Of a DNA stretch of 64,000 nt, positions 1-64,000 are shown in pieces. Below the pieces are notes generated by a model that ran no database searches, was not told where the DNA came from, and worked only from the letters and a program-made list of their open reading frames with translations. Position 1 is the stretch's first letter, and each line of letters starts with the position of its first letter. The stretch is from Pseudomonas abietaniphila (GTDB lineage: Bacteria; Pseudomonadota; Gammaproteobacteria; Pseudomonadales; Pseudomonadaceae), in contig NZ_CP155619.1 in assembly GCF_039697315.1 (NCBI RefSeq), forward strand, positions 124,001 through 188,000, in the 5' to 3' direction. The position numbers and the translations under genes were made by a program.

Positions 1-2004
1 CACCGCGACGAAATCGCCCTCCAGGGTCGCCGTGACGCTGATCAACCCTTCCTTCGGGGTGAACTTGATCGCGTTACCTACCAGGTTGGACAGCACCTGA
101 AACATCCGCTCCGGGTCGGCCATGATCTTGAGATGAGGCTCGCCGGAGAAGGTCAGGTCAATGAACTTGTTCAGCGCCAGCGGCGTCAGCAGCGACCAGG
201 CGTCCTCGAAGAGCTGGCTGACTTCCAGCGTCTGCGGCGCGATGGAGTAACGACCCGCTTCGATCTTCGCAGTGTCGAGCAGGTCTTCCAACAGGTTGGT
301 CATGCGCGCCGTGGCCCGCTGCAACGTGTCGATCGCCGAATTCAGGCGCTTGGACGCCGGGCTCACATCGGCGGCGATCAACCGTTGCATCATTCCGCAC
401 TGCATGACGATCGCTGTCAGCGGACTGCGCAGGTCGTGTGAAACCACCGCCACCAGTTCGTCTCGGGCCCGCACGGCGTCTTTCTCGCGCAACACTTGCC
501 GCGACAAGTCCGACTCCAGTGCCGATCGCCGTAAGTCGGTCACGGCATACACATCGCCCACATCCCACCGCCGCGCCGTACCGTCAACCTGCTGCTTCCA
601 GACTTCAAACGATTCACGGGGCTGCAAACGGTTGGCAACCACCACCTTCGACATCTCCGGGTTGCCGCTCCACTGCACGCTGTCCTTCTGCTCGGGCCGA
701 AACCACAGGACGGCGTTGTCCACCGGCTTTGGCAAACTGAAGGCCAACAAACCACTGGCCACCGCCGGGTACGCCTGCGCAGGCGCAAACAGCGCGCCCA
801 GGCTTTCTGTCGCCACGACGCTGTCCGGCTGCTGCTGAACCCAGCTTTGCAATGCCGTTATTTGCTCAGGCGTTGGACACTGGCCAAACAGATGCATCTG
901 ATCCTCGATGACGACCGCCAGGCCACTGGCGTCGACGAGTGCCAGGACGTCCTGCGCATGCTCGATCAAGCCCTGATACACATCGCCGTCAACCTCGGTC
1001 ATCGCTCGGGCAAGCGTCGCAAGCAGGCCGGCTTTGGCCTGGCGCTGTTGCTGTGCATGCAGCGCTTCCAACGCGCTGATCTGCATCGAAAGCACCTGGC
1101 CGATGGTTTCGCAGGCCACGCGCAGTGCATGAGGCACCCGCAACGGCTGGCGATTACCGCAGCTGATCAGGCCCCACAACCGATCATCCTTGAGCAGCGA
1201 AATGCTCATGGACGAACGCACACCCATGTTTTGCATGTACTGACAGTGGACCGGCGACACACTGCGCAACACCGCGTACGCCATGTCCAGCGGCTGCCCC
1301 GTGTCAGGCCGCAGGGCCGGCACCATGGGCACAGGGATGTACGCGGCATCGGGAATGATGCGCAACCAGTTCAGGCGATAGAGTTCCCGCGCTTGCTCGG
1401 GGATGTCGCTGGCGGGGAAAAACAGGCCCTGATAGGCGTCAAGTTCACGGGTGGCGGACTCTGCGATGACCTGGCCGTGACCCTCCTCCTGAAAACGGTA
1501 GATCAGCACGCGGTCATAGCCGGTCAACGCACGAATCTCGGTGACGCTGATGTCGTAGAGCGCGGACAGGGTTTTCGCCGATTGAAGGCGGCGCAGCGTT
1601 CGGGACAGGCGTTGATCCAGCCTAAGCCCGGCAGACCGTGATTCGGCCTGAACCGGTTCAAGCTCGATGAACAGCAGGCCGTCGTGGCGATGAATCAGGC
1701 CCTCGAACGTCTGGTCGCCGATGTGCAGCGACAACGGATTGATTTCGTCGAGCGCTTCATGGAGCAATCGTTCACGCAGGTGTTCGGAAGGTTCGTCGCC
1801 GAGCCAGCCGGACAGACCCTGACCTGCCTGCGGCACAGGGTCGCCGGCCAGCAAGGATGAAGCATTGGCGCTGGCCTGCTGAACCGTCCAGGAAGCTTCG
1901 TCAACCGTCAGCAACACGCCATGGGGCTGAATCGCGCCCGGGATCCGGATGGGTTCGTCCGCGCAGCGCTGAAGCAGCGTCTGCAAATCGTGTTCAGACG
2001 TCAT
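1..2004 (-). CDS. bphP: Bacteriophytochrome sensor histidine kinase (C-terminus beyond window)
   Basis: Light-sensing kinase that binds a biliverdin chromophore and phosphorylates a response regulator. The frame is open from the ATG at 2004 to the window edge, giving 668 residues and lacking perhaps the last 70. In order: N-terminal PAS with the bilin-attachment Cys at residue 14 followed by the DEP and IQPHG motifs; GAF domain with PASDIP near 197-202 and His in SPVHCQYM near 253; PHY region; then HisKA with the H-box VVSHDLRSPL and the start of the ATPase domain (N-box near GNAIKF). The usual CHH motif at the end of the GAF reads SCGN (about 281-284), so one normally conserved chromophore-pocket His is missing. 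It overlaps bphO by 4 bp (ATGA), so the two are co-transcribed and translationally coupled. Confidence 0.95.
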   Translation of the reverse strand, partial: MTSEHDLQTLLQRCADEPIRIPGAIQPHGVLLTVDEASWTVQQASANASSLLAGDPVPQAGQGLSGWLGDEPSEHLRERLLHEALDEINPLSLHIGDQTFEGLIHRHDGLLFIELEPVQAESRSAGLRLDQRLSRTLRRLQSAKTLSALYDISVTEIRALTGYDRVLIYRFQEEGHGQVIAESATRELDAYQGLFFPASDIPEQARELYRLNWLRIIPDAAYIPVPMVPALRPDTGQPLDMAYAVLRSVSPVHCQYMQNMGVRSSMSISLLKDDRLWGLISCGNRQPLRVPHALRVACETIGQVLSMQISALEALHAQQQRQAKAGLLATLARAMTEVDGDVYQGLIEHAQDVLALVDASGLAVVIEDQMHLFGQCPTPEQITALQSWVQQQPDSVVATESLGALFAPAQAYPAVASGLLAFSLPKPVDNAVLWFRPEQKDSVQWSGNPEMSKVVVANRLQPRESFEVWKQQVDGTARRWDVGDVYAVTDLRRSALESDLSRQVLREKDAVRARDELVAVVSHDLRSPLTAIVMQCGMMQRLIAADVSPASKRLNSAIDTLQRATARMTNLLEDLLDTAKIEAGRYSIAPQTLEVSQLFEDAWSLLTPLALNKFIDLTFSGEPHLKIMADPERMFQVLSNLVGNAIKFTPKEGLISVTATLEGDFVAV

Positions 2005-2627
2005 CGCAGCACTCCGTTGCATTCCAGCCAGCGGGCGAACAAGGCGAACGTCGCGCAGGCCGATTCCACCACCTGCGGGTTGTCGTCGGGATGATCGAAG
2101 TCAGCCAACCGGGTAAGGAAAGCCTTCCACAAGCGTCCTGTGTCCCGGCCGTAAACATCGAGGAATTCACCGCCGCTGTCGGCATCGATCGCCAATCGGT
2201 CGGCAATGATCCGGCGCAGGACTTGCCCGCCCAGCGTGGCGCCTTCCATCACATACATCACGCCGAGCAGGTCGGCCTCGCCGTTGATAGGCGGCAGGTC
2301 GGCGCACATCGGCAACGCGTCGATTTGTGCATCGCTCAGCCCCAAAGCGCGCAAATCTTTCACCAACGCCGGGACCTTTTGCCGTTCGGGCTGAGCGAGC
2401 CGCGGTGCATGAAATCGCTCGATCTGCCGTTGCAGCGGCGCATGAAAACCGTAGTACGCCTGGATGATTCGCTGATACGCATCGCGATCGAGGTCGGGGT
2501 GCGTCAGCGGCAATCGCGCCTCCAGCGCCTTGTGCTGCGCCGCAGTGGCGGCACGCAGCATCTGCAGGACGCAAGACGCCTGAGTTGCAGCACGGGAAGG
2601 CAGTAATTCGGGGGTAGCTTCAACCAA
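2001..2627 (-). CDS. bphO: Biliverdin-producing heme oxygenase
   Basis: BphO opens heme to biliverdin, the chromophore of the adjoining phytochrome. The 208-residue product has the normal family length, with the probable proximal heme His at residue 32 (AAQHKALEARLPL) and a GVMYVMEGATLGGQ stretch in the distal helix. It is the first gene of the bphO-bphP pair; its stop overlaps the bphP start. The gap of about 115 bp up to the end of the aldehyde dehydrogenase gene must hold the promoter. The assignment is firm because of the family signature and the bphP neighbour. Confidence 0.95.
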   Translation of the reverse strand: MVEATPELLPSRAATQASCVLQMLRAATAAQHKALEARLPLTHPDLDRDAYQRIIQAYYGFHAPLQRQIERFHAPRLAQPERQKVPALVKDLRALGLSDAQIDALPMCADLPPINGEADLLGVMYVMEGATLGGQVLRRIIADRLAIDADSGGEFLDVYGRDTGRLWKAFLTRLADFDHPDDNPQVVESACATFALFARWLECNGVLR

Positions 2628-2744
2628 GGGCGGTGGCGTCCAGTCAGGATGGAAATGGCTTGGAGTACAGCGACATCCGCAGGTTCAGGGCAGATGGCTA
2701 CCGCGCACACTAAGGGGCGCGGCGCCAAGGTGCAAACCTCTTTA

Positions 2745-4370
2745 TCAAAAGATGTAATCGGTGGTCAGGAAGCTCGATTCGCGGTTGTGAATGATATCGC
2801 TGATCAGCGCTTTGTTGCTCTCCTGGAACTTGGTGGCCACCAATGTCCGGATCGAGAACACACGCAGTGCGTCGTCGACCGACAGAGTGCCTTCTGCCGA
2901 GTTCTTGCGACCGTTGAACGGGAAGCTGTCAGGGCCGCGCTGGCACTGGGCGTTGATATTGATCCGACCGACCTGATTGGCGAACGCATCCACCAGACGA
3001 CCGACCTGCTTGGAATCGTTGCCGAAGATACTCAGCTGCTGGCCGAAGTCCGAGTCAAGCACGTATTCGATGACCGTTTCCAGATCACGGTACGCCACCA
3101 CGGGCACCACCGGTCCGAACTGTTCTTCGTGGTAAACGCGCATGTCCGGGGTCACGGGGTACAGCACAGCCGGGTAGAAGAACTGCTGATGGGTCTCACC
3201 ACCGCCTTCGTTGACCACTTTTGCGCCTTTGCTCACGGCGTCATCGACCAGGCCTTGCAGGTAGTCGGTCTTGCCGGGTTCTGGCAGCGGAGTCAGCGAA
3301 ACGCCGGGTTCCCAAGGCATGCCTGGTTTGAGCTGTGCTAGCTTCTCTTCGAATTTTTCAAGGAAGCTGCCGACCACGTTTTCATGCACGAACAGGATTT
3401 TCAGCGCGGTGCAACGCTGGCCGTTGAACGACAAGGAACCGGTGATGGCTTCACTGACCGCGTTGTCCAGGTTGACGTCAGGCAACACGATGCCAGGGTT
3501 TTTGGCATCCAGACCCAGGGCTGCGCGCAGACGGTGCGGTTTCGGGTGCAGCTTTTTCAACGCGCTGGCGGCCTTGTTGGTGCCAATGAACGCAAAGACG
3601 TCGATCTTGCCGCTGGCCATCAGCGCGCTGACGGTCTCGCGGCCGCTGCCGTAAATCACGTTGATGACGCCGGCAGGGAAGCTGTCGCGGAAGGCTTCGA
3701 GCAGCGGACGGATCAACAACACGCCGAACTTGGCGGGCTTGAACACCACGGTGTTGCCCATGATCAGCGCCGGAATCAGGGTGGTGAAGGTTTCGTTCAA
3801 CGGGTAGTTGTAAGGCCCCATGCACAAGGTGACGCCCAGCGGGACACGACGAATCTGGCCCAGCGTGTCCTGTTCAAGCTCGAAACGGCTGGAACGACGG
3901 TCCAGCTCCTTCAGCGCGTTGATGGTGTCGACGATGTAATCGCAAGTCCGGTCGAACTCTTTCTGTGAGTCCTTGAGGTTCTTGCCGATCTCCCACATCA
4001 GCAGCGTGACCACCGCATCGCGTTGCTCGCGCATGCGCTTGAGGAAGGTTTCGACATGATGGATGCGGTCGACAACGCGCATCGTAGGCCAGGCGCCCTG
4101 CCCGCGATCATAGGCTTTCACAGCGGCGTCCAGCGCGGTCATCGAGGTGTCTGCATCCATCAAAGGGGTGCTGCCGAGCACCACCGACTCCAGGCCCGCG
4201 TCGGTTTTCAACGACACCGGACTGAGCACCGGTGCCAGCGGCCCTTGCCACTGACGCAGCTCGCCATTCACCAGGTACTCACGCTGCTCGATGGCAGGCC
4301 CTGCCCGGAACTGCTCAGGAATCTCATCGGCCCTTGGGTACAGGTTGTCCAGGCGGTTTTGCAGGGTCAT
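2745..4370 (-). CDS. GapN-like aldehyde dehydrogenase (putative NADP-dependent glyceraldehyde-3-phosphate dehydrogenase)
   Basis: The 541-residue cytosolic protein belongs to the aldehyde dehydrogenase superfamily and resembles the non-phosphorylating glyceraldehyde-3-phosphate dehydrogenase branch found in pseudomonads. The catalytic Cys is residue 320 (FNGQRCTALK), the cofactor region contains GPYNYPLNETF and FKPAKFG, and a second conserved Glu lies in EEQFGPVVPV. The general-base Glu, normally 34 residues before the Cys in an ELGGK motif, is replaced: the motif reads LGLDAKNP, with Gly286 at the Glu position. The exact substrate is therefore uncertain. The gene stands alone, with the tandem REP array upstream. 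Confidence 0.8.
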   Translation of the reverse strand: MTLQNRLDNLYPRADEIPEQFRAGPAIEQREYLVNGELRQWQGPLAPVLSPVSLKTDAGLESVVLGSTPLMDADTSMTALDAAVKAYDRGQGAWPTMRVVDRIHHVETFLKRMREQRDAVVTLLMWEIGKNLKDSQKEFDRTCDYIVDTINALKELDRRSSRFELEQDTLGQIRRVPLGVTLCMGPYNYPLNETFTTLIPALIMGNTVVFKPAKFGVLLIRPLLEAFRDSFPAGVINVIYGSGRETVSALMASGKIDVFAFIGTNKAASALKKLHPKPHRLRAALGLDAKNPGIVLPDVNLDNAVSEAITGSLSFNGQRCTALKILFVHENVVGSFLEKFEEKLAQLKPGMPWEPGVSLTPLPEPGKTDYLQGLVDDAVSKGAKVVNEGGGETHQQFFYPAVLYPVTPDMRVYHEEQFGPVVPVVAYRDLETVIEYVLDSDFGQQLSIFGNDSKQVGRLVDAFANQVGRININAQCQRGPDSFPFNGRKNSAEGTLSVDDALRVFSIRTLVATKFQESNKALISDIIHNRESSFLTTDYIF

Positions 4371-5114
4371 GTCTCTCTACCTCTTCCAGTCGGTAATCTT
4401 GCGAAACACACTACGCCACAGGTCGAAGCGAATGAAAAGAGTTGCGACGAATGTCACGGTGGCGTGACAGAGGCTTCGCCCTCTGGAAACTGCCGTTCAT
4501 GCGCGTGAAGACGATAGCTTTGTCGCACCTCAGACCGGTGGGAGTCAGCTTGCTGACGAATGCGGCGTGTCATTCACCCTCGACAGTGATGATCCACCGC
4601 ATTCGCTGCCCTCGTAACCTCGGACGTCTCCTACCGGTATGGGGGCGTCAGAGGAAAGTGCGTCAGGCATCGTAATGGGTGGGAGCCGGCTTGGTGCGGG
4701 CCGCGTTCGGACGAATGCGGTGGGTGCTCTGACATTTTCGTCACTGACCCACCGCATTCGCTGCCCTCGTAAACTCGGACGTCTCCTACCGGTATGGGGG
4801 CGTCAGAGGAAAGTGCGTCAGGCATCGTAATGGGTGGGAGCCGGCTTGGTGCGGGCCGCGTTCGGACGAATGCGGTGGGTGCTCTGACATTTTCATCACT
4901 GACCCACCGCATTCGCTGCCCTCGTAACCTCGGACGTCTCCCACCGGTATGGGGGCGTCAGAGGAAAGCGCGTCAGGCATCGTAATGGGTGGGAGCTGGC
5001 TTGGTGCGGGCCGCGTTCGGACGAATGCGGTGGGTGCTCTGACATTTTCGTCACTGACCCACCGCATTCGCTGCCCTCGTAACCTCGGACGTCTCCTACA
5101 GGGATGGCGGCGGT
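4371..5114. repeat. Intergenic region with a tandem array of a 155-bp REP-like unit
   Basis: No gene is supported here. From 4594 a 155-bp unit repeats head to tail: the word CCACCGCATTCG starts at 4594, 4749, 4904 and 5059, giving three full copies and about 40 bp of a fourth, nearly identical. Each junction carries 14-bp inverted arms (4712-4725 CGAATGCGGTGGGT and 4747-4760 ACCCACCGCATTCG) with a 21-nt loop. A more diverged related half-element lies at about 4538-4575. Similar sequence recurs near 12020-12062, 36100-36135 and 56110-56220. ORFs of 63 and 93 codons inside the array repeat with it and are taken as spurious. Confidence 0.9.
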
Positions 5115-6239
5115 TCAGGCCACCGCTGTCTGGTTCCGACCCTGAGCCTTGGCCCGGAACAGTGCCTTGTCGGCGTCGTTGAGCAGCATGTGCACGTCCT
5201 GGTCAGCGCCGTTCATCGAAGCGACCCCGATGCTGGCGGTGATGCCTTCGACCTGCTCGCATGCCAGCCTTGCGATGGCCTGACGCAACTGCTCGGCCGT
5301 GGCCTGAGCGTCGTCGATCGAGGTGTCGATGAGCAGCATCGCGAACTCTTCGCCGCCCAGTCGGCCGCAGAGATCGATATCGCGAATGGACTCACAAATG
5401 ACGGCGCCGATCTGCCTTAGCACCTTGTCGCCGGCCTGATGCCCGTATGAGTCGTTGATACGTTTGAAATGATCGATGTCCAGCATCAGCACTGACAGCG
5501 GCACTCGGTTGCGCTTGCAGTGCTCATAGGTCTGCTCGGCGCGTTTGAAAAACGCCCGACGGTTCTTCAAGCCGGTCAGCTCGTCGGTCTGCGCGGCGTG
5601 ATTGGCGATGCTGTGCGCGTATTCCATTTCCCGCGTCAGCCGAAACGCCGTTTCCATGGCCTCCGACAGTTTGCGGGTTGCACTGATCACGAACGAGGCG
5701 AACACCAGCGTGGCAGCGGCCATGCCGATCTGCGTGGGCGCGGGCTGGAACAACAGCCATAACGAACACGGCAGCAACACCAGAGCAATCGACACGATGG
5801 TCATCGAACGGTAAGCGGAATAGCAGGACACTGCGCTCACCGACATTCCCACTATAAACAGCAGCACCAGCGTCTGGGTCAGCAGGTCGTTCGGACGCAT
5901 CAATGCCAAGGCGCCACCGCCCCAGATCGCGGCCGACAGGGTCAGCGTCAGCCAGTATCGGAGCTCCCAGCGCTGTGGTGTCCGTGATTCGACCGGGCTG
6001 CGGAAATACGTCACCAACAGCACCGTCCGCAGCGCGGTCGATGCAGACAGCAGGCCGAGCCAGACCAGGATCACCGCGTGATCGACACGATCCCAACACA
6101 GCCAGCTCAACATCAGCGCAGCCAGATAGCTTCCCAACACAGAGAAAAACGTCTGGCGAAACAGCAAGTGCAAACGGTCGGTCCGCACGTGCCCCCGTAT
6201 CAGGGCATCGCGCTCACGCTGATGCTCAAAGTGGTACAT
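5115..6239 (-). CDS. Membrane-anchored diguanylate cyclase (GGDEF)
   Basis: Makes cyclic di-GMP from GTP. From the ATG at 6239 the product has about 374 residues; an in-frame ATG at 6317 is possible but adds a sequence with no clear domain. The N-terminal half contains five or six hydrophobic segments and no recognised ligand-binding domain. The C-terminal GGDEF domain starts at DELTGLKNRRAFF and has the active-site motif GGEEF. Five residues before it is RDID, which fits the RxxD inhibitory I-site, so product inhibition is likely. No EAL domain is present. It is transcribed singly, ending just inside the tandem repeat array. Confidence 0.93.
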   Translation of the reverse strand: MYHFEHQRERDALIRGHVRTDRLHLLFRQTFFSVLGSYLAALMLSWLCWDRVDHAVILVWLGLLSASTALRTVLLVTYFRSPVESRTPQRWELRYWLTLTLSAAIWGGGALALMRPNDLLTQTLVLLFIVGMSVSAVSCYSAYRSMTIVSIALVLLPCSLWLLFQPAPTQIGMAAATLVFASFVISATRKLSEAMETAFRLTREMEYAHSIANHAAQTDELTGLKNRRAFFKRAEQTYEHCKRNRVPLSVLMLDIDHFKRINDSYGHQAGDKVLRQIGAVICESIRDIDLCGRLGGEEFAMLLIDTSIDDAQATAEQLRQAIARLACEQVEGITASIGVASMNGADQDVHMLLNDADKALFRAKAQGRNQTAVA

Positions 6240-6594
6240 CGGATATTGGCTGCCCAACCCATGGTGACATGGCCGGATTGTGGCACCCGGCCATGAGGCA
6301 GCACAACTCACGCTCACTTAAACCGTGGAGAATTCCCGTTTGCGCAGGGAAAAACAGTGGGCATAGGCCAGAACGGCCAGTCTAGAGCCGTTACTTGGTC
6401 CCTGATTGAACGTTCAGTTCGATTCAACGAATTGGTTTGCCGACCTGAAGCCCTGCCGGAAACCTTAGACGTCCGCCCTCGTGATCAGGCAATGGGCCGG
6501 TACATCCGAGAGGGTTTGCTTGCATGGCTCGGCGACCCGCGAGCACACTGGGCCCAGGTTGATAACCACGCACTGATTTAGACAGGAAGGATGA
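6240..6594. other. Divergent intergenic region between the diguanylate cyclase and msrA
   Basis: About 355 bp holding the promoters of both genes. A perfect 10-bp palindrome TGAACGTTCA lies at 6407-6416 and looks like a TetR-type operator half-site pair, but no regulator is adjacent. A 74-codon frame at 6357-6581 has no family I recognise and no convincing ribosome-binding site, so I do not call it. Confidence 0.4.
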
Positions 6595-6597
6595 ATG

Positions 6598-7104
6598 ATG
6601 ACCACGCAAACCGAAACCGCCCTGCTTGCCGGCGGCTGCTTCTGGGGCATGCAGGATCTGCTGCGCCGCTACCCTGGCGTATTGTCCACGCGCGTGGGCT
6701 ACTCGGGCGGCGACGTCGAGAACGCCACGTACCGCAACCATGGCACCCATGCCGAAGCGATTGAAATCGTGTTCGATCCAAACGTGATCAGCTATCGGCA
6801 GATCCTCGAATTCTTTTTCCAGATCCACGACCCGTCCACCGCCAATCGCCAGGGCAATGACATTGGCCTGAGTTACCGCTCAGCGATCTTCTACCTCAGC
6901 GAAGAACAGAAACGCGTCGCGCTGGACACCATCGAGGATGTCAACGCTTCAGGTCTCTGGCCGGGCAAAGTCGTCACTGAACTTGCACCGGCAGGCGCGT
7001 TCTGGGAGGCAGAACCTGAACATCAGGATTATCTCGAGCGCATTCCCAATGGCTACACCTGCCACTTCATCCGCCCGAACTGGAAGCTGCCGAAACGCGC
7101 TTGA
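6598..7104 (+). CDS. msrA: Peptide-methionine (S)-S-oxide reductase
   Basis: Repairs methionine-S-sulfoxide in proteins and free methionine. The product of about 168 residues carries the catalytic GGCFWG motif near residue 15 and the family blocks [17 protein letters not shown] and [12 protein letters not shown]. ATGs at 6595 and 6598 are both possible; AGGAAGG at 6584-6590 is the ribosome-binding site and favours 6598. It is a short stand-alone MsrA without an MsrB fusion. There is no MsrB gene nearby. Confidence 0.95.
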
Positions 7105-7208
7105 GGCTCAGTGACAGCCCAACCCGTCGCTATTGCGTTGATCGCCCGCCACCGGCTGCTGCAGTGAAAACGGTGGTGCGCGGTCATATCGCGTTCGGCG
7201 GTGCAGCG

Positions 7209-7302
7209 CTGTAGGAGTGAGCTCGCTCACGAAGAGGCCGGAATGAACGACACGGATGTGCTGGATTCGCCGACGCCTTCGTGAGCAAGCTCACTCCCAC
7301 AG
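7209..7302. repeat. REPIN (inverted REP pair), GTAGGAGTGAGC type
   Basis: The ends CTGTAGGAGTGAGC and GCTCACTCCCACAG are inverted and can fold into a hairpin; the inner part is nearly identical to the second element at 7401-7493. This is the usual build of a Pseudomonas REPIN. Confidence 0.85.
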
Positions 7303-7400
7303 AGACTCCGTTGCCTGACCCGACCAGTCAGGTCATGACACCCTGCTTCGCATCTCCCCATGCCAGTGGACCTCCTCAACACTCACGGCAATCCCCTCAC

Positions 7401-7493
7401 CTGTAGGAGTGAGCTTGCTCACGAAGAGGCCGGCATGAACGACACGGATGCGCGGGATTTGCCGACGCCTTTGTGAGCGAACTCACTCCCACA
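7401..7493. repeat. REPIN, second copy
   Basis: Same orientation and core as the copy at 7209-7302 (shared GAAGAGGCCGG, ATGAACGACACGGATG and TTTGCCGACGCCT-like blocks). Two copies 100 bp apart suggest local duplication. The rest of the gap from 7105 to 7640 shows no gene. Confidence 0.85.
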
Positions 7494-7645
7494 AAGAACT
7501 CTATAAAACAGTGAGTGGATTAAGCGCCCTGCGAGTCGCGGTGGCTTTAATGCTTCATCCCTTCGAGCATTAACGTTATTCACACACGTGCGCAATAACG
7601 TCTTTAACTAGATCTCTTGCAATTGTTCACGCCATGTTTGCCAAG

Positions 7646-7661
7646 TGTTGCTGAGGCAACA
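7646..7661. promoter_or_regulatory. Candidate enhancer-binding site (16-bp palindrome)
   Basis: TGTTGC TGAG GCAACA has perfect 6-bp arms and lies about 110 bp upstream of the candidate sigma-54 promoter, a typical distance for an activator of that promoter class. The binding protein is not known and this is inference. Confidence 0.4.
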
Positions 7662-7768
7662 GTGTTTATGCAGAAGGTGATGAGTCTGCGCATGCCTTTA
7701 TATGCGGTCTTCTAGACGAAGCTCCGGTATTGCAAGCCTTCCTTGAAAACAACTGTCTGTTTAAACGA

Positions 7769-7784
7769 CGGCACAGCCCTTGCA
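7769..7784 (+). promoter_or_regulatory. Candidate sigma-54 (-24/-12) promoter
   Basis: CGGCAC A GCCC TTGCA matches the -24 GG and -12 GC elements with the required spacing (consensus TGGCACG-N4-TTGCA). It lies 182 bp before the ATG of the flavin monooxygenase. In Pseudomonas the sfn organosulfur genes depend on sigma-54 and the activator SfnR, which suits the downstream genes. Confidence 0.55.
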
Positions 7785-7965
7785 CTTATACACCGACAAC
7801 CGAGAGTGCCGGACTGTGTCCATTGTCGCCTTTAGTTCACCGCCCCATTTTTTGATAAGGCCTTATCCCAAGTATTCACCCACCCACTCCCCGCTGGGTT
7901 TGTTTGACCGGTTCAATCAACAGGATTCAGCTCGCCCGTTCTTCTCGCCAATCAGGAGCCACCTT

Positions 7966-9339
7966 ATGACCCAACGCAAAGAGACCCTCAAACTCGGCCT
8001 GTTCTTGCGCGCGACCGGGCATCACATCGCCGCCTGGCGCGACAGCGGCTCACACGCCGATGCGGGGATTCGACTGGATCATTTCATCGATCTGGCGCGC
8101 AAGGCCGAAGCAGCGGGTTTCGACACGCTGTTTCTGGCAGACAGTGTCTCGGTGCGCGGCATCGACGCCCCCACCTTCGACCGAGTCATTGCGCCCAGCC
8201 TCAGCTTCGAACCGTTGACCCTGCTGTCGGCCCTGGCCGCCGTGACTTCACGCATCGGTCTGGTCGCGACCGCCAGCACCAGTTACAGCGAGCCCTTCAA
8301 TCTCGCTCGACAGTTCGCCTCGCTGGATCAGATCAGTGGCGGCCGGGTGGGCTGGAATCTGGTCACCAGCAGTGATCCGGACGCGGCGAAAAATTTCGGC
8401 GGCGCATCTGAGGGCAGTCAGGCAGCTCATGCCGACCGCTATAGCCGGGCGCGTGAGTTTCATCAGGTGGTCGACAAGCTGTGGGACAGCTGGGAAGACG
8501 ACACGCTGTTGCTGGACAAGGAAAAAGGCGTGTTTCTGGACCGCGACAAACTGCACCTGGCCGACCACCACGGTGAGCATTTCCACGTGCGGGGACCGCT
8601 GAATGTCCTGCGTTCGCCGCAGGGCAAGCCGGTCCTGGTGCAAGCGGGTGCCTCCGAAGACGGTCGCGCACTGGCGGCTTCAACCGCTGAAGCCATTTTC
8701 GCTGCGCATCAGAGCCTGGCCGATGCGCAAGCGTTCTACAGCGACATAAAATCGCGCGCCGCCGTGCTGGGGCGTAAGCCGGAACACATCAAGATCCTGC
8801 CCGGCGTGACCATTTTTACCGCCCCGACCTCGGCCCAAGCCCACGCCAAACATCAACGACTGCAGGATCTCGTTCATCCTCAGGTCGGTTTGAGCCTGTT
8901 GTCTGGCCTGCTTGGCGGCGTCGACCTCTCACACTTGCCACTGGATGGCCCGCTGCCCCAGGACCTGCCCGCGACCAACGCCTCGAAAAGCCGCCAGCAA
9001 TTGATCCTGCAACTGGCCGCCGAAGGGTTGAGCATCCGCGAGTTGTACCTGCGACTGGCCGGAGCACGCGGCCATTGGACGTTAGTGGGATCCCCCGAAG
9101 AGGTGGTCGATCAGTTGCAGGCATGGTTCGAAGGTTACGGCGCTGACGGTTTCAACATCCTGCCGCCCACCTACCCCGAAGGCCTGGACGACTTTATCGC
9201 CCTGATCCTGCCGGAACTCAAACGCCGCGGGCTGGTGCCGGCGGATGGCCCAACTGGCAATACCCTGCGCGAACGCCTTGGCCTGCCCTACCCGGCGCAC
9301 CCAGCGACCTTGCTGCGCGAGCGATCCTTGACAGTCTGA
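7966..9339 (+). CDS. FMN-dependent monooxygenase, bacterial luciferase-like (NtaA/SnaA/DszA/SoxA type)
   Basis: The 457-residue protein is a flavin-dependent monooxygenase of the luciferase superfamily, using FMNH2 from a separate reductase. Family blocks seen are LKLGLFLRATGHHIAAWR at the start, AGFDTLFLADS, FEPLTLLSALAAVTSRIGL, NLARQFASLDQISGGRVGWNLVTS and, near the end, GADGFNILPP. The frame is open back to 7780 but ATG 7966 is chosen because AGGAG (7954-7958) precedes it at good spacing and homology begins there. It is followed 84 bp later by a DszC/SfnC-like gene, which suggests sulfur scavenging from an organosulfur compound. The substrate cannot be told from sequence. Confidence 0.85.
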   Translation: MTQRKETLKLGLFLRATGHHIAAWRDSGSHADAGIRLDHFIDLARKAEAAGFDTLFLADSVSVRGIDAPTFDRVIAPSLSFEPLTLLSALAAVTSRIGLVATASTSYSEPFNLARQFASLDQISGGRVGWNLVTSSDPDAAKNFGGASEGSQAAHADRYSRAREFHQVVDKLWDSWEDDTLLLDKEKGVFLDRDKLHLADHHGEHFHVRGPLNVLRSPQGKPVLVQAGASEDGRALAASTAEAIFAAHQSLADAQAFYSDIKSRAAVLGRKPEHIKILPGVTIFTAPTSAQAHAKHQRLQDLVHPQVGLSLLSGLLGGVDLSHLPLDGPLPQDLPATNASKSRQQLILQLAAEGLSIRELYLRLAGARGHWTLVGSPEEVVDQLQAWFEGYGADGFNILPPTYPEGLDDFIALILPELKRRGLVPADGPTGNTLRERLGLPYPAHPATLLRERSLTV

Positions 9340-9423
9340 TCGAACGAACTGACTGAGCGAGACGCTTGCAGGGGCGTCTTGCCCCTGCAAACAACCCTGC
9401 ACCACAGCAAAGAGAGTTTCAGC

Positions 9424-10650
9424 ATGGCTCACCAAATCAACGCGGCGTGGGGCGCAGGCCCCAGCGCCCGTTACGAACAACTCGCCGAGCGGTTTCGTCC
9501 GCTGTTCGCCAACCTGCGCGAAGGGGCAATCAGCCGCGAGCTTGAACGTCGATTGCCGTTTGAAGAAATCCAGCTGCTCAAGGCATCCGGGTTCACCGCC
9601 GTTCGCGTGCCCAAGGAATATGGCGGTTCGGGCGTCACACTACCTGAACTGACCAACCTGCTGATCGAACTGGGTGAAGCCGATTCCAATCTGGTCCAGG
9701 CGCTACGCGGGCATCTGGGTTTCACGGAAAACCTGCTCAACAGCCGCGATGAAGAGCGCCGCAAGCTGTGGTTCGAGCGACTGGTGCGGGGCGAAACGGT
9801 CGGACCGGCGACCGGCGAAGTCGGCTCGACGCCACAATCCCATCTCAACTCACGTCTGTACCTCGACGGTGAGCAATGGCGCATCGACGGCAACAAGTTC
9901 TATACCACCGGCTGCTTGTACAGCGACTGGATCGAGGTGGCCGTTAGCGATCATGACGACAAGCGAGTATTCGTCACCGTGCGCCGCGATGCCGACGGTG
10001 TCGAGGTCGTGGATGACTGGAACGGTTTCGGCCAGCGCCTCACGGCCAGTGGTACCACGCATGTGCGCGGCGTGGCGGTGGACACTCGCAATATCCTCAG
10101 CGTCGACGAGAAATTTCAATACTCGCCCGCGCTGTATCAGATCGTGCACCTGGCGAATCTGGCCGGTATCGGTCGCGCGCTCAGCGGCGAGGTCGCCGCC
10201 GCCGTGGCCCAGCGCACCCGTAGTTTCAGCAACGGCAATGCCCCGCGCGTCGCTCAGGACCCGCAAGTGCTGCAAGTCGTCGGCAGCCTGCGCGCCGCGG
10301 CCTACAGCGCAGGCGCCATTGTCCTGAAAACCGCCGAAGCGCTGGAACGCGCTTATCAAGCGCGGCTCAACGCAGATGACCACGCCGTCAAACAGGCCGT
10401 GGACATCGCAGAGCTGGAGATTGCGCAGTCGCAAACGGTGGTCAGCGACCTGATTCTGGAGGCGAGCTCGCGCATGTTCGACGCCCTCAGCGCGTCGGCC
10501 ACTTTACGTCCGTTGGGTCTGGACCGATTCTGGCGCAACGCGCGGACGCTGACCTCGCACAACCCGCGCATCTACAAGGACCGTATCGTCGGGGACTTCG
10601 CGGTCAATGGCACAGCGCCGCCTGCGCAATGGAAAATCGGCGTGGTTTGA
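9424..10650 (+). CDS. Acyl-CoA-dehydrogenase-fold monooxygenase (SfnC/DszC-like)
   Basis: The 408-residue protein has the acyl-CoA dehydrogenase fold: helical N-terminal part (LPFEEIQLLKASGFTAVRVP then KEYGGSG), beta-domain with GNKFYTTG and a C-terminal helical domain with FWRNARTLTSHNP. The last block is typical of the DszC/SfnC/SoxC flavin monooxygenases rather than true fatty-acid dehydrogenases. Start ATG 9424 has AAAGAGAG upstream; the frame extends to 9379 without support. It sits directly after the luciferase-like monooxygenase and probably forms an operon with it, pointing to oxidative desulfurisation. No flavin reductase gene is adjacent. Confidence 0.8.
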   Translation: MAHQINAAWGAGPSARYEQLAERFRPLFANLREGAISRELERRLPFEEIQLLKASGFTAVRVPKEYGGSGVTLPELTNLLIELGEADSNLVQALRGHLGFTENLLNSRDEERRKLWFERLVRGETVGPATGEVGSTPQSHLNSRLYLDGEQWRIDGNKFYTTGCLYSDWIEVAVSDHDDKRVFVTVRRDADGVEVVDDWNGFGQRLTASGTTHVRGVAVDTRNILSVDEKFQYSPALYQIVHLANLAGIGRALSGEVAAAVAQRTRSFSNGNAPRVAQDPQVLQVVGSLRAAAYSAGAIVLKTAEALERAYQARLNADDHAVKQAVDIAELEIAQSQTVVSDLILEASSRMFDALSASATLRPLGLDRFWRNARTLTSHNPRIYKDRIVGDFAVNGTAPPAQWKIGVV

Positions 10651-10857
10651 GGCTTTTTGGCGGGTCATCATCATGCCGAGTGACCTTGGCGCGATAAGTT
10701 TGCGCAAGCGTTTGCCGTGCCTCGGCAGGGGGAGCGGAATGTGACAGCCATCCGGGTGTCCGATTCTGCCAAAGCAGGCCCTTTGCGGTTGTGCGCCGGT
10801 CTGGCTGCGTATACTCCGGACAGCGATGAAGCGACAGGCTTTGAATCCGGGGGCCCG

Positions 10858-11835
10858 ATGTCAGAAAAACGTCTTTCTCCACGCACGTCCGGCACTCATG
10901 AGGCCCCGGACCAGGCGTGGTCCGAGCACTACGACATGTCGCGGCTGCGGCGCGACACCGAGCAGACCTACCGCCTCCTGCCCGATCCTCACAGCGGCGT
11001 CGCCATCAGCGTTCTGCCCCCGCCTGCCTCCGCGCACCGGTTGGCCATGCTTGAACTCTGGGCACCGAGCATCACGCCCCCGTCTAAGACCGTCATCACC
11101 CAAAATTCGCCGCCGAACAATCCTCAAGCCGATTTTGCCAGCAGCGCTCACTTGCAAGTCATGGGCGAACTGACGGCCTCCATCGCGCACGAAATCTGCC
11201 AGCCGCTCCTGGCCATCGCTTCTAACGCGGCAGCGTGCATGCGTTGGCTACAACGGGAAAAACCGGTGGTGAGCGAGGCGATCGAGGGGCTCAGGGACAT
11301 TCGTGCCGATTGCGAACGCGCGGCCAATATCGTCGCCGCCCTGCGCGCCCTGACCAGGCAGTCACCCTGCAATCCGCAACCTGTGGACGTAAATGACGTG
11401 ATCCTTGAGGCTGTGAGGCTTCATAGGACCGCGCTGTCCGCCAGGAATGTAGCGCTGGTGATCGACTTGCGCGCCGATCAACCCGTGATAGCCGACCCCG
11501 TGCAGATTCAGCAATTGGTGTTCAACCTGATTGCCAACGCCATGGAGGCCATGGCCGGCCGCGAGTCGCCGGGGGCGATTGTGCGGCTTTCGTCCAGTAC
11601 CTTGCAGGACGGTGTGCAGGTGTCGGTCGAAGACAATGGTCCGGGTATAGCGGTAGAGGACAGGCAGCGGATCTTCGAGGCGTTTCACACCACCAAGGAA
11701 AGCGGGCTGGGGATGGGGTTGACCATTTGCCGTTCGGTGGTGGAGGCGCACAAGGGTAATTTGTATGCCGAGGGGTCGGAGCTGGGGGGTGCGATGATAC
11801 GGTTTCAGTTGCCCACTGGATGTAAGAATCACTGA
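10858..11835 (+). CDS. Orphan soluble sensor histidine kinase
   Basis: From ATG 10858 the product has 325 residues with no membrane segment. The first ~95 residues carry no recognisable sensor domain and are rich in Pro and Ser. The transmitter follows: H-box at His111 in SIAHEICQPLLAI, where this family normally has HEINQPL, so Asn is replaced by Cys; then N-box NLIANAMEAMAG, G1 DNGPGI and G2 GLGMGL. The transmitter closely resembles that of the larger kinase at 49.1-51.4 kb. No response regulator is adjacent. A TATACT box at 10810-10815 may be the -10 element. An upstream in-frame ATG at 10717 would add 47 residues without clear homology. Confidence 0.85.
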   Translation: MSEKRLSPRTSGTHEAPDQAWSEHYDMSRLRRDTEQTYRLLPDPHSGVAISVLPPPASAHRLAMLELWAPSITPPSKTVITQNSPPNNPQADFASSAHLQVMGELTASIAHEICQPLLAIASNAAACMRWLQREKPVVSEAIEGLRDIRADCERAANIVAALRALTRQSPCNPQPVDVNDVILEAVRLHRTALSARNVALVIDLRADQPVIADPVQIQQLVFNLIANAMEAMAGRESPGAIVRLSSSTLQDGVQVSVEDNGPGIAVEDRQRIFEAFHTTKESGLGMGLTICRSVVEAHKGNLYAEGSELGGAMIRFQLPTGCKNH

Positions 11836-12303
11836 TTTCCTGCACGGGGTTGGGTTGGGGTGTATATCCGTTTCTTGCGGCGGCCCTGCCCACGCCACCT
11901 GCGTTCAGCCTGCACCCAAGTCGCGATGTGTGGTGTCTGGGCTTTCTCGGTTTGAAGATCAAAAGCGAGCGAGCTCAGACAATTTCTGCTGGCCGGCGCA
12001 AATCTCCTGACCGCCGCCTTACCTGTGGGAGACGTCGGACGTTAGGACGGCAGCGAATGCAGCCGGTCGTTCAACCATGACGGTTTTGGCCCTCCGCCTC
12101 CTTCAGAACCCGCGCGGACGAAGCTCGCGCCCGCAGGCTTCAATCAGCCCACCGCCAGGGTTGCAGTGACACTGGCGAATCTGACCCGGTGATAAATAGG
12201 CCATCTGTACCGAAAATCTCTCGAATTGGCCTAAACTGCCGCCTTGAAAGGCTTGTACCTCTTTGGCATCCGCCGATGGGGTCGCGATGAAGGCGGTTGA
12301 GGC
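11836..12303. repeat. Intergenic region with degraded dispersed repeat and REP-like half
   Basis: About 11885-11975 is an inverted, shortened copy of the dispersed element found at 26577-26798 and 36136-36358 (shared block GCGTTCAGCCTGCACCCAAG). At 12022-12062 GTGGGAGACGTCGGACGTTAGG resembles the 155-bp array unit. The remainder probably holds the promoter of the downstream regulator. No gene is supported. Confidence 0.6.
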
Positions 12304-13278
12304 ATGCAAGACCCTGATTTTCTTAAGACTGTTGTGATGGTGCTGTTCAACGACGTGCTGATGCTCGACGTGACCGGCCCGATGGACGTTTTTTCGATTT
12401 CAAATCGCCTGTTGCCCAAGGAAAGACAGTACCGGCTCGTCACGGTGTCGGACCGGTCCGGGCTGGTGCGCAGTTCTTGCGGTCTCAAAGTGCACGCCGA
12501 TCTGCGGCTGCAGGACTGTCCCGCCAATGTCGACCTGCTGCTGGTCCCCGGAGGCCCGGGCGCATACGGCTTCATCCACCCGGAGCTGACCGCCTGGCTG
12601 CCTGCTGCGGCAAAAAACGCACGCCGCTTTGGCGCGATCTGTACGGGGATCTTTCTGCTGGGCGAAGCCGGTTTGATCGACGGTTATCGTTGCACGACCC
12701 ACTGGAATTATGTCGAGCGGCTGGCTCAGCGTTTTCCCGAGGCGCGGGTGGAAACCGAGCAGATTTACGTCATGGACCGCAACCTGATCACTTCGGGCGG
12801 TATTACGGCGGGCATTGACATGGCGCTGGCCGTGGTCGCTGAAGATCACGGCAAGGACATCGCGCTGGAAGTCGCCAAGGTGCTGCTGGTGGTGATGAAA
12901 CGCCAGGGCGGTCAGACGCCTTATGGTCCATTGCTGGCTGCGGTACCCCGCGACGGCAGTGCCATTGCCAAAGTCCAGGCGCATGTCGTCGATCACATCG
13001 AGGCGCCCTACACCATCGATCGAATGGCCGAAATTGCCGCCATGAGCCCACGCAATTTCGCCCGTGCTTTCCAGCGTGACGTCGGCATGACACCCATGCA
13101 GTACGTGCAGAATGCGCGCATCGATCGCGCCCGCAAGCTGCTGGAATCCTGCGATGTCCCGCTTAAAGTGCTGGCCGCGCGCTGCGGTTTCGGCAGCGCG
13201 CGACACATGCGCAAAGTGTTCAGCGAGCGTATTGGCCTGTCGCCGAATCAGTATCGGCAGCAGTTCGGCGGCGAATGA
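12304..13278 (+). CDS. GlxA-family transcriptional regulator (DJ-1/PfpI + AraC HTH)
   Basis: The 324-residue protein has an N-terminal DJ-1/PfpI-like domain (about 10-190; VVMVLFNDVLMLDVTGP, LLVPGGPGAYG and the Cys of GAICTGIFLL near 115) and a C-terminal AraC double helix-turn-helix (about 215-320; MSPRNFARAFQRDVGMTP and CGFGSARHMRKVF). This is the GlxA/CdhR/ArgR architecture, in which the DJ-1 domain senses a small metabolite and the protein usually activates neighbouring genes. The gene lies 170 bp before the exported hydrolase and is in the same direction, so the hydrolase is a possible target. Confidence 0.92.
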   Translation: MQDPDFLKTVVMVLFNDVLMLDVTGPMDVFSISNRLLPKERQYRLVTVSDRSGLVRSSCGLKVHADLRLQDCPANVDLLLVPGGPGAYGFIHPELTAWLPAAAKNARRFGAICTGIFLLGEAGLIDGYRCTTHWNYVERLAQRFPEARVETEQIYVMDRNLITSGGITAGIDMALAVVAEDHGKDIALEVAKVLLVVMKRQGGQTPYGPLLAAVPRDGSAIAKVQAHVVDHIEAPYTIDRMAEIAAMSPRNFARAFQRDVGMTPMQYVQNARIDRARKLLESCDVPLKVLAARCGFGSARHMRKVFSERIGLSPNQYRQQFGGE

Positions 13279-13448
13279 TCGAGGGGTGGTTTTGTATCGC
13301 TGTGTATCTGAATCACGCCGGGATACGCAGGCATTCATCCGCGGGGTGATTCGACACACGCAAGATACGTTGTCGCGTTGAAATGCACGCACGGTTTGAA
13401 GGGGCCCCGCCGGGTCTCCTGGCCATGAATGTGTATGGAGACATCCCC

Positions 13449-14492
13449 ATGAAGCTGGCATTGCAGAACACCACCACCGGCCGTCTGTTCACCGCATCGC
13501 TGCTCGCGGCAAGCCTGTTTGGCGTGCTGGGCACAGCCCAGGCGCAAGACACTGCCACGCCCCCCACCACTGCCGTCAGCCATGCGGCGCCCTCGCCGTT
13601 CGGCCCCCTCAAGCACGTCAAGGCTGGCCTGCTGGACGTGGCGTATGCCGAAACCGGCCCGGCAGACGGGCAAGTGGTGATTCTCCTGCACGGCTGGCCG
13701 TACGACATTCATAGCTATGACGACGTCGCGCCTTTGCTTGCCGCCAAAGGATATCGGGTGCTGATGCCTTATGCCCGTGGCTACGGCGATACGCATTTCC
13801 TGTCCGACAAAACCCTGCGTAACGGCCAACCGGCTGCGCTGGCCAGCGATGTCATCGACTTCATGGACGCGCTCAAGATCAAGCAGGCCTTGCTTGGCGG
13901 TTATGACTGGGGCGCACGCTCAGCCGACATCGTCTCCGCCCTGTGGCCGGAACGCGTGAAAGCGCTGGTGTCGGTCAGCGGCTACCTGATCGGCAACCAG
14001 GCGGCGGGCAAGAACCCGCTGCCACCCAAAGCCGAACTCCAATGGTGGTACCAGTTCTACTTCGCCACCGACCGCGGCCGTGCCGGTTATGAAAAGAACA
14101 CCCACGATTTCGCCAAACTGATCTGGCAGACCGCCTCGCCGAAATGGGCATTCGATGACGCGACCTATGATCGCAGTGCCAAGGCATTGGAAAACCCCGA
14201 TCACGTCGACATCACGGTGTTCAACTACCGCTGGCGCCTGGGCCAGGTTGCGGGTGAGTCACGCTACGACGCGCTGGAACAGAAACTCGCCACCGCCCCC
14301 TCCATCGGCGTGCCGACCATCACGCTGGAAGGCGACGCAAACGGTGCTCCGCATCCGGCGCCCGAGGATTACGCCAAGCGCTTTACGGGCAAATACGAAT
14401 TCCGTCTGATCAACGGCGGCATCGGCCATAACCTGCCGCAAGAAGCGCCACAGGCGTTCGCGCAAGCCGTGATCGATGCGGATCATTTGTAA
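13449..14492 (+). CDS. Exported alpha/beta hydrolase, epoxide-hydrolase/dehalogenase-like
   Basis: From ATG 13449 the product has 347 residues. GGAG at 13437-13440 and the signal peptide that begins exactly there (MKLALQ..., ending near AQAQD) fix the start; the longer frame from 13383 has neither. The mature part has the oxyanion motif HGWP (81-84) and a nucleophile elbow GGYDWGARSA with Asp153 instead of Ser, as in epoxide hydrolases and haloalkane dehalogenases. A catalytic His is likely in GGIGHNLP near the C-terminus. It should act in the periplasm. The substrate is unknown. Confidence 0.85.
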   Translation: MKLALQNTTTGRLFTASLLAASLFGVLGTAQAQDTATPPTTAVSHAAPSPFGPLKHVKAGLLDVAYAETGPADGQVVILLHGWPYDIHSYDDVAPLLAAKGYRVLMPYARGYGDTHFLSDKTLRNGQPAALASDVIDFMDALKIKQALLGGYDWGARSADIVSALWPERVKALVSVSGYLIGNQAAGKNPLPPKAELQWWYQFYFATDRGRAGYEKNTHDFAKLIWQTASPKWAFDDATYDRSAKALENPDHVDITVFNYRWRLGQVAGESRYDALEQKLATAPSIGVPTITLEGDANGAPHPAPEDYAKRFTGKYEFRLINGGIGHNLPQEAPQAFAQAVIDADHL

Positions 14493-14816
14493 CGGGTGAC
14501 CGGTGCCGTCGGCGAGGTGGGCCAACTGCCTCGCCGTCACCTTCTTTGCTGCAACCTGCCGTCACCGTGACATTCGGGTGTCACCGACACCAACCCGCCA
14601 GCTGAATGTCTTTTGCCCTCAAGGGCTTGCAAACGCTGCCGCACCGCCCTCTCTAAATCTGCTTGCCACCTAAAGATCTTGCTCCTAGACTCCGATGCAT
14701 GCGTATGCAAGACAGGCTTCCGCAGCTGTGTCTTGCGCCCCGCCACGGCGGGAGGAAGCTAGCCAAAGGGCGTCTGGATCTGCCCGGATAAGAATAAAAA
14801 AAAGCAGGTGATGACG
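14493..14816. other. Promoter region of the ABC-transporter/catabolic operon
   Basis: About 324 bp. A hairpin CGGCGAGG...CCTCGCCG at 14510-14536 may be a weak terminator of the hydrolase gene. The palindromic operator at 14695-14710 is described separately. Nothing else is seen. Confidence 0.5.
14695..14710. promoter_or_regulatory. Candidate operator, copy 1 (ATGCATGCGTATGCAA)
   Basis: This 16-bp near-palindrome is, read on the other strand, TTGCATACGCATGCAT. It matches 15 of 16 bases of the element at 24454-24469 upstream of the oppositely directed dehydrogenase operon. It lies 107-122 bp before the ABC ATPase start. The form is like operators of GntR/LacI-type repressors. No GntR or LacI gene is found in the window. 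Confidence 0.65.
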
Positions 14817-16358
14817 ATGAATGCGTCCGTACACCAGGAACAACCGATCCTGCAGGTCAATGCCCTGCGTAAGTCCTACGGCCCCACCCATGCATTGGGC
14901 GGCGTCAGCTTCCAGATTTTCGCTGGAGAGGTGCACGCCTTGCTCGGTGAGAACGGCGCCGGCAAGTCGACACTGGTCAAGATTCTCACCGGGGTCGTCG
15001 CACCCAACGACGGAACCATGCAGTTCGCCGGTAGCGCTTATGCGCCCCGAACCATTCTGCAGGCGCGCGCCGCTGGCATCACGACGGCTTTTCAAGAACT
15101 CAGCCTGCTGACCAACCTGACCGTTGCGGAAAACCTGGCCCTGCCCAGGCAGACCAAAGGTTGGGGACGGTTGAACTCAAAGGCGAAGAACTGCGTTGCA
15201 GCCACCGCCACGCTGCTGCGCTACGGCCTTTCCGAGCTCAACCCCAATACCCGGGTGAGCGAACTGTCGCTCGCAGACCGACAGCGTCTGGAGATCGTTC
15301 GCGCGCTCAGCCATTCGCCTTCACTGCTGATTCTGGATGAGCCCACCGCGGTACTGCCCTCGACCGATTGGCTGTTCGATCTGATTCGCAAGGAAACCGC
15401 CAAAGGGACGGCGGTCCTTTACATCTCCCATCGCCTCAACGAGATCCGCCAGCTGTGCAGCCGCGCCACGGTCCTGCGCAGTGGTTGCAGCATCGAAACC
15501 ACTGACCTGCAGAACACCGACGACGCGCGCATCTTCGAGATGATGGTCGGTCAGCGCATGGCATCGACCCTGAAGTCGTCCCACGTCCCGGCCGTTTCGT
15601 CACAGCCCCCCCGATTCCAGGTCACTGGACTGGACGCCGGTATGATCAAAGACCTGAGCTTTAAACTGCTTCCCGGTCAGATCGTGGGGGTGGCGGGGCT
15701 GGACGGTCAGGGTCAGTGCGACCTGTTTCACGCGCTGTATGGCTTGATTCCCAAGCGCGCCGGCACGCTGGAAGTCGATGGTAAAACCGTGACGATCAAT
15801 TCGCCTTCCGGAGCGCTTGCGGCAGGTATTCAAGTCGCGCTCTTGCCCGAGGAGCGCAAGACGCAAGGGGTTTTCGGTGATCTGCCGGTCCGGGCGAACA
15901 TGGCGATCTCAGCGCTCAACCGCATCGGCTTGCTCGGCTTCACCACACGCAAAAGCGAGCGGCAACTGGCCAAGGGTGTCGCCAGCGAGGTTGATCTTCA
16001 GGAGCGTTACCTGGATTTCCAGATCAGCGAATTGTCGGGCGGCAACCAGCAAAAAGCACTGCTCGGGCGCGTCCTGCTCACTCATGCCAATACCCTGCTG
16101 TTATTTGACCCGACGCGCGGGGTCGATGTGGGCACCAAGCAGGCCCTTTACCTTGCTATCGAGGCGTATGCCCGAAACGGCGGCGCGGTGCTGCTCTATT
16201 CTTCTGAACTCGCGGAACTGGTGCGATTGAGCGATCGTTGCCTGGTCATTTACGAAGGCCGCATCGCCGCGGAACTGGAAGGTGAGGCGATCGAAGAAAC
16301 CCGACTCGTGGCGGCCGCCACGGGCAACCGTCGACACGCGGAAGGAGAAGCCGCATGA
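14817..16358 (+). CDS. Sugar ABC transporter ATP-binding protein (RbsA/MglA class)
   Basis: The ~513-residue protein has two ABC domains in tandem, as in ribose-type importers. Domain 1 has a good Walker A (GENGAGKST) and Walker B (LLILDEPTA) but a poor signature (LSLADRQ). Domain 2 has a degenerate Walker A (GLDGQGQCD) and a good signature (LSGGNQQKALLGR). GTG 14808, ATG 14811 and ATG 14817 are in frame; GCAGG at 14804-14808 fits 14817 best. It overlaps the first permease gene by 4 bp (ATGA). It energises uptake for the catabolic enzymes encoded downstream. Confidence 0.93.
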   Translation: MNASVHQEQPILQVNALRKSYGPTHALGGVSFQIFAGEVHALLGENGAGKSTLVKILTGVVAPNDGTMQFAGSAYAPRTILQARAAGITTAFQELSLLTNLTVAENLALPRQTKGWGRLNSKAKNCVAATATLLRYGLSELNPNTRVSELSLADRQRLEIVRALSHSPSLLILDEPTAVLPSTDWLFDLIRKETAKGTAVLYISHRLNEIRQLCSRATVLRSGCSIETTDLQNTDDARIFEMMVGQRMASTLKSSHVPAVSSQPPRFQVTGLDAGMIKDLSFKLLPGQIVGVAGLDGQGQCDLFHALYGLIPKRAGTLEVDGKTVTINSPSGALAAGIQVALLPEERKTQGVFGDLPVRANMAISALNRIGLLGFTTRKSERQLAKGVASEVDLQERYLDFQISELSGGNQQKALLGRVLLTHANTLLLFDPTRGVDVGTKQALYLAIEAYARNGGAVLLYSSELAELVRLSDRCLVIYEGRIAAELEGEAIEETRLVAAATGNRRHAEGEAA

Positions 16359-17317
16359 CAAAGCCGTCTTCTTACCTGACCGCACTCTCCCGAAGCGGCG
16401 CGGGCACCGCTGCCCTGCTCTACCTTGTGCTCTTCGTGGCCTACGCGAGCGTTGAACGCAGTGCGCTGAGCGTGTCGGCGTTCAGCGACCTGATCAACAA
16501 CGCCTCGCCGCTGGCGATCGCGGCCGCCGGCGGCACGCTGATCGTGCTGTTGCGCAGTTTCGACCTGTCGGTGGCCGGTGTCATTTCGTTGGTCAATGTG
16601 ATCCTGGCGAGCTACCCGCTGGAAGACGCCACTGGCGCGGGCATCAGCCTCTGCCTGGCGTTGGCGATTGGCGCCCTGGTTGGCCTGGTGAATGGCGTGC
16701 TGGTCGCCTATGGCGGGTTCCAGTCGATTGCCGTGACGCTGGCCACGATGATCATGACCGGCGGCCTGGCGCTGGTGATCCTTGATGCACCCGGTGGGTC
16801 GGTCGCCGAATGGTTGAGCGAGACGCTGACCGATACGTTAGGGCCGGTGCCGATTTCAGGCCTGGTATTGCTGGCGGTGGTGATCGTGTGGGCGGTGATT
16901 CGAAAAACCGACTTCGGCGTGTCGCTGTACGCGGTCGGCCAGGACGAACACGCCGCTGCCCTGTCTGGCATAAAAGTACAGCGCACGCGCTGCCTGGCGT
17001 TTGTCATTGCAGGGGCGCTGTATGGCCTGAGCGGCTACATGCTCTCGGCGCAAACCGCCACCGGCAACCCGACGGCGGGCAATTCACTGTTGCTGCTGAC
17101 CTTTGCTGCGATCGCGTTGGGCGGCACCTCGTTTCGAGGCGGCACGGGTGGCCTGACCGGCAGCATCATCGGCGCCGCCAGTCTGATGCTGCTGCAGAAG
17201 CTACTGTTCTCCATTGGGGTGCAGTCGTTCTACATCGGTTTGCTTCAAGGTGTGGTCATGATCCTCGCCGTCAGCCTGATGAACGTGGGCGAATGGTTCA
17301 ACGTGAGGAAAGCCTGA
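16355..17317 (+). CDS. Sugar ABC transporter permease 1 (RbsC class)
   Basis: The 320-residue inner-membrane protein has 8-10 hydrophobic segments and the permease signature of the ribose/xylose class (INNASPLAIAAAGGTLIVLL and ALGGTSFRGGTGGLTGSIIG). Translationally coupled to the ATPase gene by a 4-bp overlap and followed after 1 nt by the second permease gene, so the channel is probably a heterodimer. Confidence 0.92.
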   Translation: MTKPSSYLTALSRSGAGTAALLYLVLFVAYASVERSALSVSAFSDLINNASPLAIAAAGGTLIVLLRSFDLSVAGVISLVNVILASYPLEDATGAGISLCLALAIGALVGLVNGVLVAYGGFQSIAVTLATMIMTGGLALVILDAPGGSVAEWLSETLTDTLGPVPISGLVLLAVVIVWAVIRKTDFGVSLYAVGQDEHAAALSGIKVQRTRCLAFVIAGALYGLSGYMLSAQTATGNPTAGNSLLLLTFAAIALGGTSFRGGTGGLTGSIIGAASLMLLQKLLFSIGVQSFYIGLLQGVVMILAVSLMNVGEWFNVRKA

Positions 17318-17318
17318 G

Positions 17319-18380
17319 ATGAGCAGCGTGCAGATCAAGTCGCCCGATTCCGCGCAAGCCGACGCCGTGAACGACGCCCCTCCCGACACCGCCACTGCGG
17401 ACACTCGCAAATCGTCGCGGCTGTCCCGTGAAACGCTGAACATCGCCGGTGTGTTCCTGCTCTGCGTGCTGGCCATGCTCGCCGCCCGCTGGATCAACCC
17501 GAACGCCGGTGGTTATCAGCAGCTCGAAACGATTCTGGTGCTCTGCTCCTTTCTGGTGGTCGTGGCATTTGGTCAGGGGCTCGTGGTGTTGATCGGCGGC
17601 CTGGACCTGTCCATTCCCTCAGTGATCACCCTGGGTGGCATTCTGACCGCCGTGTGGGTCGGCGCGGACGGCGGCATCGTTAAAACCTGCGCCGTGCTTG
17701 CGGCCTGTGCCGGTGTCGGGGTGTTGAACGGTCTGGGAATCGGCATCTTCAAGGTCCCCGCCTTCATCATGACCCTGGCCATGGGCATCATCGTCTACAG
17801 CCTGTGCCTGGGCGCAACCGGCGGCTCTCCCAACGGTGTTTCGCCAAAAGCCCTGACCTGGCTCATGAGTGGTCGCGCGGCAGGCATTCCGGTCATCGTG
17901 ATCTTCACGGTCATCGGGGCGGTGATCGCTTACCTCGTGCAGTCGCGCACCCGTTTCGGCATCCGCTTGTACGCGATGGGTTCGAACCCGACGGCCGCCC
18001 GTTTTGCCGGGCTGCACACCCTGCGCCTGACCCTCATGACCTATGCCTTGTGCGGGCTGCTCGCGGGGGTGACCGGCATGCTGCTGGTCGGCTATTCCAA
18101 TGGCGCGACGTTGCGCATGGGCGAGCCGTATCTGCTGCCCTCGGTCGCGGCGGTGGTGATTGGCGGGTCCGCGATCAGCGGCGGGCGCGGCAGCTTTCTG
18201 GGCACCCTGGCCGGCGCGCTGTTGCTGACCATCCTGGACATGATCATTTCCAGCCTCGGTTTTTCCCAAGGCTGGCGAACCGTTATCTCCGGGGCAATCA
18301 TCCTGTTCGCCATCCTCCTTCAGCACGAAGGGGCGATGGATTATCTGCGTTCACTCAAAGGCCGCAACAGCACCACCTGA
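17319..18380 (+). CDS. Sugar ABC transporter permease 2 (RbsC class)
   Basis: The 353-residue protein starts with a cytosolic tail of about 40 residues rich in Asp, Ala and Ser, followed by multiple membrane segments and the class motif VVIGGSAISGGRGSFLGTLAG. The conserved FGIRLYAMGSNPTAARFAG block is typical of RbsC-like permeases. It starts 1 nt after the stop of permease 1. Confidence 0.92.
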   Translation: MSSVQIKSPDSAQADAVNDAPPDTATADTRKSSRLSRETLNIAGVFLLCVLAMLAARWINPNAGGYQQLETILVLCSFLVVVAFGQGLVVLIGGLDLSIPSVITLGGILTAVWVGADGGIVKTCAVLAACAGVGVLNGLGIGIFKVPAFIMTLAMGIIVYSLCLGATGGSPNGVSPKALTWLMSGRAAGIPVIVIFTVIGAVIAYLVQSRTRFGIRLYAMGSNPTAARFAGLHTLRLTLMTYALCGLLAGVTGMLLVGYSNGATLRMGEPYLLPSVAAVVIGGSAISGGRGSFLGTLAGALLLTILDMIISSLGFSQGWRTVISGAIILFAILLQHEGAMDYLRSLKGRNSTT

Positions 18381-18428
18381 ACCGCGTTCACCGCCACATT
18401 CACCGCTACTTACAACAACAAAAGGCGC

Positions 18429-19685
18429 ATGAGAATGAAGAGAGCACTGCAGTTAAACGCTTCACCCCTGCATAAAAAGATGCTGGCGATGCTCGCGGGC
18501 GTCATCGCACCGCTGGTGATCGGCGGCGTGTCGATGCCCGCCCACGCCGCGCCGAAGGATCACTACATCGTGTACCTGAGCCTCAGTTACAGCGGCAACG
18601 CGTGGCAATCGGAGGCTGCGAATCTGGTCAAGGCACTTGCGAAGACCCCGCCGTACGACAAGATGGTCGAGCTGCGCGAGGTCATTTCGGGCACGGATGT
18701 TCAGGCGCAGATTTCGGCGTACGAGAGCATCATCGCTGCGGGCGCCGACGGTGTGGTCAGTTTCCCGGTCTCGCCCACGGCGTTGAATCGCACGGTCAAG
18801 CGCGGCTGTGAAAAAGGCACCCTCTTCTACATGTACGACGCCACGGTCACCGAACCTTGCGCGTACAACGTCAGTTACATCACCGCCGGTTTCGGTGAGA
18901 ACACGGCCCAGGCGCTGGTCAACGAGCTGCACGGCAAAGGCAAGATCTTCCTGAGCCGTGGCGTGCCGGGCAACTCGGTGGACAAGCGTCACTACGACGG
19001 CGCCATGAGCGTGTTCAAGAAATACCCCGGCATCCAGATCGTTGCCGAGTACTACGGCTATTGGGATGACCGCACCACGCAACAGGAAACCGCCAAGGCG
19101 CTCGCGGCCCATCCCGACGTGGAAGGCATCTGGGCCCAGGCCGGTGAGAATGGCGCGCTCAAGGCGTTGATTGCTGCCAATCACAAGCTGATCCCCATGA
19201 CTGGCGAAAACTCCAACGGTTTCCGGCTCGGACTGGCCAACCCCGACTTCCAAGCCAAGGGCCTTCGCGGCGTCTCTTCCGGTTCACCACCAGCTGCAGC
19301 CGGCCTGGCGTTCAAGCTGTTGATGGAACAGTTGCAGGGCAAACGCGACATGAAGGTGCACAACATCGAGTACGCCTTACCATGGGTTCCGGCGGACAAG
19401 GTGAAGGTCTGCGAGGGCGACAAGGTGACGTCCGAATGCAACGTACTGGCGGAAGGCAAGGTCCCCGACTCGTTCGTGACCGAGGTTTTCGACCCGGTCC
19501 TGTTGCCGGAAATCTCGCTGCAATCAGCAACCGATGGCACCCCGACACCGGGCGCGACCATTCAGCCCTTGCCAGAAGACGCTGCGCGGGCCGCCGCCAA
19601 CGAGCCCGGCATCAACTGCGCCAAGTGCGATGCGCCTCCCGGGCTCTATCACCTGACCAAGACCAAGGCATTTGACGCGCAATAA
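18429..19685 (+). CDS. Sugar ABC transporter substrate-binding protein with C-terminal CxxC tail
   Basis: The 418-residue protein has a signal peptide (positively charged start, hydrophobic core AMLAGVIAPLVIGG, cleavage near AHAAP) and the periplasmic-binding-protein fold of the ribose type (GADGVVSFPVSP, GIWAQAGENGAL). It is about 100 residues longer than RbsB. The extra C-terminal part ends with INCAKCDAPPGLYHLTK, where two Cys form a CxxC pair, suggesting a disulfide. The gene is 48 bp after the permeases. The ligand is unknown. Confidence 0.88.
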   Translation: MRMKRALQLNASPLHKKMLAMLAGVIAPLVIGGVSMPAHAAPKDHYIVYLSLSYSGNAWQSEAANLVKALAKTPPYDKMVELREVISGTDVQAQISAYESIIAAGADGVVSFPVSPTALNRTVKRGCEKGTLFYMYDATVTEPCAYNVSYITAGFGENTAQALVNELHGKGKIFLSRGVPGNSVDKRHYDGAMSVFKKYPGIQIVAEYYGYWDDRTTQQETAKALAAHPDVEGIWAQAGENGALKALIAANHKLIPMTGENSNGFRLGLANPDFQAKGLRGVSSGSPPAAAGLAFKLLMEQLQGKRDMKVHNIEYALPWVPADKVKVCEGDKVTSECNVLAEGKVPDSFVTEVFDPVLLPEISLQSATDGTPTPGATIQPLPEDAARAAANEPGINCAKCDAPPGLYHLTKTKAFDAQ

Positions 19686-19732
19686 CCGGACGATGGCCCG
19701 AGCATTCGGGCTCGGGCCACGGGAGCCTGCAC

Positions 19733-20302
19733 ATGACGTTACTGTTGAACTCCAGCCGTTTCGGGCTCACGGAACGGGCGTACAAACAGGTCGAACCGCG
19801 GATGTCGGCCGAACCCGGCGTCGGCGTGCGCATCGATGAATGGGTCTTCTATGCCGCGCGCATTCGTCCGCACTACGACCGCCTCAACGGCATCGTCGGC
19901 CAGCTCGCCGGGTTGCTGATTCTCGGGCAAGCCAGAAGCTGCTTCGAGGCGTACTACAACCTGGCCTCGACGCCTCTGGATCAGGTGGAGGAATGCCGCG
20001 ATGGCCTGCTGTCGATCCGCCCGCCTGCGCAGGCTGCCGGTCATCACCGGCATCTGTGCAAAGCCGCCGCGCAGGTCGAGGACATCGCGCGTTCATTGCG
20101 TCGTACGGTCAATTGCCCTGAGGAACTGAGGCTTGAAATCCCGCGTATGGTGACGGCGCTGGAAGCGACGTGCGCGATGCTCAGGTGCGCCGCCGACCCT
20201 GAAGTCAGGCTTCAAACCATCGATTTTGCGCAGGGCTGTGCCTGCTGTATCCCTTTGCAAGCACTTGATTCTTCTCAGCTCGACCTCCCTTTCACCCCAT
20301 AA
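19733..20302 (+). CDS. Protein of unknown function in the catabolic operon
   Basis: The 189-residue product has no signal peptide and no family I recognise. It looks mainly helical and contains six Cys in the last two thirds, including a CACC cluster (about 171-174). It is flanked closely on both sides (47 bp and 16 bp) by genes of the transporter and the lactonase-like enzyme, with consistent codon use, so it is very likely a true member of the operon. It could be an accessory or metal-binding protein; I cannot tell. Confidence 0.75.
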   Translation: MTLLLNSSRFGLTERAYKQVEPRMSAEPGVGVRIDEWVFYAARIRPHYDRLNGIVGQLAGLLILGQARSCFEAYYNLASTPLDQVEECRDGLLSIRPPAQAAGHHRHLCKAAAQVEDIARSLRRTVNCPEELRLEIPRMVTALEATCAMLRCAADPEVRLQTIDFAQGCACCIPLQALDSSQLDLPFTP

Positions 20303-20318
20303 AAACAACAGGTGATTT

Positions 20319-21236
20319 ATGTCAGGCAATGCTTATTCCATCTGGGTGCTCGAATACAGCGCCGTGATCAACTACCCGGTCAGCGGCATCATCTTCGGCG
20401 CGCATAACCAGGGCGTTCGCAAACTGCCGTACTGCTACGTCCTGATTCAGGGCCACGGCAAGAACATCCTCGTGGACGTGGGCTACAACAGCAAAGAATA
20501 CGGCGCCTATCTGGAGCAGAAATTCGGCGTCGGCAACTGGCATTCGCCCGCCACGGTGCTGGGCAATTGCGGCCTGACGCCTGAGGACATCGACACGGTC
20601 ATCCTGACTCACGCCCACTTCGACCATCTGGGCAACACCGATGCGTTTCCCAACGCGACGTTTTACATCCAGGAAAAAGAACTCGCCAAGTGGATCTGGG
20701 TGATGTCGCTGCCGCAGCGTCACCAGAACTGGATGATGATCGCCACCGACCCGTCCGACGTGCTGCGCGCCGTGAATCTGGTCAAGGACGGCCGACTGAA
20801 ATGCATCGACGGCGACGTCGCCGACTTTCTGCCAGGTATTGACCTGCACGTCGCCTACGACAGCCACACCTTTGCATCGATGTGGGTGCATGTGCGCAAC
20901 GACCTTGCGCGGGAATCCCAGGACTCGTGGGTGCTGGCGGGCGATCTGGTCTACAGCTATGACAACTTCCTCTCCGAGGCCCAGGTGGCGAACGGCGAGG
21001 TGCGGGGTGAGTTGGCGATCACGCCGGTGGGGCTCGCATCGGGCAGCCAGACCAATCTGGTGCTGGCGACCGAGCAAATGCTCAAGGTCGTCGACTACGA
21101 GCCTAAACGGCTGATCCCGATCCATGAAGAACGCTTGAAAGACGTATTTCCGTCAAGACTGACTGCCCAGGGACTCCAGGTGACAGAGATCTGCCTGGGC
21201 GATCAACAGACCTCAAAGGTGGCCAACAATGCATGA
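20319..21236 (+). CDS. Metallo-beta-lactamase-fold hydrolase, N-acyl-homoserine-lactonase-like
   Basis: The 305-residue cytosolic protein has the zinc-binding HxHxDH motif (His98, His100, Asp102, His103 in THAHFDHLGN), a further GDLVYSYDN region and a late His in LIPIHEERL. This matches the AHL-lactonase (AttM/AiiA-like) branch. In this operon, with a sugar importer and polyol/sugar-acid dehydrogenases, I infer hydrolysis of a sugar lactone rather than quorum quenching. Its end overlaps the start of the next gene by 8 bp. Confidence 0.85.
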   Translation: MSGNAYSIWVLEYSAVINYPVSGIIFGAHNQGVRKLPYCYVLIQGHGKNILVDVGYNSKEYGAYLEQKFGVGNWHSPATVLGNCGLTPEDIDTVILTHAHFDHLGNTDAFPNATFYIQEKELAKWIWVMSLPQRHQNWMMIATDPSDVLRAVNLVKDGRLKCIDGDVADFLPGIDLHVAYDSHTFASMWVHVRNDLARESQDSWVLAGDLVYSYDNFLSEAQVANGEVRGELAITPVGLASGSQTNLVLATEQMLKVVDYEPKRLIPIHEERLKDVFPSRLTAQGLQVTEICLGDQQTSKVANNA

Positions 21237-22191
21237 ACTTGACTCCCTGACCCAGGGCCGGCCCATTGCAATCGTCGGCGCGGGCCTGGTCGGCGCCGGC
21301 TGGGCACTGGTCTTTGCCCGGGCGGGACTCGCCGTTCGGATCTATGACGCAAACCCGGCGATTTCCAACGCCTCGGTCCCGTTGATCGCGCGGCAGATCG
21401 CAGACCTCACCGAGTTTGGCTTGTTGTCAGAACCTGCCGAGTCCATCCTCGCGCGCCTGACCGTGTGCGACACTTTGGAACAGGCCGTCAGCGGTGCATC
21501 GTATGTCCAGGAATCGATTCTGGAACGCACCGACGTCAAACGGGCGCTTATGCTTGAACTGGACGCCCTCGCCGGTCCCGACCTGATCATCGGGAGCTCC
21601 ACGTCGGGTATTCCCGCCTCGGCGTTCGCATCGGATTTGAGCATTTCTTCGCGGGTCATCATTGCTCATCCGGTCAACCCGCCGTACCTCGTGCCCGTGG
21701 TTGAAATCGTACCCTCGCCTGACACCTCGTCGTCGGTCATCGCCTTCACGGCGTCGCTGATGGAGGCCGTGGGCCAAAGCGTCGTGCATGTGCGCAAAGA
21801 GGTGCCCGGCTTCGTGCTCAATCGCCTTCAGGCGGTACTGCTGCGCGAGGCCTGGGCACTGGTGGAAGAAGGCGTCGCGACCTGTGAAGACATCGATAAA
21901 ACCGTGCGCGACGGGCTGGGCTGGCGTTGGTCGTTCATGGGGCCGTTCGAAACCATCGACCTGAATGCCGTCGGCGGTGTGGCTGATTATGCGCAACGTC
22001 TCGGGCCGCTCTATCGCGGCATTGCCGACTCGCGCTCCCACGAAGCAGAGTGGAGCCCTGAACTGATCAAGACCGTGGAAGACCAGCGCCGCACGTTTCT
22101 CGATTTCGGTGAACTGGAGACACGCCGTGCATGGCGCGACCGCCAGCTCATGGCGTTCAGCGCGCAGCGGCGCAAGACCGATCAGCGCTGA
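21229..22191 (+). CDS. 3-hydroxyacid dehydrogenase of the lambda-crystallin / L-gulonate 3-dehydrogenase type
   Basis: The 320-residue NAD-dependent dehydrogenase has the Rossmann motif GAGLVGAGWA, the catalytic-region AHPVNPPYLVPVVEIVP, GFVLNRLQAVLLREAW and MGPFETIDLN, and a C-terminal WRDRQLM block. The order and wording of these blocks match eukaryotic lambda-crystallin (L-gulonate 3-dehydrogenase) better than fatty-acid HADH. It would oxidise a 3-hydroxy group of a sugar acid. It is the last gene of the plus-strand operon and is followed by a perfect hairpin. Confidence 0.85.
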   Translation: MHELDSLTQGRPIAIVGAGLVGAGWALVFARAGLAVRIYDANPAISNASVPLIARQIADLTEFGLLSEPAESILARLTVCDTLEQAVSGASYVQESILERTDVKRALMLELDALAGPDLIIGSSTSGIPASAFASDLSISSRVIIAHPVNPPYLVPVVEIVPSPDTSSSVIAFTASLMEAVGQSVVHVRKEVPGFVLNRLQAVLLREAWALVEEGVATCEDIDKTVRDGLGWRWSFMGPFETIDLNAVGGVADYAQRLGPLYRGIADSRSHEAEWSPELIKTVEDQRRTFLDFGELETRRAWRDRQLMAFSAQRRKTDQR

Positions 22192-22211
22192 TGAACTGAC
22201 CCTCTAAAAGG

Positions 22212-22231
22212 CGGCCCTCACCTGAGGGCCG
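22212..22231. terminator. Hairpin between convergent operons
   Basis: CGGCCCTCA CC TGAGGGCCG is a perfect 9-bp stem with a 2-nt loop, preceded by AAAAGG and followed by TTTG. It sits between the two converging transcripts and may serve both. Confidence 0.75.
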
Positions 22232-22237
22232 TTTGCG

Positions 22238-23059
22238 TTATTGCGCGGTCCAGCCACCGTCGACTTTCAATGCGGTGCCGGTGACCATCCTTGCCGCAGG
22301 CCCTGCGAGGTACAACGCCCCGCCGACGATGTCTGCCATCGTTGCCATGTGCCCCATCGGAATCTTCGACACCAGAAAGGCTTCCTTCTCCGGCGTGTCG
22401 ACGATCTTGCGCACCATCGGCGTATCGACGAAGGTCGGGCACAGCGTGTTCACCCGGATGCCCTGCCCGGCCAGTTCGACCGCCATGGCCTTGGTCAGGC
22501 CTTCGATGGCGTGCTTGGTCATGCAGTACACCGTGCGATTAGGCGACCCGACGTGCCCCATCTGGGAAGACACATTGATGATGACTCCAGCGTCGGGCCC
22601 GGTATTAGCCAGCATCTTCTGCACCGCCGCTTGCGCGGTGACGAAGCACGCGCGCACGTTCAGGTTGAGCATGGTGTCCAGGTGTTCATCCGTGACCTCC
22701 AGCATAGGCTCGGGGTAATTAGTGCCCGCGTTGTTCACCAGGATGTCGAGCTGTGGGAGATCACCAATGACCGCCCGGATGGCGGTGCTGTCGGTGACAT
22801 CGCAGACCGCCGTCCGCACGCTGCCGCCTCGCCGGCGAATGACGTCCGCAACCTGATCCAGATTGGCTTGCGTTCGGGCGACCAGCACCAGATCGGCCCC
22901 TGCTGCACTGAAGGCCAGTGCAACGCCCGCGCCGATGCCGGAACCGGCGCCCGTGATCAGGGCGACCTTTCCATCAAGTCGAAAAGAAGGCATCCCCAAG
23001 GTGTCGAATTCGCCTGCCAAGTCACTGTCCTCTAGCGGTATAAGATTTTGCTCGCACAT
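22238..23059 (-). CDS. Short-chain dehydrogenase/reductase
   Basis: The 273-residue NAD(P)-dependent enzyme has the classical SDR motifs: TGAGSGIG (cofactor), NNAG, catalytic Ser in INVSSQ, YCMTK (YxxxK) and a C-terminal VDGGWTAQ. SDRs of this length oxidise a secondary alcohol of a sugar, polyol or hydroxyacid. A second start, ATG 22993 just before SFRLDGKVALITG, would remove 22 residues with no homology and may be the true one. It is 51 bp downstream of the HisD/HpsN-like gene in one operon. Confidence 0.88.
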   Translation of the reverse strand: MCEQNLIPLEDSDLAGEFDTLGMPSFRLDGKVALITGAGSGIGAGVALAFSAAGADLVLVARTQANLDQVADVIRRRGGSVRTAVCDVTDSTAIRAVIGDLPQLDILVNNAGTNYPEPMLEVTDEHLDTMLNLNVRACFVTAQAAVQKMLANTGPDAGVIINVSSQMGHVGSPNRTVYCMTKHAIEGLTKAMAVELAGQGIRVNTLCPTFVDTPMVRKIVDTPEKEAFLVSKIPMGHMATMADIVGGALYLAGPAARMVTGTALKVDGGWTAQ

Positions 23060-23110
23060 CCGGGCGGCTCGCCAAGGCGGCGTTACCGCCCTCCCGTCAC
23101 TTTTGCTGGC

Positions 23111-24418
23111 CTATTCGGCAATGCCCGCGTACGGCACCGCGCGCTTGCCGTAACGCCTTACACGAATATTGGCCTGCTCCCCATGGCCGGCAAACCCTTC
23201 CAGTGCACACAGCCGCGAACAGTACGCACCAATCATCGCTGACGCTTCGTCAGTCATGACTTTTTGATAGGTGCAGGTTTTCAGGAATTTACCGACCCAC
23301 AGCCCACCGGTATAGCGCGCGGCCTTGCGGGTCGGCAACGTGTGGTTGGTGCCGATGGCCTTGTCGCCGAAGGCCACGTTGGTGCGCGGCCCCAGGAATA
23401 GCGCGCCGTAGTTGCGCATGTTCGCCAGGAACCAGTCCGGGTCCCTGGTCATGACTTGTACATGCTCGAAAGCAAGGTCGTTGGCGATGGCGAGCATCTC
23501 TTCATCGCTGTCAGCCACGATGACCTCACCAAAGCTGTGCCAGGATTTGCGCGCGATATCGGCCGTTGGAAGGATCTCAAGCAAGCGCTCGATCTCAGCC
23601 AGTGTGTCGCGCGCCAGCGATTCGGACGTGGTCAGCAGCACCGCAGGCGAGTCGGGCCCGTGTTCTGCCTGGCCCAGCAAGTCTGTCGCGCACAGTTCGC
23701 CGTCCACGCTGTCGTCGGCAATCACCAGGGTTTCCGTCGGCCCGGCGAACAGATCAATGCCCACCCGACCAAAGAGTTGGCGTTTCGCCTCGGCCACGAA
23801 GGCGTTGCCGGGGCCAACCAGAATGTCGACAGGTTTGATGCTCTGGGTGCCTATCGCCATGGCGGCGACCGCCTGAATACCGCCCAGGCAGTAGATCTCG
23901 TCGGCACCAGCCATGTGCTGTGCAACAACGATTGCAGGCGCGGGTTTGCCGTTGAACGGTGGCGCGGCCGTCATGACGCGCGGCACGCCCGCCACCTTGG
24001 CGGTGATGATGGACATATGCGCGGACGCCAGCAGCGGGTATTTTCCGCCCGGCACGTAGCAGCCCGCAGCATTCACCGGCAGGTTTTTATGCCCAAGAAT
24101 GACGCCCGGCAGGGTCTCGATTTCGATGTCTTGAATACTGTCGCGCTGGTGTTGGGCAAAATTGCGCACCTGGGTTTGCGCGAACCGGATGTCTTCCAGA
24201 TCACGCGGCGTGAGTTGCGCGTAGCAGGCGTCGATCTCTTCGGAGGTCAGTCGATAGCTGTCACGGTCCATCTTGTCGAACTTGATGGCAAGCTCACGGA
24301 CCGCCACGTCACCACGGGCCTCCACGTCAGCGAGGATCGCTTCGACGGTGTCACGCACCTGGCGGTCGGCAGATTTTATCGCTTCTGCTTCGGCCCCCTT
24401 CTTTAGCCACTTAGCCAT
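23111..24418 (-). CDS. Histidinol-dehydrogenase-family enzyme (HpsN-like)
   Basis: The 435-residue zinc-dependent dehydrogenase keeps the HisD catalytic set: Gln and His in [12 protein letters not shown], the Glu-His pair in AFEHVQV, Asp in [14 protein letters not shown] and the late His in [11 protein letters not shown]. HisD oxidises an alcohol to an acid in two NAD-linked steps. The neighbours have nothing to do with histidine synthesis, and the sequence resembles sulfopropanediol 3-dehydrogenase (HpsN), a catabolic branch acting on a primary alcohol. The true substrate here is open. It is the first gene of a minus-strand operon, with the palindromic operator 36 bp before the start. Confidence 0.85.
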
Positions 24419-24453
24419 TTGCAGTCTCCAGAATTGTTATTGTTGATGGACGA

Positions 24454-24469
24454 TTGCATACGCATGCAA
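24454..24469. promoter_or_regulatory. Candidate operator, copy 2 (TTGCATACGCATGCAA)
   Basis: A 16-bp near-palindrome (14 of 16 positions symmetric) located 36-51 bp before the HpsN-like start codon. It differs by one base from the reverse complement of the element at 14695-14710 before the transporter operon. One regulator probably controls both outer promoters of the island. Confidence 0.7.
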
Positions 24470-24551
24470 ACTCATCATAGAAGACCGCAAAGGGTTTTGA
24501 AAGCCAAGGGTGCGAACGGTCGTGAAATGATTTCAGGCGCGACAGTCGCCG

Positions 24552-25508
24552 TCAGCCAATCACCTCGGCGTAAACGTTTCGATCAATGTTGGCACCCGAC
24601 AGGATCACGCCGACTTTTTTGCCTTTCATCGCCTCACCCTCCTGCATCAACGCCGCCAGCGCTGCAGCGCCTGCACCTTCAGCCAGATTGTGGGTGTCGC
24701 TGTAGTAAACGCGCATGGCCTCGGCAATCTCCTCGTCGCCGACCGAGACAACGCGTTGCGCGCCTTCTTTATAAATGGCAAATGCTTCCGGAATCGGATC
24801 GCGAACCGCCAACCCGTCGGCAAAAGTGTTCGCCGACGCGGTTTGGCGCACTACCCCCGCCTCGAACGATTGCCTGGCCGCGTCCGCTTCAGTGGACACC
24901 ACGCCGACCACGCGGGTGTTCAGCTGCAATGCGTCACGCACGGCGATCACCCCGCAAATGCCCGAACCGCAACCAATGGGCACATAGACGGTGTGCAGGT
25001 CGGGTGCGGCGGTGAACAACTCCAGCGCATACGTCGCCACACCTTTGACCAAAGCCGGGTGGTAAGGCGGCACCAGGAAAAGGTCATGGGTTTTCGCCAG
25101 TCGCGCGGCTTCTCCACGGGCTACGTCGAAGTCCCGGCCGTACTCCACGACTTCCCCACCAAAACCGCGCATGGCGTTGTTCTTCTCCACGGAATTACCA
25201 ACTGGCACCACGATCAACGCCCGCATCCCCGCTGCATGGGCCGCCATCGCGAGGCTCTGCCCGTGATTGCCGCGGGTGGCCGTGACGATGCCCTCAACGT
25301 CCGGGTGCGCGTGTTTCAGCCACTGCATGAAGGTGATACCACCGCGCACCTTGAAGGCCCCCGTAGGCGTGTGGTTTTCGTGTTTGACCCATACGGTGCA
25401 GCCCAGTCGTTCAGCGAGCAAAGGCCACGCGTATTGAGGCGTGGCAGGCATCACGCGGTACACCTGTCGGGCGGCATCTTCTAGGTCTTCACGAGTCAGT
25501 CGGTGCAT
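24552..25508 (-). CDS. PLP-dependent threonine/serine dehydratase family protein
   Basis: The 318-residue protein belongs to the fold-type II PLP enzymes. The Schiff-base Lys is in PTGAFKVRGG (about residue 53) and the phosphate-binding glycine loop is GCGSGICG. It is short and lacks the regulatory ACT domain, like catabolic threonine dehydratase or the EutB-type dehydratase of hydroxyectoine use; which applies is uncertain. The start ATG 25508 has a strong GGAGGAAA site; a longer frame from 25631 is unsupported. It is divergent from an AraC regulator 108 bp away that probably controls it. Confidence 0.85.
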   Translation of the reverse strand: MHRLTREDLEDAARQVYRVMPATPQYAWPLLAERLGCTVWVKHENHTPTGAFKVRGGITFMQWLKHAHPDVEGIVTATRGNHGQSLAMAAHAAGMRALIVVPVGNSVEKNNAMRGFGGEVVEYGRDFDVARGEAARLAKTHDLFLVPPYHPALVKGVATYALELFTAAPDLHTVYVPIGCGSGICGVIAVRDALQLNTRVVGVVSTEADAARQSFEAGVVRQTASANTFADGLAVRDPIPEAFAIYKEGAQRVVSVGDEEIAEAMRVYYSDTHNLAEGAGAAALAALMQEGEAMKGKKVGVILSGANIDRNVYAEVIG

Positions 25509-25616
25509 GGTTTCCTCCAGCGTTCTGTTTGGTCGCAGTCTAGGCACCGAGCGGTGTCGCAGGCTTTCAAAAAACCCACCTGACCTTTGGGCAGATTCTT
25601 GAGTACTATCGCGCTT

Positions 25617-26414
25617 ATGAGCCGTCCACACCGCGCCACCTCATCGCCCGTTGCCGAACCGGTCCGCCGCGTCGATGCGGGGTCGTGGACGATCGAATTG
25701 CTTCCGGCCTCCCCTTACGAAGCACGCTACGTCGCAACCCAGTCCAGCGTCGGTTTTGCGTTCGACAGTCAGCGGGGTACACACGCCATTGGCAGCGACC
25801 ACCTCCGTCCGTTCGCTGCCGTGCCCAACGGCCTGGCGTTTGTGCCGGCGGGTTGCGACGTGTTTTCAGCGTCGCCCGACGGCGGTGAATACCTGTTGCT
25901 CAAACGCAACGACGGGGGGGCGTTGATCGGCGACCAAGCGTTCAACAACCTGGTCGACGCTCAGGCCATTCGCCTAGCACTCCGTATGCGCAATGCTTTG
26001 TTGCGTGCATCGGTCAATGATGACTGGGAGGCCTGGGCCATTGCCCTTACGGAACGGGCCATTCAGTCCCCCTCAAGCTTCCCTGCATCAAGTTCGGCAA
26101 TGACCAGTAAGCGATTACGTTTACTCGATGAGTACATCGACTCAGGGCTTGATCGCCCTTTGAGCGTTCAAACCATGGCAAATCTGCTGGGATTGTCCGA
26201 GGGCTACTTCATGCGCGCCTTTACCCAGGCGACCGGGAAAAGCCCCCACAGCTACCTCATCGACCGCCGCGTAGCCCGCGCCCGCGCACTGCTGCGCGAC
26301 GCCTCCGTCAGCGTCGCGGACATCGCACACGCGTGCGGCTTTTCCTCACAGGCACACCTCGCGACGACCTTCAGGCAGCGGCTGGGTGTGAGTCCGTCGC
26401 AATTGCGGGGGTGA
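25617..26414 (+). CDS. AraC-family transcriptional regulator
   Basis: The 265-residue protein has an N-terminal cupin-like sensing part and a C-terminal AraC domain with two helix-turn-helices (MANLLGLSEGYFMRAF and IAHACGFSSQAHLATTFRQ). ATG 25617 is used; an upstream TTG at 25587 is in frame but less likely. It is divergently arranged with the PLP dehydratase and may sense an amino acid. Confidence 0.88.
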   Translation: MSRPHRATSSPVAEPVRRVDAGSWTIELLPASPYEARYVATQSSVGFAFDSQRGTHAIGSDHLRPFAAVPNGLAFVPAGCDVFSASPDGGEYLLLKRNDGGALIGDQAFNNLVDAQAIRLALRMRNALLRASVNDDWEAWAIALTERAIQSPSSFPASSSAMTSKRLRLLDEYIDSGLDRPLSVQTMANLLGLSEGYFMRAFTQATGKSPHSYLIDRRVARARALLRDASVSVADIAHACGFSSQAHLATTFRQRLGVSPSQLRG

Positions 26415-27355
26415 GCGTAGAAAGGGTTTCAAAGCTGGTCAGCGTTGGACCTGCATCGCGCCAACACTGTGGGAGCCGAACTTGGTCTGGGCCGCATCCC
26501 GACGAACACTGAGTGTCAGGGACTGCAAATGCGGCTGCCTGTCCCGGCCTCTTCGTGAGCAAGCTCACTCCCACAGGTTTCGTGTTCAGCCAGTGACAGG
26601 AATTCTGCACCCAGACAGCGCAAAGCGCGCTTCGCTCTTGATCTTCATACCGCAGCAGCCCAGACACCACAAAACGCGACTTGGGTGCAGGCTGAACGCA
26701 GGCGGCGCGGAGTGGGTCGAGCGGCATGGATGCCGCGAGAGCGCTGCTAGGACATGGATGTCCGTTCAGCGCGGGCCCACGGAGCGTCGCCGGAGTGAAG
26801 GGACTCCGACGAAGGAGGAGCCCAACCAGGAGCATAAGACCCTTGGTTACTTGGGGTCTTTTCAAGTAACCCGCCGAAGGCGGAACAGTTTGGACGTTAG
26901 GACAAACCAAACCATCAGCGTCACCTCAAATCGTGGAAATGCACACCCTACAAGCGAGCTTGGTCTTAACCGCATACGAACGAAGACTGAGTTCCAGACA
27001 CTGAATACGTGACTGCCCCGCACCGGCCTCTTCGTGAGCAAGCTCACTCCCACAGGTTCTGTGTCCGCCGGAATGTTGCGGTCATCGAGCCCACGGAGCC
27101 CACGCAACGGTCAGCTGGCACGCCCCAATCACTGTGGGAGCGAGCTTGCTCGCGAAGACTGAGTGTCAGGCACCACAAATGCGGCTGCCTGTCCCGGCCT
27201 CTTAAACCGGATGCGGCCCAGACCAAGCTCACTCCCACAGGTCTGAATCGTTGGGGAAATAGCCGCCAACCTCCTCCAGAGCACGTTCACTCCCACTGCC
27301 CGGATTTAGCCGGGCGCCTATCGCAAGCAACACGGCGGGCGCTGATCCGGATTTC
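26415..27355. repeat. Repeat-rich intergenic region (REPINs and dispersed element)
   Basis: No gene is supported. A REPIN spans 26467-26576 (CTGTGGGAG...CTCCCACAG). A dispersed element fills 26577-26798 and is about 85-90 percent like 36136-36358. A REP half lies at about 27030-27057 and another REPIN at 27132-27240. The ORFs on both strands, including frames rich in Arg, Gly and Pro, repeat with these elements and should not be taken as proteins. Confidence 0.85.
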
Positions 27356-30300
27356 TCACGCCTGACGCGCCAATAGACGTTCCAGCACCACTTCCAGCGG
27401 ATGGCGCAACTCTCGGTCAGCCAGACGTTTGACCTGGCTGCGGCATGAATACCCCGTCGCCAAGGCTTCGCCCTGCTTGTCCAGTTTGGTCGCCCAGGAT
27501 TGCTCGAAGATGGTCCGGGAGGTGTCCTGATTGCGCGCTTCGTGGCCGTAGGTGCCGGACATGCCGCAGCAGCCAGTGGCTTCGGTGACCAGCTTGAGGC
27601 CCATCCGCGCGAAGACTTTTTCCCATTGGGACGTACTGGCCGGGACGTTGGTTTTTTCAGTGCAGTGCGCCATCAGGCGGTATGCCTGGGCCCCCGGCTG
27701 CGGATTTTCCGGCAGGACGTCGATCAGCCACTCCTGAGGCAACAGCACCTTCGGGCAGTCGCTCAGCCCCGGCACCTTCTGGTATTCCTGCCGATAGACC
27801 AGGGTCATCGCAGGGTCCAGGCCCACCAGCGGCACGCCGCAATCCGCCAATGCCTTGAGTTGAGTGCCGTTGCGCACCGCCGCCTTGGCGAAGGCGCCCA
27901 GAAAACCTTGCACATGCAGCGGCTTGCCGTTGGCGCTGTACGGCGCGAGGAACACGCGATAGCCCAGTTGATGCACCAACTGAATGAGCGACGCCAGCAA
28001 CGGGGTTTCGAAGTAGCGGGTGAAGGCGTCCTGCACCAACACCACGCTGCGCTCACGTTGCGCCGGGGTCAGTTCACGCAACGCCGGCACGCTGGCAACT
28101 TCGACTTTGCAGGCGCGCAAGGTCGATTGCAGGTTGTAGCGGTGGATCAACGGGCTGTCGAGCATGCCGACGTGGCGCTCCAGCAGCCCACTGACCCACT
28201 TCGATCCCATCACCGCGTTGTACAAACCGGGCGCGTACGCCATGTAGGGAATGGTGAATTCCAGCGACCCAATCAGGTAGTCGCGCAGAGGACGCTGGTA
28301 CCGGCCGTGGTACAGCTCCAGGAAACGCGAGCGGAAATCCGGCACGTTGACCTTGATCGGGCATTGGCCCGCACAGGATTTACACGCCAGGCAACCGGCC
28401 ATGGCGTCGTAGACCTCGTGGGAAAAATCCGGCTCGCCACGCTGGCGCGACAGGTTGTTACGCAGGCGCGCGGGCAGGCCCTTGATCCACGAGATCTTGC
28501 CTTGTGCCGCTTCCAGCACATCGATGTTGGCGGCCCCTTGCAGACGCAACCATTCGCGAATCAATGACGCGCGCCCTTTCGGCGAATGCTGACGCTCGCG
28601 CGTGGCTTTCCACGAGGGGCACATTGCGTCATTCGGGTCGAAGTTGTAGCAGGCGCCGTTACCGTTGCAATGAACCGCGCTGCCGAAACTCTGCCAGACG
28701 CGCTCGTCGATGCTCCGGTCCAGATCGCCACGCAGGGTGACTTCGTTGACCTTGAGCAAGCCTTCAGTGGCGTCTGGCGGCGTGCAGATCTTGCCCGGAT
28801 TAAGCTGGTTGTGCGGATCGAACGCGCCTTTGAGTGATTGCAGCGCCGGGTACAGCTCACCGAAGAATGCCGGGACGTATTCGGAGCGCAGGCCCTTGCC
28901 ATGCTCGCCCCACAACAGGCCGCCGTAGCGTTGCGTCAGTTCCGCGACGGCGTCGGAAATCGGCTTGACCAGCGCGGCCTGTGCCGGGTCTTTCATGTCC
29001 AGCGCAGGCCGTACGTGCAGGACGCCGGCATCAACGTGGCCGAACATCCCGTACGCCAGGCCATGGCCATCCAGCAGCGCGCGGAATTCGGCGATGTAAT
29101 CAGCCAGTTTCTCCGGCGGAACAGCGGTGTCTTCCACGAACGGCTGCGGACGAACCTCACCCTCGACGTTACCCAGCAACCCCACTGAACGCTTGCGCAT
29201 GGTGTACACGCGCGTCACCGCCTCGGCGCCCTCGGCCAGCGTGTGCCCCAGGCGCTCGATGGTGGTGTCGGCTTGCAGGTGTTCAACGAACGCCGCAACC
29301 TGCGCATTGACCTCGTCGATTGCATCGCCGCTGAACTCCACCAGGTTGATGCCCAAAGTCGGGCGTTCGGCATCGGCAGGGAAATACTCGGCGACGCTGT
29401 GCCAGACAATGTCTTTCATCGCAAGCATCAGGACCTTGGAGTCCACGGTTTCGATGGACAGCGGCTTCTTCGCAAGCAGCGCGTTGGCATCGCGCAAGGC
29501 GTCCATGAAGCTGCTGTAGCGCACGTTCACCAATACCGAGTATTTCGGAATCGGCAACACATTGAGCTTGGCTTCGACGATGTAACCCAGTGAGCCTTCA
29601 GCGCCGCACAGCACGCTGTTCAAGTTGAACTGCCCTTGCTCGTCACGCAGGTGCGCCAGGTCGTAGCCGGTCAGGCACCGGTTGAGCTTGGGGAAGATCG
29701 ATTCGATCAGGTCGCCCTGGGTTTCCTGAATCTGCCGCGCCGTGCGGTACACCTCACCGATACGGCCGGGTCGAGCGCACGCAGCTTCCAGATCCGCATC
29801 CGACAACGGGTGGCTGTGAAGACGCTCCCCGCCCAACAACACGCTGTGCAATTCCAGCACGTGGTCGCGGGTCTTGCCGTAGGTGCAACTGCCCTGCCCG
29901 CTGGCATCGGTGTTGATCATCCCGCCAACGGTGGCGCGGTTGGAGGTCGACAGTTCCGGCGCGAAGAACAGCCCGTGAGGTTTGAGCGCGGCGTTGAGCT
30001 GATCCTTGACCACGCCCGCCTGCACGCGCACCCAGCGCTCGGCAACGTTAATTTCGAGAATGGTGTTCATGTGCCGCGACAGGTCGACGACGATCCCGTC
30101 GGTGAGTGACTGGCCGTTGGTGCCAGTGCCGCCGCCGCGCGGGGTCAGCTTGATCTGCCGGAAGCGCGGTTCGCCCATCAACGTCGCAATGCGCGCCACG
30201 TCGTCCGCGTCACGGGGGAACACTGCCGCTTGCGGCAGGCGCTGGTAGATCGAGTTGTCAGTGGCCAGCACCGTGCGGGTGGCGTAGTCGGCACTGAGCT

Positions 30301-30385
30301 GGCCGCGGAAACCGCTGGCGCGCAGGGCGTCGAGGAATTCGGGGTACTGGGCCGCAGGCAACGCGGTGGGCAGCTGGGCGATCAT
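27356..30385 (-). CDS. ydiJ: FAD-binding and iron-sulfur oxidoreductase, YdiJ-type (D-2-hydroxyacid dehydrogenase)
   Basis: The 1009-residue protein joins an FAD_binding_4 domain (about 60-250; PRGGGTGTNGQS, ATVGGMINTDASGQGS), an FAD-linked oxidase C-domain, a 4Fe-4S cluster region (CLACKSCAGQCP) and a C-terminal CCG domain (GCCGMSGTYGHE). This is the YdiJ architecture; members in Pseudomonas oxidise D-2-hydroxyglutarate or a similar D-2-hydroxyacid and pass electrons to the respiratory chain. ATG 30385 has GAGG upstream and begins the homology; the ORF could extend to 30427. It is divergent from a LysR gene 158 bp away, its likely regulator. Confidence 0.9.
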   Translation of the reverse strand: MIAQLPTALPAAQYPEFLDALRASGFRGQLSADYATRTVLATDNSIYQRLPQAAVFPRDADDVARIATLMGEPRFRQIKLTPRGGGTGTNGQSLTDGIVVDLSRHMNTILEINVAERWVRVQAGVVKDQLNAALKPHGLFFAPELSTSNRATVGGMINTDASGQGSCTYGKTRDHVLELHSVLLGGERLHSHPLSDADLEAACARPGRIGEVYRTARQIQETQGDLIESIFPKLNRCLTGYDLAHLRDEQGQFNLNSVLCGAEGSLGYIVEAKLNVLPIPKYSVLVNVRYSSFMDALRDANALLAKKPLSIETVDSKVLMLAMKDIVWHSVAEYFPADAERPTLGINLVEFSGDAIDEVNAQVAAFVEHLQADTTIERLGHTLAEGAEAVTRVYTMRKRSVGLLGNVEGEVRPQPFVEDTAVPPEKLADYIAEFRALLDGHGLAYGMFGHVDAGVLHVRPALDMKDPAQAALVKPISDAVAELTQRYGGLLWGEHGKGLRSEYVPAFFGELYPALQSLKGAFDPHNQLNPGKICTPPDATEGLLKVNEVTLRGDLDRSIDERVWQSFGSAVHCNGNGACYNFDPNDAMCPSWKATRERQHSPKGRASLIREWLRLQGAANIDVLEAAQGKISWIKGLPARLRNNLSRQRGEPDFSHEVYDAMAGCLACKSCAGQCPIKVNVPDFRSRFLELYHGRYQRPLRDYLIGSLEFTIPYMAYAPGLYNAVMGSKWVSGLLERHVGMLDSPLIHRYNLQSTLRACKVEVASVPALRELTPAQRERSVVLVQDAFTRYFETPLLASLIQLVHQLGYRVFLAPYSANGKPLHVQGFLGAFAKAAVRNGTQLKALADCGVPLVGLDPAMTLVYRQEYQKVPGLSDCPKVLLPQEWLIDVLPENPQPGAQAYRLMAHCTEKTNVPASTSQWEKVFARMGLKLVTEATGCCGMSGTYGHEARNQDTSRTIFEQSWATKLDKQGEALATGYSCRSQVKRLADRELRHPLEVVLERLLARQA

Positions 30386-30543
30386 CGTGGGATGGCCTCT
30401 TGTCGGTCTATTCACGGGGAACATCAAAATACTTGTCGCCTGAGCATTAATCGGTCAGCCTCAGGTCGTTATGCCGCCAATGATCCTGCAGGTTACAGCG
30501 CGACACAAACGCAAATTCCTGCCGCTTTCGATGACTTTTGTGA

Positions 30544-31428
30544 ATGAATTACCGTCACCTCACCCCTTCCATGTCGCTGCTGCTGGCCTTTGAGGCTGCA
30601 GCACGTCATGAAAGCTATACGCGCGCTGCCGTCGAACTGTCCCTGACCCAAAGCGCGGTGAGCCGTCAGGTTCAGGCCCTTGAGCAGCAACTGGGCCTGA
30701 CGCTGTTTCGTCGCGAGGGCCGACAGGTGCAGCTGACGGACGTCGGGCGCCTGTATCAGCGTGAAATGAGCGAAGCCCTCGGCCGCATTCGCAGCGCGAC
30801 CTTGCAGGCCATGGCCTATCAGTCCGGTGGCGGCACCCTTCGACTGGCCACCCTGCCGACCTTTGGTTCGAAGTGGTTGCTGCCGCGCCTGCATGATTTC
30901 TACCAGACACACCCCGGCATGCTGGTGCACATCAACTCGCGCATCGACGCCATCGACTTCGAAACCAGCGGCATCGACGCGGCCATTGTGGTCGGCACCC
31001 GTGATCTGCCGGGACTGATCAGCCACCGTCTGCACGCCGAAGAACTGGTGGTGATCGTCTCTGCACAGGTTGCCGAGACCCATGCAATATGGACGCCTGC
31101 GCTGATTGCCGAACAGATGCTGCTCACCGTCGCCAATAACCCCAACGTCTGGGGCGACTGGTTCAGCCATCACCATTTGCCCCATCGAATGATGCGCCTG
31201 GGCTCGAGTTTCGAGCTGACGTCGCACCTGATTCAGGCGGTGCGGGCCGGTATCGGCATAGGGCTGGTGCCGCGCATTCTGGTAACGGAGGAATTGGCGA
31301 GTGCCGAGCTGATCAGTCTGGACGTACCTTTCGCCAGCCAGCGCAATTACTACCTGACCTACCCGCCGCGTAACGAATTGCTGCCTTCGTTGCAGGCGTT
31401 TCGAGCGTGGCTGCTGGAGCAGATTTGA
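30544..31428 (+). CDS. LysR-family regulator, GcvA-like
   Basis: The 294-residue protein has the N-terminal LysR winged helix (SMSLLLAFEAAARHESYTRAAVELSLTQ, QSAVSRQVQALEQQLG split) and a GcvA-like effector domain (GTLRLATLPTFGSKWLLPRL). It is divergent from the YdiJ-type dehydrogenase, which is the probable target. Confidence 0.9.
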   Translation: MNYRHLTPSMSLLLAFEAAARHESYTRAAVELSLTQSAVSRQVQALEQQLGLTLFRREGRQVQLTDVGRLYQREMSEALGRIRSATLQAMAYQSGGGTLRLATLPTFGSKWLLPRLHDFYQTHPGMLVHINSRIDAIDFETSGIDAAIVVGTRDLPGLISHRLHAEELVVIVSAQVAETHAIWTPALIAEQMLLTVANNPNVWGDWFSHHHLPHRMMRLGSSFELTSHLIQAVRAGIGIGLVPRILVTEELASAELISLDVPFASQRNYYLTYPPRNELLPSLQAFRAWLLEQI

Positions 31429-31577
31429 GCGCAAGAATGGCCGGGCGACCAAGCGATTCAGCGAGACGTGCTTACGCATAAGCTAATAATCAAAAGGTAT
31501 TTAAATAATATTTTTTAGAACTCTATGATCGGGCATCCGGCGTCTGCCAGCGCCTTCCATCTGATCAAGAGTTCGTC

Positions 31578-32540
31578 ATGCCCAACACATCGAATCGTGT
31601 ACGCCGCCCGCTCTTCGCCGGACTTGTCGCCGCCCTCGCCTGCTGCTTCATCTTGCCGGCCCAGGCCCGTGAAACGGTCCGTATCGGTTATCAGAAATCT
31701 TCAACGCTGATCACCTTGCTCAAGGCACAGGGCACCCTCGAACAAGCGCTCGGCAAGGATGGCATCGACGTCACCTGGCATGAATTTCCCAGTGGATTAC
31801 CGCTGCTGGAGGCGCTGAACATTGGCAACGTCGATGTGAGCGCCGACGTGGCCGACACCGTACCGATCTTCGCCCAGGCCGCGCAGGCCAAACTGACCTA
31901 TTTCGCAGAAGAGTCGCCTTCGCCGAGCGCGCAGGCCATAGTGGTGCCCAAGGATTCGCCCATCCAGCAGCTGGCCGACCTCAAGGGCAAAAAAGTGGCG
32001 GTCACCAAGGCAGCCGGTACCCACTACCTGCTCATCGCTGCGCTGAGCAAGGCAGGACTTAAATTCTCGGACATCGAACCTGCCTATCTGTCGCCTGCCG
32101 ATGGCCGGGCGGCGTTTGAAAACAACAAGGTCGACGCCTGGGTGACCTGGGAACCCTTTTTGACCAGCGTTCAGCGCCAGCTGCCGACACGCACACTCGC
32201 CGACGGTGCAGGTCTGGCCAGTTACAAGCGCTACTACCTGACCAGCACGCCGTACGCGAAAGCCCATCCCGAGGTGCTCAAGCGCGTTTATCAGCAACTG
32301 CAACAAGCCGGCAGTTGGATAAAGGCCAATCCGCAGGAAGCCGCCAAGGTACTCGGTCCGCTATGGGGCAACCTGGACGCCGCAACGGTCGAGGCCGCCA
32401 ACGCCCATCGCAGCTATCAGGTCGAGCCGGTAAACGCCAACCAGTTGGGTGAGCAACAAAAGATCGCCGACGCATTCTTCGCTGCCGGTTTGCTGCCCAA
32501 GGCGGTAGACGCCAAGGACGTCGAGATCTGGAAGCCCTGA
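31578..32540 (+). CDS. Aliphatic sulfonate ABC transporter substrate-binding protein (SsuA-like)
   Basis: The 320-residue exported protein has a signal peptide ending near PAQARE and the SsuA/TauA blocks RIGYQKSSTLITLLKAQGTL, WHEFPSGLPLLEALN and AWVTWEPFLTSVQ. It captures alkanesulfonates in the periplasm. No SsuB or SsuC is beside it, so it is an orphan or works with a distant permease. The AT-rich stretch 31480-31530 (cttacgcataagc then a run of A/T) is the likely promoter. Confidence 0.88.
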   Translation: MPNTSNRVRRPLFAGLVAALACCFILPAQARETVRIGYQKSSTLITLLKAQGTLEQALGKDGIDVTWHEFPSGLPLLEALNIGNVDVSADVADTVPIFAQAAQAKLTYFAEESPSPSAQAIVVPKDSPIQQLADLKGKKVAVTKAAGTHYLLIAALSKAGLKFSDIEPAYLSPADGRAAFENNKVDAWVTWEPFLTSVQRQLPTRTLADGAGLASYKRYYLTSTPYAKAHPEVLKRVYQQLQQAGSWIKANPQEAAKVLGPLWGNLDAATVEAANAHRSYQVEPVNANQLGEQQKIADAFFAAGLLPKAVDAKDVEIWKP

Positions 32541-32549
32541 TTATCCCGG

Positions 32550-32571
32550 CGGCCTGCCGCGGTGCAGGCCG
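32550..32571 (+). terminator. Hairpin after the SsuA-like gene
   Basis: CGGCCTGC CGCGGT GCAGGCCG forms an 8-bp stem followed by TTATT. It separates the SsuA-like gene from the amino-acid transporter genes and may terminate or attenuate. Confidence 0.65.
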
Positions 32572-32601
32572 TTATTCCCTTTCCCCTGTCGAGCATTCTG
32601 A

Positions 32602-33474
32602 ATGAAAGGTCTTAAGCTGCTGTCGCTGTCCGTTGCCCTCGGCTCCGCCCTGCTGTTGAACGCTGTGTTTTCGGCCTCGGCCATGGCCGGCCTGCTGGAA
32701 AAAGGTCGCAGTCAGGGCCTGACGGCCGGCATCGCCAACGAACAGCCCTACGCATACATCGGCACGGATGGCAAAGTCACCGGTGCCAATGTCGAGATTC
32801 TCCAGGCCATCCTCTCACCGCTGGGTATCAACAAGATCGAGACACCGATCACCGAGTTCGGCTCGCTGGTGCCAGGGCTTGCCGCCGGGCGTTTCGATCT
32901 GATCGGTGCAGGTCTGTTCATCAACACGGCACGCTGCAAGGTCATTGGTTATTCCAACCCGGTGACACGTTCGGGCGGCGCGTTCATCGTCAAGGCCGGT
33001 AACCCGCTGAACCTGCACAGCCTCAAGGACGTTGCGGCCAACGGCAAGGCGCGGCTGGCGACTCAGCCAGGCAGCAATCAGGTGCAGGAGGCCAAAGACA
33101 GCGGCATCGCCACCGGCAACGTCGTGCTCTTCGACAAGGACACCGAGGCGCTGGCGGCGCTGGAGGCGGGTCGGGTCGATGTGGTGTATTTCCCGGACGC
33201 CGAAATCATCGGACTGCTGAAAAAGGCCAATAGTCCGACCATCGAGCGCGCCTTGCCGTTCAACCAGATCCCTGACGCGGAAGGCAAACCCACCTGGAAT
33301 TACCACGCCTACGGCCTGCCGAAGAACGATCCTGAATTCACCCAGGCTTTCAACGAGCAACTGGCCAAGCTGCGCGCCTCCGGTGAGCTACTGAAAATCC
33401 TGCAGAAATACGGTTACACCGAGAACGAACTGCCACCGGCAGACATTACCGCCGAGCAACGCTGCAACCGCTGA
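32602..33474 (+). CDS. ehuB: Amino-acid/ectoine ABC transporter substrate-binding protein (EhuB-like)
   Basis: The 290-residue periplasmic protein has a signal peptide (to about ASAMAG) and the SBP_bac_3 fold (TAGIANEQPYAYIGTDGKVTG split, FDLIGAGLFINTARC, VIGYSNPVTRSGGAFIV). It most resembles the ectoine/hydroxyectoine-binding EhuB subgroup, but ligand specificity is inferred. It is followed by two permeases and an ATPase in the order B-C-D-A, the Ehu order. Confidence 0.75.
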   Translation: MKGLKLLSLSVALGSALLLNAVFSASAMAGLLEKGRSQGLTAGIANEQPYAYIGTDGKVTGANVEILQAILSPLGINKIETPITEFGSLVPGLAAGRFDLIGAGLFINTARCKVIGYSNPVTRSGGAFIVKAGNPLNLHSLKDVAANGKARLATQPGSNQVQEAKDSGIATGNVVLFDKDTEALAALEAGRVDVVYFPDAEIIGLLKKANSPTIERALPFNQIPDAEGKPTWNYHAYGLPKNDPEFTQAFNEQLAKLRASGELLKILQKYGYTENELPPADITAEQRCNR

Positions 33475-33487
33475 CCCTACCTTATTA

Positions 33488-33512
33488 GCGCTCAGCTCCT
33501 GAGCGCGTTTTG
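33488..33512 (+). terminator. Intra-operon attenuator hairpin
   Basis: GCGCTCAG CTC CTGAGCGC followed by GTTTTG, located between the binding-protein gene and the permeases. Such hairpins keep the level of binding protein above that of the membrane parts. Confidence 0.65.
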
Positions 33513-33567
33513 AACGCTGTAGCTGAACGCAAAAGAAGCCTCGGCCCCGACCCACACGAGTACGGCC

Positions 33568-34248
33568 ATGTTCATCGATCCTTCTGCCGTGGAGACGGCC
33601 CGCTTCATCGCAGGCCAACTCGCCCACGGCGCCCTTGTGACCTTGCAGATCACCTTTTTCGCTCAGATCGTGGTGGTGGTGATGTCGTTCGTCATCGCGC
33701 TCATGCGCCTTTCGCCCTGGCGCGCGGTGCGCTGGGTGGCCACCGTCTACGTCGAAATCCTGCGCGGTATTTCTGCGCTGGTGTTGCTGTTCTATCTGTT
33801 CTTCATCCTTCCGCTGTTCGGCATCAGCCTGTCACCCATGACCACCGGTGTGCTGGGGTTGGGGCTGACCTTTTCGGCGTACGGGTCAGAGATCGTGCGC
33901 TCGGCATTGAGCAACGTCAGTCAGGGACAGCGTGACGCATTGCGCGCGCTGGACTTTGATTCGATCACTGCGTTTCGGCGCATCGTCTTGCCGCAAGCCC
34001 TGCCCTTCATGCTTCCGCCGATGGGCAATCAACTGGTCGAACTGCTGAAAACCACCTCACTGGTCTCATTGATCACGCTGACCGACCTGACCTTTGCAGG
34101 CGGACAACTGATCACCACCCTCGGACAGCAAACACTGATCTGGAGCATCGTCCTGGTGTGCTACTTCGTCATGGCCTGGCCGCTGAGCTGGCTGGTCAAA
34201 CGCTACGAACTGCGCGTAACGGCCTGGCGCCAGGGGAACACCGTATGA
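33568..34248 (+). CDS. ehuC: Amino-acid/ectoine ABC permease (EhuC-like)
   Basis: The 226-residue inner-membrane protein has the HisM/EhuC permease pattern: about five hydrophobic segments, YVEILRGISALVLLFYLFF and the EAA-loop ALDFDSITAFRRIVLPQALP. It overlaps the next permease by 4 bp (ATGA). Confidence 0.82.
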   Translation: MFIDPSAVETARFIAGQLAHGALVTLQITFFAQIVVVVMSFVIALMRLSPWRAVRWVATVYVEILRGISALVLLFYLFFILPLFGISLSPMTTGVLGLGLTFSAYGSEIVRSALSNVSQGQRDALRALDFDSITAFRRIVLPQALPFMLPPMGNQLVELLKTTSLVSLITLTDLTFAGGQLITTLGQQTLIWSIVLVCYFVMAWPLSWLVKRYELRVTAWRQGNTV

Positions 34249-34895
34249 ACTTCGATTACGCGTTCGCCTGGTCCATCGTTCCCGAGCTTTTTCAGGGACT
34301 GCTGGTGACCGTTCAGGTCGTGGTACTGGGATTTCTGTTGGCGGTCGTGATGGGGCTGGTTCTGGCCATCGCCCAGCGTTCTGCAATGACCGTGATCCGG
34401 CGCGCGAGCAGCGGGTACCTGAGTTTCTTCCGCAACACGCCGCTGATGGTTCAGCTGTATGTCCTGTTCTTCGCGCTTCCCTTGGCCGGCATTACCCTTC
34501 CGGCGCTGTCGACGGGGGTGATCGGCCTGGGACTTTATTACGGCGCCTACATCGCTGAGGCCTTTCGCGGCGCGATTGAAGGTGTGCCCAAGGGCCAGTG
34601 GGAGGCGGCCAGAGCGCTGGACTTCGACAGCAGCACCACGTGGCAGCGCATCGTCTTGCCACAGGCCTTGAAACCCATGCTGCCCGTACTCGGCAATTAC
34701 CTGATCGGCATGTTCAAGGAAACGCCGCTACTGGCCGTCATCACCATCCCCGAGCTGTTTCAGGCGGCCAAGCAAATCGCGGGCATGACCTACCGCTACA
34801 ACGAACCGTATACGGTCATGGCGCTGATGTTCCTGGCCATCAGCGTGCCCACTTCCCTGTTGTTCAAATACATTGAAAGGCGCAGTCATGTCTGA
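34245..34895 (+). CDS. ehuD: Amino-acid/ectoine ABC permease (EhuD-like)
   Basis: From ATG 34245 the product has 216 residues and is a paralogue of the preceding permease (FFRNTPLMVQLYVLFFALP and the EAA loop ALDFDSSTTWQRIVLPQALK). Start choice rests on the ATGA overlap with the previous gene; the frame is open upstream only by chance. Its end overlaps the ATPase gene. Confidence 0.85.
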   Translation: MNFDYAFAWSIVPELFQGLLVTVQVVVLGFLLAVVMGLVLAIAQRSAMTVIRRASSGYLSFFRNTPLMVQLYVLFFALPLAGITLPALSTGVIGLGLYYGAYIAEAFRGAIEGVPKGQWEAARALDFDSSTTWQRIVLPQALKPMLPVLGNYLIGMFKETPLLAVITIPELFQAAKQIAGMTYRYNEPYTVMALMFLAISVPTSLLFKYIERRSHV

Positions 34896-35679
34896 TCTCG
34901 CACACGGTCTACCGCTCTCTTCGCCCCAGATTGTGCTCAAGCACGTGGTCAAGCAATTTGGCGACCATCGGGTGATCGATCATCTGGACCTCAGCATCCC
35001 TCAAGGACAGAAAGTCGCGCTGATCGGTCCCAGTGGGTCAGGCAAATCCACCGTGCTGCGCCTGATCAAAGGGCTGGAAACCTACCAGCAAGGCCTCATC
35101 GAGGTCGCGGGCGCCGCTGTTCCCAGGCGCTCGTCGGGCTGGCGATGGCCCGGATCGAAAAAACAACCGGTCGAGCATCGGGTCGGCATGGTGTTTCAGC
35201 AGTTCAACCTGTTTCCGCACCTGACCGTTCAGGAAAACATCACCGAAGCGCCGTTCCACGTGCTCAGGCTCAGCCGCGAGGAGGCTCTGGAAAGTGCGCA
35301 TCAATACCTGGCACTGGTCGGGCTCAGCCACAAGGCCGACGCTTACCCGAGTCAGTTGTCGGGTGGGCAGCAGCAACGCGTGGCCATCGCCCGAGCGTTG
35401 GCGATGCGTCCACGCGTGATGCTCTTCGATGAAGTGACGTCAGCGCTGGATCCGGAACTGGTGGGTGAAGTCCTGGCGGTCATTCGCGCCATCGCCCACG
35501 AACAGCAAATGACCATGCTGCTGGTGACCCACGAAATGAAGTTCGCCCAGGATATTGCTGACCGGGTGTTGTTCATGGAAGCGGGCAAGATCGTCGCCGA
35601 TGGATCCCCGGAAGAGATTCTGGTGAACCCGACGAACGAGCGCACCCGACGGTTTCTGAACCTTGTGGAGCAACGCTGA
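34888..35679 (+). CDS. ehuA: Amino-acid/ectoine ABC ATPase (EhuA-like)
   Basis: The 263-residue ATPase has Walker A GPSGSGKST, Q-loop QQFNLFP, signature LSGGQQQRVAIARAL and Walker B VMLFDEVTSALD. A basic insertion (VPRRSSGWRWPGSKKQPVEH, about residues 74-95) precedes the Q-loop. It overlaps the EhuD-like gene by 8 bp and closes the operon. Confidence 0.88.
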   Translation: MSDLAHGLPLSSPQIVLKHVVKQFGDHRVIDHLDLSIPQGQKVALIGPSGSGKSTVLRLIKGLETYQQGLIEVAGAAVPRRSSGWRWPGSKKQPVEHRVGMVFQQFNLFPHLTVQENITEAPFHVLRLSREEALESAHQYLALVGLSHKADAYPSQLSGGQQQRVAIARALAMRPRVMLFDEVTSALDPELVGEVLAVIRAIAHEQQMTMLLVTHEMKFAQDIADRVLFMEAGKIVADGSPEEILVNPTNERTRRFLNLVEQR

Positions 35680-36456
35680 AACGCCGATCCACGTAGTCGG
35701 CTTGACCCTTTTCGCGAACGACGTCTCTCCCACAGAGGGATTGAGAACGCATCCCCGATGCTGCATTCACTCCAAAGAGTCTGGCACCGGCTGCTTTTGA
35801 TTCTGCTTGAAGGCTTAGCTCGGTATGCCAGTGATCCGGCACGAACGACAGTCATCCGTGTCAACCTGAGGTGTTGAGGCAAAGGATCTAGGCGTCATCC
35901 CGGAACCTTCCGTGGGAGATTCTATGATTCTCAAACCCGTGGTGTCAGTCCGTTTCTCGGGGGTCGCAAAGCCTGACAGCGTGCACCACATTCTGGATGA
36001 CGCAGAGCGTCATTGAATGTGTTACCACGCGGAGCGTGGGAACCATCAGACAATCACGGGGCTCGCGATGGGAGTGGGCCAGTTTCATCAGGGGTGAATG
36101 ACACACCGCATTCGTCAGCAAGCTGACTCCCACAGGTTTTGTGTTCAGCCGGTCACAGGAGTGAGTTACCCAAACAGAGCAAAGCGCGCTCTTGTTTTTG
36201 ATCTTCATACCGCAGCAGGCCAGACACCACTAAACGCGACTTGGGTGCAGGCTGAACGCACGCGTCGCGCAGTGGGCCGAGCGGCATGGATGCCGCGAGA
36301 GCGCCGTCAAAACATGGATGTCCGTTCAGCGCGGGCCCACGGAGCGTCGCCGGAGTGAGCAACCGTGTCGCTTCTCAAGTCATTTCGCCGAAATGTTTTT
36401 GATCACGGATCATGGCATTGAGCCCTTCAGCATCGCAGCGAAGGGCTCGTAATGCC
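35680..36456. repeat. Repeat-rich intergenic region
   Basis: No gene is supported. About 35990-36060 holds degraded copies of the ACGCGGAGCGTGGGAACCATC type REP. About 36100-36135 resembles the half-element ACCGCATTCGTCAGCAAGCTG. The dispersed element occupies 36136-36358 and matches 26577-26798. ORFs here follow the repeats. Confidence 0.8.
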
Positions 36457-37434
36457 TCAGCGTTTGATGAACGCCAGGAGATCCTCGTTGATGACCTCAG
36501 GATGAGTGGTGCACATCCCGTGGGGATAGCCCTTGTAAACCTTGAGCGTTCCGTTTTTGACCAGCTTGATGGAAAGCTCGGCTGAGTCGGCGATGGGGAC
36601 GATCTGATCGTCATCGCCGTGCAGGATCAGTACCGGCACGCTGATGTTCTTCAAGTCTTCGGTGAAGTCAGTTTCCGAAAACGCCTTGATGCAGTCATAT
36701 TGGGCTTTCGCTCCACCGATCATGCCCTGGCGCCACCAGTTTCCTTTCACACCTTCCGACACCTTGGCGCCCTCGCGGTTGTAGCCATAAAACGGAATCG
36801 GCACCTCTGTGTAGAACTGGGCACGATTGGCGGCCAGCGCCGAGCGAAAGCCATCGAACACTTCCATCGGCAGACCACCAGGGTTTGCAGCCGACTTGAC
36901 CATGATCGGAGGCACTGCGCCGATCAACACGGCTTTCGCCACGCGGCCAGCACCGTGCCGGGCGACATAACGCGCGACCTCGCCACCGCCCGTGGAATGT
37001 CCGATGTGCACGGCATTGGTCAACTTCAGATGAGCCACCAACTCAGCCACGTCCGCAGCGTAGGTGTCCATGTCATTACCGGTGGCGGTTTGCGTGGAGC
37101 GACCATGCCCTCTGCGGTCATGGGCGATCACACGGTAACCCTTGGAGACGAAAAACAGCATCTGGGCATCCCAGTCATCGGCAGTGAGCGGCCAGCCATG
37201 GTGAAACACGATCGGCTGCCCCGAACCCCAGTCCTTATAGAAAATTTTAGTGCCGTCAGTCGTGGTAAAGCTTGTCATGTCGGTGGGTTCTCCAGCGGTG
37301 TGCGGGGTTGTTGCGGCTTGAGCGACACTGCCGCCCACCACCATTCCTGAAAGCGAGCTCGCGGCCAGAACGGTCGCACTTACCTTCAGCATTTGTCGGC
37401 GTGAACTCGATGGCGTTTCATGGGTGTCAGACAC
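36457..37434 (-). CDS. Tat-exported alpha/beta hydrolase, non-heme chloroperoxidase-like
   Basis: The 325-residue protein has a twin-arginine signal ([19 protein letters not shown]) and cleavage near AQAAT. The mature part shows the esterase/perhydrolase triad: oxyanion HHGWP, Ser in GHSTGG, Asp in [11 protein letters not shown] and His in [11 protein letters not shown]. The sequence matches cofactor-free chloroperoxidases/arylesterases of actinomycetes and pseudomonads. Periplasmic location is inferred from the Tat signal. Physiological substrate unknown. Confidence 0.88.
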
Positions 37435-37485
37435 ACTACCTCCCTCTCTCGGCGATGCACGAAAGTCAGACTAAGAATGCGGATT

Positions 37486-37833
37486 TTAGAAAAGCGTGCT
37501 GAAGGTGGAGAAATTCGGCTTGTCGTCAAATCCGTCAGCCGTACGCTCGTCCTGGCACACACGAATGGATAAAAGCGCATTGCTCGCGATCAACCGTTCG
37601 AAGAAAGGCTGAAACACGCGCTCGACGCTCATGCGCATGGAATCTTCGGTCAACCACACGCCCTGAATGATCCAGCGAGCCAACCCACTGACGTCGCTGT
37701 GAAGCTGACAGCCGACGCAGCCAGCGTCGTCGTTTGCCTGGTCTACCGAGTCTCTTAGCAGCTGGCCGCAATGGGCCAGAAGGTGTTCACGCGTGTGAAT
37801 CAGAACGACTCGGGATGCGGATTGAACGTTCAT
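37486..37833 (-). CDS. Antibiotic-biosynthesis-monooxygenase (ABM) domain protein
   Basis: A 115-residue protein with a dimeric alpha/beta-barrel look: strand-helix pattern around DAGCVGCQLHSDVSG and ARWIIQGVWLTEDSM. ABM-fold proteins include small oxygenases and heme or aldehyde-handling enzymes, often of unknown function. It is 52 bp upstream of the chloroperoxidase-like gene in the same direction, so the two may be co-transcribed. Confidence 0.7.
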   Translation of the reverse strand: MNVQSASRVVLIHTREHLLAHCGQLLRDSVDQANDDAGCVGCQLHSDVSGLARWIIQGVWLTEDSMRMSVERVFQPFFERLIASNALLSIRVCQDERTADGFDDKPNFSTFSTLF

Positions 37834-38070
37834 AGAGCTCTCCAGTTAACGGCTGCGCTTCCAACGGCGGCTGAGCGGCGTATGGATGTGGCTGGCCTGG
37901 TGGATATCATCGGTCGCCCGGACGGTGACCGCTATCGTCGATTCGGATAGCAGGCCTAAACCTTCGTATGACGCACAGGCACTCGTACTCGCCGTGGAAA
38001 GGCGATGGCGCTGGAGATGTCGGGATAAAGAGAGGCCTGCACAGCGCATGAACGGCTGACGGGCAGAAAC

Positions 38071-38101
38071 AAAAAAGGCCAGCGCAATGCGCTGGCCTTT
38101 T
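38071..38101. terminator. Bidirectional intrinsic terminator
   Basis: AAAAAAGGCCAGCGCA followed by its complement TGCGCTGGCCTTTTT gives a long GC stem with an A-run on one side and a T-run on the other. On the minus strand it follows tRNA-Asn. Confidence 0.9.
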
Positions 38102-38113
38102 CAGTGTTTCGTA

Positions 38114-38189
<76 letters not shown>

Positions 38190-38293
38190 ATGCCGGCTAT
38201 CTTACTGCCTGAAAAAGAGAAGTCAAGCGGCCACCTGAAAAAAATTAGCAGGATAATCAGGTGGTTAATCGATTAAACGCTCGTCAGACGAAA

Positions 38294-38327
38294 ACGCCCC
38301 GTGCGGCACTCACCGTACGAGGCGTTC
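38294..38327. terminator. Terminator of the succinate-semialdehyde dehydrogenase gene
   Basis: AACGCC(C)CGTGCGG and CCGTACG(A)GGCGTT form an imperfect stem just after the dehydrogenase stop on the minus strand, followed there by TTTTCG. Confidence 0.7.
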
Positions 38328-38347
38328 ATTCATCGGCTCAGTCCGGC

Positions 38348-39739
38348 TTAACGACGATCGAGCCAGACGGTCTGCGCGTTGCAGAATTCGCGGATGCCGA
38401 AGTGCGACAGCTCGCGACCAAAACCGCTTTTCTTCACGCCACCGATTGGCACACGGGCATCGGAAGCCGTGTATCCGTTGATGAACACACCGCCCGTTTC
38501 CAGACGAGCGGCGATGTCGCGCGCTTTCTGCTCATCTGCGGTCCAGACGCTGCCAGCCAGGCCGAACTCACTGTCATTGGCCAGTTCAACCGCATGTTCG
38601 GCGTCCTGGGCGACGATCAGTGAAGCGACCGGGCCGAACAATTCTTCTTTGAAAGAGGTCATGCTCGGCGTCACATTCGACAGGATGGTCGGCGCGTAGT
38701 AGTTGCCCTCACCTGCCAGCTTTGCGCCGCCGAACAACAAGGTCGCGCCCTCGCCGACGGTCTTTTGTACCTGAGCGTGGAGCTCATCGCGCAAGTCGTA
38801 ACGGGCCATCGGGCCAATGTAATGTTCTTCGACCAACGGATCGCCGACTTTCAGTGCCTTGACCGCCGCCACGAATTTTTCGGTGAACGCCGGCAATACG
38901 CTCTCTTCGACGATGATGCGCTTGGCGGCCACACAGATCTGGCCGCTGTTCTGATACCGCCCGACCGTTGCCGCTTTAACAGCCTCGTCGAGGTCCGCAT
39001 CGGCGAGCACGATGAACGGATCGGAGCCGCCCAGTTCCAGTACGCACTTCTTCAGCGCCGCGCCCGCCTGAGCGGCGATCGCCGACCCAGCGCGCACGCT
39101 GCCAGTGACCGCCACCGCCGCAATGCGCGGATCGGCAATGGCCGTGGACACGCCTTCGTTGGTGACGTTGATGACCTCGAAGACACCCTCGGGCAATCCG
39201 GCTTCAACCCAGGCATCGCGCAACAGGTAGGCGCAGCCCATGACGTTCGGCGCATGCTTGAGCACGTAGGTATTGCCTGCAAGGATCATCGGAATCGCGC
39301 CGCGCAGCACTTGCCAGATCGGGAAGTTCCACGGCATCACGGTCAGGATCGGGCCCAACGGCAGATAGTCGATGTACGCCTTGTCATTTTCGACCGGGGT
39401 TTTTTCCGGGGTCAGCATGGCGGGGCCGTTTTCGGCGTACCACTCGCAGGTGACGGCGCACTTTTCGACTTCACCACGGGCCTGAGCGATCGGCTTGCCC
39501 ATTTCGGCGGTGATCATCTGCGCAATCGTCTCGGCGTTGTTGCGCAGCGCCTTGGCCATCTTGCGCAATTGCTCGGCGCGCACACTCACCGGTTGTTTGC
39601 GCCAGAATTTAAAGCCCGCTGCGCTGCGTGCAAGTGATTGCTCGAGCTCGGCGGCGGTTTCGAACGGATATTCGGCAAAGACCACGCCGGTGGCAGGGTT
39701 CAGCGAGATGGCGTGGGTCGCAGAGGCGTGTTTGTACAT
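38348..39739 (-). CDS. sad: NAD(P)-dependent succinate-semialdehyde dehydrogenase
   Basis: The 463-residue aldehyde dehydrogenase oxidises succinate semialdehyde to succinate, the last step of GABA/putrescine use. It has the cofactor-binding WNFPIWQVLRGAIPM, intact general-base Glu in VLELGGSDPF and catalytic Cys in NSGQICVAAKR. Length and the YKHASATHAISLNPATG start fit the Sad (YneI) branch. It is divergent from a PtrR-like LysR gene, the arrangement seen for yneI/yneJ in enterobacteria. Confidence 0.9.
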   Translation of the reverse strand: MYKHASATHAISLNPATGVVFAEYPFETAAELEQSLARSAAGFKFWRKQPVSVRAEQLRKMAKALRNNAETIAQMITAEMGKPIAQARGEVEKCAVTCEWYAENGPAMLTPEKTPVENDKAYIDYLPLGPILTVMPWNFPIWQVLRGAIPMILAGNTYVLKHAPNVMGCAYLLRDAWVEAGLPEGVFEVINVTNEGVSTAIADPRIAAVAVTGSVRAGSAIAAQAGAALKKCVLELGGSDPFIVLADADLDEAVKAATVGRYQNSGQICVAAKRIIVEESVLPAFTEKFVAAVKALKVGDPLVEEHYIGPMARYDLRDELHAQVQKTVGEGATLLFGGAKLAGEGNYYAPTILSNVTPSMTSFKEELFGPVASLIVAQDAEHAVELANDSEFGLAGSVWTADEQKARDIAARLETGGVFINGYTASDARVPIGGVKKSGFGRELSHFGIREFCNAQTVWLDRR

Positions 39740-39891
39740 AACGAAATCCTGTTGAATGGGTGTGATCTTAACCGTCAGGCGAACACCCGTTGCTGAAGTC
39801 TTGAGACCACGATAGGCTCTCGGCGGAATTTCCGATAATGAATAATTATCAAAAATACATTCTCAATTCGAGAAAGACTGAGACCTCGCTC

Positions 39892-40791
39892 ATGGACCTG
39901 ACCCAACTCGAGCTTTTCAAGGCCATCACCGAAGAAGGCAGCATCACCGCCGCCGCGCAGCGCCTGCATCGCGTGCCTTCAAACCTGACCACACGTATCA
40001 AGCAACTGGAGCAGGAACTGGGCGTCGATCTGTTCATTCGAGAGAAACTGCGGTTACGGCTCTCGCCCACAGGCTGGACGTTTCTCGATTACACGCGGCG
40101 TATTCTGGATCTGGTCGAAGAGGCCAGACAGGCGACCTCGGGGTCGGAACCACAAGGCGTGTTTTCGCTGGGTTCGATGGAAAGTACGGCGGCGGTGCGC
40201 ATCCCTTCCCTGCTGGCGGAATTCCATCAGCGTTATCCGAAGGTCGAACTGGACCTGTCCACCGGACCTTCCGGCGACATGATCGATGGCGTGCTGTCGG
40301 GTCGGCTCAGCGCGGCATTCGTCGACGGTCCGCTGCGCCATCCTGAGCTGGAAGGGATCGAATTGTTCGAGGAGGAAATGCTGCTGATCACGGCCGCGAG
40401 CCATGAGCCTGTGACGCGGGCACTGGATGTGAACAGCAAGACGGTCTATGCGTTTCGCCAGAACTGCTCCTACAGGCGACATTTTGAGGCCTGGTTCAAA
40501 GCGGACATGGCAACGCCGGGCAAGATATTCGAGATGGAGTCCTATCACGGGATGCTCGCCTGCGTGACCGCTGGCGCGGGCGTGGCGATGATTCCACGCA
40601 GCATGCTGGAAAGCATGCCAGGCAGCCGCAACGTCAACGCGTACCCGTTGAGCGAGGCGTTTCGCTACCTGAACATCTGGCTGACGTGGCGGCGCGGCAT
40701 ACGCTCGCCCGCATTGAACACCTTCATCGATCTGGTGCAGACGGCCGTAAACGAAACGTCGCCGCCCGCCTCTCCATCCATTCCGGCTTGA
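39892..40791 (+). CDS. ptrR: LysR-family regulator, PtrR-like
   Basis: The ~299-residue protein has a LysR N-terminus ([21 protein letters not shown] in part, with [18 protein letters not shown]) and a substrate-binding effector domain. ATG 39892 gives the normal LysR start; an 18-residue extension to 39838 is open but unlike the family. The position next to sad suggests the putrescine-utilisation regulator PtrR (YneJ) role, controlling sad. Confidence 0.8.
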
Positions 40792-40801
40792 CGCCCGGTG
40801 C

Positions 40802-41002
40802 TCAGCAGCAACGCGCGTTACATTGGCGCTGACTGTAACGGGCCTTCTCGCGTTCACGAAAGAACGCTTCATAAGTCATCACGGGCTCGTCCGGGTGTTG
40901 CTTGGCCATGAACGCGAGATACCCGTCGTAGTCAGGCATGCCCAACATCAAACGCGCAGCGCGGCTGGCACGTGCAACGGCAGCAAGGGTTTTAGTGAGC
41001 AT
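40802..41002 (-). CDS. YbdD/YjiX family small protein
   Basis: From ATG 41002 (AGGAG eight bases upstream) the product has 66 residues, the normal family size. The family blocks MLGMPDYDGYLAFM, HPDEPVMTYEAFFRER and ARY are clear. In other bacteria this gene follows a CstA/BtsT carbon-starvation peptide/pyruvate transporter; no such gene is beside it here. The tail ends RQCNARCC with three Cys. Confidence 0.88.
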   Translation of the reverse strand: MLTKTLAAVARASRAARLMLGMPDYDGYLAFMAKQHPDEPVMTYEAFFREREKARYSQRQCNARCC

Positions 41003-41128
41003 GGGGCGATCTCCTGAAAGCGAGGCCACTAGAATGCGCTCGATCACGGTATTTTGCACTGCGCAGATGGCACGTCTTTAAGCCATATCAGCCTGCTCGA
41101 CCGCATACTCGATGCGGCGCACCCTGGA

Positions 41129-41527
41129 TCAACCTTGCCGCCGGACCGCCACGCATTTGATCTCGACCAACAGGCCGGGATGCGCAAGCTCGCTCACGCC
41201 GATACAGGTCCAGGCGCACGTGCCTTGGGGAAACAGGCGATTCTTCACGTCGCGAAATACCGTCATGTGCTGCGACATGTCGACATGGTACGTCGTCATG
41301 TCAACCACATCCTCGAAGCGGCAACCTCCAGCAGCGAGCACACTGCGCAGGTTCTCCCAAGCCGCGACGAACTGCTGCTCGGGGTCTTCGATGACCTGAA
41401 GGTCGGCAGTACGGCCAACTTGCCCGGCACAAAACAGGGTCTCGGCCACCCTGACAGCGGGTGCATAGCTCGCTCGGGCGACGATAACCTTCATGGCATC
41501 TGGAACGATGATTTCGCGGTCGGTCAC
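41129..41527 (-). CDS. Rid family (RidA-like) protein
   Basis: The 132-residue protein has the Rid/YjgF fold blocks LFCAGQVG, QFVAAWENLRSVLAAGG and MTTYHVDMSQHMTVFRDVK. The Arg that binds the imine carboxylate in true RidA (in an RSCVEV-like motif) is replaced: the site reads CAWTCIGVSEL, with Trp. It probably belongs to a Rid subgroup of other function. Confidence 0.85.
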   Translation of the reverse strand: MTDREIIVPDAMKVIVARASYAPAVRVAETLFCAGQVGRTADLQVIEDPEQQFVAAWENLRSVLAAGGCRFEDVVDMTTYHVDMSQHMTVFRDVKNRLFPQGTCAWTCIGVSELAHPGLLVEIKCVAVRRQG

Positions 41528-41655
41528 GGGACAGTCCTCAGGCAGTGTTCAAAGGGCGAGAATCTATCAGTTGTGGCATGCGGCTGCCTAACGACGGAAA
41601 CCGTTTGGCCTGGGCATCCACCGATGCGGGTCTGACGGCCGCGATAAATCGCAGG

Positions 41656-41689
41656 CATAAAAAAACGCTGCATCAGATGCAGCGTTTTT
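41656..41689. terminator. Intrinsic terminator
   Basis: AAAAACGCTGCATC AG and ATGCAGCGTTTTT form a strong stem with A- and T-runs, downstream of the DUF2790 gene on the minus strand and usable in both directions. Confidence 0.88.
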
Positions 41690-41725
41690 GTGTGCGGCTA
41701 TCAGCATAAATCACTACCAGATCGA

Positions 41726-42004
41726 TTAGCCGTTCTGACGGCCGTAACCCATGGTGGTGTATTCCAGGCTGTGGGAGACGCCCGAGCCATCCACGTAGAT
41801 CATGGTCGATTTAACCAGGCCGTCGACTTTTTCAGGGTCTTGAGCGGTTTTGACGCTGGTGACCTTGGCAACGTCGATGCCTTTGTGACGGTTGTACTGC
41901 TCGACCTGAGTCAAAGGCTGTGCGCTGGTTTGGGTGTCAGCGAAGGCGCTGACGGAAGCGAATGCGGCGAATACTGACAAGGCTGCGAAGGCTAAGGTTT
42001 TCAT
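41726..42004 (-). CDS. DUF2790 domain exported small protein
   Basis: From ATG 42004 (GGAGA upstream) the 92-residue product has a signal peptide (MKTLAFAALSVFAAFASVSAFA) and the DUF2790 pattern: DVAKVTSVK, MIYVDGSGVSHSLEY. These small periplasmic proteins occur in many copies in Pseudomonas; their function is unknown. The in-frame extension to 42085 is not supported. Confidence 0.9.
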   Translation of the reverse strand: MKTLAFAALSVFAAFASVSAFADTQTSAQPLTQVEQYNRHKGIDVAKVTSVKTAQDPEKVDGLVKSTMIYVDGSGVSHSLEYTTMGYGRQNG

Positions 42005-42756
42005 TTTTAAATCTCCAGAAAGGGGCTTGAGTCGTAAGTAAGCAAAGCGTGTGTTCGTTTGCTTGTGGAGCTGATTCTTCACCATTGTTCTCGAGATGGT
42101 AAATATTTACGGTCGATAAGACACATTACCGGCGTTGATACCAGAAGATTGTTTCACTCTAAGTAACAGACTGTTGTTGCAAATGATGGCAACGCATTAG
42201 ATGCTGCGTGCGAATAACCGCGCCGTAGATTGGGCTAACTAATTATTTAGGCGCTTTACAGGATTAGGCTAAGGGTCTGATCGATCTATGCCCTTCCTGT
42301 TTGTTCGACTGATTCACCTATTTATTTCCATCCCCCTTATTTCGGAAAGCCAACCCTGCACGTCTTGATTCGAACTCGTGACGTGTCCGAGGGCATGGAT
42401 TACGTGGGGTGTGGACCAAAAGTGTTGGACGGCCCAGCGAGTCGCGCCTGTTGGGCAGTGGAATATTCCACGCAGGAAAAAGAGATTGGCTGGGCACTCA
42501 GGATGCTCAGGAGCCCGACGGGCGAGCGGGCTTCTTGCGAAATACTCAATATCCAGAACACCAGACCAAGAGTCTTTCGTAAAAACTTCCACGGGACGCT
42601 GCCTTGGGTGACAGGTCATGTGAATTAGCCGACCAGGCACTTTCTAATCTAACTAACAATGCAGAAAGGCCCCTGACGCTGGCGGTGACAGACAACGAAC
42701 AGGCAAAGAAAAAGCGATCACCCTGCCGCTGCGCAGGGTGATCGCTTTAACGTTCG
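42005..42756. other. AT-richer intergenic region with a doubtful ORF
   Basis: Base composition drops relative to the neighbours. On the minus strand 42314-42640 is open for 108 codons with a product rich in Arg, Pro, His and Cys, no signal and no family I can name with confidence; it may be part of another dispersed repeat. I do not call it a gene. The end holds the terminator of the repeat-protein gene. Confidence 0.4.
42710..42748. terminator. Terminator of the repeat-protein gene
   Basis: AAAGCGATCACCCTGC and GCAGGGTGATCGCTTT pair almost perfectly around a short GC loop, directly after the stop of the gene that ends at 42757 on the minus strand. Confidence 0.88.
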
Positions 42757-43935
42757 CTATTTGGTGAGTCGATCGTAGTCCATCTCACCGGCCAGTTCAC
42801 GGAAGTTCATGTGGTCCAATGGCTTGGCTGCCGTACGCCCGGCACCGACCTGATCGGAACCGTCGGATGCCAGCCCGCGCTCAGGCTTACCGTTGGCAGC
42901 GACAGCGTTGGCGCCTACGTGATCGGCACCGTCGGCGGCGACACGGTTAGCGCCAACGCGATCCGCGCCATCGGCGGCGACACGGTTTGCGCCCACGCGA
43001 TCAGCGCCATCGGCAGCGACACGGTTTGCACCGACACGATCAGCGCCATCGGCAGCGACACGGTTTGCACCCACACGATCCGCACCATCGGCGGCAACGC
43101 GGTTAGCACCCACACGATCCGCGCCATCGGCAGCCACACGGTTTGCACCGACACGATCCGCGCCATCGGCAGCTACGCGGTTTGCACCGACACGATCCGC
43201 ACCATCGGCAGCGACGCGGTTAGCACCCACGCGATCCGCGCCATCGGCAGCCACACGGTTTGCACCGACACGATCCGCGCCATCGGCAGCCACACGGTTT
43301 GCACCGACACGATCCGCACCATCGGCGGCGACGCGGTTAGCACCCACGCGATCCGCACCATCGGCAGCCACACGGTTTGCACCGACACGATCCGCGCCAT
43401 CGGCAGCGACACGGTTAGCACCGACACGATCCGCGCCATCGGCAGCCACACGGTTTGCACCCACGCGATCCGCGCCATCGGCAGCGACGCGGTTTGCACC
43501 GACACGATCCGCACCATCGGCGGCGACGCGGTTAGCACCCACGCGGTCCGCGCCATCAGCGGCGAGTTTCGCGGCACCTACGTGATCGGCACCGTCGGAG
43601 GCCGTAGCGTTGGCGCCGACGTGATCTGCGCCGTCGGCTGCGACACGATTGGCCCCCACGCGGTCTGCGCCATCTGAGGCCAGCTTGCTGGCACCTACGT
43701 GGTCAGCACCATCGGCGGCTGTTGCGTTGGCCCCGACATGATCAGCGCCATCGGAAGCCGTCGCGTTCGCCCCGACATGATCAGCGCCATCGGAGGCTGT
43801 TCTGTTAGGGCCGACTTTCTCGGAACCGTATTCCGCAACCGTCTTGCCCTCATTCACATCTGAGGCTGCATACGCAGCCGACACGCCCAAGGCCAGCACG
43901 GAAACCGTCAGGCCCCAAATCATTTGTCTCTTCAT
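42757..43935 (-). CDS. Exported protein of 23 tandem 13-residue repeats, function unknown
   Basis: From ATG 43935 (GGAGCA upstream) the product has 392 residues: a signal peptide (MKRQMIWGL..., cleavage near AYAAS), about 20 residues of lead-in, 23 consecutive 13-residue units of the form VAADGADRVGANR, and a 48-residue tail ending MDYDRLTK. The first seven units vary (TASDGADHVGANA, LASDGADHVGAAK); the next run is identical in protein. The repeats are rich in Asp, Gly, Ala and Asn and contain one Arg or His each; Cys is absent. No membrane anchor or sorting motif is seen. I recognise no named family; it should be periplasmic or secreted. A TTG at 43950 is a less likely start. Confidence 0.85.
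   Translation of the reverse strand: MKRQMIWGLTVSVLALGVSAAYAASDVNEGKTVAEYGSEKVGPNRTASDGADHVGANATASDGADHVGANATAADGADHVGASKLASDGADRVGANRVAADGADHVGANATASDGADHVGAAKLAADGADRVGANRVAADGADRVGANRVAADGADRVGANRVAADGADRVGANRVAADGADRVGANRVAADGADRVGANRVAADGADRVGANRVAADGADRVGANRVAADGADRVGANRVAADGADRVGANRVAADGADRVGANRVAADGADRVGANRVAADGADRVGANRVAADGADRVGANRVAADGADRVGANRVAADGADRVGANRVAADGADHVGANAVAANGKPERGLASDGSDQVGAGRTAAKPLDHMNFRELAGEMDYDRLTK
42904..43800. repeat. 39-bp coding minisatellite, 23 units
   Basis: 897 bp = 23 x 39 bp with no frame change. Units differ at third codon positions (for example GCC/ATC versus ACC/ATC on the plus strand) while the protein stays the same, so the array has persisted under selection for its protein sequence and is not a very recent slippage product. 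Confidence 0.92.
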
Positions 43936-44671
43936 AACCGAGTGCTCCAAGTGTCATGTCGGTTGATGTGAGCAAGATGCTCGGATGGTTGCCTACCTCG
44001 GCACTATTGTCTTCTTGGACATTCCATAACTTACGCTTTAAATGCGGAACGCCGATAAACGCTCGACGGCTATTTGAGTGGGTCAGTCAGCCGATCCAGT
44101 TGAACCGAACGGTTAATTAAAAACAGCGATCACACACGTTAACCTCAGGATAGTCCTCGCAGGGCCATTGTGCCCGTCTCTCAACGACGACCTGCCAAAT
44201 GGCGGCTTATCTTATCCATTTCCGTTCGATCCAGCGCTGGGTTATTAGTTCGCCAGTTAGAGATAAAAGCACGATCAGGCAAGTTCGGCCAATAACACCT
44301 AAGTATGGAGTGACGAGGAGCAGCATTGCGTACTGAACCAAACTGAGGCCAAAGTAGTGCACCGAATAAGGGCATGACAGACGCCACGCTATAAAAGCCA
44401 TCAGCCATAACTTGCAAGTACTTGATTCGTGACGGGCTTATAAAATCCGCAAGGGCGCCTAACGCCCTAACGGCCGCTTCACTTTCTTAACACTGAACGC
44501 AGACTTTCTGTGGAGGCAATGCCTCTGGAACAATCGCGCCAGAGCACTGCAAAGCCCCCATCATTCTGGTTAATGACGACCATGAAGACGATTGTCTTCA
44601 GGTTTCCGAGCCGTCACGTAACATCCCCCCATCACTTACCGCCCCATTGTCTACCTGAAGGACTCACGACC
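43936..44671. other. Intergenic region with possible gene remnant
   Basis: The first part holds the repeat-protein promoter. On the minus strand 44207-44401 encodes a 64-residue hydrophobic frame (two predicted membrane stretches, ending WIERKWIR), and an overlapping frame carries on upstream of it (residues like RIKYLQVMADGFYSVAS), which could be a frameshifted small membrane-protein gene. Low GC and lack of a clear start make it doubtful. Confidence 0.35.
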
Positions 44672-44788
44672 ATGACTCTGCATCTGATCAACGCCGTCGC
44701 CCTCACCGCTGTCACCGTGTTCCTGGTCAACCGCGCCTTCGCACTGTACGACCTGGTCAATGCCGCCACCGTCTCCGAGCACATCTGA
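44672..44788 (+). CDS. Possible small membrane protein (38 residues)
   Basis: ATG 44672 is preceded by GAAGGA at a suitable distance. The product has one hydrophobic segment (INAVALTAVTVFLVNRAFAL) and a short polar tail. No family is recognised. The GC content and codon use are like real genes; coding is plausible, not shown. Confidence 0.4.
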   Translation: MTLHLINAVALTAVTVFLVNRAFALYDLVNAATVSEHI

Positions 44789-45108
44789 AACGGCCCGTGC
44801 CGCCTGAGATGTGCTCGGCATGCGCCGACCGCATTCAGGCGAACGGGTCCATTTGCCGCTTAAGTTTGTTCCCTTGCCCGTCTCCTGATGGTTGCCGTCC
44901 ATTTCCAGTGACACCTCAATGCCCGTGATCTGGCGCGTAGCGGCAGTAAACCGGCGAGCGCGATCTTTCTGGATAGACCAACGCGTCTGACTTTACTGCT
45001 GCTGCGCAGCAGATCGCGGGCAAGCGCGCTACGCCCTGCGGGCAGAAGCGGGATTATCCTGCGTCTCTCTGCGCCCTCCTGGCAGAAGTGCGTGTTCGAA
45101 CCCACGCC
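44789..45108. other. Intergenic region with REP half
   Basis: A REP half of the GCAGATCGCGGGCAAGCGCG type lies at about 45005-45033, the same family as the long inverted elements at 55.6-56.0 kb. Nothing else is recognised. Confidence 0.5.
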
Positions 45109-46029
45109 TTACGGCATGGGCCGGGTTTCCTGGGACATGAACTCGGTAATGCGTGAACGCAGCCAGCGCTCGGCAGGATCGTTGTCGTGCACGCCGCTCC
45201 AGACCATCGACAGCTCGGCCGGCTCGATCGGGAACGGCGGGTCTTCGGCGCGCAGAGCGCAACCTTCGACCAGCGCGCACGCGGCGTAATCCGGAACGGT
45301 GGCGATCAGTTCGGTGCCGGCCAGCAATGCACGCAGGCCACTGAACTGCGGCACGGCCACCACCACCCTTCTCGCCCGCCCCACCTTGGCCAGGTCGATG
45401 TCGATGTTGCCGGTCAGATCCCCCGAGAACGACACCATGGTGTGTGGACGCTCGCAGTAATCGTCCAGCGTCAATGTGCCGGGGCGTTTGTCGCCTCGCA
45501 GTACCTTGCAACCGATGTCGCGCAGCTTCTTGCGCTTGGCATTGGCGGGCAGCTCGGTGGTGTAGCTGATCCCGACCGAGATTTCACCCGACGCCAGCAA
45601 CGCCGGCATGAGCAAAAAGTTGGCCCGACGCACCACGACGATAATGCCCGGAGCTTCTTCACGCAGTTTGCTGAGCAACGGTGGAAACAGCCCGAATTCT
45701 GCATCGTCGGACAAACCGATGCGGAACACGTCGCAACTGGTGCTCGGGTCGAACTCCTTCGCACGGCTCACCGCGCCGGAGATGGTGTCCAGCGCCGGTT
45801 GCAGCTCTTTGAGGATGTCCAGCGCGCGGGCGGTCGGCTCCATCGCCCGACCGTTGCGCAGCAGCAAAGGATCGTCGAACAGATCTCGCAAGCGCGCCAG
45901 CGCCGCACTGATCGCCGGCTGTCCCATGAACAGCTTCTCGGCCACGCGGGTCAGGTTTCGTTCGAACATCAACGATTCGAAGATCACCAGCAAGTTCATG
46001 TCGACGCGACGCAGGTCATTGCGATTCAT
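45109..46029 (-). CDS. LysR-family regulator, NodD-like
   Basis: From ATG 46029 the product has 306 residues. The N-terminus DMNLLVIFESLMFERNLTRVA with QPAISAALARLRDLFDDPLL is typical of the NodD/LeuO/SyrM LysR group. The longer frame to 46215 adds 62 residues unlike a LysR. It is divergent from the OprD-family porin gene 251 bp away, the likely target. Confidence 0.88.
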   Translation of the reverse strand: MNRNDLRRVDMNLLVIFESLMFERNLTRVAEKLFMGQPAISAALARLRDLFDDPLLLRNGRAMEPTARALDILKELQPALDTISGAVSRAKEFDPSTSCDVFRIGLSDDAEFGLFPPLLSKLREEAPGIIVVVRRANFLLMPALLASGEISVGISYTTELPANAKRKKLRDIGCKVLRGDKRPGTLTLDDYCERPHTMVSFSGDLTGNIDIDLAKVGRARRVVVAVPQFSGLRALLAGTELIATVPDYAACALVEGCALRAEDPPFPIEPAELSMVWSGVHDNDPAERWLRSRITEFMSQETRPMP

Positions 46030-46280
46030 TGAGCGGTTCCGGTTGTCAGGGAGGGAGGCGTGAACAAATGCCTGCGCGAGACATAAGCTTGCCAGATATA
46101 CACCGCCACACCTCCCGGGAATTGAATAAATGTGCTCTTCGCGCGAGCAGGCGCCGTTTGGGGTCAGCAAACCCTGGCAGAGCACCGGTGGACTAAAAAG
46201 CGCACAGCGCAACAATCCCCTCTACCGCGCACCTGTCAGATTAGCCGCCTGCTTCCGATTTATCTCTAGAAGGCCGATTC

Positions 46281-47603
46281 ATGGCAAGCCGATTGTCGCT
46301 GCTCACCCTGGCATTACTCGCATCTTCCACCGACCTGATGGCGGCCACTGACGACGGGGAGCACGGGTTTCTCGCCGACACCTCGTTAAACGTCCTGGCG
46401 CGTAACTTCTTTCTGCAAAACGACTACCGCACCGGGCATCCCGATCAAAGCTACCGGCAGGAATGGGCGCAAGGCTTCATCGCCAATCTACAGTCAGGCT
46501 TTACCCAGGGCACCCTGGGTGTGGGCGTCGATGCCCATGGATTCTATGGCTTGAAACTCGACAGCGGACGCGGACGCGCGGGAACCGGCCTGTTGCCACT
46601 GGACAGCGACGGTCGCGCCGAGGACGACTACTCCGATGCAGGCGGCGCGCTGAAACTGCGCCTGTCGAAAACCACCCTGAAGATCGGCGAGATGGAAGTG
46701 GAAACGCCGGTGCTCGACACCGGCGACAAGCGCCTGCAACCGGAGTACGCCAGCGGGTTGTTTCTGGACAGCCGTGACGTGGAAGGACTGAAACTGGTCG
46801 CTGGGCATTTCACCTCGTTCAAGAACGAAAACGCGTCCACCTCCCGGGGCGACTTCGACGGTTACGGCGCCACCACGCGCGGCCGCTCGATCAGCCTGGC
46901 AGGCGTGGAGACCACCGACAGCACGCCGGTCGGTGGCTCCGTGTACGCTTCGCAGCTCACCGACACCTGGCGCCAGTACTACGGAAACCTGCATTACACC
47001 GACGTACTGTCGGACAACAGCGCGTTGCTGTTGGACAGCAACCTTTACCGCACACTGGATCAAGGCAGTGAGCGTGCCGGGGCCATCGATAACACCGCCT
47101 ACAGCCTGTCGGCCAAGTACAGCCTCGGTGCGCAAGCGTTTACCCTGGCCTGGCAAAAGATCGATGGCGACACGCCCTTCGACTTCGTCGGAGGCGACTC
47201 GATCTACCTCGCCAACTCGATCAAGTACGCCGACTTCAACGGTGCACACGAGCAGTCGTGGCAAGTGCGCTACGACCTGGATGCGGCATCGTTCGGTTTG
47301 CCGGGGTTGAAGTTCATGACCCGCTACGTGCGCGGCAGCCAGATCGATGGCACCCATGCACCACAAGGCGCGGTGTATCAGCCATTCGACGAGGTGTCAG
47401 GCCGTTATCAGCCCATTCAGGGCAAAGGTGGACGTCATTGGGAGCGCGATATCGACCTCAAGTACGTGGTGCAGTCCGGTCCGGCCAAGGACCTGTCGCT
47501 GGACGTGTCTCATGTCTCGCATCGCGGCAACGATGCTCAGGGCGGCGATGACATCGATCGTCTGTACATCGTCGTGCAGTATCCGCTCGACCTGCTCAAA
47601 TGA
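46281..47603 (+). CDS. OprD-family outer-membrane porin
   Basis: The 440-residue exported protein (signal to about LMAAT) shows the OprD start FLADTSLNVLARNFFLQNDYR and repeated amphipathic beta-strands with motifs DAHGFYGLKLDSG, LKIGEMEVETPVLDTGDKRL and LTDTWRQYYGNL. OprD porins take up amino acids, peptides or aromatic acids. It ends PLDLLK without the usual terminal Phe. The neighbouring NodD-like LysR suggests substrate-linked expression; no catabolic gene is adjacent. Confidence 0.92.
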   Translation: MASRLSLLTLALLASSTDLMAATDDGEHGFLADTSLNVLARNFFLQNDYRTGHPDQSYRQEWAQGFIANLQSGFTQGTLGVGVDAHGFYGLKLDSGRGRAGTGLLPLDSDGRAEDDYSDAGGALKLRLSKTTLKIGEMEVETPVLDTGDKRLQPEYASGLFLDSRDVEGLKLVAGHFTSFKNENASTSRGDFDGYGATTRGRSISLAGVETTDSTPVGGSVYASQLTDTWRQYYGNLHYTDVLSDNSALLLDSNLYRTLDQGSERAGAIDNTAYSLSAKYSLGAQAFTLAWQKIDGDTPFDFVGGDSIYLANSIKYADFNGAHEQSWQVRYDLDAASFGLPGLKFMTRYVRGSQIDGTHAPQGAVYQPFDEVSGRYQPIQGKGGRHWERDIDLKYVVQSGPAKDLSLDVSHVSHRGNDAQGGDDIDRLYIVVQYPLDLLK

Positions 47604-47695
47604 TGGGTATCGGCACGGTAGGTAATTGTCACTGCGCACCGCTGTGGGCGTGCGCCTGCTCGCGAACAAGCGCCCACAGCCTCAGCAGCCAGGCT

Positions 47696-48208
47696 TCACT
47701 CCGCACAGCACAAGGGAGCGGACGCCATCGAGCGCCGCCAGTTGAACGGCGTGACGCCGGTCATTCGGCTGAACACTCGGGTGAAATGCGACTGATCGGC
47801 AAACCCGCAATCCAGGCTGATCTGCGAAATGGTCAGCCCGGAATCGCTGAGCAGCCCCCTCGCCTTGTCCAGCCGCATCTGCAAATACCAGTCACGCGGC
47901 GAAAGGCCGGTGTTTTTCTTGAAGGCCCTGGAGAAATGGCTGCGGGACAACGAACATTCGCTGGCGATGCGGGCGATGGACAAGCCCTTGTCCATCTGGC
48001 TGGACATCAGCTCCTTGGCGCGGCGTTCCTGCCAGGGCGAAAGCGCCACCCGATCGGACGGAGGGTGCGGTGGTTGCTGGGCAGCATCCGGAACCAGGTG
48101 GGCGGATAGTTCGCGAACCACCTGTTCGAGCGCGTCGTGCTCGTCATCGGGCAGGGAGCGCAGGGACGCCAGTAGCGAACGAAACAGTGACGGGTTGATT
48201 GCGTTCAT
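47696..48208 (-). CDS. AraC-family regulator lacking a sensor domain
   Basis: The 170-residue protein is mostly an AraC DNA-binding domain (about 60-165; IASECSLSRSHFSRAFKKNTG and CGFADQSHFTRVFSRMTG) preceded by about 55 residues without a known effector domain. The HTH is close to that of the regulator at 60.3-61.2 kb. It could be a short autonomous regulator or a shortened gene. Confidence 0.85.
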   Translation of the reverse strand: MNAINPSLFRSLLASLRSLPDDEHDALEQVVRELSAHLVPDAAQQPPHPPSDRVALSPWQERRAKELMSSQMDKGLSIARIASECSLSRSHFSRAFKKNTGLSPRDWYLQMRLDKARGLLSDSGLTISQISLDCGFADQSHFTRVFSRMTGVTPFNWRRSMASAPLCCAE

Positions 48209-48433
48209 TCCGGGCTCTCCAGGTCATAGTGGACGGCCTCTGGAGTCTGGTCGGGCACCGCCTTAAAGTCCTTCTCGGGGTATTAAACGTTCTGAAGGGT
48301 TAATAAGGCAGCGTGCTTAAACCTCTGGATGCAGACGTCTTAAGAACAATTAAGGGCGACCGCCAATGACGCTGCCGGTGAACGGGTTTATCGTCGCATT
48401 CCTCAGAGGTTCGGTTCGCTGCGAGGGACGCAA

Positions 48434-49078
48434 GTGACCACTCGATACGTTGCAGGCATTCCGATCCCCGACAGCGCGATGGCACGCGCGGCGACCGAGC
48501 TGATGCGCGACACCCAATCCAGGCTGCTGTTCGATGCAGCCAGGCGTACGTTCGTGTTTGCCCGGCTACTGGGAGACAGCCGAGAACTGCGCCACGACCC
48601 CGAGCTGCTCTACATTGCCGCGCTGTTCCTGCGGATCGGCGTCACCGCGCTTTACCGTCATTCCCAGCAACGCTACGAGATCGACAGCGCCGACGCCGCA
48701 GCAGAATTTCTCAGCGGCTACGGCCGCTCTCGCGAGGAGATTGCCCAGGTCTGGGACGCCGTCGCACTGCACACCACCCCCGGCATTCCAGCGCACAAGC
48801 CACCGTTGACCGCGCTGCTCTGCGCCGCCGTGGACACCGACATGCTCGGCACCTACGGTCAGGCGCTCTCCCCAAGCGCGATCACCCGCATACTCCGCGA
48901 ATTCCCCCGAGAGCCGGGGTTCAAGATCAAGTTTTTGCACACGCTGGCGCTGGGACAACTGCATCGACCGCACAGCACTTTCGGCACCATCAACGCGGAT
49001 GTACTGGCCTTCCATGACCGGCACCTGAAGGTCGGCGGCTTTTGCGAGCAGTTGCTGGCGTCGACATGGCCGTATTGA
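48434..49078 (+). CDS. Degenerate HD-domain protein
   Basis: The 214-residue protein starts with GTG after GCGAGGGA. It resembles cyanamide-hydratase-like HD proteins (DTQSRLLFDAARRTFVFARLLG, VWDAVALHTTPGIPAHKPP) but the metal-binding HD pair expected in the ALxHDIG segment reads ALFLRIGVT, so His and Asp are absent. Hydrolase activity is doubtful. It is convergent with the hybrid kinase. Confidence 0.7.
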   Translation: MTTRYVAGIPIPDSAMARAATELMRDTQSRLLFDAARRTFVFARLLGDSRELRHDPELLYIAALFLRIGVTALYRHSQQRYEIDSADAAAEFLSGYGRSREEIAQVWDAVALHTTPGIPAHKPPLTALLCAAVDTDMLGTYGQALSPSAITRILREFPREPGFKIKFLHTLALGQLHRPHSTFGTINADVLAFHDRHLKVGGFCEQLLASTWPY

Positions 49079-49097
49079 ACCCGGTATCGGACAGGCC

Positions 49098-51380
49098 CTA
49101 AACGACAGCAGGCAAGGTAAACACGAAGGTCGTCCCGCCATACCTCGCTGGCATCGCATACAACTGCCCGCCGTGGGCATGAATGATCGAGCGACAGATC
49201 GCCAGCCCCATGCCCATGCCTTTGTCCTTGGTGGTGAAAAAGGCATTGAACACCTTGTCCAGATCCTCCTGGTCAATGCCCGGCCCCGTGTCCTCAACGC
49301 TGACCACCAGATAATCACTGCCCACGACTTCGCTGGTGATCGACAGCCGACGCAGCACGTGATCGCCCGCACTCATCGCATCCACTGCGTTGAGGATCAG
49401 ATTCAGCACCACTTGCTGCAATTGCACGCCCGAACCGATGACCTGCAACGGCGAAGGTGTCAGGTGCGTGCTCATCAGCACGCGCTGTTGTTCGACCTCG
49501 ACCATCGTCAGGGTCACCACATGGCGGATCACATCGTTGATCAGCAGGCGTCGGCGTTGATGGGTGCCCTGCCGCGCCAGCGACTGCAACGCGTTGACGA
49601 TCTGGCCTGCTCTTCGACCGTCCTGAACGATGTCCCGCAGACCTGACATCGCTTCGCCGATCTGCGGCGTCGCCCGGTTCAGCCAGCGAAGACTCGCTGC
49701 GGCGTTGGACACCATCGACGCCAGCGGCTGATTGATTTCATGGGCGATCGAAGCCGCCAGCTCTCCCATTACCGTGACCTGCGACACCTGCGCCAGCTTG
49801 GCGCGGGCATTGTGCAGCGCGGTCTCGATGTCCTGCCGACGGGCGTTTTCTTCTTTCAGCTGATGGTGCAGCCTGGCGGTTTCCAGCGAGATGGCCGCCT
49901 GCCCGGCGAGCAACTCCAACACCCCCGTGCGGCCAACGGTAAACACGCCCGCAGCCAGGTTGTTTTCCAGGTAGAGCACACCAATCAACTGCCCCTGCTT
50001 GAGCAACGGCAGGCACAACGCGGAACGGACAGGGTGCTTCTCGAGGTATTCGTCGTCGCCAAAGTAACCGTCGACACTGACGTCGTCGATCACCAACCGT
50101 TGGTGGGTGCGCATGACCCGATAAAGAATCGACAAGGGCAAATGGTGCTTGCCGGGAGTGAGCCGGACCAGCTGGACCTGCAGACCGTTGTCACAGCCCT
50201 GACCCATGGCACAGATAACAGGGGCGTCGCTTTTCACCAGCAGCAACACGGCACGTTGCGCGCCAGCATGCATGATGGTGGTGCTCATGAGCATTTCGAT
50301 CAGCCGGTCCTGATCGGTTTCCTCGGACAACGCCTGCGCGGCCTTCATCACCGACGCCAGGTCCAGGGTGTCCTGGCCGCCAGGAATGACGACTGACGTA
50401 CGCGAAGTCAGAATCGCCTCCTGGCGGCGAGCCTGTGCCGTGCGGAACTCGCTCCGGGCCGCGCTACGGTCCCCGTCGGGATCAAGTCCCAGATCAGGGA
50501 TGTCCTTGAACTGATGCCATTGGCATTTGCACGAACGTAAATCAGCCAGCAGGCTTCCTGCGCTCTGATAGCGGTCATCCGGGTTCTTTGCGATCAGTTT
50601 CAGTACCAGTTGCGACAAGGGCTGCGGGATGTCGCCCCGAAACTCGCTCAGCGCCGGCGGCTGACGCGCCACATGGCAATACACCCATTCCACCGGGTCA
50701 AGGGCCTCGAACGGCAGACGCCCCGCCAGCCACTCGTAAAACGTCATGCCCAGCGCGTAAAGGTCGCTGCGCTGATCGGCCTGACGTTCGACCCTGCGGG
50801 CCTGCTCCGGAGACATGTAGGCCAGCGTTCCGCAGATCGAGTCAGACACGGGCAGAGCCCCTGCAGGGTAAGCGTCGACGCTCAACCCGAAACCGCTCAG
50901 GCGTACGATGCCGTCAGCGCCTTCCACCAGGTTGCAGGGCTTGATATCCCGGTGCAGCAGGCCATTGGCATGGGTTTCGAAGAGTGCGGCGGCGGCGCCT
51001 ATCGCCAGGTGCAGAAAACGCTCGATGGAAACCGGCTGATCGGCCAGTGAGTGAAGCGGCTGCCCGCCCGGATCGCTCAACACCAGCAGTGGGCCGTTCT
51101 CTGATGAAAGCAGCGCCAGGGGTTGCAGTGACCAACCCGGCAGCAGCCTGTCGGCAAGACCGAATTCATGGGCAAGGCGCCGGGCTACCTCGTCCGTCGC
51201 GCTGCCAACGGCGCTGACGATTCGCCAATGTTGCTGCAGATCCTCAGCAAGCCTGACCCGATAGTGAGAGAGCTCGCCGTCCGTGAGCAGTAATGTCCAC
51301 TCAAGCTGATCCCGCCACCCGGGTCCGAACGGTCCCGAGCCCAACATCACCCCGACTGGCGCATTTTGGGCGCTGCTCAT
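49098..51380 (-). CDS. Protein-kinase-like / GAF / histidine kinase hybrid
   Basis: The 760-residue soluble protein has a Ser/Thr-kinase-like N-terminal domain (about 20-285; HRDIKPCN at 143-150, APE-loop SPEQARR, a DLYALGMTFYEWLAGRLPF block), a GAF domain (about 340-500), a short coiled coil and a HisKA_HATPase transmitter (His547 in SIAHEINQPL, DTGPGI, GMGMGL). The DFG Asp is replaced (LSGFGLS, Gly163) and no clear ATP-binding Lys or Gly-rich loop is seen, so the kinase part looks like a pseudokinase. Larger relatives have an AAA/NB-ARC and TPR part between kinase and GAF; here only about 50 residues lie there. The FixJ-type regulator upstream is the probable partner. Confidence 0.88.
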   Translation of the reverse strand: MSSAQNAPVGVMLGSGPFGPGWRDQLEWTLLLTDGELSHYRVRLAEDLQQHWRIVSAVGSATDEVARRLAHEFGLADRLLPGWSLQPLALLSSENGPLLVLSDPGGQPLHSLADQPVSIERFLHLAIGAAAALFETHANGLLHRDIKPCNLVEGADGIVRLSGFGLSVDAYPAGALPVSDSICGTLAYMSPEQARRVERQADQRSDLYALGMTFYEWLAGRLPFEALDPVEWVYCHVARQPPALSEFRGDIPQPLSQLVLKLIAKNPDDRYQSAGSLLADLRSCKCQWHQFKDIPDLGLDPDGDRSAARSEFRTAQARRQEAILTSRTSVVIPGGQDTLDLASVMKAAQALSEETDQDRLIEMLMSTTIMHAGAQRAVLLLVKSDAPVICAMGQGCDNGLQVQLVRLTPGKHHLPLSILYRVMRTHQRLVIDDVSVDGYFGDDEYLEKHPVRSALCLPLLKQGQLIGVLYLENNLAAGVFTVGRTGVLELLAGQAAISLETARLHHQLKEENARRQDIETALHNARAKLAQVSQVTVMGELAASIAHEINQPLASMVSNAAASLRWLNRATPQIGEAMSGLRDIVQDGRRAGQIVNALQSLARQGTHQRRRLLINDVIRHVVTLTMVEVEQQRVLMSTHLTPSPLQVIGSGVQLQQVVLNLILNAVDAMSAGDHVLRRLSITSEVVGSDYLVVSVEDTGPGIDQEDLDKVFNAFFTTKDKGMGMGLAICRSIIHAHGGQLYAMPARYGGTTFVFTLPAVV

Positions 51381-51588
51381 GAAAATCCTTGATGACGTTC
51401 ACAGTATTGGCCTAAGGCATTGCAGACTTCGCGCGCTGGGGAAAGAACCGGCTGTACCACCTCACCCCATGCAGCGACGAAGATGATCATAAGCCGAACT
51501 TTTTTATTTTGTTAATTGCCGTAAGTTGCATGTCGCTCGACATACCTACTACCTTCTTTGCACAAATGGATATTTGTGCGGTTAGTTC
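51381..51588. promoter_or_regulatory. Gap with two palindromes before the hybrid kinase gene
   Basis: ATGTCG CT CGACAT at 51530-51543 and GCACAAAT GGAT ATTTGTGC at 51560-51579 are perfect inverted repeats. The second is 10 bp past the response-regulator stop on the minus strand and may be a hairpin terminator without T-run or a regulator site; the first may be an operator. A T-rich patch lies at about 51500-51515. Confidence 0.5.
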
Positions 51589-52203
51589 TTAAGGCAATAC
51601 CGCGATGCGCTCGTGCATTTTCAGAAGTTCGATGACATTGCGCGCGTTCATTTTTGTCATCACGTGCTTCTTATGAACTTTTGCCGTGACTTCGCTGGTG
51701 CCCAACTCCACTGCAATCTGTTTATTCATTTTGCCGGTGATCAACAAACCCATGACCTGTTTTTCTCTTGGGGTCAGGCTGTTGAAACGCTCTTTGACGT
51801 TACAGGTCAGGCAGCGCTCGGTCAGATTCAGCGCGTCGTTCGCCAACGCTTCACGCACCAGATCGAGCAATTGCTCGGGTTCGAATGGCTTGGTCAAAAA
51901 CTCATGAGCGCCGGCCTTGATCGCCCTGACCGACATCGCGATGGTGCCGTAACCGGTCATGAAAATGATGGGAAACTGCTGGCCTCTGACGGCCAATTCA
52001 TCCTGCAGGTCGAAGCCGGTGCCCTGCGCCAGGTTCACGTCCAGCAGCAAACAGGTCGGCACCGCCTCCAACGGATGGGCGAGAAAGGCTTCGGCGCTGT
52101 CAAAGACGCTGCAGGCAATGTCCTCGGAGCTCAGCAACCGCTGCAATGCGGTGCGGATCGCTGCATCGTCGTCCACTACGTACACCCTGGGTGTTGCTTT
52201 CAT
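51589..52203 (-). CDS. FixJ/NarL-type response regulator
   Basis: From ATG 52203 the product has 204 residues: receiver domain (acidic pair DDD, phospho-acceptor Asp in LLLDVNL, Lys in LTKPF) and LuxR-type HTH (LTPREKQVMGLLITGKMNKQIA, SEVTAKVHKKHVMTKM region). A 48-residue upstream extension is open but unlike a receiver start. It lies between the winged-helix/NB-ARC regulator (16 bp before it) and the hybrid kinase, a probable two-component pair with the latter. Confidence 0.92.
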   Translation of the reverse strand: MKATPRVYVVDDDAAIRTALQRLLSSEDIACSVFDSAEAFLAHPLEAVPTCLLLDVNLAQGTGFDLQDELAVRGQQFPIIFMTGYGTIAMSVRAIKAGAHEFLTKPFEPEQLLDLVREALANDALNLTERCLTCNVKERFNSLTPREKQVMGLLITGKMNKQIAVELGTSEVTAKVHKKHVMTKMNARNVIELLKMHERIAVLP

Positions 52204-52219
52204 ACGTTCTTCCGTCAAT

Positions 52220-53755
52220 TCAGTGGCCGACCGCCAGCGCTCTCTGATGTCGCGCATGATACCCGTCGGGCCCGCCGGGAACAGCCCTGGCGGCGCGCAG
52301 GTTTGCCAGCGACGCGGGGACATCCAGACCGCGAGGGTCAGGATCATGCGCCTCGCTTGCCCGTTCAGAGCCCAAGCCCAGCCGCAGACAGATGCGGGTC
52401 GCCGCCAGCATCCGGTAAAACCGGAAGGGTCCTTGCGCCGACACCATCAGCAGCGACTTGGTCGCCAGCCTGACCATGCAGTCCATCACGCAGCTACGGG
52501 CAAGCGTCGCGCACTGTAAGGCATTACAAGCCTGCTCAAGGGTGAAACGTCCGTCCAGATCGGCAAGTTGCCTGAGCACCGTGCGCTCATCGCGACTCAA
52601 CAGGCGATAACTCCAGAACAGTGACGCCTGCATCGTCTGCTGGCGAGGCGGTGCCGTTCGCAGACTGGCGGACAGCAGGTGCATGCTCTCGTCCAGGCTC
52701 TCGACCAGCTGATACAAACCCAGCGCACACGCCCGGGCGGCGGCCATCTCAAGCGCCAACGGGATGCCGTCGAGACGCCGGCACACCTCACCCACCAGAT
52801 CGATGCTGTAGTCGTCCAGTTCGGCATCGCTGGTGCTGGCGACCTGATAATCCAGCGCTCGCCAGTGCCTGAGAAAGAGCTGCGCCGAGTCGCTGTGCAG
52901 AATGGCGTCACGGCTCGCATCCGGCTCCGGCGATGTCAATGGCGGCACTTGAAGACTGCGCTCGCCGCCAATACGCAGCGGTTCGCGACTGGTCGCCAGG
53001 ATCCGCAAACCCGGCGCGCCACGCAGGATCGCCTCCACCAGCGCCGCCACCTGATCGATCAGGTGTTCGCAGTTGTCCAGGATGAGCAAGCCCGAGCGCT
53101 GAGAAAGCTGTTGAATCAGAAACGCCAGCGGATCACCCGCGCAAACGTCGATCCCCAACGCCTGGAAGAATGTGTCGAGCAGACTTTCAGGGTGCTCCAA
53201 CTCGGCCAGCGCCACGAAATACACCGCAGACGACGGGTCGTTTAGCCGCTGACGTCCCAGCTCCACGGCCAGACTGGTCTTGCCGACACCTCCGGGGCCG
53301 ATGAGCGTGATCAACGCATGGTGGTCGCTCAACGCCGCATTGAGCTCGCCCAACAAGGCGTCGCGTCCGACCAGCTCTACGCCGGCAGGCAATCTGTTGC
53401 CGTGCGAAGCTGGCTGCCACTGAGTCGTGGGCGTCTCTTCAGGCTCCACCGCATCGACCACGCCACCCTCGCCGCCCAATAACAGGTAGCCGCGCCCTGG
53501 AATCGTGCGGATCAGATCACGATCGCTGCCCAGCGCCTTGCGCAACGCAGAGATGTGCACCTGCAGGTTATTTTCCTCGACGACCGTGTCCGGCCAGACC
53601 CGTTGCAGGATCTGCTCCTTGCTCACCAGTTGCCCCTGATGTCGGATCAGCAATTCGAGAATATCGAACGCGCGAGTGCCAATGCGCAGAGCAACGCCGT
53701 CTTTGAAAAGGTCCCTGAGGTCCAGGGACACCATAGCCTGACCGAGACTTATCAT
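52220..53755 (-). CDS. Winged-helix / NB-ARC ATPase transcriptional regulator, possibly C-terminally truncated
   Basis: About 511 residues from ATG 53755 (an in-frame ATG at 53788 is possible). N-terminal OmpR-type winged helix (GVALRIGTRAFDILELLIRH, LQVHISALRKALG, IPGRGYLL), then an NB-ARC/AAA ATPase with P-loop GPGGVGKTSLA, Walker B LLILDNCEHL and a DGIPLALEMAA motif. Relatives usually carry a further TPR-rich domain of several hundred residues. Here the product stops soon after the ATPase with an odd tail (GLDVPASLANLRAARAVPGG), suggesting frameshift or shortening. It is the first gene of the minus-strand signalling cluster. Confidence 0.85.
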   Translation of the reverse strand: MISLGQAMVSLDLRDLFKDGVALRIGTRAFDILELLIRHQGQLVSKEQILQRVWPDTVVEENNLQVHISALRKALGSDRDLIRTIPGRGYLLLGGEGGVVDAVEPEETPTTQWQPASHGNRLPAGVELVGRDALLGELNAALSDHHALITLIGPGGVGKTSLAVELGRQRLNDPSSAVYFVALAELEHPESLLDTFFQALGIDVCAGDPLAFLIQQLSQRSGLLILDNCEHLIDQVAALVEAILRGAPGLRILATSREPLRIGGERSLQVPPLTSPEPDASRDAILHSDSAQLFLRHWRALDYQVASTSDAELDDYSIDLVGEVCRRLDGIPLALEMAAARACALGLYQLVESLDESMHLLSASLRTAPPRQQTMQASLFWSYRLLSRDERTVLRQLADLDGRFTLEQACNALQCATLARSCVMDCMVRLATKSLLMVSAQGPFRFYRMLAATRICLRLGLGSERASEAHDPDPRGLDVPASLANLRAARAVPGGPDGYHARHQRALAVGH

Positions 53756-54136
53756 CGTATTCACGCAGTCCTTAGATTGGATTCGCACGCCCTGAGATCG
53801 CCGAACGCAGGCACGAAGTCATTCACTCGTGCACACGTACAACGCAGCTGATCCATTTTTAGTCAGCATTCATCTAATCAGTAAACGACAATGATCGATA
53901 TTACCCGTAGGGGTAGTTACTACGAAGTAATTGATCTAACACCTGATCACCCGCCGAAAACGGTAGACGATTATTGGCCGATTATTAGTTGTTAATACAG
54001 CGTTCTGTCGTTGCATAACGAGCAACACGGCTTTGCGCAGCCGTCCCATTCTCCGGGTTTAACGTCTGCTTTAACGTGTCAGCCAATCGTCGATCACCGA
54101 TCGACGCTCACATTGCCACTGACTGAGCAGACAGAC
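53756..54136. promoter_or_regulatory. Divergent promoter region of the NB-ARC regulator and MFS genes
   Basis: Contains TACCC GTAG GGGTA (53902-53915), TTACT ACGA AGTAA (53917-53930) and a direct repeat of CGATTATT around 53968-53986. These are possible sites for the OmpR-type winged helix. No gene is supported; a frame from 54011 is merged with the MFS gene but lacks its signature. Confidence 0.5.
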
Positions 54137-55339
54137 ATGACCACTCCCCTGACTTCCACGCTCAAGGCGCCCACGCAAGGGTTGTCCCGCGCCATGGTGC
54201 TGCTTTTTGCCTTTTGCTGCGGTGCCATCGTCGCCAATCTTTACTACGCCCAGCCCATCGTCGAGCTGATTGCGCCGGACCTGGGCCTCTCGTCCGGTAA
54301 CGCCAGTCTCATCGTGTCGCTGACCCAGATCGGTTATGCGTTGGGCCTGCTGTTTCTGGTTCCGCTGTCTGACCTGGTCGAAAACCGCAAACTGATGATC
54401 GCCACCGCCGTGGTGGCCGGCGCCAGCCTGTTGGCGGCCGCAACGCTGCAGCACGCCAACGGATTCCTGCTGGTGTCACTGGTCATCGGCTTCAGTTCGG
54501 TGTCGGTGCAGATGCTGATTCCGCTGGCTGCCCACCTGGCGCCCGAGCAGTCTCGCGGCCAGGTCGTGGGCAACATCATGAGTGGCCTGCTGCTGGGCAT
54601 CCTGCTCGCCCGTCCGCTGTCGAGCCTGGTCGCCGACCATTTCGGCTGGCGCGCGGTGTTCCTGTACGCCGCCGCGGTGATGCTGGCGATCGTCGCCGTG
54701 CTGGCGTTGACCATCCCGAAACGCGTGCCTGACCATAAAGCGTCGTACGGTGAGTTGTTGAAATCGCTGATGACGCTGATGCGTCGGCATGCGGTATTGC
54801 GCCAGCGTGCGCTGTATCAAGGCTTGCTGTTCGCGGCGTTCAGTTTGTTCTGGACCGCGGTGCCGATGGAGTTGGCGCGTCGTTTCGGCCTGTCGCAGAC
54901 CCAGATCGCAATATTCGCGCTGGTGGGCGCCATGGGCGCAATCGCCGCGCCGATAGCGGGTCGGTTGGCTGACAGAGGCCTCACGCAACGAGCTTCGCTG
55001 GTGGCGTTGGTGCTGGCGCCAGTTGCCTTTCTGTTGGGATTGAAAGGCCCTGGCTACAGCGTGGTCGGGCTGGCGGTGACGGGCGTGTTGCTCGACTTTG
55101 CGGTGCAGATGAGCATGGTGTTGGGCCAACGGGCGATTTATGCGCTGGATCCGGCGAGCCGTGGGCGTTTGAACGCGTTGTACATGACGAGCATTTTTGT
55201 CGGTGGCGCGATAGGTTCGGCGCTGGCCAGCGGGCTGTATGAGCACCATGGCTGGCAGGGTGTGATCTCGTTGGGAGCGGGTCTGCCAGTGCTGGCGCTG
55301 GTGGTGTATTTGATCGTTGGTTTTAAGAAGCGCGTGTAG
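54137..55339 (+). CDS. MFS transporter, YnfM/Bcr-like efflux type
   Basis: From ATG 54137 the product has 400 residues with 12 membrane segments. MFS signs: NLYYAQPIVELI at the first helices, PLSDLVENRKLMIAT between helices 2 and 3, and GRLADRGL in the second half. It resembles the inner-membrane transport family annotated as arabinose or drug efflux. The substrate is unknown. Divergent from the NB-ARC regulator, which may control it. Confidence 0.85.
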   Translation: MTTPLTSTLKAPTQGLSRAMVLLFAFCCGAIVANLYYAQPIVELIAPDLGLSSGNASLIVSLTQIGYALGLLFLVPLSDLVENRKLMIATAVVAGASLLAAATLQHANGFLLVSLVIGFSSVSVQMLIPLAAHLAPEQSRGQVVGNIMSGLLLGILLARPLSSLVADHFGWRAVFLYAAAVMLAIVAVLALTIPKRVPDHKASYGELLKSLMTLMRRHAVLRQRALYQGLLFAAFSLFWTAVPMELARRFGLSQTQIAIFALVGAMGAIAAPIAGRLADRGLTQRASLVALVLAPVAFLLGLKGPGYSVVGLAVTGVLLDFAVQMSMVLGQRAIYALDPASRGRLNALYMTSIFVGGAIGSALASGLYEHHGWQGVISLGAGLPVLALVVYLIVGFKKRV

Positions 55340-56229
55340 CTGCTGATCAGCGTCATCGTGAACTTCGACACCTCGGGGGCTTGGGCTTTCGGGGTGTTTT
55401 TTTGGGTGGTTCTGAGGTGGGTGCGGGGATCGGTTGTTTTGCTACTGCTGCGCGTCAGATCGCGGGAAAAGCCACGCTCCTACAGGGACCGCGTCGACCT
55501 GATGTTCTGTTTTTGGTCTGGAGCCGACGCTCGTCGTATTTTCGATTCAAGCATCAACCGTCTGGACTCCAAACTTCACTGTAGGAGCGCGCTTGCCCGC
55601 GATCTGCCGGGAACCGGCAGCAAGACCTGCGCATGCAGAGTGTCAGGCAGAAGCGGGTCGCTTGTTTTGCTACCGCTGCGCGGCAGATCGCGGGCAAGGT
55701 GGAACGCCACCCCGGTCGCTCCTACAGGGACAGCATCAACCTGACGTTTCTGTTTTTGGTCTGGGGCCAACGCTCTTCGCTTTCTTGATTCGATCATCAA
55801 GCGCCCTCCGTCCCAAATTGTAGGAGCGTGGCTTGTCCCGCGATCTGCCGGGAACCGGCAGCAAGACCTGCGCACGCGGGGTGTCAGGCAGAATCGAGTC
55901 GCCTGATTTTGCTACCGCTGCGCGGCAGATCGCGGGACAAGCCACGCTCCTACAGGGACAGCATCAACCTGACGTTTCTGTTTGATCGTTCCCACGCTCC
56001 GCGTGGTAACGCAGCGACTGACGCTCCGCGTCAACGTGGACGCAGAGCGTCCTGGCAGGCATTCCCACGCAGAGCGTGGGAACGATCGATCTATCTCGTC
56101 TGCGCTGCAATACCTGTGGGAGACGTCCGAGGTTACGAGGGGATGGGCCGCACTTCGGACGAATGCGGCGGGTCAGATACATCAACGCTGAATGACACGC
56201 CGCATTCGTCAGCTGCCGCCCGAACCCGA
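55340..56229. repeat. Gap filled with several REPIN families
   Basis: No gene is supported. A half-element lies at about 55457-55492. REPIN A1 55579-55731 and A2 55819-55954 share the GTAGGAGCG...GATCTGCCG arms; A2 has perfect 32-bp inverted arms (55819-55850, 55923-55954). A second family at 55984-56087 has arms GATCGTTCCCACGCTC and GAGCGTGGGAACGATC. A third (56110-56220) is of the 155-bp-array type. Short ORFs rich in Arg and Pro follow the repeats. Confidence 0.9.
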
Positions 56230-58479
56230 CTATTCGCGTAGTTGCCAGCCCCGCCGCGCCAACGGCAAATCCACCAGCCGTCGCCCTACCGCCTGGCTCA
56301 ACGCATTCCCCAGCGCCGCCGCCATCGGCCCCTGCACAATCTCCGCTGCCCCCAGAAACGGCTGGCCCGGCTGATCGATCAATTCCACCTCGACCTGACG
56401 CGGCAACGCTGGAAACCGGATGATCGGATAACCGCTCCAGTCATAACTGCGCACACCCTGCGGGTCATAATCCACCTGCTCGTAGAGGGTCCAGCTGGCC
56501 GATTGAACGATCCCGCCCTCGACCTGATTGCGCAGACCGTCTGGCGTCACGATCTGCCCGACATCCACCGCCGTCACCACCCGGTCGATCATCACCTCGC
56601 CTGTTTGTCGCTGGACGTGCACCTGAACCGCGATCGCGCAGTAGCCCATGATGTTCTTGTAACGGGCGAACGCAAAACCGATACCGCTCCCGGGACCTGG
56701 CGCCTTTTGCGGCCAGCCAAACGCTTTGGCCGTGTGCTCGATAACGGCCCGTGCGCGGGGGTCACTGAGGTTCTGCAAGCGAAACTGAACCGGATCGACA
56801 CCCGCCTGTGCCGCCATCTGGTCCATCGCGCTTTCAATGCTGAAGACGTTGATGTGCGCCCCCAGCGAACGCATCGCCGACGTCCGGAACGGCATCTGCG
56901 TGACGAAGGTCATGTTGATCCGGCTGCTGGCGACGTCGTACAGCGGCACGACGTTTCGGTCGCCGTCGCCCTCGGGCTGCGCGATGGGCACCGAAGGCGA
57001 CGGCGTAAAGGGTCGGGCCAGTAACCATGAGGGCATCAAGCGACCTGCGTTGACGATCCGCTCGTTGTGCGGCGTGGTCCACAGTTCGGTGTTCCAGTGC
57101 TGCAAGCGACCGGAACCGTCCATACCGACATCCAGCTCGACACGCATGGCCGAGCTGTAGGGCTCCCAGAGGTTTTCCTGCTCGCGCATCCATTGCAGCC
57201 GCACCGGCTGGCCTGGCATCGCCATCGCGATCAACGCCGCGTCGGCGGCAGCATCGTCGGCGCCGTTGTGGCCGTAACACCCTGAACCTTCGACGTGGAT
57301 GCAACGCACCTGCTGCACAGGCAGACCCACCATTTCGGCGATGCCCGCACGCAAGGGGTAAACACCCTGGGTGTGCGTCCAGACCGTCAACACGCCGTCC
57401 TTGAACCAGGCAACCGAACACGACGGCCCGATAGAGCCATGCATCAGGTATTGCTTGGTGACCTTGGTCTTCCAGCCGTGGGGCACGGGCGCATCCGGCG
57501 TGCCTTTGCTGGTAATGGGATACCGCCGTGAAGGAAGCTCGGTGAGCAATTGATGTATGTTTCGGGCGTCAGGCAACGGGTTCCCATCGGACCAGCGCGC
57601 CACTTCATAGCCTTTGCGCATGGCCTTGATCGCCTGCCACTCGTCCTTGGCGACCACCGCCAGGTAGCTGCCGTCGCGCACCAGCTTGAGCACGCCGTTC
57701 ATTTGCTCGATGACCGCCTGATCGATTTCCAGCAACTGGCTGCCGCGCCTGGGCGGACGGATGACCCGCGCATGCAGCATGCCGGGCAGACGCATGTCCT
57801 GCACGTAGCTGGCGACGCCGCTGACTTTGCCCGGAATGTCCAGACGCGGCATCGAGTGGCCGATCAATGTGAAGTGTTCGGGAGATTTTTTCGGCGAATC
57901 GGCACTCGCATAGCGGTGCAGTTGCACGCCCGCAACGGCCTGAACGTAGGTCATGGATCGACCTTCACGACCCAGCACGTTCCCGTCTCGGGTACTCAGG
58001 GTGTCGACCGGTTGCCCCCATTGCCGCGCAGCGGATTCCAGCAGCAACTGTCGAACCTGCGCAGCGGCGTTGAACAATGCCGTGCCGCTGTCGAACATCG
58101 TGTGGCTGCCCGCCGTGTAGCCCTCGTTGGGTGTCAACGCGGTGTCGGCTGTCAGGAACCGGATCGACTGGGGCGTGACCTCAAGGCGCTCGGCGGCGAC
58201 TTGCAGCAACGCCGTCTTGACGCCTGTCCCCAGTTCGACCTTGCCGGTGTACACGGTAATGCCGTCTTTCTCGTCGATGCGAATCCACGCATCGAGGAAC
58301 GGGTTCGTGCGCAGGCTGCCCGGTAAGTCCGGCGCCAGCACCTGAGTCCCGAGGGTGTCGACTTCGGTATCGGCAAACGCCCGACCGGCGCCCGGAACCA
58401 TGGCGAACCCGACCACCAGCGCACCATTGATCAGGAAGGCGCGGCGGCCCTGATCCACCTCATCATGACGGTTCTTCAT
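56230..58479 (-). CDS. Molybdenum hydroxylase large subunit (IorB/xanthine-dehydrogenase family), Tat-exported
   Basis: From ATG 58479 the product has 749 residues. The twin-arginine signal (QGRRAFLINGALVVGFAMVP) is typical of periplasmic isoquinoline-1-oxidoreductase-like subunits. Molybdopterin-domain blocks include EGSGCYGHNGADDAAADA, FRTSAMRSLGAHINVF and, near the end, QPFLGAAEIVQGPMAAALGNAL with the likely active-site Glu. The start overlaps the 2Fe-2S gene by 4 bp (ATGA). With the cytochrome c gene it forms a three-subunit periplasmic dehydrogenase for an aldehyde or N-heterocycle. Confidence 0.9.
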   Translation of the reverse strand: MKNRHDEVDQGRRAFLINGALVVGFAMVPGAGRAFADTEVDTLGTQVLAPDLPGSLRTNPFLDAWIRIDEKDGITVYTGKVELGTGVKTALLQVAAERLEVTPQSIRFLTADTALTPNEGYTAGSHTMFDSGTALFNAAAQVRQLLLESAARQWGQPVDTLSTRDGNVLGREGRSMTYVQAVAGVQLHRYASADSPKKSPEHFTLIGHSMPRLDIPGKVSGVASYVQDMRLPGMLHARVIRPPRRGSQLLEIDQAVIEQMNGVLKLVRDGSYLAVVAKDEWQAIKAMRKGYEVARWSDGNPLPDARNIHQLLTELPSRRYPITSKGTPDAPVPHGWKTKVTKQYLMHGSIGPSCSVAWFKDGVLTVWTHTQGVYPLRAGIAEMVGLPVQQVRCIHVEGSGCYGHNGADDAAADAALIAMAMPGQPVRLQWMREQENLWEPYSSAMRVELDVGMDGSGRLQHWNTELWTTPHNERIVNAGRLMPSWLLARPFTPSPSVPIAQPEGDGDRNVVPLYDVASSRINMTFVTQMPFRTSAMRSLGAHINVFSIESAMDQMAAQAGVDPVQFRLQNLSDPRARAVIEHTAKAFGWPQKAPGPGSGIGFAFARYKNIMGYCAIAVQVHVQRQTGEVMIDRVVTAVDVGQIVTPDGLRNQVEGGIVQSASWTLYEQVDYDPQGVRSYDWSGYPIIRFPALPRQVEVELIDQPGQPFLGAAEIVQGPMAAALGNALSQAVGRRLVDLPLARRGWQLRE

Positions 58480-58940
58480 GCTTTCACCCCGCTGGCGACC
58501 ACGGCCTTGATCGCCGAGAAGATCCGCATGTGAGTCCCGCAGCGGCACAGGTTGGGCGCCATGTGTTCGCGAATCTGTTCATCAGAAGGGTGCGGCACCG
58601 TCTCGATCAAGGCCTGAGCGCGCATGATCATGCCGGCGATGCAGTAACCGCATTGCGCGGCCTGCGCGTCGATGAACGCGGCCTGCAATGGTCCCGGCTT
58701 GTCGGCGCTGCCGAGCCCTTCCACGGTGCGGACCGTTTTGCCCGACGCCGCGGCGGCCGGTACCAGGCAGGAAAACACCGGTTTGTCGCCGACCATCACG
58801 GTGCACGCGCCGCACTGACCCAGGCCACAGCCGTACTTGGCACCGTTGAGTTCCAGATGATTACGCAAGGCATATAACAGGGGCATGTCGGGATCGATAT
58901 CCAGCTGATGATCCTTGCCGTTGACGTTCAAGGTGATCAT
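58476..58940 (-). CDS. 2Fe-2S subunit of the molybdenum hydroxylase (IorA-like)
   Basis: The 154-residue protein has the two cluster-binding sets of this family: CGLGQCGACTVMV with a later Cys (plant-type ferredoxin domain) and QCGYCIAGMI...CRCGTHMR (helical domain). It transfers electrons from the Mo site. It has no own signal and is probably carried out with the Tat-exported large subunit. Overlaps of 4 bp on both sides tie the three genes together. Confidence 0.93.
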   Translation of the reverse strand: MITLNVNGKDHQLDIDPDMPLLYALRNHLELNGAKYGCGLGQCGACTVMVGDKPVFSCLVPAAAASGKTVRTVEGLGSADKPGPLQAAFIDAQAAQCGYCIAGMIMRAQALIETVPHPSDEQIREHMAPNLCRCGTHMRIFSAIKAVVASGVKA

Positions 58941-60211
58941 TTCGACTCCCCCTCATGACGAATCGTGGTGACGGTTTTTTCAAGGTCGGCCCATGGTTTG
59001 GCGGCACACGCCTGACCGCGCAGGTAACCGGCCAGTGCGGCGACGTGAGCGTCGTCGAGGGAGTCAGCGAACCCTGGCATGTAATGACTGGGCGCGCGGG
59101 TCGACAACGGAATGCCTTCGAGGATCGTTTTGATCAGGTTGCGCGGACTGTCCGAGGTCGCTGCAGACACCACGCTCAGGCCTGGGCGGCCGTCAATCGT
59201 GCGCATCGGGGCACCACCGCCATGGCAACCTGCACAGGCGCCTGCGAACAACGCCGCGCCTTCGCTTTGATCGGGTTTGGTTGCTGCGGGCGGAGCCGCA
59301 ACGCAACTCGACACCGGCGCAGTTTTGTCAGCGCTCAGGCTGAGGATGTATTCAGCGACGGCTTCGGCATCCGCCCGAGGCAGCTGCGCCATGCTCAGGC
59401 TCACGGGTAGCATCGGCCCGGCGGCGCCACCATGACCCGGCGCGACTTCACCGCGCAGGTAAGCCACCAGTTGCTCCGGCGTCCACGGATTGGCCGCCTG
59501 GGCCATGCCGGTCAGGGCCGGCGCGTGCCAGCCATCCACCAGACCGCCCCCCAGATGCTCGCTGGATTTTTCGCCACCGATGAAGTTGAGAGGCGTGTGG
59601 CACGACGAGCAATGCCCTGCGCCCTCGACAAGATAACGCCCTCGGTTCCAACGTTCCGACTGCCCTGCGACCGGCACCAACGGGTCGTCGCGAAGGAACA
59701 GCAGGTTCCAGAACGACACCAGTGGCCGGAAGTTCATCGGGAACATCATGTGATTTTCCGGCGCGCGCGCCTGCACCGGGTCGACGCTCATCAAATAAGC
59801 GTAAGCGTCGCTGATGTCGGCGTTCGACATCCGGCTGTAATGCACGTAGGGGAACGCCGGGTAAAGAAAATGCCCGTCGCGGGAGATGCCTTTGCGCATC
59901 GCACGAACAAAGGCTTCTTCCGGCCAATTGCCGATGCCGGTATCCCGGTCAGGGGTGATGTTGGTGGTGTAGAGGGTGCCGAACGGCGTCACCAGCGGCA
60001 GCCCGCCCGCCATGTAGGCACCGCCGGGTCGCGTGTGGCAGACCGCACAGTCGCCCTGCTCCACGACCCGGGCGCCGCGCTCGATCTTCGTGGCGTCCGC
60101 CGTGACCGGCGTGTCGAGCGGTTTGATGGACGGGCGCCACATCATCACGGCGCACACGATTACGCCGATCAATGCGATCAGCAACACTGCCCAGAGCGTC
60201 ATTCGCTTCAT
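58937..60211 (-). CDS. Triheme cytochrome c subunit
   Basis: The 424-residue protein has an N-terminal membrane/signal segment and three CxxCH heme sites: CAVCH (about 55-59), CSSCH (about 200) and CAGCH (about 330). This is the pattern of the cytochrome subunits that take electrons from periplasmic Mo or PQQ dehydrogenases to the ubiquinone/oxidase chain. It is the first gene of the operon. Confidence 0.92.
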   Translation of the reverse strand: MKRMTLWAVLLIALIGVIVCAVMMWRPSIKPLDTPVTADATKIERGARVVEQGDCAVCHTRPGGAYMAGGLPLVTPFGTLYTTNITPDRDTGIGNWPEEAFVRAMRKGISRDGHFLYPAFPYVHYSRMSNADISDAYAYLMSVDPVQARAPENHMMFPMNFRPLVSFWNLLFLRDDPLVPVAGQSERWNRGRYLVEGAGHCSSCHTPLNFIGGEKSSEHLGGGLVDGWHAPALTGMAQAANPWTPEQLVAYLRGEVAPGHGGAAGPMLPVSLSMAQLPRADAEAVAEYILSLSADKTAPVSSCVAAPPAATKPDQSEGAALFAGACAGCHGGGAPMRTIDGRPGLSVVSAATSDSPRNLIKTILEGIPLSTRAPSHYMPGFADSLDDAHVAALAGYLRGQACAAKPWADLEKTVTTIRHEGESK

Positions 60212-60291
60212 GGTCGGGCCTTCCTCGGATTCACGGCTTGTCGAGCGGAGAATCTAGCGGTCGGCTCGCAGATCGGCTTGTACCGCCGTGC

Positions 60292-61176
60292 TCATTCCGA
60301 CGCCTGACTCGAAAAAAGTCCCATGCCTCGTTGCCGATTGCGCCAGGCGCTGGGGGTTTCACCGGTCAGGCGGGTGAACACGCGGGTCAGGTGTGGCTGA
60401 TCGGCAAACCCGCAATCCTGCGCGATCTGCGCCATGGGAATGGGCGGCACGGCGCGCAGCAGTTCTCGCGCACGCTCGACGCGCATTTTCAACAGCCAGG
60501 CATGAGGCGCGATGCCTGTCGCCTGTTTGAAGGCCCGGGAAAAGTGGCTGCGGGTCAGTGCGCATTCCTGGGCAATGCGTTCCACCGACAGTTCACCGTC
60601 CAGCTGACTGGCGATCATGTCCTTGGCGATGGCCAACTGTGCAGGGGTCAGTGACGCGTGGGGCTTTCCGGATACCGGCGCAACACGCCCGTACCGATCG
60701 ATGGCGTGGCTGCACATTGCCAATAACAGATGATCGAGAAACAGTCGGTTAGCCGTCTCGGGTTGCTGTAAAGCGGGCAACATCGCCTGGGCCAAGTGAA
60801 ACAGCACGGCGTCCTGAGCACCGCCCTGCTCGTACCGAAAGACGCCCATTTTCTTGCCGCCGCGCTCAGCCTGCAGCTCGTCCAGTGTCTGGCGGGAGAT
60901 CGTCAGTCGAAGGTTGTCGTAAGCCGAACGATGCTGGCAGCGCAGCTCGTTGCCCATGAAGGGCAAGGACACGCTGCCCGCGTGATAGCCGCCAGAATAA
61001 TTAAGCCGTCGTCCGTGCCACAAACGATGGGCGGCGAAATCCTGCAGTTGGACGATGATCGAGAACGCATCGAGACAGGGAATATCGATGACTTTTTCAG
61101 GGTCGGGCGTTGTCTGTCTGATGCGCACGGCGGTGAATCTGTCATGGCTCAGCTGTTTGATCAGGGGCGCATTCAA
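60292..61176 (-). CDS. AraC-family regulator (TTG start)
   Basis: The 294-residue protein has an AraC-binding-like N-terminal half and a C-terminal double HTH (IAQECALTRSHFSRAFKQATG, CGFADQPHLTRVFTRLTG). The start is taken at TTG 61176 because GAGGAGG lies five bases upstream; the open frame back to 61320 runs into the end of the metallo-beta-lactamase gene and gives unlikely sequence. It lies 80 bp upstream of the cytochrome-2Fe-2S-Mo operon, same strand, and is its probable activator. Confidence 0.85.
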   Translation of the reverse strand: MNAPLIKQLSHDRFTAVRIRQTTPDPEKVIDIPCLDAFSIIVQLQDFAAHRLWHGRRLNYSGGYHAGSVSLPFMGNELRCQHRSAYDNLRLTISRQTLDELQAERGGKKMGVFRYEQGGAQDAVLFHLAQAMLPALQQPETANRLFLDHLLLAMCSHAIDRYGRVAPVSGKPHASLTPAQLAIAKDMIASQLDGELSVERIAQECALTRSHFSRAFKQATGIAPHAWLLKMRVERARELLRAVPPIPMAQIAQDCGFADQPHLTRVFTRLTGETPSAWRNRQRGMGLFSSQASE

Positions 61177-61259
61177 GGATGCCTCCTCGTCTGAATCCTG
61201 TTTGATGAGTTCAGCCAACCGTCCACTCCCTGTATAGGGACGGCTGGCTTGCGGCAATC

Positions 61260-62252
61260 TTAGTCGACCAAAGGCACGTGTGCCGCACGCTGATAAGGAC
61301 CGTACTCGACCGGCACCCACTGGAAATGCTTGCCGACCGCTACGATGTGGCCGGTGCCGGGGAACGGCAAATGGGCGGCCGCGACCCAGATCTTGCGCTT
61401 AGCTGCATCGCTGAAGACGGCATCGCGGCTGGCGATGGCGTTATTGCTGTTTTCATCGAAGGCGATGCTGACCTCCGGGTGCTCGAACTGCACGGCGAGG
61501 TTGTGCACCAGGTCGCCGATGAACAGGATGCTTTGCCCGTTCGAGGTGAACTGATAAGTCGTGCTGCCCGGCGTGTGCCCCGCCTCCAGCGTGGTGCGCA
61601 CTTCAGCGACAGGGGACTGGCCCGCATCGAAGGTCTTGAAGCGACCGGCCGCCACGTAAGGCGCCGTCGAATCCTGGGCGATCTTGAAATAGGCTTTGGC
61701 TTGTTCCGGTACGCGATTCAGTGCCGTCGGGTCCAGCCAGTAATCGGCTTCGGGTTTGGCGGCATAGACCGTGGCATTGGCAAACACCGGCTGCTTGTTG
61801 GCGTCGACCAGCCCGCATACGTGATCCAGGTGCAGGTGGGTCAGCAGGATCGTATCGATTTGTTCCGGCTGATACCCGGCGGCCTTGATGTTCTGCGGCA
61901 GCATGCCGGCGGTTTCACCGATGCACTGCCCGGCGCCGGTGTCGACCAGGATCAGGTTTTTGCCGGTATTGATCAGAAAGGCATTGAACGCGGTCTGAAC
62001 GCCCGGGGTTTCGATGGCATGCCGGGCCAAGAGCGCACGAATCTCTTCGGGCTTCATGCCTTTGAGCAACTTGGGTGACAGGTCGTTGTAACCATCGAAC
62101 AACGCGGTGACTTCGTAATCGCCCACGGCAAGGCGGAAATAACCCGGCGCCTGGGTTTTCTGCTGGGCAGGGGGTTGCGCGGCGGCGAAGGGGATGGACA
62201 AGGCCATGCCCAGTCCCGCAATCATGGCCAGGGGAAACAGAGAAGCGCGCAT
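61260..62252 (-). CDS. Exported metallo-beta-lactamase-fold hydrolase
   Basis: From ATG 62252 the product has 330 residues: signal peptide (to about FAAAQ) and the zinc motif HLHLDH (139-144), then GHTPGSTTYQF and FIGDLVHN. The sequence fits the QqL/AHL-lactonase-like exported MBL branch. It acts in the periplasm on a lactone or ester; the substrate is unknown. The AraC regulator gene and Mo-hydroxylase operon follow on the same strand. Confidence 0.88.
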   Translation of the reverse strand: MRASLFPLAMIAGLGMALSIPFAAAQPPAQQKTQAPGYFRLAVGDYEVTALFDGYNDLSPKLLKGMKPEEIRALLARHAIETPGVQTAFNAFLINTGKNLILVDTGAGQCIGETAGMLPQNIKAAGYQPEQIDTILLTHLHLDHVCGLVDANKQPVFANATVYAAKPEADYWLDPTALNRVPEQAKAYFKIAQDSTAPYVAAGRFKTFDAGQSPVAEVRTTLEAGHTPGSTTYQFTSNGQSILFIGDLVHNLAVQFEHPEVSIAFDENSNNAIASRDAVFSDAAKRKIWVAAAHLPFPGTGHIVAVGKHFQWVPVEYGPYQRAAHVPLVD

Positions 62253-62515
62253 GGGAAGCCTCGAATCGATGTATAGAGAGGCGCTCGATGGTGAGGCTCG
62301 CGTGCGCCGCGCGATTGAAGCAATGTGCTTGTTTTGGGAGCGCCTCTTCACCTCGCGCTTCCCGTTCCCGCATAGAGGGGTTGCAGGGCTTCTGGCTGCA
62401 CGAACGCCCGCCTGCTGCAGCCCCACGCCTCTTCGGTTATAGACAGCTCGCCACCTGTGTCCCTACCATCCGCGCATGCCACAGCGACCTGCAACTTTCT
62501 AGCGGATATCCCTCA

Positions 62516-63946
62516 ATGTCTACAGCCGTCCCCCACTACTCGCTGGCCTGGAGCCTGCTTCTGCTGTTGGCCGACGTGGTCGCCTGGCACCTCCTGGCCG
62601 ACCGCAACCGCCTGGCGCGGATCGCCACTCGCCTGGCCGGATTTGTCGCCTATAGCCTGGTGATCATCAATGCCGGCGTCAGCCCGCTGGAAGCGCCGGC
62701 CTGGCCGGACGACAGCGCGCTTCAGTTTGGCGCGACGGCGCTGGCGATTGTCTGGTGGATGTATGCGGCTCGCACCCTGACCGTCTTGTTGGGCCTGTTG
62801 CTGACGGGACGCGTCGGCCACAGTGGGCGACTGTTGCAGGAGGTCATTGGCGCAGTGATCTTCCTGATCGCCATCGTGGCGGCCGCCGGTTATGTGTTGC
62901 AGTTGCCGGTGAAAGGTCTGCTGGCGACCTCCGGCGCCATGGCGATCATCGTCGGCCTCGCGTTGCAGAGCACATTGAGCGACGTGTTCTCCGGGATCAT
63001 TCTCAACACCACCAAGCCCTATCAGGTGGATGACTCGATCTCCATTGATGGCATGGAAGGCAAGGTCATGGACATAGACTGGCGCGCCACGCACCTGCTG
63101 ACCGGGGTCGGCACAATGGTGGTGATCCCCAACTCGGTGGCGGCCAAGGCGAAAATCGTGAATTTGAGCCGACCGGCCAATATTCACGGGGTGTCCATCA
63201 ACATCATGATGTCGCCGCATATCCGCCCGCGTCGGGTACTCGATGCACTTGAACGCGCTTTGCAGGGTTGCAGCGCGCTGCTGCCGACACCCCGCCCCCG
63301 CGCCGTCGTCAAAGACACCAGCCCGACGACCATTGAATACTCCGTCACCGGTTTCATCAGCGACCTGGCGAACAAGAGCGATGTGCGCAATTTGCTGTTC
63401 GACCTGGCGTATCGTCACCTGGAAGCGGCCGGTATTGCCTGGCAGTCGGAAACCACGGCCGAAGCCGTGTCGCGCCCGAGGGCATTGCTGGACGAAGTGA
63501 AGATTTTCCGCACCAGCACAGCCGACGAGAAAGCCCAGTTGGCGCAGACCATGGTGTCGCGCGAATACACGACCGGTCAGACCATCGTCGAACTAGGGGA
63601 CATCACTGACGGGCTGCTGGTCATCGCCACCGGCGTGGTCTCGGCCAACGTGCCGGATGGCAGCACTATGGTCGAGGTCGGGCGTATGGGCCCGGGCGAA
63701 GTGATGGGCGAACAGAGCGTACTTGCCGATACCCCTTCGGAGGCGCGCTTCATCGCCCTCACCTCCTGCGTCGTCTACCGCATCGACAAAGCCGCCACCC
63801 GCCAGTGCATGGAACACCGCGCCGACATCACCACCGCGCTGAACAAACTGCAGGCGATTCGTCAGCAAAGCACCCAGCATGTACTGCTGCGCAAACCGGT
63901 GATCATCAAGAAGAACAATTTTCTGGGCTGGTTGCAGAAGCGTTGA
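62516..63946 (+). CDS. MscS-type channel with cyclic-nucleotide-binding domain
   Basis: From ATG 62516 the product has 476 residues: about four membrane segments, the MscS pore/beta region (QVDDSISIDGMEGKVMDIDW, VVIPNSVAAKAKIVNLSRP), and a C-terminal cNMP-binding domain (about 340-450; GQTIVELGDITDGLLVIATG and GEVMGEQSVLADTPSEARF). Such fusions act as ligand-modulated mechanosensitive or small-conductance channels. An upstream open frame to 62288 is not supported. Divergent from the MBL hydrolase. Confidence 0.9.
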   Translation: MSTAVPHYSLAWSLLLLLADVVAWHLLADRNRLARIATRLAGFVAYSLVIINAGVSPLEAPAWPDDSALQFGATALAIVWWMYAARTLTVLLGLLLTGRVGHSGRLLQEVIGAVIFLIAIVAAAGYVLQLPVKGLLATSGAMAIIVGLALQSTLSDVFSGIILNTTKPYQVDDSISIDGMEGKVMDIDWRATHLLTGVGTMVVIPNSVAAKAKIVNLSRPANIHGVSINIMMSPHIRPRRVLDALERALQGCSALLPTPRPRAVVKDTSPTTIEYSVTGFISDLANKSDVRNLLFDLAYRHLEAAGIAWQSETTAEAVSRPRALLDEVKIFRTSTADEKAQLAQTMVSREYTTGQTIVELGDITDGLLVIATGVVSANVPDGSTMVEVGRMGPGEVMGEQSVLADTPSEARFIALTSCVVYRIDKAATRQCMEHRADITTALNKLQAIRQQSTQHVLLRKPVIIKKNNFLGWLQKR

Positions 63947-64000
63947 TCAACAGGTTCGATGCCTGCTTCAGGTTTCGTCTTCGCTGCGATACCTGTGGCA
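63947..64000. repeat. Start of a REP-like element at the window edge
   Basis: CGCTGCGATACCTGTGG near the end resembles the start of the element at 56101-56120 (GCTGCAATACCTGTGGGAG). The element continues beyond the window. Confidence 0.5.

Follow-up and report, generated by a model that had tools for sequence, protein, structure and literature searches.

Converging operons of Pseudomonas abietaniphila that share a LacI-type palindrome likely belong to one undescribed pathway for a four-carbon sugar compound

A stretch of 64,000 nucleotides of Pseudomonas abietaniphila (contig NZ_CP155619.1, positions 124,001 to 188,000), hereafter the window, carries two converging gene runs, one on the + strand at 14808-22191 (seven genes, in the order ABC ATPase, two permeases, binding protein, UNK, MBL and LCRY) and one on the - strand at 24418-22238 (HISD and SDR). 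Their arrangement raises the question of whether both runs serve a single pathway under a single regulator and, if so, on which compound this pathway acts. The features discussed are collected in Table 1.

Table 1. Features of the two converging gene runs, in window coordinates.
Feature	Position	Strand	Basis or remark
sigma70-like promoter, transport/lactonase operon, TTGCCA-17-TAGACT	14663..14691	+	promoter scan
Operator 1, ATGCATGCGTATGCAA	14695..14710		3 nt past the -10 element; sites of relatives lie before the ATPase
CUT2 (ribose-class) ABC importer ATPase, start codon uncertain	14808..16358	+	two ABC_tran stretches
ABC permease 1	16355..17317	+	PF02653
ABC permease 2	17319..18380	+	PF02653
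Periplasmic binding protein of the importer	18429..19685	+	PF13407
UNK, 189 aa	19733..20302	+	66-row alignment, AlphaFold2, gene partner of the lactonase
MBL, metallo-beta-lactamase-fold, lactonase-type	20319..21236	+	PF00753, conserved residues
LCRY, lambda-crystallin-like 3-hydroxyacid dehydrogenase, 8-nt overlap with MBL	21229..22191	+	PF02737/PF00725
SDR, short-chain dehydrogenase, tail-to-tail with LCRY	22238..23059	-	PF13561
HISD, HisD/HpsN-like alcohol-to-acid dehydrogenase	23111..24418	-	PF00815
Operator 2, TTGCATACGCATGCAA	24454..24469		4 nt past the -10 element of the HISD-SDR operon
sigma70-like promoter, HISD-SDR operon, TTCAAA-16-TATGAT	24474..24501	-	promoter scan

The original prediction placed a palindrome and its one-base variant at the outer promoters of the two operons, and both were found exactly there: operator 2, read as its reverse complement TTGCATGCGTATGCAA, is one base off operator 1, and the two are the only window sites that match TTGCATRYRYATGCAA with at most one mismatch. 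Shuffling yields an expectation of 0.01 sites within one mismatch, and none of 100 shuffles contained two. The -10 elements end 3 nt (+ side) and 4 nt (- side) before their palindromes. Only these two promoter-like matches appear within 14500-24800, a count that is unremarkable because shuffles average 2.5; it is the matched promoter-palindrome geometry, and not the number of promoter matches, that is notable. TAGACT followed by the palindrome also precedes the ATPase in two other Pseudomonas loci, L025 and L026, where the operator sites carry one mismatch, and in L026 TATGATGA followed by the palindrome is again found upstream of HISD. Both window operators are even palindromes with a CG centre located upstream of their gene runs, and sites of LacI regulators are described in PMC4052901 as CG-centred even palindromes as a rule, most of them between -140 and -30.

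A wide scatter of the 16-mer over the genome had been named in advance as a refuting outcome, and it was not observed: in the whole genome (6.55 Mb) three sites occur at up to one mismatch, namely both window operators and C1:5021643, with nine further places at two mismatches. The third site is flanked by a second HisD/HpsN-like gene on one side and by a LacI-family gene (PF00356) on the other, so that a regulator gene with a matching site, as had been anticipated, does exist, 4.9 Mb from the window along the contig. In addition to these two genes, the distant block contains a permease gene, whose 463-aa product matched no Pfam family, PF02447 (GntP) included, and a permease of locus L033, 34% identical to it, gives a weak PF02447 match (26.5 bits, cut-off 22.5). 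The scan used for the window sites returned no promoter-like match at C1:5021643. Scaled to the genome, the shuffle mean gives an expectation of about one site at up to one mismatch; the 14695 site is therefore by itself unremarkable and it is its position that is remarkable. This expectation, together with the nine two-mismatch places, is what favors a fortuitous palindrome in front of two independent operons; against it, the palindrome is promoter-adjacent on both sides, is kept in relatives and also stands at the LacI gene, with reversed-pattern controls giving zero among the matches listed. All this makes a chance repeat extremely unlikely.

Across the genus, the exact site is present in 10 of 398 genomes, and in eight of the nine other than our own it is found at HisD-like/LacI genes. 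Of the nine genomes in which HISD/LacI carries the site, six (G493, G586, G530, G546, G535 and G351) lack both MBL (at E 1e-30) and LCRY (at E 1e-60). Two others, G359 and G375, are devoid of the lactonase, and their SDR and LCRY genes lie at another place, still as the tail-to-tail pair seen in the window and with an operator-like site ahead of each gene. Among more distant relatives, 10 of 45 loci (9 of 44 when a duplicate contig is removed) have the TGCAnnCGnnTGCA dyad ahead of their ATPase gene, and therefore most of them do not have a conserved operator.

In other proteobacteria the gene set usually occurs as one block, bearing out the idea that the two operons belong together; the second refuting outcome named in advance, a lack of co-occurrence in other genomes, thus did not arise either. 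Such blocks are seen in genomes of Pseudomonas and of Halomonas-type, Burkholderia-type and rhizobial bacteria. In locus L010 (genome G277), ATPase, permeases, SBP, HISD, LacI, UNK, MBL, LCRY and SDR form a single run. HISD is present in 39 of the 53 loci with long flanks, and these 39 also contain LacI (39), LCRY (38, being absent from L102), UNK (37), importer ATPase (36) and SDR (36), where SDR was counted from 28% identity and LacI for any match. MBL relatives are also found on rhizobial plasmids, and none of the three plasmid regions viewed is HISD-type. Considering the rare shared palindrome, its location at LacI, the operator-linked genes of relatives and the one-block co-occurrence, the window runs and the distant block look like one regulon.

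Family and structure matches agree with the gene families first named for the window (importer, MBL, lambda-crystallin-like, SDR and HisD/HpsN-like). The CUT2 importer set is complete, with a tandem-ABC ATPase, two BPD_transp_2 permeases and a Peripla_BP_4 binding protein, whose best solved relatives (4pe6, 4rs3 and 5hko) are all ABC binding proteins; the ATPase stays below every sugar-specific NCBIfam cut-off among the matches listed. LCRY displays 3HCDH_N and 3HCDH domains, with an H-x11-E pair (H147/E159) that 97% or more of 52 sequences share, reaches 415.6 bits on NF004783 (cut-off 347) and has 3ado (lambda-crystallin) and 3f3s as best solved relatives. It thereby shares the two-domain fold of lambda-crystallin/L-gulonate 3-dehydrogenase, from which it differs in being encoded in a bacterial operon, tail-to-tail with SDR under the same operator, and in its putative tetronate substrate. 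SDR scores 215.2 bits on NF005559, a glucose 1-dehydrogenase subfamily model with a cut-off of 215.

UNK matched no Pfam or NCBIfam model at E 0.001, and none of the 106 proteins found for its family has a Pfam domain. It is predicted as a four-helix bundle (AlphaFold2, mean pLDDT 80.2) with a Cys pair, C169/C172, near its C-terminus, and in 76 of 79 loci its gene immediately precedes MBL. MBL carries the HxHxDH, H, D and H metal ligands and a Tyr three residues past the Asp (H98, H100, D102, H103, H183, D209, Y212 and H269, each conserved in 97% or more of 82 sequences), the role of this Tyr being presumably that known from AiiA. The conserved AiiA-type metal site and Tyr, as well as the name 'N-acyl homoserine lactonase family protein' given to annotated plasmid homologues among the records listed, are compatible with a quorum-quenching N-acyl homoserine lactonase. 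Nonetheless, those names are automatic labels, MBL reaches no AHL-lactonase cut-off, and an AHL route would leave importer, HISD, LCRY and acid-sugar kinases unexplained, so that this function appears very unlikely.

MBL in fact remains under every curated lactonase equivalog cut-off, the best being YtnP (42.6 of 425 bits). A gamma-lactone would fit its neighborhoods elsewhere: in L050 the UNK-MBL pair adjoins Fe-ADH and an SSADH that clears its equivalog cut-off (859.3 bits, cut-off 828), and the 14 type-B loci include Fe-ADH in 11 and SSADH in six. By analogy, the L050 arrangement supports such a reading, as it follows the logic of blcABC (attKLM) of Agrobacterium, for which PMC5924552 describes a gamma-butyrolactone lactonase feeding oxidation of the freed alcohol. 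The likeness lies in the MBL-fold lactonase and in the Fe-ADH and SSADH beside UNK-MBL relatives; unlike blcABC, the window is without Fe-ADH/SSADH, has UNK as partner, and its MBL attains 32.7 of 390 bits on the AttM model.

HISD has two DHPS dehydrogenases, 8v35 and 8wwe (46% and 48% identity), as its best solved matches, and keeps the HisD-fold catalytic residues Q250, H253, E318, H319, D352, H359, E407 and H412, whose catalytic and Zn-related roles we take to be those of HisD. These matches would favor HISD being HpsN, with DHPS or another sulfonate as substrate and sulfolactate cleaved or excreted. On the contrary, beyond the 46-48% identity, positions 134, 360, 374 and 376 hold H, T, W and G in the cluster enzymes vs Y/I, V, S and H in both DHPS enzymes, and all 69 compared sequences, our own two copies included, agree with the cluster type, having T, W and G at 360, 374 and 376. 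These four positions are likely in the pocket, and 360, 374 and 376 may read the substrate. Moreover, the genome has no Xsc over its cut-off, its only PF04295 proteins are of 517 and 518 aa, which we assume to be the size of altronate/galactarate dehydratases, with none SuyB-sized, and the lactonase would have no role. Differing residues of the likely pocket and the lack of an over-cut-off Xsc and of a SuyB-sized PF04295 protein disfavor DHPS or a sulfo-sugar, which we regard as very improbable; that part of the original prediction is not supported. The cluster resembles hpsNOP, in which HpsN converts (R)-DHPS to (R)-sulfolactate (PMC10507020), in a HisD-fold dehydrogenase with catalytic residues kept and further dehydrogenases beside it, and it departs from hpsNOP, apart from the features already given, in the presence of a lactonase and a lambda-crystallin-type enzyme.

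Neighboring genes in relatives offer a clue to the substrate. A DUF1537-type acid-sugar kinase lies near 18 of the 39 HISD-type loci, the other 21 showing none in the stretch seen, vs none of seven Fe-ADH-type loci, none of two GMC-type loci and one of five others (L032). OtnK and OtnC are found on the same strand before or after the block in L065, L074, L092 and L095; in L095 both exceed their cut-offs (OtnK 560.2, cut-off 350; OtnC 305.6, cut-off 250), and in L074 OtnK starts 40 nt past the SDR match. L032 has importer, UNK, MBL and LCRY, lacks HISD, and bears OtnK and OtnC on the opposite strand. Family models were applied to the neighbor proteins of L092 and L095, and tblastn was used to find OtnK/OtnC in L065, L074, L092 and L032. 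For a common 353-aa kinase the best model is D-threonate kinase, with a score of 121.6 against a cut-off of 450. Several of the families listed in the neighbor count look like wrong-frame ORFs, and the kinase, aldolase-type and DeoR-type families were the ones followed. OtnK/OtnC are absent between the window's operators, and in our genome (G000) they lie at C1:2744922-2746813, as part of another operon, which includes L-threonate dehydrogenase and isomerase over cut-off and has no palindrome; likewise, G359 keeps them in an L-threonate-type operon of its own, without palindrome at that operon. OtnK and OtnC are over cut-off in G000, G359 and G375, the same three of nine genomes that have LCRY, a match that may reflect shared ancestry because these three look like close kin. 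In general, the neighbor genes of relatives narrow the probable substrate to four-carbon acid sugars.

Two other substrates for the same regulon were weighed against these neighbors. In the first, 3-hydroxy-gamma-butyrolactone would be opened to 3,4-dihydroxybutanoate and converted by HISD to malate, LCRY and SDR interconverting C3 epimers just as HpsO/HpsP interconvert DHPS epimers. Under the CIP rules, the arrangement of (S)-3,4-dihydroxybutanoate is that of L-histidinol and (R)-DHPS, which gives L-malate, and the space between the window's operators contains no further pathway gene. 3,4-Dihydroxybutanoate is also the carboxylate analogue of DHPS, the substrate of HpsN according to PMC10507020. 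In addition, six genomes keep HISD and LacI without LCRY, MBL or an over-cut-off OtnK; as these site-bearing genomes have neither MBL nor LCRY, HISD must serve without both, and a diacid product fits better than feed into 3-oxo-tetronate. The malate route leaves without a role the OtnK/OtnC and related kinases that adjoin many blocks, and for this reason we rank it behind tetronates and consider it unlikely. In the second, MBL would open a pentono- or hexonolactone, LCRY would oxidize C3 as in L-gulonate metabolism, and HISD would act on the terminal alcohol. Lambda-crystallin as the closest solved family of LCRY, the SDR score barely over the glucose 1-dehydrogenase subfamily cut-off, a mandelate-racemase-type gene ahead of the block in L010/L085 and L088, and two altronate/galactarate-sized dehydratases in the genome all point to such a larger sugar. 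The neighbor families that pass their cut-offs are, however, C4-specific, and the mandelate-racemase-type gene of L010 lies upstream of an operator-like site, so we hold this option to be improbable.

Altogether, both runs and the distant block likely make up one undescribed pathway by which a four-carbon sugar compound, e.g. a lactone, is taken up, opened and oxidized for growth. Its best explanation, to which we assign about an even chance, is a regulon sharing the LacI-type palindrome and dedicated to uptake and oxidation of a four-carbon sugar compound (tetronolactone and relatives). The scheme first proposed, comprising uptake, lactone opening, 3-oxidation and alcohol-to-acid conversion of a polyol or sugar acid, fits, and the neighbor genes narrow it to C4. 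Palindromes, genomic rarity, place at the regulator gene and cross-genus co-occurrence come from calculation, and the mechanistic steps are inferred. The LacI protein would repress by blocking the promoter beside each site, and the CUT2 importer would bring in a neutral lactone or polyol. MBL, with UNK as partner, would convert erythrono- or threonolactone to tetronate, which LCRY would oxidize at C3 to 3-oxo-tetronate, like L-gulonate 3-dehydrogenase. OtnK and OtnC, whose genes adjoin the cluster in several relatives and form part of the separate threonate operon here, would then yield DHAP and CO2. HISD might oxidize the terminal CH2OH of a matching four-carbon alcohol or sugar to an acid that feeds the same pool, and SDR might act on a secondary or anomeric hydroxyl.

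The known L-threonate/D-erythronate route is entered via a 2-dehydrogenase and the isomerase OtnI. The tetronate pathways (OtnI, OtnK, OtnC) resemble the cluster through the OtnK/OtnC genes beside it in relatives and the predicted common intermediate 3-oxo-tetronate, and they differ from it in that the cluster has a lambda-crystallin-type enzyme, a lactonase, a HisD-type enzyme, a CUT2 importer and a LacI-type operator. A bolder proposal, advanced here tentatively as less than probable, regards UNK and MBL as the two parts of a new lactonase module, with the small helical UNK and its Cys pair serving as a subunit or metal loader of the hydrolase. Bacteria would have joined this module to varied ways of oxidizing gamma-lactones, leading with Fe-ADH/SSADH to succinate, with CoA enzymes to itaconate/mesaconate, and serving C4 sugars in the present cluster. 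The window would then represent a new entry to the tetronate pathway: a HisD-type enzyme would oxidize a four-carbon alcohol to the acid, the lactone of this acid would be opened by the module, and 3-oxo-tetronate would arise directly through a tetronate 3-dehydrogenase of the lambda-crystallin type, skipping the known 2-dehydrogenase and isomerase.

The cluster enzymes are now named histidinol dehydrogenase, acyl-CoA dehydrogenase, AHL lactonase, etc., and the analysis provides for this recurrent gene block a complete candidate regulon of regulator, operators, importer, permease and enzymes. If the proposed regulon is true, the HisD and lambda-crystallin families would gain new substrates, and the unannotated UNK family would become testable as a lactonase partner.

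The two 16-bp palindromes lie exactly where the original prediction placed them, and the pattern TTGCATRYRYATGCAA, allowing one mismatch at most, occurs twice in the window against 0.01 expected, with none of 100 dinucleotide shuffles reaching two. Both sigma70-like promoters end 3 or 4 nt ahead of a palindrome, directed into the operon behind; because two promoter-like matches in 14500-24800 are close to the shuffle count (mean 2.5), this promoter-palindrome geometry is the telling feature. The arrangement of a -10-like element and then the palindrome recurs 5' of the importer ATPase gene in loci L025 and L026, and 5' of the HisD/HpsN-like dehydrogenase (HISD) gene in L026. Just outside operator 2, genes for a PLP-dependent enzyme and an AraC-type regulator show no operator of their own within one mismatch in the window search.

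Location of the features discussed
Feature	Location	Strand	Remark
Sigma70-like promoter	window 14663-14691	+	scan of 14500-24800
Sigma70-like promoter	window 24501-24474	-	scan of 14500-24800
PLP-dependent enzyme gene	window 24552-25631	-	PF00291
AraC-type regulator gene	window 25587-26414	+	
Block beside HISD copy 2	L005:12887-16767		own genome
P. marginalis UNK-MBL cluster	L028:9392-20582		GMC, ALDH, two CaiB, MaoC, permease, CitE homologues
Bacteriorhodopsin-family gene	L042:3143-3844		PF01036
233-aa gene similar to the preceding	L050:3129-3830		
Edaphobacillus UNK-MBL	L100:9370-10867		
Kinase-like protein, 353 aa	e.g. L092:14308-15369		SBD_N and NBD_C domains

The original prediction had proposed searching the whole genome for the palindrome and looking for a GntR/LacI gene with a matching site, and both led to one place: besides the window pair, only a perfect palindrome (TTGCATACGTATGCAA, C1:5021643) falls within one mismatch in the single 6.55-Mb contig, between a second HisD-like gene (83% identity to the window HISD) and a divergent LacI-family gene. 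The same sigma70-like scan gives no promoter at this third site. Behind the second HisD-like gene is encoded a 463-aa membrane protein without Pfam match, sharing 34% identity with a permease of Chromohalobacter that is itself weakly over the GntP model cut-off. A block of D-2-hydroxyacid dehydrogenase, SDR, FAH-like and AraC genes adjoins this permease, is kept next to it in genomes G359 and G375, and has no palindrome within two mismatches in the genome search. As regards related genomes, also named in the original prediction, 10 of 398 drawn from the genus carry the exact site (the reversed-pattern control being zero in the rows listed); eight of the nine sites outside the own genome are at a HisD-like/LacI pair, the other (L110) being unrelated, and in L112 another gene stands between site and HISD. 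Operators of the LacI family usually take the form of even palindromes with a CG centre, located between -140 and -30 (PMC4052901).

A relaxed pattern, run on nine genomes themselves picked for the HISD/LacI site and shaped using the G359 and G375 sites near SDR and the lambda-crystallin-like dehydrogenase (LCRY), falls at 15 distinct places. Nine of these are the sites used for the selection, five belong to the window operators or to the SDR or LCRY genes of G375 and G359, and one is unrelated (L167 in G546). Both G359 and G375 possess LacI, HISD and the permease, and no lactonase-type enzyme (MBL) was found in them at E 1e-30, the own genome alone having it among the nine. Their LCRY (83-85% identical) is located elsewhere, tail-to-tail with SDR. 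Each of these genes has an operator-like site (one to three mismatches) directly in front of it, which makes four sites in the two loci, with none elsewhere in either; the 19 kb surrounding a 44% relative of LCRY (L145) contain no such site. The window displays the same tail-to-tail pair, with importer, the 189-aa protein (UNK) and MBL before LCRY, and HISD before SDR, and in Pseudomonas viridiflava (L026) everything is at one place, an ATPase-to-LCRY run opposite the SDR, permease and HISD genes, LacI being divergent.

An MBL-alignment scan of named genomes returned 141 relatives, the best 80 of which were used. Among these 80, 53 loci extend 8 kb or more ahead of MBL and 5 kb or more beyond it; 39 of the 53 have HISD, a type over-represented because the query alignment came from two such loci. 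These 39 contain LacI (39), LCRY (38), UNK (37), importer ATPase (36) and SDR (36), the SDRs falling into two groups with about 42-84% and 31-36% identity to that of the window. Regarding the three without importer, L036 and L033 have a permease instead (64% and 34% identical), and L102 has neither. Three Pseudomonas contigs encode an MBL with 82-86% identity, which makes Pseudomonas the likely genus of the own genome. All ten genes form a single run in G277, picked up with the UNK query before any neighbourhood was examined, its locus (L010) being left out as a duplicate of L085 (Vreelandella subterranea). L125 combines HISD and LacI with SDR, alpha/beta hydrolase, HpcH/HpaI aldolase and an amidohydrolase, the last a possible substitute for the lactonase; L126 and L127 are similar by eye.

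UNK is encoded immediately 5' of MBL in 76 of 79 testable loci, and two of the misses (L090, L091) have an unmatched 185-aa ORF at its position. Searching with the UNK alignment found at least 106 proteins (7995 candidates scored), all named ones hypothetical or uncharacterized and none of the 106 with a Pfam domain. In the UNK alignment C169 is fully conserved and C172 almost so; its consensus has H-x3-C at the start and DFSxACCxC at the end, from which the window protein departs with CACC and no N-terminal motif. Structure prediction gives a four-helix bundle whose two ends have low confidence, and fold searches with this model named no relative. MBL retains the AiiA-type metal site and the Tyr after it (conserved in 97% or more of 82 sequences) and scores under every lactonase family cut-off. 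Relatives occur on 21 plasmid records, 16 predicted conjugative, in Rhizobium, Bradyrhizobium, Sinorhizobium, Mesorhizobium, Agrobacterium and others.

The UNK-MBL pair also appears in other settings. In 14 type-B loci it accompanies Fe-ADH (11) and SSADH (6), the L050 SSADH being over the equivalog cut-off and its Fe-ADH over none, following the same logic as blcABC, which leads from gamma-butyrolactone through 4-hydroxybutyrate to succinic semialdehyde (PMC5924552). In L028 its neighbours are a GMC oxidoreductase, an aldehyde dehydrogenase and CoA enzymes; for the CoA enzymes the top-scoring models, all below cut-off, are largely itaconate/mesaconate ones, and this cluster may convert an alpha-methylene-gamma-butyrolactone (tulipalin-like) to itaconate. 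Annotated SSADH, GMC enzyme and sugar ABC genes adjoin the pair on an Agrobacterium plasmid. Because of these three contexts, MBL is read as a putative gamma-lactonase. Beta-proteobacterial loci bear, in the same run as the pair, a bacteriorhodopsin-family gene (L042, on which the family match was run, and the similar gene of L050) together with a flotillin gene. An Edaphobacillus (Bacillota) contig has TTGCATACGTATTCAA 71 bp upstream of UNK, possibly by transfer, contamination or chance.

The search for further recurring neighbours reached DUF1537-type kinases. Genes like those of 3-oxo-tetronate kinase (OtnK) and 3-oxo-tetronate 4-phosphate decarboxylase (OtnC) adjoin the block or lie close to it, sharing its strand, in L065, L074 (OtnK start 40 nt past the SDR match), L092 and L095 (560.2 and 305.6 against cut-offs of 350 and 250). 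L032, which has no HISD, carries the two next to its importer, UNK, MBL and LCRY genes. Near 15 of the 39 HISD-type loci is encoded a 353-aa kinase-like protein that has the same domains, is smaller than the D-threonate and 3-oxo-tetronate kinases and scores below both cut-offs. Altogether, a DUF1537-type gene is nearby in 18/39 HISD-type, 0/7 Fe-ADH-type, 0/2 GMC-type and 1/5 other loci. These neighbours point to a predicted tetronate route, in which MBL would open a 1,4-lactone (a hydroxylated gamma-butyrolactone) to supply tetronate, and LCRY, a relative of L-gulonate 3-dehydrogenase, would yield 3-oxo-tetronate. The own genome holds a complete L-threonate operon (C1:2744922) with OtnK and OtnC over cut-off, L-threonate dehydrogenase (473.7, cut-off 350), 2-oxo-tetronate isomerase (406.4, cut-off 325), a gluconate-type symporter and a DeoR-type regulator, and no palindrome within three mismatches across 17 kb. 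Over-cut-off OtnK/OtnC and LCRY occur in the same three of the nine genomes, a match that may reflect kinship.

HisD and HpsN both oxidize to the acid a CH2OH group whose neighbouring carbon carries N or O, HpsN converting (R)-DHPS to (R)-sulfolactate (PMC10507020). HISD retains the catalytic residues of the HisD family; it would make the acid from a C4 alcohol or sugar, which fits the sugar-class importer. This placing is weakened by six of the nine genomes, which keep HISD and LacI with neither LCRY nor MBL; in G493, G586 and G546 among them the permease adjoins HISD. In these genomes HISD may act on an acid, e.g. 3,4-dihydroxybutanoate to malate, which is the main chemical rival. The sulfo substrate considered in the original prediction is disfavoured by T360, W374 and G376 in 69/69 HISD sequences against V, S and H in both solved DHPS dehydrogenases, by no Xsc over cut-off in the own genome, and by the length of its two PF04295 proteins (517 and 518 aa). 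Members of this HISD subfamily (65-66% identical) lie with a PotD-like protein and acetolactate-synthase-like enzymes in two genomes of the genus (L122, with L123 similar by eye), as another HISD route.

The literature text available to our search describes neither the gene set nor the chemistry. The parts resemble known kinds, namely LacI regulons, blcABC, HpsN and tetronate pathways; the new elements are how the genes combine, the subfamily to which HISD belongs, and UNK as a partner.
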